Below, piece by piece: positions 1 through 16,436 of a stretch of DNA of 16,436 nucleotides. The stretch is from Myxococcota bacterium (lineage in GTDB: Bacteria > Myxococcota_C > UBA6777). Position numbers and translations under genes: made by a program. The stretch is from positions 1 through 16,436 of the forward strand of contig JAKLKB010000145.1 in NCBI GenBank assembly GCA_023150835.1, written 5' to 3'. A model generated the notes under the pieces. It saw only the letters and a program-made list of their open reading frames with translations, did no database searches and was not told where the DNA came from. Position 1 is the stretch's first letter. Every line of letters starts with the position of its first letter.

Positions 1-1313
1 AGAGGGGCGGGGAGAGGGTGGGGGGTTTTGGAGGTGTCCAACATGGAGGTGGTTTGTCGGGAGACAGGGGGTGGGGCGAGGCGGTTGCGTTGTTGTGAGT
101 TGGGTGGGTGGATGGATATCGCGTCTCCGATATGGAGGGGTTCGGGGGCTGCACCCATTCGACCGGGAGGGGGCAACGGCGACGGTTTGGTGATCAGGCC
201 GTAGATGGTGTTGTGGATCAGGGGTCGAAAGCGTCGGATCTCTTCGTTGGAGCGGGAGGGATGGACGCGGTTCGTCAACAAGACGACGATGATCGATTCG
301 TCGCGATCGATCCAGATGGAACAGCCTGTAAACGCCAGATGCCCTACACTACATCGAGAAAACAACTCGCCTGCGGAGCTTCCTTCGGAGGAAGGCGTGT
401 CCCATCCCAACGCCCACGTCGAACCCTCGACGATCCCTTGTGTGCGCCAAAACTCCCGAACCACCGATGGCGAGAAAAAAGAAGCGCGATCTTGACTACA
501 ACGCAACAGCGTAAGCGAAAAACGATGCAGATCAGCCATCGTTGAAAACAGGCCCGCATGCCCCGCGATCCCTCCCATCGCATGGCAGTTATCGTCGTGG
601 ACTTCGCCCACCAAGATCCGCTCTCTCCAAGGGCAGCGCTCCGTGGCAGCGACTTGACGCCCACGCAAGCGTTGTTCGCGCTTTTCGGGCTGATGCAAAG
701 GCAAGAAAAACGTGTCTTCCATCCCCAAAGGAGCAAAGATGTTTTCGTGGCAAAAGTCATCCAATGACGCTCCTGCGATCACCTCGATCAATCGGCCTAA
801 GACGATGTAGCCGAGATCGCTGTAAACGGTACATTCTCCCGGTGGTAGCGTCTCCAAACGAGCGATCTCTTCGATCACCCAATCTACCGATGCTGTTCCC
901 AACGCAGGGCCTTCTTCTTTTTGGCGCATCCGATGAAGGCGTTCATAAAATTTCAGGTGAGCGGGGAGTCCCGCTGCATGACAAAGCAGATGGCGGATCG
1001 TGATCTTTTCTTTGTTGGGCCGCGCAAACAAAGGCATCCACTTGGCGACAGGCGCGTCCAACTCCAACTCGCCCGCATCCAATAACGCCATCACCGCTGC
1101 GGCTGTTGCGACGGGCTTGGTCAAAGACGCCACATCGAAGATGGCTTGCGCAACCAACGGAAGCTGCGCAGGTTCCAAAGCCGCCCAACCCAGCGCATGA
1201 TCGTAGCGCACATCTCCCTCTCGCGATGCGCAAAGCACCGCTCCCGGAAACACGCCGCGTTTGATTGCTTGACGCAGCAACTGCAACACGGGATCGCTGC
1301 TGTTTGTCACCAT
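1..1313 (-). CDS. Class C beta-lactamase-like serine hydrolase, C-terminus runs off the window
   Basis: Translating the minus strand from ATG at 1313-1311 gives about 437 codons without a stop to the window edge. An AGGAG element lies 6 nt before the ATG. The first ~372 residues match the beta-lactamase/penicillin-binding-protein-like serine hydrolase family (PF00144). The nucleophile motif SLTK has Ser63 and Lys66, the second motif is YSD (Tyr164), and a HLAFTG segment near 325-330 stands where the third active-site motif lies. HLLCHAAGLP (108-117) and VHDDNCHAMGGIAGHAGLFS (238-257) are typical family blocks. Such enzymes are esterases, peptidases or beta-lactamases; the substrate cannot be told. 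I see no signal peptide, so a cytoplasmic location is likely. The gene starts 14 bp after tgt and is probably co-transcribed with it. Oddity: after the domain ends near position 195 the frame stays open through a Pro-rich tail of at least 60 residues, unusual for the family. Confidence 0.85.
   Translation of the reverse strand, partial: MVTNSSDPVLQLLRQAIKRGVFPGAVLCASREGDVRYDHALGWAALEPAQLPLVAQAIFDVASLTKPVATAAAVMALLDAGELELDAPVAKWMPLFARPNKEKITIRHLLCHAAGLPAHLKFYERLHRMRQKEEGPALGTASVDWVIEEIARLETLPPGECTVYSDLGYIVLGRLIEVIAGASLDDFCHENIFAPLGMEDTFFLPLHQPEKREQRLRGRQVAATERCPWRERILVGEVHDDNCHAMGGIAGHAGLFSTMADLHRFSLTLLRCSQDRASFFSPSVVREFWRTQGIVEGSTWALGWDTPSSEGSSAGELFSRCSVGHLAFTGCSIWIDRDESIIVVLLTNRVHPSRSNEEIRRFRPLIHNTIYGLITKPSPLPPPGRMGAAPEPLHIGDAISIHPPNSQQRNRLAPPPVSRQTTSMLDTSKTPHPLPAP
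4..25 (+). other. Potential G-quadruplex motif
   Basis: The plus strand carries four G-runs of 4, 4, 3 and 6 bases, separated by loops of 1, 3 and 1 nt. This fits the usual G3+N1-7 quadruplex pattern. It lies in a strongly G-skewed stretch (about 1-180) that is the non-template strand-complement of the Pro-rich tail of the serine hydrolase. The pattern is seen directly; folding and any function are not established, and Pro codons (CCN) alone would produce G-runs on this strand. Confidence 0.5.
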
Positions 1314-1327
1314 CCTTGTCTCCTATC

Positions 1328-4504
<3,177 letters not shown>

Positions 4505-4511
4505 TCCGATC

Positions 4512-4520
4512 AAAGGAGGA
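4512..4520 (+). promoter_or_regulatory. Strong Shine-Dalgarno site
   Basis: AAAGGAGGA lies 7 nt before the ATG at 4528. It is a near-perfect anti-16S match, the strongest RBS I see in the window. It fixes the start of the surface protein and predicts high translation. Confidence 0.8.
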
Positions 4521-4527
4521 CGATATC

Positions 4528-7500
4528 ATGCGATTCTATCGGTGTTTGGTGTGGCTTGTGGTACTTTGCGCGGGGCTGGTTTGCCCCTTGGCTACGGCAA
4601 CCGCGCAGCTTTATCAGGGCGACGGCAAAGATTATGTCCTATATGTGAATCCAACCTTGTGGGTGTGGGCCAAGGAAAACAACACGACAGTGACGGTTCG
4701 TCGGTTGGATACAGGTGCGGTGTTGGGGACGCAAACCATCGCAGCAGCGGGGGAGATGGTGAAACGCGATTTTACGGTGAACCAGATCCGCGTACAAGCT
4801 GACAAGCCCGTCTTTGTGGCGACAGGGGTGGTGGGGACGGGAACCAACAATGATGCTTATGGAACGTATCTTTTGAGCGAAAATGGCTCACGCATCGGAC
4901 GAAGTTTCGAAGGGTACACGCGCTCCGAGGTGCTTGTTGCGTGTCAGAGAGACGCATCTTCGACAACGCCCCCAAGCGTCGAACTGATCGACGTGACCGA
5001 TCGCGGGACCGCAAATGACGACAGCGTGACCTTGGGGCTTGCGCAAGCGACCTTTAGCAACACCGACGTGATCTACTGGTATCGCAACAACTTCGACGAC
5101 GACCAGATCCGTGTTCGTGCGAACCTTGCTTGCGCGGTGTTGGTGGGGCATCGTTTGCGGACCAATCCTGCGGACGATTTTTCGTACACGCCGCCTTCCT
5201 TTGATCCGCGCGATGAGGGGCGGAGTGTGGGCCATCGATTTTTCACTTACGCCCACGCACCCCTCACGATCATCGCAACCGAAGACAACACGACCATCAC
5301 CATCCGCGATCTTTCGGACGGAGACGACAACCGCACGTTGACCTTGAATCGCAAGCAGTTCTTTACAACCCGACCTGCCGCGCAAACCTACAACGGCTAC
5401 TCGCAGATATCTCCCAACCCCGCGAACTTGATCGATGATGACTTTCTCGATATCTCCGCCAACAAGCCGATCGTGGTGTACGTTGGCCCGACTACTTCCG
5501 ATGTCAACGAACACTCGATCTTTGCGGAAAGTGTGCCGCGTGGAAACGGAAAGCAGGAAGCCTATTGTTTTATCCAAAACGGCGGAGCGAGCGACTTCCA
5601 GATCTTCGCGCAAAACAGCCAAACCCAAGCGACTGTCACAACGATGGCGGGTGGAGCAAACGATACCTCGATCTTGCAACGGATCGGCCCGGGAGGGGCA
5701 GCATGGAGCGGCCCTGCCGCAGGGCCTGTGTGGTGGCAAAGTGCGGCGTATCGGTTTGAATTGGTCCATATCGAAGCGGATGCGCCGTTTACCGCGTTGT
5801 GTGGCGACTTTGATCAGGCTTCTTGGCAATCGTTCTTGCCCTTTTACGCACCCAACCGCGCCCCACAGATCGCCGCCAACAGCGCTTTGACGCGCACCAT
5901 CGCCGAAGGGCAGAATCTCAACATCACCTTCACAGGCAGCGATCTCGATGGTGACACCAGCTTGACGTGGACGATCTCTCCGCTTCCTGCGGGGGCAACC
6001 ATCGCAGGAACGGGCCTGACGCGCACGTTTGATTGGACGCCGAACTTCACGCAGGCCGGAACCTACCAAGTGCAGCTCAGCCTGCGCGACAGCGGGGTTC
6101 CTTCGCGCACCACCACCATCACGCTGACGATCATCGTGACGGACGTGAACCGCGCCCCCAGCATCACCTCCACCCCACCCACGACCGCAACCGAAGACAG
6201 CCTCTACAGCTACAAACCGACTGCCACCGATCCCGATCCCAACACGACCTTCACATGGCGGTTTGCGAAAGATGCAAACGGTGCGGATATCGCTCCACAA
6301 GGCGCAACCATCAATCCCAATACAGGCGAGATATCGTGGACGCCCGGAGATGCCGATGCCAACAAGGAATTCGACTTTGCCATCGAAGTTTGCGACAACG
6401 CCACTCCACCCGCTTGCACCAAACAATCGTGGAAAACCAAAGTTACCAACGTCAACGATCCACCCTCGATCACTTCAACTCCCCCCAACAGCGGGCGCGA
6501 CGGTAGCCCTTATCGCTACAAACCAACCGTCACGGATCCTGATACGGGAAGCACATTCACATGGAGAAAAAAGAGCGGACCTGCGGGCGTGAGCGTCGAT
6601 CCAAATACGGGCGAAGTGGCATGGACCCCCGATGCTTCGGATGCACAAGCAGGCTCGCGAGAGATCGAGATCGAAGTCTGCGACAATGCCACGCCTCCCG
6701 CTTGTGTGCTCCAAAAATGGACGGTCAACGTGAGCCGCACCAATCAAGCACCCTCGATCACAAGCACCGCTCCCGACAAAGCTTTTGTCGGTCAAGACCT
6801 CGGGTATACGCCGACGGCAACGGATCCTGATCCCAATAGCGTCTTGACATGGCGGTTTGTGAAAGATGCAAGCGGCGCGAATATCGCTCCTCAGGGCGCA
6901 ACCATCGATCCCAACACAGGAAAGATCACATGGACCCCAAGCGCCAACGACGCAGGAAAAGATATCGATTTTGCCATCGAAGTTTGCGACAACGCCACTC
7001 CGCCGCTTTGTACCACGCAGCGTTTTCGCACGCGGGTTCACCGCCCTTGCCAAGTCGACGCGGATTGTCCGACTTCAGAGATCTGTTCCGCAAAGACCTG
7101 CCGTCCTGCGGGCTGTTCAAACCAAAGCATCTCCTGCGCAGCGGAGCAATTTTGCCGAGACGGCCAATGTCTCGAAGATATCTGCAAAAAAGGCACACTG
7201 ACCTGCACAGCGCCACAGTTTTGCCGACCGGGAGATCCGGCCTGTATCGGTTCGTGCGCAGGAGTTTCTTGTGCGAGCGATGAGCGATGTCGCGGGGGAG
7301 CCTGCGCAAAAGACCCATGCAACGGGATCTCCTGTCAAGGCGGGAAAGTCTGTGCCGAAGGCCAATGTGTGACGGAGCATTGCAACCAAGCCAACGCTTG
7401 CAAACACGGTCGTTTGTGTCGCTCGGATCTCCAGATCTGCCAAGAAGATCTCTGCAAAAGCATCACTTGTCCCCAAGGCCAATTGTGCAAAGACGGCCAG

Positions 7501-8397
7501 TGTGGCGTGGATATCCCTTGCGCGTATGACAGCGATTGTGGCGGAGAGGCCGTCTGTATCGCGAAACTTTGCAAACCCGCTGGCTGCTACAAAACAGGCT
7601 GCAAACAAGGAGAGCGCTGCAAAGAAGGGGTCTGTGTGCCCGATCCTTGCGCAGGGATCACCTGTCCAAACAACGGCTCGATCTGCCGTCCCTCCGATGG
7701 GGTGTGTGTTCGCGTATGCAGGGTGGTTTGTGCGCGTGGGGAAGTCTGTTTGGAGGGGCTGTGTGCGATCGATCCTTGTAGCGTTGTCACGTGCGCTGCG
7801 GGTTCACGTTGCGTTCTTGGAAAATGCCTGCTGGATGGGTGTTTCAGTTCGCCCAACGAAAAGTGCAAGGCCCAACGCGCCTGTTCTGTCGATGGTTGTG
7901 TCGATGATCTCTGCAAAGATTTGTCTTGTCCGATCGGACAGATCTGCATCCAAGGCCAATGCCAACCACCCAGCGCAAGCACCGAAGGCAACACCGAGAC
8001 AAGCACCGAGACAAGCAACGAGACAAGCAACGAGACAAGCAACGAGACAAGCAACGAAACAAGCAGCGAAGGCAGCAACGAAACAAGCAGCGAAGGTAGC
8101 ACCGAAACCAGCAGCGAATCTCCGACAGAAGGGGGGCAAGAAACATCCGCAGAGACCGCAAACGAGTCCACGACACAAGAAGAAGTCCAAGACAGCGTGA
8201 TCTCCGAACCGACGGTCGAGTCCCAAGAGACGAATGCCTCCGATAAAGCAGACACACAAGATCAAAGCAACACGGATAACGCAGGGGCGGTTGGCGGGGG
8301 CTGTTCTTGTCAACAGGCCGATCCTTGGTTGTCGTGGTCTTTCTTTTTCCTGATCGTCGTTTCGCTTGCTTTTCGGCGGAAACATCGTATAGAGTAG
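4528..8397 (+). CDS. Large modular cell-surface protein: IgGFc-binding-like head, Ig-like repeats, Cys-rich repeats, MYXO-CTERM tail
   Basis: 1289 residues in six parts. (1) Signal peptide ~1-26, with probable cleavage after TATA or TAQ. (2) Residues ~27-440, beta-rich, with repeated ENNTTVTVR / EDNTTITIR segments and blocks resembling the IgGFc-binding N-terminal domain family of deltaproteobacteria; this assignment is tentative. (3) Four Ig/cadherin-like modules, ~442-837, each opening with a [NA]xxPxI motif and carrying TDPDP/SDLDGD-type acidic calcium-site-like motifs. (4) A Cys-rich region, 841-1145, of repeated C-x4-C-x5-C-x4-C units. (5) A Thr/Ser/Asn/Glu stalk, ~1150-1250. (6) Tail GGGCSCQ, a hydrophobic helix (~1266-1282) and RRKHR, matching a MYXO-CTERM sorting signal. 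The last feature predicts processing and anchoring in the outer envelope. The role is likely adhesion or recognition; the ligand is unknown. It is the only clearly envelope-displayed protein here and lies just downstream of the pseudokinase. Confidence 0.93.
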   Translation: MRFYRCLVWLVVLCAGLVCPLATATAQLYQGDGKDYVLYVNPTLWVWAKENNTTVTVRRLDTGAVLGTQTIAAAGEMVKRDFTVNQIRVQADKPVFVATGVVGTGTNNDAYGTYLLSENGSRIGRSFEGYTRSEVLVACQRDASSTTPPSVELIDVTDRGTANDDSVTLGLAQATFSNTDVIYWYRNNFDDDQIRVRANLACAVLVGHRLRTNPADDFSYTPPSFDPRDEGRSVGHRFFTYAHAPLTIIATEDNTTITIRDLSDGDDNRTLTLNRKQFFTTRPAAQTYNGYSQISPNPANLIDDDFLDISANKPIVVYVGPTTSDVNEHSIFAESVPRGNGKQEAYCFIQNGGASDFQIFAQNSQTQATVTTMAGGANDTSILQRIGPGGAAWSGPAAGPVWWQSAAYRFELVHIEADAPFTALCGDFDQASWQSFLPFYAPNRAPQIAANSALTRTIAEGQNLNITFTGSDLDGDTSLTWTISPLPAGATIAGTGLTRTFDWTPNFTQAGTYQVQLSLRDSGVPSRTTTITLTIIVTDVNRAPSITSTPPTTATEDSLYSYKPTATDPDPNTTFTWRFAKDANGADIAPQGATINPNTGEISWTPGDADANKEFDFAIEVCDNATPPACTKQSWKTKVTNVNDPPSITSTPPNSGRDGSPYRYKPTVTDPDTGSTFTWRKKSGPAGVSVDPNTGEVAWTPDASDAQAGSREIEIEVCDNATPPACVLQKWTVNVSRTNQAPSITSTAPDKAFVGQDLGYTPTATDPDPNSVLTWRFVKDASGANIAPQGATIDPNTGKITWTPSANDAGKDIDFAIEVCDNATPPLCTTQRFRTRVHRPCQVDADCPTSEICSAKTCRPAGCSNQSISCAAEQFCRDGQCLEDICKKGTLTCTAPQFCRPGDPACIGSCAGVSCASDERCRGGACAKDPCNGISCQGGKVCAEGQCVTEHCNQANACKHGRLCRSDLQICQEDLCKSITCPQGQLCKDGQCGVDIPCAYDSDCGGEAVCIAKLCKPAGCYKTGCKQGERCKEGVCVPDPCAGITCPNNGSICRPSDGVCVRVCRVVCARGEVCLEGLCAIDPCSVVTCAAGSRCVLGKCLLDGCFSSPNEKCKAQRACSVDGCVDDLCKDLSCPIGQICIQGQCQPPSASTEGNTETSTETSNETSNETSNETSNETSSEGSNETSSEGSTETSSESPTEGGQETSAETANESTTQEEVQDSVISEPTVESQETNASDKADTQDQSNTDNAGAVGGGCSCQQADPWLSWSFFFLIVVSLAFRRKHRIE
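5851..7038 (+). repeat. Four Ig/cadherin-like modules in the surface protein
   Basis: Modules begin near residues 442, 541, 643 and 739, with APQI, APSITSTPP, PPSITSTPP and APSITSTAP. The last three share TDPDP/TDPDT, DPNTG or NPNTG, a WTP motif and a CDNATPPxC pair that may form a disulfide. Modules 2 and 4 are 24 of 30 identical over residues 577-606 and 775-804, while module 3 is shorter and more diverged. This suggests duplication within the gene. They resemble putative Ig (He_PIG) or cadherin-like repeats. Confidence 0.75.
7048..7962 (+). repeat. Cysteine-rich repeat region of the surface protein
   Basis: About eleven short modules of the form C-x4-C-x5-C-x4-C recur, for example CNGISCQGGKVCAEGQC and CKSITCPQGQLCKDGQC. 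Many are joined by DPC or DLC. The dense, regular cysteines imply a disulfide-stabilised extracellular rod. This type of Cys-rich repeat is common in secreted proteins of Myxococcota and relatives. No metal-binding or enzymatic motif is evident. Confidence 0.75.
7987..8118 (+). repeat. 12-bp in-frame tandem repeat encoding Thr-Ser-Asn-Glu stalk
   Basis: Eleven 12-bp units, the best conserved being ACAAGCAACGAG (Thr-Ser-Asn-Glu) at 8011-8046; the flanking units drift to TSSE, GSNE and GSTE. All units keep the reading frame, so gain or loss of copies would change only the length of the stalk between the Cys-rich region and the membrane anchor. There are no spacers, so it is not a CRISPR array. 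Confidence 0.9.
8296..8394 (+). other. MYXO-CTERM-like sorting signal
   Basis: Residues 1257-1289 read GGGCSCQQADPW, then a hydrophobic stretch of about 17 residues, then RRKHRIE. MYXO-CTERM tails have a Gly-Cys motif, a membrane helix and an Arg-rich end. In Myxococcus these are processed by a rhombosortase-like or myxosortase enzyme and the protein is anchored at the cell surface. The match is by motif reading only. Confidence 0.75.
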
Positions 8398-8424
8398 TGC
8401 TGCTTTGCCCCTATCCATCAAGCC

Positions 8425-8467
8425 GATCAAGTGCGGTCGAGAAATAAAAACAGACGCGTACTTGATC
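8425..8467. promoter_or_regulatory. 11-bp inverted repeat in the gap before the TPR gene
   Basis: GATCAAGTGCG (8425-8435) and CGTACTTGATC (8457-8467) are complementary at 10 of 11 positions, and the remaining pair is G·U in RNA. The spacer is 21 nt and AT-rich. The repeat ends 24 bp before the GTG at 8492. No T-run follows, so it is not a classic intrinsic terminator. It could be an operator or an mRNA hairpin; chance is possible. Confidence 0.4.
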
Positions 8468-8491
8468 CAAACCCAAAGAGCGCCACGCACG

Positions 8492-10942
<2,451 letters not shown>

Positions 10943-11077
10943 ACGTTTCTTTCAAGCGCTTCTCCTACATACCAACAAAACAAATCCACACGGATCGTCC
11001 GAATCATTACAAAACTGCAGCGATCTGGTTTTGCTGACGAACGGACGCAACGCTTTAGCTTTGCCGACGGAGAGAGT
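10943..11077 (+). other. 135-bp gap between TPR and J-like genes; no confident gene
   Basis: The stop of the TPR gene overlaps an ATG (ATGA at 10939-10942) that opens a 32-codon frame ending at 11037. I cannot support it as a gene, as no homology is evident. The frame of the downstream J-like gene is also open back to 10943 but has no ATG, GTG or TTG before 11078. A small hairpin CGGA/TCCG lies at about 10991-11001. GGAG at 11069-11072, 5 nt before ATG 11078, is the probable RBS of the J-like gene. Confidence 0.4.
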
Positions 11078-11389
11078 ATGTACCCCTTTTTTCTGTTTCA
11101 GATACCGCCGAACGCCACAGACGAAGAAGTGGAAGCTCGTTATCACGCGTTGATCACGCGCTATTCACCCGAAGCAGCACCCGAACAATTTGCGCAGATC
11201 CGCAAAGCCTACGAGGCGCTCCGAACCAAAGAAAAGCGAGCAGCGGTGTTGGTGTCGTACCACGATCAGACAGGACAGGCTTTGTTAAACGAATATCCTT
11301 TTTGGCTGCAAGAACAAGCGCGCAAACGACTTTCTTTTGAGCAGTTGCGCGAGCGGCTTGTCGAAGCGAACCTTCCGAAGATTTCTTAA
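11078..11389 (+). CDS. Small J-domain-like protein lacking the HPD motif
   Basis: 103 residues. FLFQIPPNATDEEVEARYHA (5-24) matches helix I and the start of helix II of DnaJ-type J domains (typically LGVPPxAxxEEIKxAYRxL). FAQIRKAYEAL (38-48) matches helix III (FxxIxxAYExL). The helix II-III loop, where J-proteins carry His-Pro-Asp needed to stimulate Hsp70 ATPase, reads Ser30-Pro31-Glu32 instead. The protein has no G/F region, zinc centre or substrate domain. Only a short helical C-terminus follows. The ATG at 11078 has GGAG 5 nt upstream. It sits 54 bp before the grpE-like gene and in the same strand series as the Hsp70, so it is probably a partner that binds the Hsp70 without normal stimulation, or a regulator. 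Similar HPD-less small J-like proteins seem to me to recur in deltaproteobacteria, but I cannot check. Confidence 0.8.
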   Translation: MYPFFLFQIPPNATDEEVEARYHALITRYSPEAAPEQFAQIRKAYEALRTKEKRAAVLVSYHDQTGQALLNEYPFWLQEQARKRLSFEQLRERLVEANLPKIS

Positions 11390-11443
11390 CGGCAGCTTTT
11401 TTCTTTTCTTGGGTACGCAGCCTCGTATGGCGGAGCATGGTGT

Positions 11444-12091
11444 ATGGACCACATCCACGAGATGATCCAGCAATGGATCGCAGAAGAAACCAAGCATCTC
11501 TCGGAGCTTGAACATCTCGTCGTTTCGGAAGTGCCAGAAGTCGATCTGCGCACGTTGTTGTCGGAGATGGTGTCTTTTCGTGCGGCTTGGCGCACAGAAG
11601 CTGAAGCAACAAAAGAACTGCGCGAGCAAACGAAAGCAGCGCTGCATCTCGCACAACAGAGTTTTGAGGACGCGCAGATACGCGCTCAGCGCGCTGAGCA
11701 AAAGCTGGCCGCTTTGGAGCAAGCCAACGAACGCAAACAAGCGCAGCCTTGGGTGGAGGCTTTGGAGCGGCTTGAGCGATCCATTGAGCAGGCACGCAAG
11801 ATAGCCCAACCTCGGGGGTGGTGGAAGCATCGTATCGATCCAAATGCCCAAGCTATGTTGGAGGGCTTGTTGCTGACGCAAACGCAATGGCTCCAACAAC
11901 TCCAAGCCTTGCACATCGAGCCGATCCGTGCGCTTTATCAGCCTTTTGATGCCGAACGGATGGAATGTGTAGGGATCACAGAACAGTATCAGTATGCAAA
12001 TGGCCTTGTCACCGAAGAGATCACTCGTGGCTATACACACCGACAAGGGCTGTGGCGCACATCGAAAGTGATCGTAAACCGCCTTCCATAG
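11444..12091 (+). CDS. grpE: GrpE-like nucleotide exchange factor for the neighbouring Hsp70
   Basis: 215 residues. The N-terminal half (about 1-100) is a long charged helix with coiled-coil character, as in the GrpE dimer stalk. The middle, VEALERLERSIEQA (104-117) and MLEGLLLTQTQWLQQLQALHIEPI (in parts 138-161), corresponds to the GrpE core helices. The C-terminus, PFDAERMECVGITE (167-180) and EITRGYTHRQGLWRTSKVIV (192-211), matches the beta domain (PNxHEAV...; GY...GRVLRPAxVxV). Sequence is far from housekeeping GrpE, and the typical DPxxHEA residues are replaced by DAERMEC. GrpE releases ADP from Hsp70. A GGAG lies 8 nt before the ATG. It ends 11 bp before the Hsp70 gene, so coupling is likely. 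Confidence 0.8.
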   Translation: MDHIHEMIQQWIAEETKHLSELEHLVVSEVPEVDLRTLLSEMVSFRAAWRTEAEATKELREQTKAALHLAQQSFEDAQIRAQRAEQKLAALEQANERKQAQPWVEALERLERSIEQARKIAQPRGWWKHRIDPNAQAMLEGLLLTQTQWLQQLQALHIEPIRALYQPFDAERMECVGITEQYQYANGLVTEEITRGYTHRQGLWRTSKVIVNRLP

Positions 12092-12102
12092 GGGAGTATT
12101 GA

Positions 12103-13908
12103 ATGCCTTCTTCTTTGATTCTTGGGATCGATCTGGGCACGACGAATTCAGCGGCTGCGGTGTTTGAGGGCGGCCAACCCCGTGCTGTCGAAGTGGACGG
12201 CCAAGTGCTTTTGCCTTCGTGTGTGGGGGTGGACGCAGAAGGTCGCTTGATCGTCGGACAGGCTGCGCGGAACCAAATCGTGCTTTACCCCGAGCGCACT
12301 GTGAAGTCTTTCAAGCGCATGATGGGCAAGGATACACACGTCACTCTCGGCGAACAGAAGTTTACGCCGACCGAGCTATCGGCTGTGGTCTTGCGCCGAT
12401 TGAAGCAAGCCGCAGAAGCCCAATTTCAGCAGCCGATCCATGAGGCTGTGATCACAGTCCCAGCGTATTTTTCTGATGCGCAACGCACCGCAACCAAAGA
12501 AGCCGGCGAGATCGCGGGCTTTGAGGTGCGCCGTATCCTCAACGAACCCACCGCAGCCGCGCTGTGTTATCTTTCCCAAGACGAGCGCGATCGCACGTTT
12601 CTTGTGTACGATCTGGGGGGCGGAACCTTCGATGTATCGATCTTGCGCTCCAAAGGAAAGGTCACTGAAGTACTCGCTTCTCACGGGGATACTGCACTTG
12701 GGGGAGATGACTTCGATCGTTTGTTGTATGATTTTTTGGTGGAGCGCTTGAAAGAACAACATCCGAATCTGGCTTTTCCTCTGCCTTTGCGTGCGCAGCA
12801 TCGCTTGCTTCGTGCCGCAGAGTCCGCCAAGATCGAGCTTTCTACCGAGTCTTACGCCCAAGTTATTGAGGAACACTTGGCCGAGATCGATGGCGTTCCG
12901 ATCCATTTTCGTTGCGAAGTCAAGCGCCGCAGCTACGAAGAATTGATCGAGCCTTGGCTACAGCGCACGCGGGATTCTGTTCAAAAGGCCCTCAATGAAG
13001 CGAAGTTATTGGCCCGTCAACTAGATGAAGTCATTCTGGTGGGGGGGGCTTCTTACACGCCGGCGGTTCGTGAGCTGCTTCGGGGGTTATTGGGTGTCGA
13101 GCCGCGTATGGATATCAACCCCGAGTATGCTGTCCTCTATGGTGCGGCGATCCAAGCAGCCCGTTTGGCGGGGCAACAAGTGGATCGTATCCTCGTTGAT
13201 GTGACTCCTTTTTCTTTTGGGACGTCCTGTCTAGGCTTCTTGCATGGGGTTCCATCTGCCGACTGCTACGAGATCGTGATCCACCGCAACACTCCGCTCC
13301 CAACGCGCCAAACAGAGGTCTTTTGTACTTCCGTCGATTATCAAGCAGCCGTCGACGTCAAGGTGTTCCAAGGAGAAGATCCAGACGCACGGCGAAATCT
13401 GTTTTTGGGAGAATTTTGGGTCGAAGGTTTGGACAAGAAAGCCGATGCTGGCAGCGAGATCCTGTTCGATATGCGCCTCGATCTCAACGGGATGTTGGAT
13501 GTCCAAGTGACAGAGAAGCACACGGGCCTTCGCAAAGGCATCACGATCAAAGATGCTTTTCGCAAGCTTTCCCCCGAAGAGCGCGAACAGGCGCAGCAGC
13601 GGATTCGTTCGTTGTGGGATGATCAAAGCGAAACCGAATATTCGCTGCAAGATGCTCCTGCGCACGGCGAATCGTTTGATTTGCCTCCTGCCCCCGAAGG
13701 TCTTGCAAAAGAGCAGCAACAAGCGTGGTTGCGCCTTTGCGAGTTGCTGAAAAAAGCGCAGCAGAAATCGTTTTCGCTCGAACAAGCCGATCGAGAGGAG
13801 CTTTTGGAGATCATCCATCGTGGGCGTGGGCATCTTGAGCGTACAGATCTCTCCAAGATCGCCGAATGTGCAGACGAATTGAACGATGTACTTTTCTATC
13901 TCGATTGA
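12103..13908 (+). CDS. dnaK: Hsp70 (DnaK family) chaperone, probably an accessory paralog
   Basis: 601 residues; E. coli DnaK has 638. The ATPase domain is intact: GIDLGTTNS (8-16), the catalytic Lys71 in SFKRMMG, VITVPAYFSDAQR (116-128), NEPTAAAL (147-154), DLGGGTFDVSIL (170-181), GDTALGGDDFD with Thr197 (195-205) and ILVGGASYTP (311-320). The linker region reads DVTPFSFG (366-373) instead of DVTPLSLG. The substrate domain starts near 385 with HRNTPLPTRQTEVF (394-407) and VDVKVFQGE (417-425). The lid is short and atypical, and the acidic C-terminal tail is missing. GGGGAG lies 6 nt before the ATG. It is preceded by GrpE-like and J-like genes and followed by a zinc-ribbon protein, unlike the usual grpE-dnaK-dnaJ order. 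It folds or remodels proteins using ATP; its dedicated clients are unknown. Confidence 0.93.
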   Translation: MPSSLILGIDLGTTNSAAAVFEGGQPRAVEVDGQVLLPSCVGVDAEGRLIVGQAARNQIVLYPERTVKSFKRMMGKDTHVTLGEQKFTPTELSAVVLRRLKQAAEAQFQQPIHEAVITVPAYFSDAQRTATKEAGEIAGFEVRRILNEPTAAALCYLSQDERDRTFLVYDLGGGTFDVSILRSKGKVTEVLASHGDTALGGDDFDRLLYDFLVERLKEQHPNLAFPLPLRAQHRLLRAAESAKIELSTESYAQVIEEHLAEIDGVPIHFRCEVKRRSYEELIEPWLQRTRDSVQKALNEAKLLARQLDEVILVGGASYTPAVRELLRGLLGVEPRMDINPEYAVLYGAAIQAARLAGQQVDRILVDVTPFSFGTSCLGFLHGVPSADCYEIVIHRNTPLPTRQTEVFCTSVDYQAAVDVKVFQGEDPDARRNLFLGEFWVEGLDKKADAGSEILFDMRLDLNGMLDVQVTEKHTGLRKGITIKDAFRKLSPEEREQAQQRIRSLWDDQSETEYSLQDAPAHGESFDLPPAPEGLAKEQQQAWLRLCELLKKAQQKSFSLEQADREELLEIIHRGRGHLERTDLSKIAECADELNDVLFYLD

Positions 13909-13929
13909 TCGAGCGAGCGAGAGGATCGG

Positions 13930-14331
13930 ATGCGCGAGGAACTTCTTCTTTTGAAATGTCCTGCTTGCCATACACGTTTCCAAGGCGACGAATCACCTGA
14001 CGATCCGTGTCGTCGTTGTCGCACAGATCTGCGCTCTCTGCGGCTTTGCTACCAACACGCACGCCTCTTGTGTCAAAAAGTGCGCATCGCGCTGCTCAAG
14101 CAACAAGCCACACAGGCCCTTTGGCTGGCAAAGCGTGCGCGAGCACTTGTCGAACACCCGATCACAACGAAGCTTTTTGCTTGTGCATTTTACGCATACC
14201 GAGCACAACAAAAAACAGTAGGGACTTTTCCCACACAAGGGGAAGGCTCGGAAGGGGAAGGCTCGGAAGGGGAAGGCTCGGAAGGGGAAGGCTCGGAAGG
14301 GAAAATCTCAGATGTGGAGTACAAGCGTTGA
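13930..14331 (+). CDS. Zinc-ribbon protein with helical segment and GEGSE repeat tail
   Basis: 133 residues. Two CxxC pairs (Cys10/Cys13 and Cys27/Cys30, 13 residues between pairs) form a probable zinc ribbon (CPAC...CRRC). Residues ~35-95 are helical and TPR-like, for example LLKQQATQALWLAKRARALV. The tail has four GEGSE repeats (104-123) and a charged end. The start is supported by GAGAGG 5 nt upstream of the ATG. It begins 21 bp after the Hsp70 stop and is likely in the same operon, so it may be a client-binding or metal-dependent adaptor; this is inference only. Its 3' end overlaps the next gene by 20 bp. Confidence 0.8.
   Translation: MREELLLLKCPACHTRFQGDESPDDPCRRCRTDLRSLRLCYQHARLLCQKVRIALLKQQATQALWLAKRARALVEHPITTKLFACAFYAYRAQQKTVGTFPTQGEGSEGEGSEGEGSEGEGSEGKISDVEYKR
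14239..14298 (+). repeat. 15-bp in-frame tandem repeat, four perfect copies (GEGSE)
   Basis: GGGGAAGGCTCGGAA is repeated four times without a mismatch and a partial copy (GGGA) follows. Each unit encodes Gly-Glu-Gly-Ser-Glu in the zinc-ribbon gene. Perfect identity suggests recent expansion. It lies 14 bp upstream of the next gene's ATG at 14312, and its trailing GGAAGGGA may serve as that gene's RBS. Confidence 0.95.
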
Positions 14332-15202
14332 TCCTCTTGGATGGACGGGGTTTTGGGGTCGTGCTGCTGTGTTGGTGCAGGTGCATCACCAAGATCGTTT
14401 AGGTTGTCGATATAGGTTTTGGGGGCCTCTTGGTGTGTTGGCGCGGGTGAGAGCAGGCGCGTGGGTGGTGGGCTGGCTGCTTTGTTTTTGGGTGCCTTGT
14501 ACTGCCCAAGCCAGCGGGGGGTACAAAGCCTTTATGGCGGGTCGCAAGGCGTTGGCTGAGGGGGATGCGGATCTTGCGCTAAAGCATCTTCGCAACGCTC
14601 GCAAAACCTTGTCCCATTGGGGCCTTGTGCATCTTGAGATCGCCGTTGCGTATCGACAGCTTGGGGAGTTTGGGCAAGAAGCGCGTGTTGCGGTCCAAGA
14701 AGCGGTGCGTTTGCTTCCGCAAAATCCGCGTGCGCATCTGTTCGCTGGATTTTTTTGGGAAGGCGCGGGCGAACCCAAGCAAGCTCACCATCACTTCTTG
14801 CAAGCGGTGGCGTTGGGGCATCCGTCTCAGGACGCTTGTTTACACGCTGCGCGTCTTGCGCTCCGTTTTCAGCGCCATCAAGATGTGCTGCCTTGTTTGC
14901 AGATCTTGCGACGGCAAACCAAGTACGAACGCGCTGCTCATCTGTTGCTTGCTCAAAACCTCCAATCCATCGGTCGTATCCAAGAATCTGCATACCATTG
15001 GCGTTGGCTTTCTGCCCGTAGCTACGCGCTGTTTGAGCTTCAACTTTGCCTTTCCTTTTTTGTTCGCTATGTCGACCAACAATCCCCCAAAGACAAGCGG
15101 ATCTGGCGCGCAGATATCCAACAAATCGAACGCAAACTACGGAGCCTTGCACCCCATTCGCCCAAGCGCGATCTGCGTCCGTTGTTGCCTAGCAAACGCT
15201 AA
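14312..15202 (+). CDS. TPR-like protein with probable export signal
   Basis: 296 residues from ATG 14312, which overlaps the zinc-ribbon gene by 20 bp and has AAGGG about 10 nt upstream. A hydrophobic stretch, WVVGWLLCFWVP, ends in CTAQASGG (about 51-69 of this frame), which looks like a signal peptide. Starts at GTG 14435 or GTG 14447 would give a compact signal peptide of about 22-26 residues, and those are good alternatives. The body has TPR-like helices: AGRKALAEGDADLALKHLRN (75-94), LGEFGQEARVAVQEAVRLLP, EPKQAHHHFLQAVALG, and later pairs to about residue 245. It is likely exported to the periplasm or envelope, where TPR proteins serve as scaffolds. Its link to the chaperone cluster is only positional. 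No catalytic motif is seen. Confidence 0.8.
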   Translation: MWSTSVDPLGWTGFWGRAAVLVQVHHQDRLGCRYRFWGPLGVLARVRAGAWVVGWLLCFWVPCTAQASGGYKAFMAGRKALAEGDADLALKHLRNARKTLSHWGLVHLEIAVAYRQLGEFGQEARVAVQEAVRLLPQNPRAHLFAGFFWEGAGEPKQAHHHFLQAVALGHPSQDACLHAARLALRFQRHQDVLPCLQILRRQTKYERAAHLLLAQNLQSIGRIQESAYHWRWLSARSYALFELQLCLSFFVRYVDQQSPKDKRIWRADIQQIERKLRSLAPHSPKRDLRPLLPSKR

Positions 15203-15243
15203 CCTGCCTTGGCTTGGAAAGGCACAGCGAGAGACCTGCCGAG

Positions 15244-16260
15244 ATGACTCCATCAACTCTTTCTTCTCAGCCTCTGTTGAAAGACGCTTATCATCGCGTG
15301 ATCCGAGATCTGCGTGTTTCTGTGACGGAGCGCTGCAACTACAAATGTTTCTATTGCAAGCCTGAGTTTGGCTTCCGTGAGGCCCGTAGCCGCGCAGGGA
15401 TCATGTCATACGAAGAGATCACACACCTGACGCGTTTGTTTGTCGGGATGGGGGTCGAGAAAGTCCGATTGACGGGCGGAGAACCCTTGTTGCGGCGAGG
15501 GATCGAAGATCTGGTGTCCATGCTTTCGGATATCGAGGGCCTTGCGGATATCGCGATGACCACCAACGGGCATCTTTTGGTTTCCAAGGCCCGAAAGCTA
15601 CGCGATGCAGGGCTGCATCGACTGACCGTCAGCCTCGATAGCCTGCGGCGTGAGCGTTTTGCCTCGATCACGGGCCAAGATTCTCTTGAGCAAGTGATGA
15701 ACGGTCTCCGCGCTGCCGAAGATGCCGGCTTTTCGCCGATCAAGATCAACGCCGTGATCGTGCGTGGTATCAACGATGACGAGATCGAAGACTTTGCTCA
15801 TTTCTCCCGTGAGACGGGACATATCGTGCGATTTATTGAGTTTATGCCGCTCGACGAGGACAAGCGTTGGAGCCATGACAAAGTCGTCCCACAATCCGAG
15901 ATGATCCAACGCCTTCGCGGAGTCGGGCAGCTCGTGGAAAAAGGCCGAAGTTACAGCAGCGAAACGGCCAGTACCTTTTCTTATGCCGATGGGCGCGGGA
16001 ATATCGGGATCATCGCTCCTGTGACCGCCCCTTTTTGTGGGCAATGCAGCCGTCTTCGCCTAACAGCGGAGGGAAAGCTGCGCACCTGCTTGTTCTCGCT
16101 CGACGATCACGACCTGTTGAAGCCGCTGCGCGAAAACGTCGACGACTCCGTCTTGATCGAGATGATCCGTACCATCACATGGCGCAAAGAGGCGGGACAC
16201 AAGATCGGCAAACAAGACTTCTCCTACCCCAACCGCAGTATGTCTTTGATCGGCGGCTAA
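15244..16260 (+). CDS. moaA: GTP 3',8-cyclase (MoaA), molybdenum cofactor biosynthesis
   Basis: Radical SAM enzyme that, with MoaC, converts GTP to cyclic pyranopterin monophosphate in the first step of molybdopterin synthesis. The 338-residue product is full length. It has the SAM-cluster motif CNYKCFYC (Cys31, Cys35, Cys38), the GGEP motif (VRLTGGEPLLR), TTNG and VSLDSL. The second cluster is C-x2-C-x13-C (Cys265, Cys268, Cys282) in FCGQCSRLRLTAEGKLRTC. The C-terminal Gly-Gly essential in MoaA is present. I chose ATG 15244, preceded by GAGAG about 10 nt upstream. A TTG at 15214 has no RBS and adds ten unconvincing residues. No other moa/mob gene lies in the window. Confidence 0.95.
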   Translation: MTPSTLSSQPLLKDAYHRVIRDLRVSVTERCNYKCFYCKPEFGFREARSRAGIMSYEEITHLTRLFVGMGVEKVRLTGGEPLLRRGIEDLVSMLSDIEGLADIAMTTNGHLLVSKARKLRDAGLHRLTVSLDSLRRERFASITGQDSLEQVMNGLRAAEDAGFSPIKINAVIVRGINDDEIEDFAHFSRETGHIVRFIEFMPLDEDKRWSHDKVVPQSEMIQRLRGVGQLVEKGRSYSSETASTFSYADGRGNIGIIAPVTAPFCGQCSRLRLTAEGKLRTCLFSLDDHDLLKPLRENVDDSVLIEMIRTITWRKEAGHKIGKQDFSYPNRSMSLIGG

Positions 16261-16436
16261 GACGAAATCCGCAGGGTGCGTGATCGAAAAACGCAGGGGC
16301 AGCCCCCTGTGGCACTTGGACCAACTCAATCGATTCGTTTCGCTGACAACACGACTGTTTTTTCCCTGCGTAACGAGGTTTCTGCTCCGGACTGTTCGCT
16401 TTGACGGCTGCTTTTTTCAAAGCAAACAGTTTCTAC
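16261..16436 (+). other. 176 bp downstream of moaA; a hairpin but no gene seen
   Basis: No supported gene. A perfect 6-bp stem with a 4-nt loop, CAGGGGCAGCCCCCTG, spans 16294-16309 and is preceded by a 5-bp stem (TGCGT/ACGCA). A T-rich segment follows only farther away (about 16358-16366 and 16413-16418), so it is not a clear rho-independent terminator. The hairpin may stabilise the 3' end of the moaA mRNA. Confidence 0.35.

Follow-up and report, generated by a model that had tools for sequence, protein, structure and literature searches.

Gene content of the locus

The window (the whole stretch of DNA that was analysed, 16,436 nucleotides of a Myxococcota genome) carries five consecutive genes of interest, which encode a TPR protein, a J-like protein, a GrpE-like protein, an Hsp70 and a small zinc-ribbon protein (Table 1). 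All frames of the set are open, and the gaps between the genes are 135 bp (TPR-J), 54 bp (J-GrpE), 11 bp (GrpE-Hsp70) and 21 bp (Hsp70-zinc ribbon). A sequence-only reading of this DNA had described the last four genes as one run on a single strand, and the Pfam matches and the short gaps bear this out. The same reading began the J gene at position 10943. This position is in fact the first base past the TPR stop, and the ATG of the J gene is at 11078. The extent given to the set (10943-14331) also left outside the TPR gene, which ends at 10942 and is the most telling partner. Promoter and terminator scans gave nothing above shuffled sequences. The longest open reading frame of the TPR gene starts at a TTG (8405-10942). 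The TPR protein has a Lys-rich N-terminus and a run of Asp encoded at 9692-9739. Its AlphaFold model is all-helical with a mean pLDDT of 68, and the PDB matches of the model are TPR superhelices.

Table 1. Genes and sequence features of the Hsp70 gene set
Feature	Position	Strand	Details
TPR / alpha-solenoid protein gene	8492-10942	+	816 aa from the likely start GTG 8492; TPR_14 E=4e-6
J-like gene	11078-11389	+	103 aa, stand-alone J-domain without HPD; PF00226 E=1.8e-8
Ser-Pro-Glu at the HPD position of the J-like protein	11165-11173	+	read from the sequence
GrpE-like nucleotide exchange factor gene	11444-12091	+	215 aa; PF01025 E=5.7e-15
Hsp70 gene, HscC-containing branch	12103-13908	+	601 aa; PF00012 E=5.6e-129
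Hsp70 Arg144 = DnaK Arg167 (pairs with Asp of HPD)	12532-12534	+	alignment
Hsp70 interdomain linker R-I-L-V-D (DnaK V-L-L-L-D 389-393)	13186-13200	+	alignment
Hsp70 SBD-beta loop L1,2 region	13222-13284	+	21 residues vs 13 in DnaK, 17 in HscC
Small CxxC..CxxC zinc-ribbon protein gene	13930-14331	+	133 aa, 15-bp repeat tail

The source genome (7.56 Mb, 93% complete) encodes six full Hsp70s, four GrpE proteins and eleven J matches, and HPD is present in eight of its J-domains. A canonical grpE-dnaK-dnaJ locus was found on contig C134 of the same genome. Because this separate locus exists, the set in the window is a second, accessory Hsp70 set, and its Hsp70 is not the sole DnaK of the bacterium.

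The J-like protein and the recurrence of the gene set

The J-like protein reads YSPE where DnaJ has YHPD; thus HPD is gone, as had been noticed from the sequence alone. The protein scores 34.8 bits against PF00226 (cut-off 27.8 bits). In its structural model, the J-domain has a pLDDT of roughly 90 or higher, and the model fits the J-domain of DnaK-bound DnaJ (5nro_B) with an rmsd of 1.3 Å, so the J fold appears to be intact. G/F, zinc and substrate domains are absent from the protein. Inspection of its sequence revealed no hydrophobic segment, and a hydropathy scan likewise found none in 61 of 65 long relatives.

Relatives of this J-domain were searched for in the named genomes with a degenerate DNA pattern, in which the residue before Pro-Glu was left free. 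The scan returned at least 119 J-domain relatives. Among the 119 stretches listed, His precedes Pro-Glu in none, which is valid for the sampled subfamily only, since the pattern demands an acidic residue at the second position ahead of the Phe of helix III and thereby leaves unsampled the DjlC-like HPE sequences (E. coli DjlC has no such acid). In these stretches the residue before Pro-Glu is Pro (61), Ser (39), or else Thr, Ala, Asn, Arg or Lys. Pro, Glu, Phe and some other J positions were fixed by the pattern, so that seeing them conserved among the scan matches adds no independent evidence. The J proteins of the window, of the related genome G002 and those found by profile show the same trend at the contact positions. 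The picture of a J-protein degenerate by loss thus holds in part: HPD and the substrate domain are missing, but the protein belongs to a coherent His-less family with a shortened loop.

The phylum was represented by five genomes. In G002, from another genus of the family, the TPR, J (YPPD), GrpE, Hsp70 and zinc-ribbon genes stand in the identical order, with the TPR orthologue in the same place; the TPR-side flank there consists of ribosomal-protein genes, unlike the flank in the window. The J of the set had no clear match in G001 (same genus), G003 and G004 (genomes 86-94% complete), which makes the set patchy and dispensable. Using a two-row J profile over 386 genomes, we found two layouts: TPR, J, GrpE, Hsp70 in G140 and G205, and J-TPR fusion, GrpE, Hsp70 in G132, G269, G284, G147, G303, G016 and G164. 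Several cassettes of the second layout are closed by a ZnR-TPR protein. A strict J pattern matches 5 of the 386 sampled genomes; the set is therefore scattered rather than universal. Among the 119 J stretches listed, the stored stretch contains an Hsp70 in 95, a GrpE in 82 and both in 75, and Hsp70 lies beside J in 40 of the 43 listed loci that have 2.5 kb of flank to either side. The J loci with Hsp70 among the matches listed belong to Bacillota, Chloroflexota, Planctomycetota, Cyanobacteriota, Myxococcota, Acidobacteriota, Pseudomonadota, Poribacteria and Omnitrophota. A single-protein scan of the named genomes with the window Hsp70 found nothing. There is good support for the gene set being a functional unit. 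As comparable gene sets are found in nine or more named phyla, the loss of His looks like a maintained design rather than decay.

Directly upstream of J, loci of Chloroflexota, Planctomycetota, Poribacteria, Acidobacteriota and a magnetococcus have a same-strand gene of about 450-840 codons, which in some of them is truncated at the edge of the contig. It overlaps J by 4-35 bp in several loci, and TPRs are present in those of these genes that were tested. The window TPR protein is homologous to the upstream TPR gene of Planctomycetota and others, with scores that TPR repeats can inflate (phmmer 2.7e-15 to locus L134; profile 1.9e-22). Bacillota, Cyanobacteriota and a J-TPR fused group carry the J-domain and TPR-like repeats on one polypeptide, and a SEC-C zinc motif forms the end of about half of the long J proteins of Bacillota. 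TPR and J are distinct proteins in some lineages and a single one in others, which is good evidence for a working pair. The flanking TPR protein, suspected as a partner from the beginning, is thus probably one, and we propose that it is a client adaptor. The zinc-ribbon protein has an orthologue in G002 and is related to the N-terminus of the ZnR-TPR proteins that end J-TPR/GrpE/Hsp70 cassettes elsewhere; its matches to zinc-ribbon Pfam families are weak.

The Hsp70, its GrpE and the contacts with the J-domain

We built an Hsp70 tree under a mixture model from DnaK, HscA, HscC, the cassette Hsp70s and other Hsp70s of the source genome. It turned out that the cassette Hsp70s share one side of a branch with E. 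coli HscC, itself a long branch in this tree, with support of 100/99.9 against DnaK, HscA and the other tested Hsp70s of the genome. A cassette group without HscC was rejected (p-AU 0.0009). Among the named relatives, Hsp70s of Planctomycetota cassettes come nearest to that of the window. The window Hsp70 is 38% identical to E. coli DnaK and falls below both NCBIfam DnaK cut-offs (473.7 vs 648 bits for PRK00290, and 467.7 vs 822.55 bits). An insertion of 4-8 residues in SBD-beta loop L1,2 has been described as a mark of HscC (PMC8215388). Relative to DnaK, this insertion is +8 in the window Hsp70 and +4 in HscC; it is 0 in all 19 DnaKs and absent in HscA. Of the 80 cassette Hsp70s, 78 carry the insertion and the other two were not read. 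On the basis of the tree and this insertion, the window Hsp70 is placed with E. coli HscC. The C-terminus had been called atypical; it does end at the lid without an acidic tail, but the insertion is more telling.

Two further candidates were considered. Segment 76-101 of the NBD is absent from the window Hsp70, as in HscC. This segment is also missing in many non-proteobacterial DnaKs (PMC8215388), and we downgraded its loss as a shared novelty to weak evidence. The D481N change as a weakening of the Arg167 lock was dropped, as Asn is normal there in 18 of 19 DnaKs.

The region of the GrpE-docking loop has 33 residues in the window Hsp70, which is the DnaK length, against 25 in HscC and 23 in HscA; it is of DnaK length in 75 of 80 cassette Hsp70s. 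Judged by sequence, the set would be HscC-like yet GrpE-competent, because it combines the L1,2 insertion with a docking region of DnaK length. The GrpE of the window is divergent, as had been claimed, yet it is nearly full length (positions 19-164 of 165 of the PF01025 profile; 55.8 bits with a cut-off of 25.8). It groups with the GrpE of G002 (SH-aLRT 99), and there is a weak grouping with GrpEs of Planctomycetota cassettes. The alignment behind this tree is too short to resolve it, and the housekeeping GrpE was represented by a wrong fragment of 28 aa, so that we used the pairing with G002 alone.

In the DnaK-DnaJ complex, His33 contacts Leu391 of the linker and Asp35 contacts Arg167; Lys26, Tyr25 and Phe47 of DnaJ and Glu217 and Leu392 of DnaK also take part (PMC13012618). 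In simulations, DnaJ H33A binds DnaK but does not activate it (PMC13012618). HPN or QPD in DnaJ abolish the stimulation of ATPase, and HPE alone is reported to be tolerated (PMC13254874). In the listed J stretches position 25 was left open by the pattern, and 99% have Tyr there; Pro34, Glu35 and Phe47 are kept, being fixed by the pattern, His33 is at 0% and Lys26 is lost. Helix II of the window J is farther from DnaJ than the family average (R22 to E, K26 to H, R27 to A). On the Hsp70 side the catalytic residues are conserved, and the contact residues Arg167 and Glu217 are present in 100% and 95% of the cassette proteins. Linker position 392 is Leu in 19 of 19 DnaKs and Thr, Val or Ile in 80 of 80 cassette Hsp70s, and the choice at 391 is relaxed. 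However, HscC already has Thr at 392 though its J partners keep His, and the change in the linker therefore does not pair neatly with the His loss.

Thus, the idea of a specialised chaperone set survives in part. The set is accessory and its order is conserved, with the same five genes in G002 and recurrence in other phyla. Its Hsp70, which lies away from the genome's own DnaKs in the tree, is not a drifted DnaK, and the set is not a speciality of Myxococcota.

Possible mechanism and comparison with known systems

We consider it probable that the gene set encodes an accessory and complete Hsp70 machine of the HscC/DjlC kind, which would still use GrpE and employ TPR client adaptors. The TPR protein and the stand-alone J-domain may form one targeting unit that picks clients, which elsewhere is a single J-TPR polypeptide. 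For docking on its own Hsp70, the J-domain would rely on Tyr25, Pro34, Phe47 and the Glu35-Arg167 pair and do without the contacts of Lys26 and of His33 with Leu391. ATP hydrolysis could then be triggered without His33, enabled by the altered linker and by a TPR arm that keeps the J-domain close; the dedicated GrpE would exchange the nucleotide, and the client would be released. The small zinc-ribbon protein may be an accessory adaptor. A counter-point to the HscC-type reading comes from the J-TPR fused group, in which a similar J-domain goes together with an Hsp70 that branches on the DnaK side and has no L1,2 insertion. More tentatively, the set might represent a large and undescribed class of Hsp70 machines, of which prior mention is possible. 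In this class J and Hsp70 would have jointly dropped the His33-linker trigger, a TPR-held His-free J would switch hydrolysis alongside a dedicated GrpE, and E. coli HscC-DjlC would be a derived branch that kept His and dropped GrpE. We regard this as possible rather than likely.

Pam16 and other pseudo-J proteins attach to an Hsp70 or to a true J-protein but do not stimulate ATPase (PMC13254874), and the J-like protein could be a regulator or tether of this type, with one of the genome's eight HPD J-proteins driving the cycle. The binding without activation predicted for H33A agrees with such a role (PMC13012618), and the eight HPD J-domains are available. However, a second J gene is not a regular neighbour in the gene maps, where profile labels cover xPE-J, GrpE and Hsp70 only, and the J gene travels with Hsp70 across phyla. 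Pro and the acid kept at the motif and the invariant Arg167 would be needless for a mere decoy. This role is unlikely, though it deserves serious attention. It is improbable that the J-like protein works off Hsp70 altogether, as a mere assembly domain for the TPR protein, while Hsp70 runs with GrpE and clients alone. The loss of His33 and Lys26, and in the window of further basic residues of helix II, would fit this, but Tyr25 is retained without being demanded by the pattern, and the protein is related to DjlC, which stimulates HscC (PMC8215388).

The divergent sequence and the lost motif might also suggest a decayed duplicate of the housekeeping dnaK operon. Such an origin is hardly credible: the frames are open, the catalytic and Arg167 positions of the Hsp70 are intact, this Hsp70 is on the HscC side of the tree rather than beside the genome's own DnaKs, and the same design in many phyla contradicts it. 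Myxobacteria have a second DnaK system, SglK/GrpS, encoded in M. xanthus by the bicistronic grpE-dnaK2 operon MXAN_6672-6671 (PMC11019930). SglK, however, is of the PRK00290 type and groups with typical DnaKs (PMC8265645). The window Hsp70 is below both DnaK cut-offs and on the HscC side (in a tree without SglK itself), and we consider it very unlikely that the set is of the SglK/GrpS type.

To our knowledge, HPD has been regarded as a trigger common to all Hsp70s without exception. A 2026 review calls it enigmatic whether departures from HPD are accidents or selected (PMC13254874). The J family described here lacks His in all sampled sequences and across phyla is locked in gene sets with a dedicated Hsp70 and GrpE, which argues for selection. 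With this family, one could test cleanly how a J-protein might trigger Hsp70 when His33 is absent.

The set shares with the canonical DnaK-DnaJ-GrpE system the same three core components by domain, the catalytic and Arg167 residues of Hsp70 and a near-complete GrpE domain. It differs in a J without HPD, G/F, zinc and substrate domains and in an Hsp70 under the DnaK cut-offs. Like the type IV (pseudo) J proteins such as Pam16, the J-like protein has a recognisable J-domain with HPD replaced. Unlike Pam16, whose partner is the HPD J-protein Pam18, it neighbours a dedicated Hsp70, a GrpE and a TPR protein and keeps Pro and the acid. Myxococcus SglK (MxDnaK2)/GrpS is similar in that an additional Hsp70 shares an operon with a grpE of its own; in contrast, SglK is DnaK-type, and a J gene is unreported in that bicistronic operon.

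E. coli HscC is known mainly from Cd2+ and UV phenotypes. This Hsp70 stands on the same side of the tree as that of the window, with the L1,2 insertion and Thr/Val at linker 392, and a repeat protein (YbeT, Sel1 repeats) is encoded nearby. By sequence comparison, its partners DjlB and DjlC are the nearest characterised J relatives of the window J; DjlC, with the motif HPE, has Pro-Glu and the same shortened loop and matches the xPE-J profile. The differences are that the window J has lost the His kept by DjlC (SPE vs HPE), that DjlB and DjlC are long tail-anchored membrane proteins while the window J is a 103-aa soluble domain, and that the window set has a separate 816-aa TPR protein. In addition, the window set has its own GrpE and a GrpE-docking loop, whereas HscC has no GrpE signature and uses no GrpE. 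Thus, HscC is placed inside a much wider group where GrpE and TPR adaptors are common.

Histidine in the Hsp70s of the J-TPR fused group

In the cassettes elsewhere that carry a J-TPR fusion, GrpE and Hsp70, the linker position of DnaK Asp393 is His in all nine Hsp70s, and the position of Asn170 is Asp in the same nine (loci L078, L079 and L080-L084 among them). Outside this group, both residues are invariant in the data set. The partner J-domains lack the His of the HPD motif. It is possible that the histidine has been swapped between the partners.

J-proteins and the TPR-J junction

The TPR and J genes of the window share a frame, and they are parted; in relatives they overlap. The shared frame may be due to chance; the arrangement may also represent a recent split or readthrough. 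The genome's further J-domain at locus L023, in a frame of 660 aa, has a long loop and YAPE in place of HPD. A SecA-type SEC-C zinc motif ends the Bacillota J-proteins L106, L138 and 24 others, hinting at ribosome or export targeting.

Neighboring genes

The kinase-like protein may be a pseudokinase with a TM tail. The surface protein ends in a MYXO-CTERM-like tail, GGGCSCQQ...RRKHR.

Coordinates of the features (window positions unless a contig is named)
Feature	Position	Description
Kinase-like protein	2600-4504	Pfam match limited to C-lobe (profile 154-257 of 263)
Surface protein	4528-8397	1289 aa, Ig-like, Cys-rich
TPR-J junction	10940-11077	One TGA and 45 open codons
Tandem repeats	14237-14303	15 bp, four to five copies; encode E-G-E-G-S tail of zinc-ribbon protein
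TPR protein	14312-15202	Hydrophobic, signal-like N-terminus
L023 J-domain	G000:C204:36394-36597	

The zinc-ribbon gene overlaps the downstream TPR protein gene by 20 bp. Taken together, their products resemble the terminal ZnR-TPR-TM-TPR protein of J-TPR fused cassettes elsewhere.
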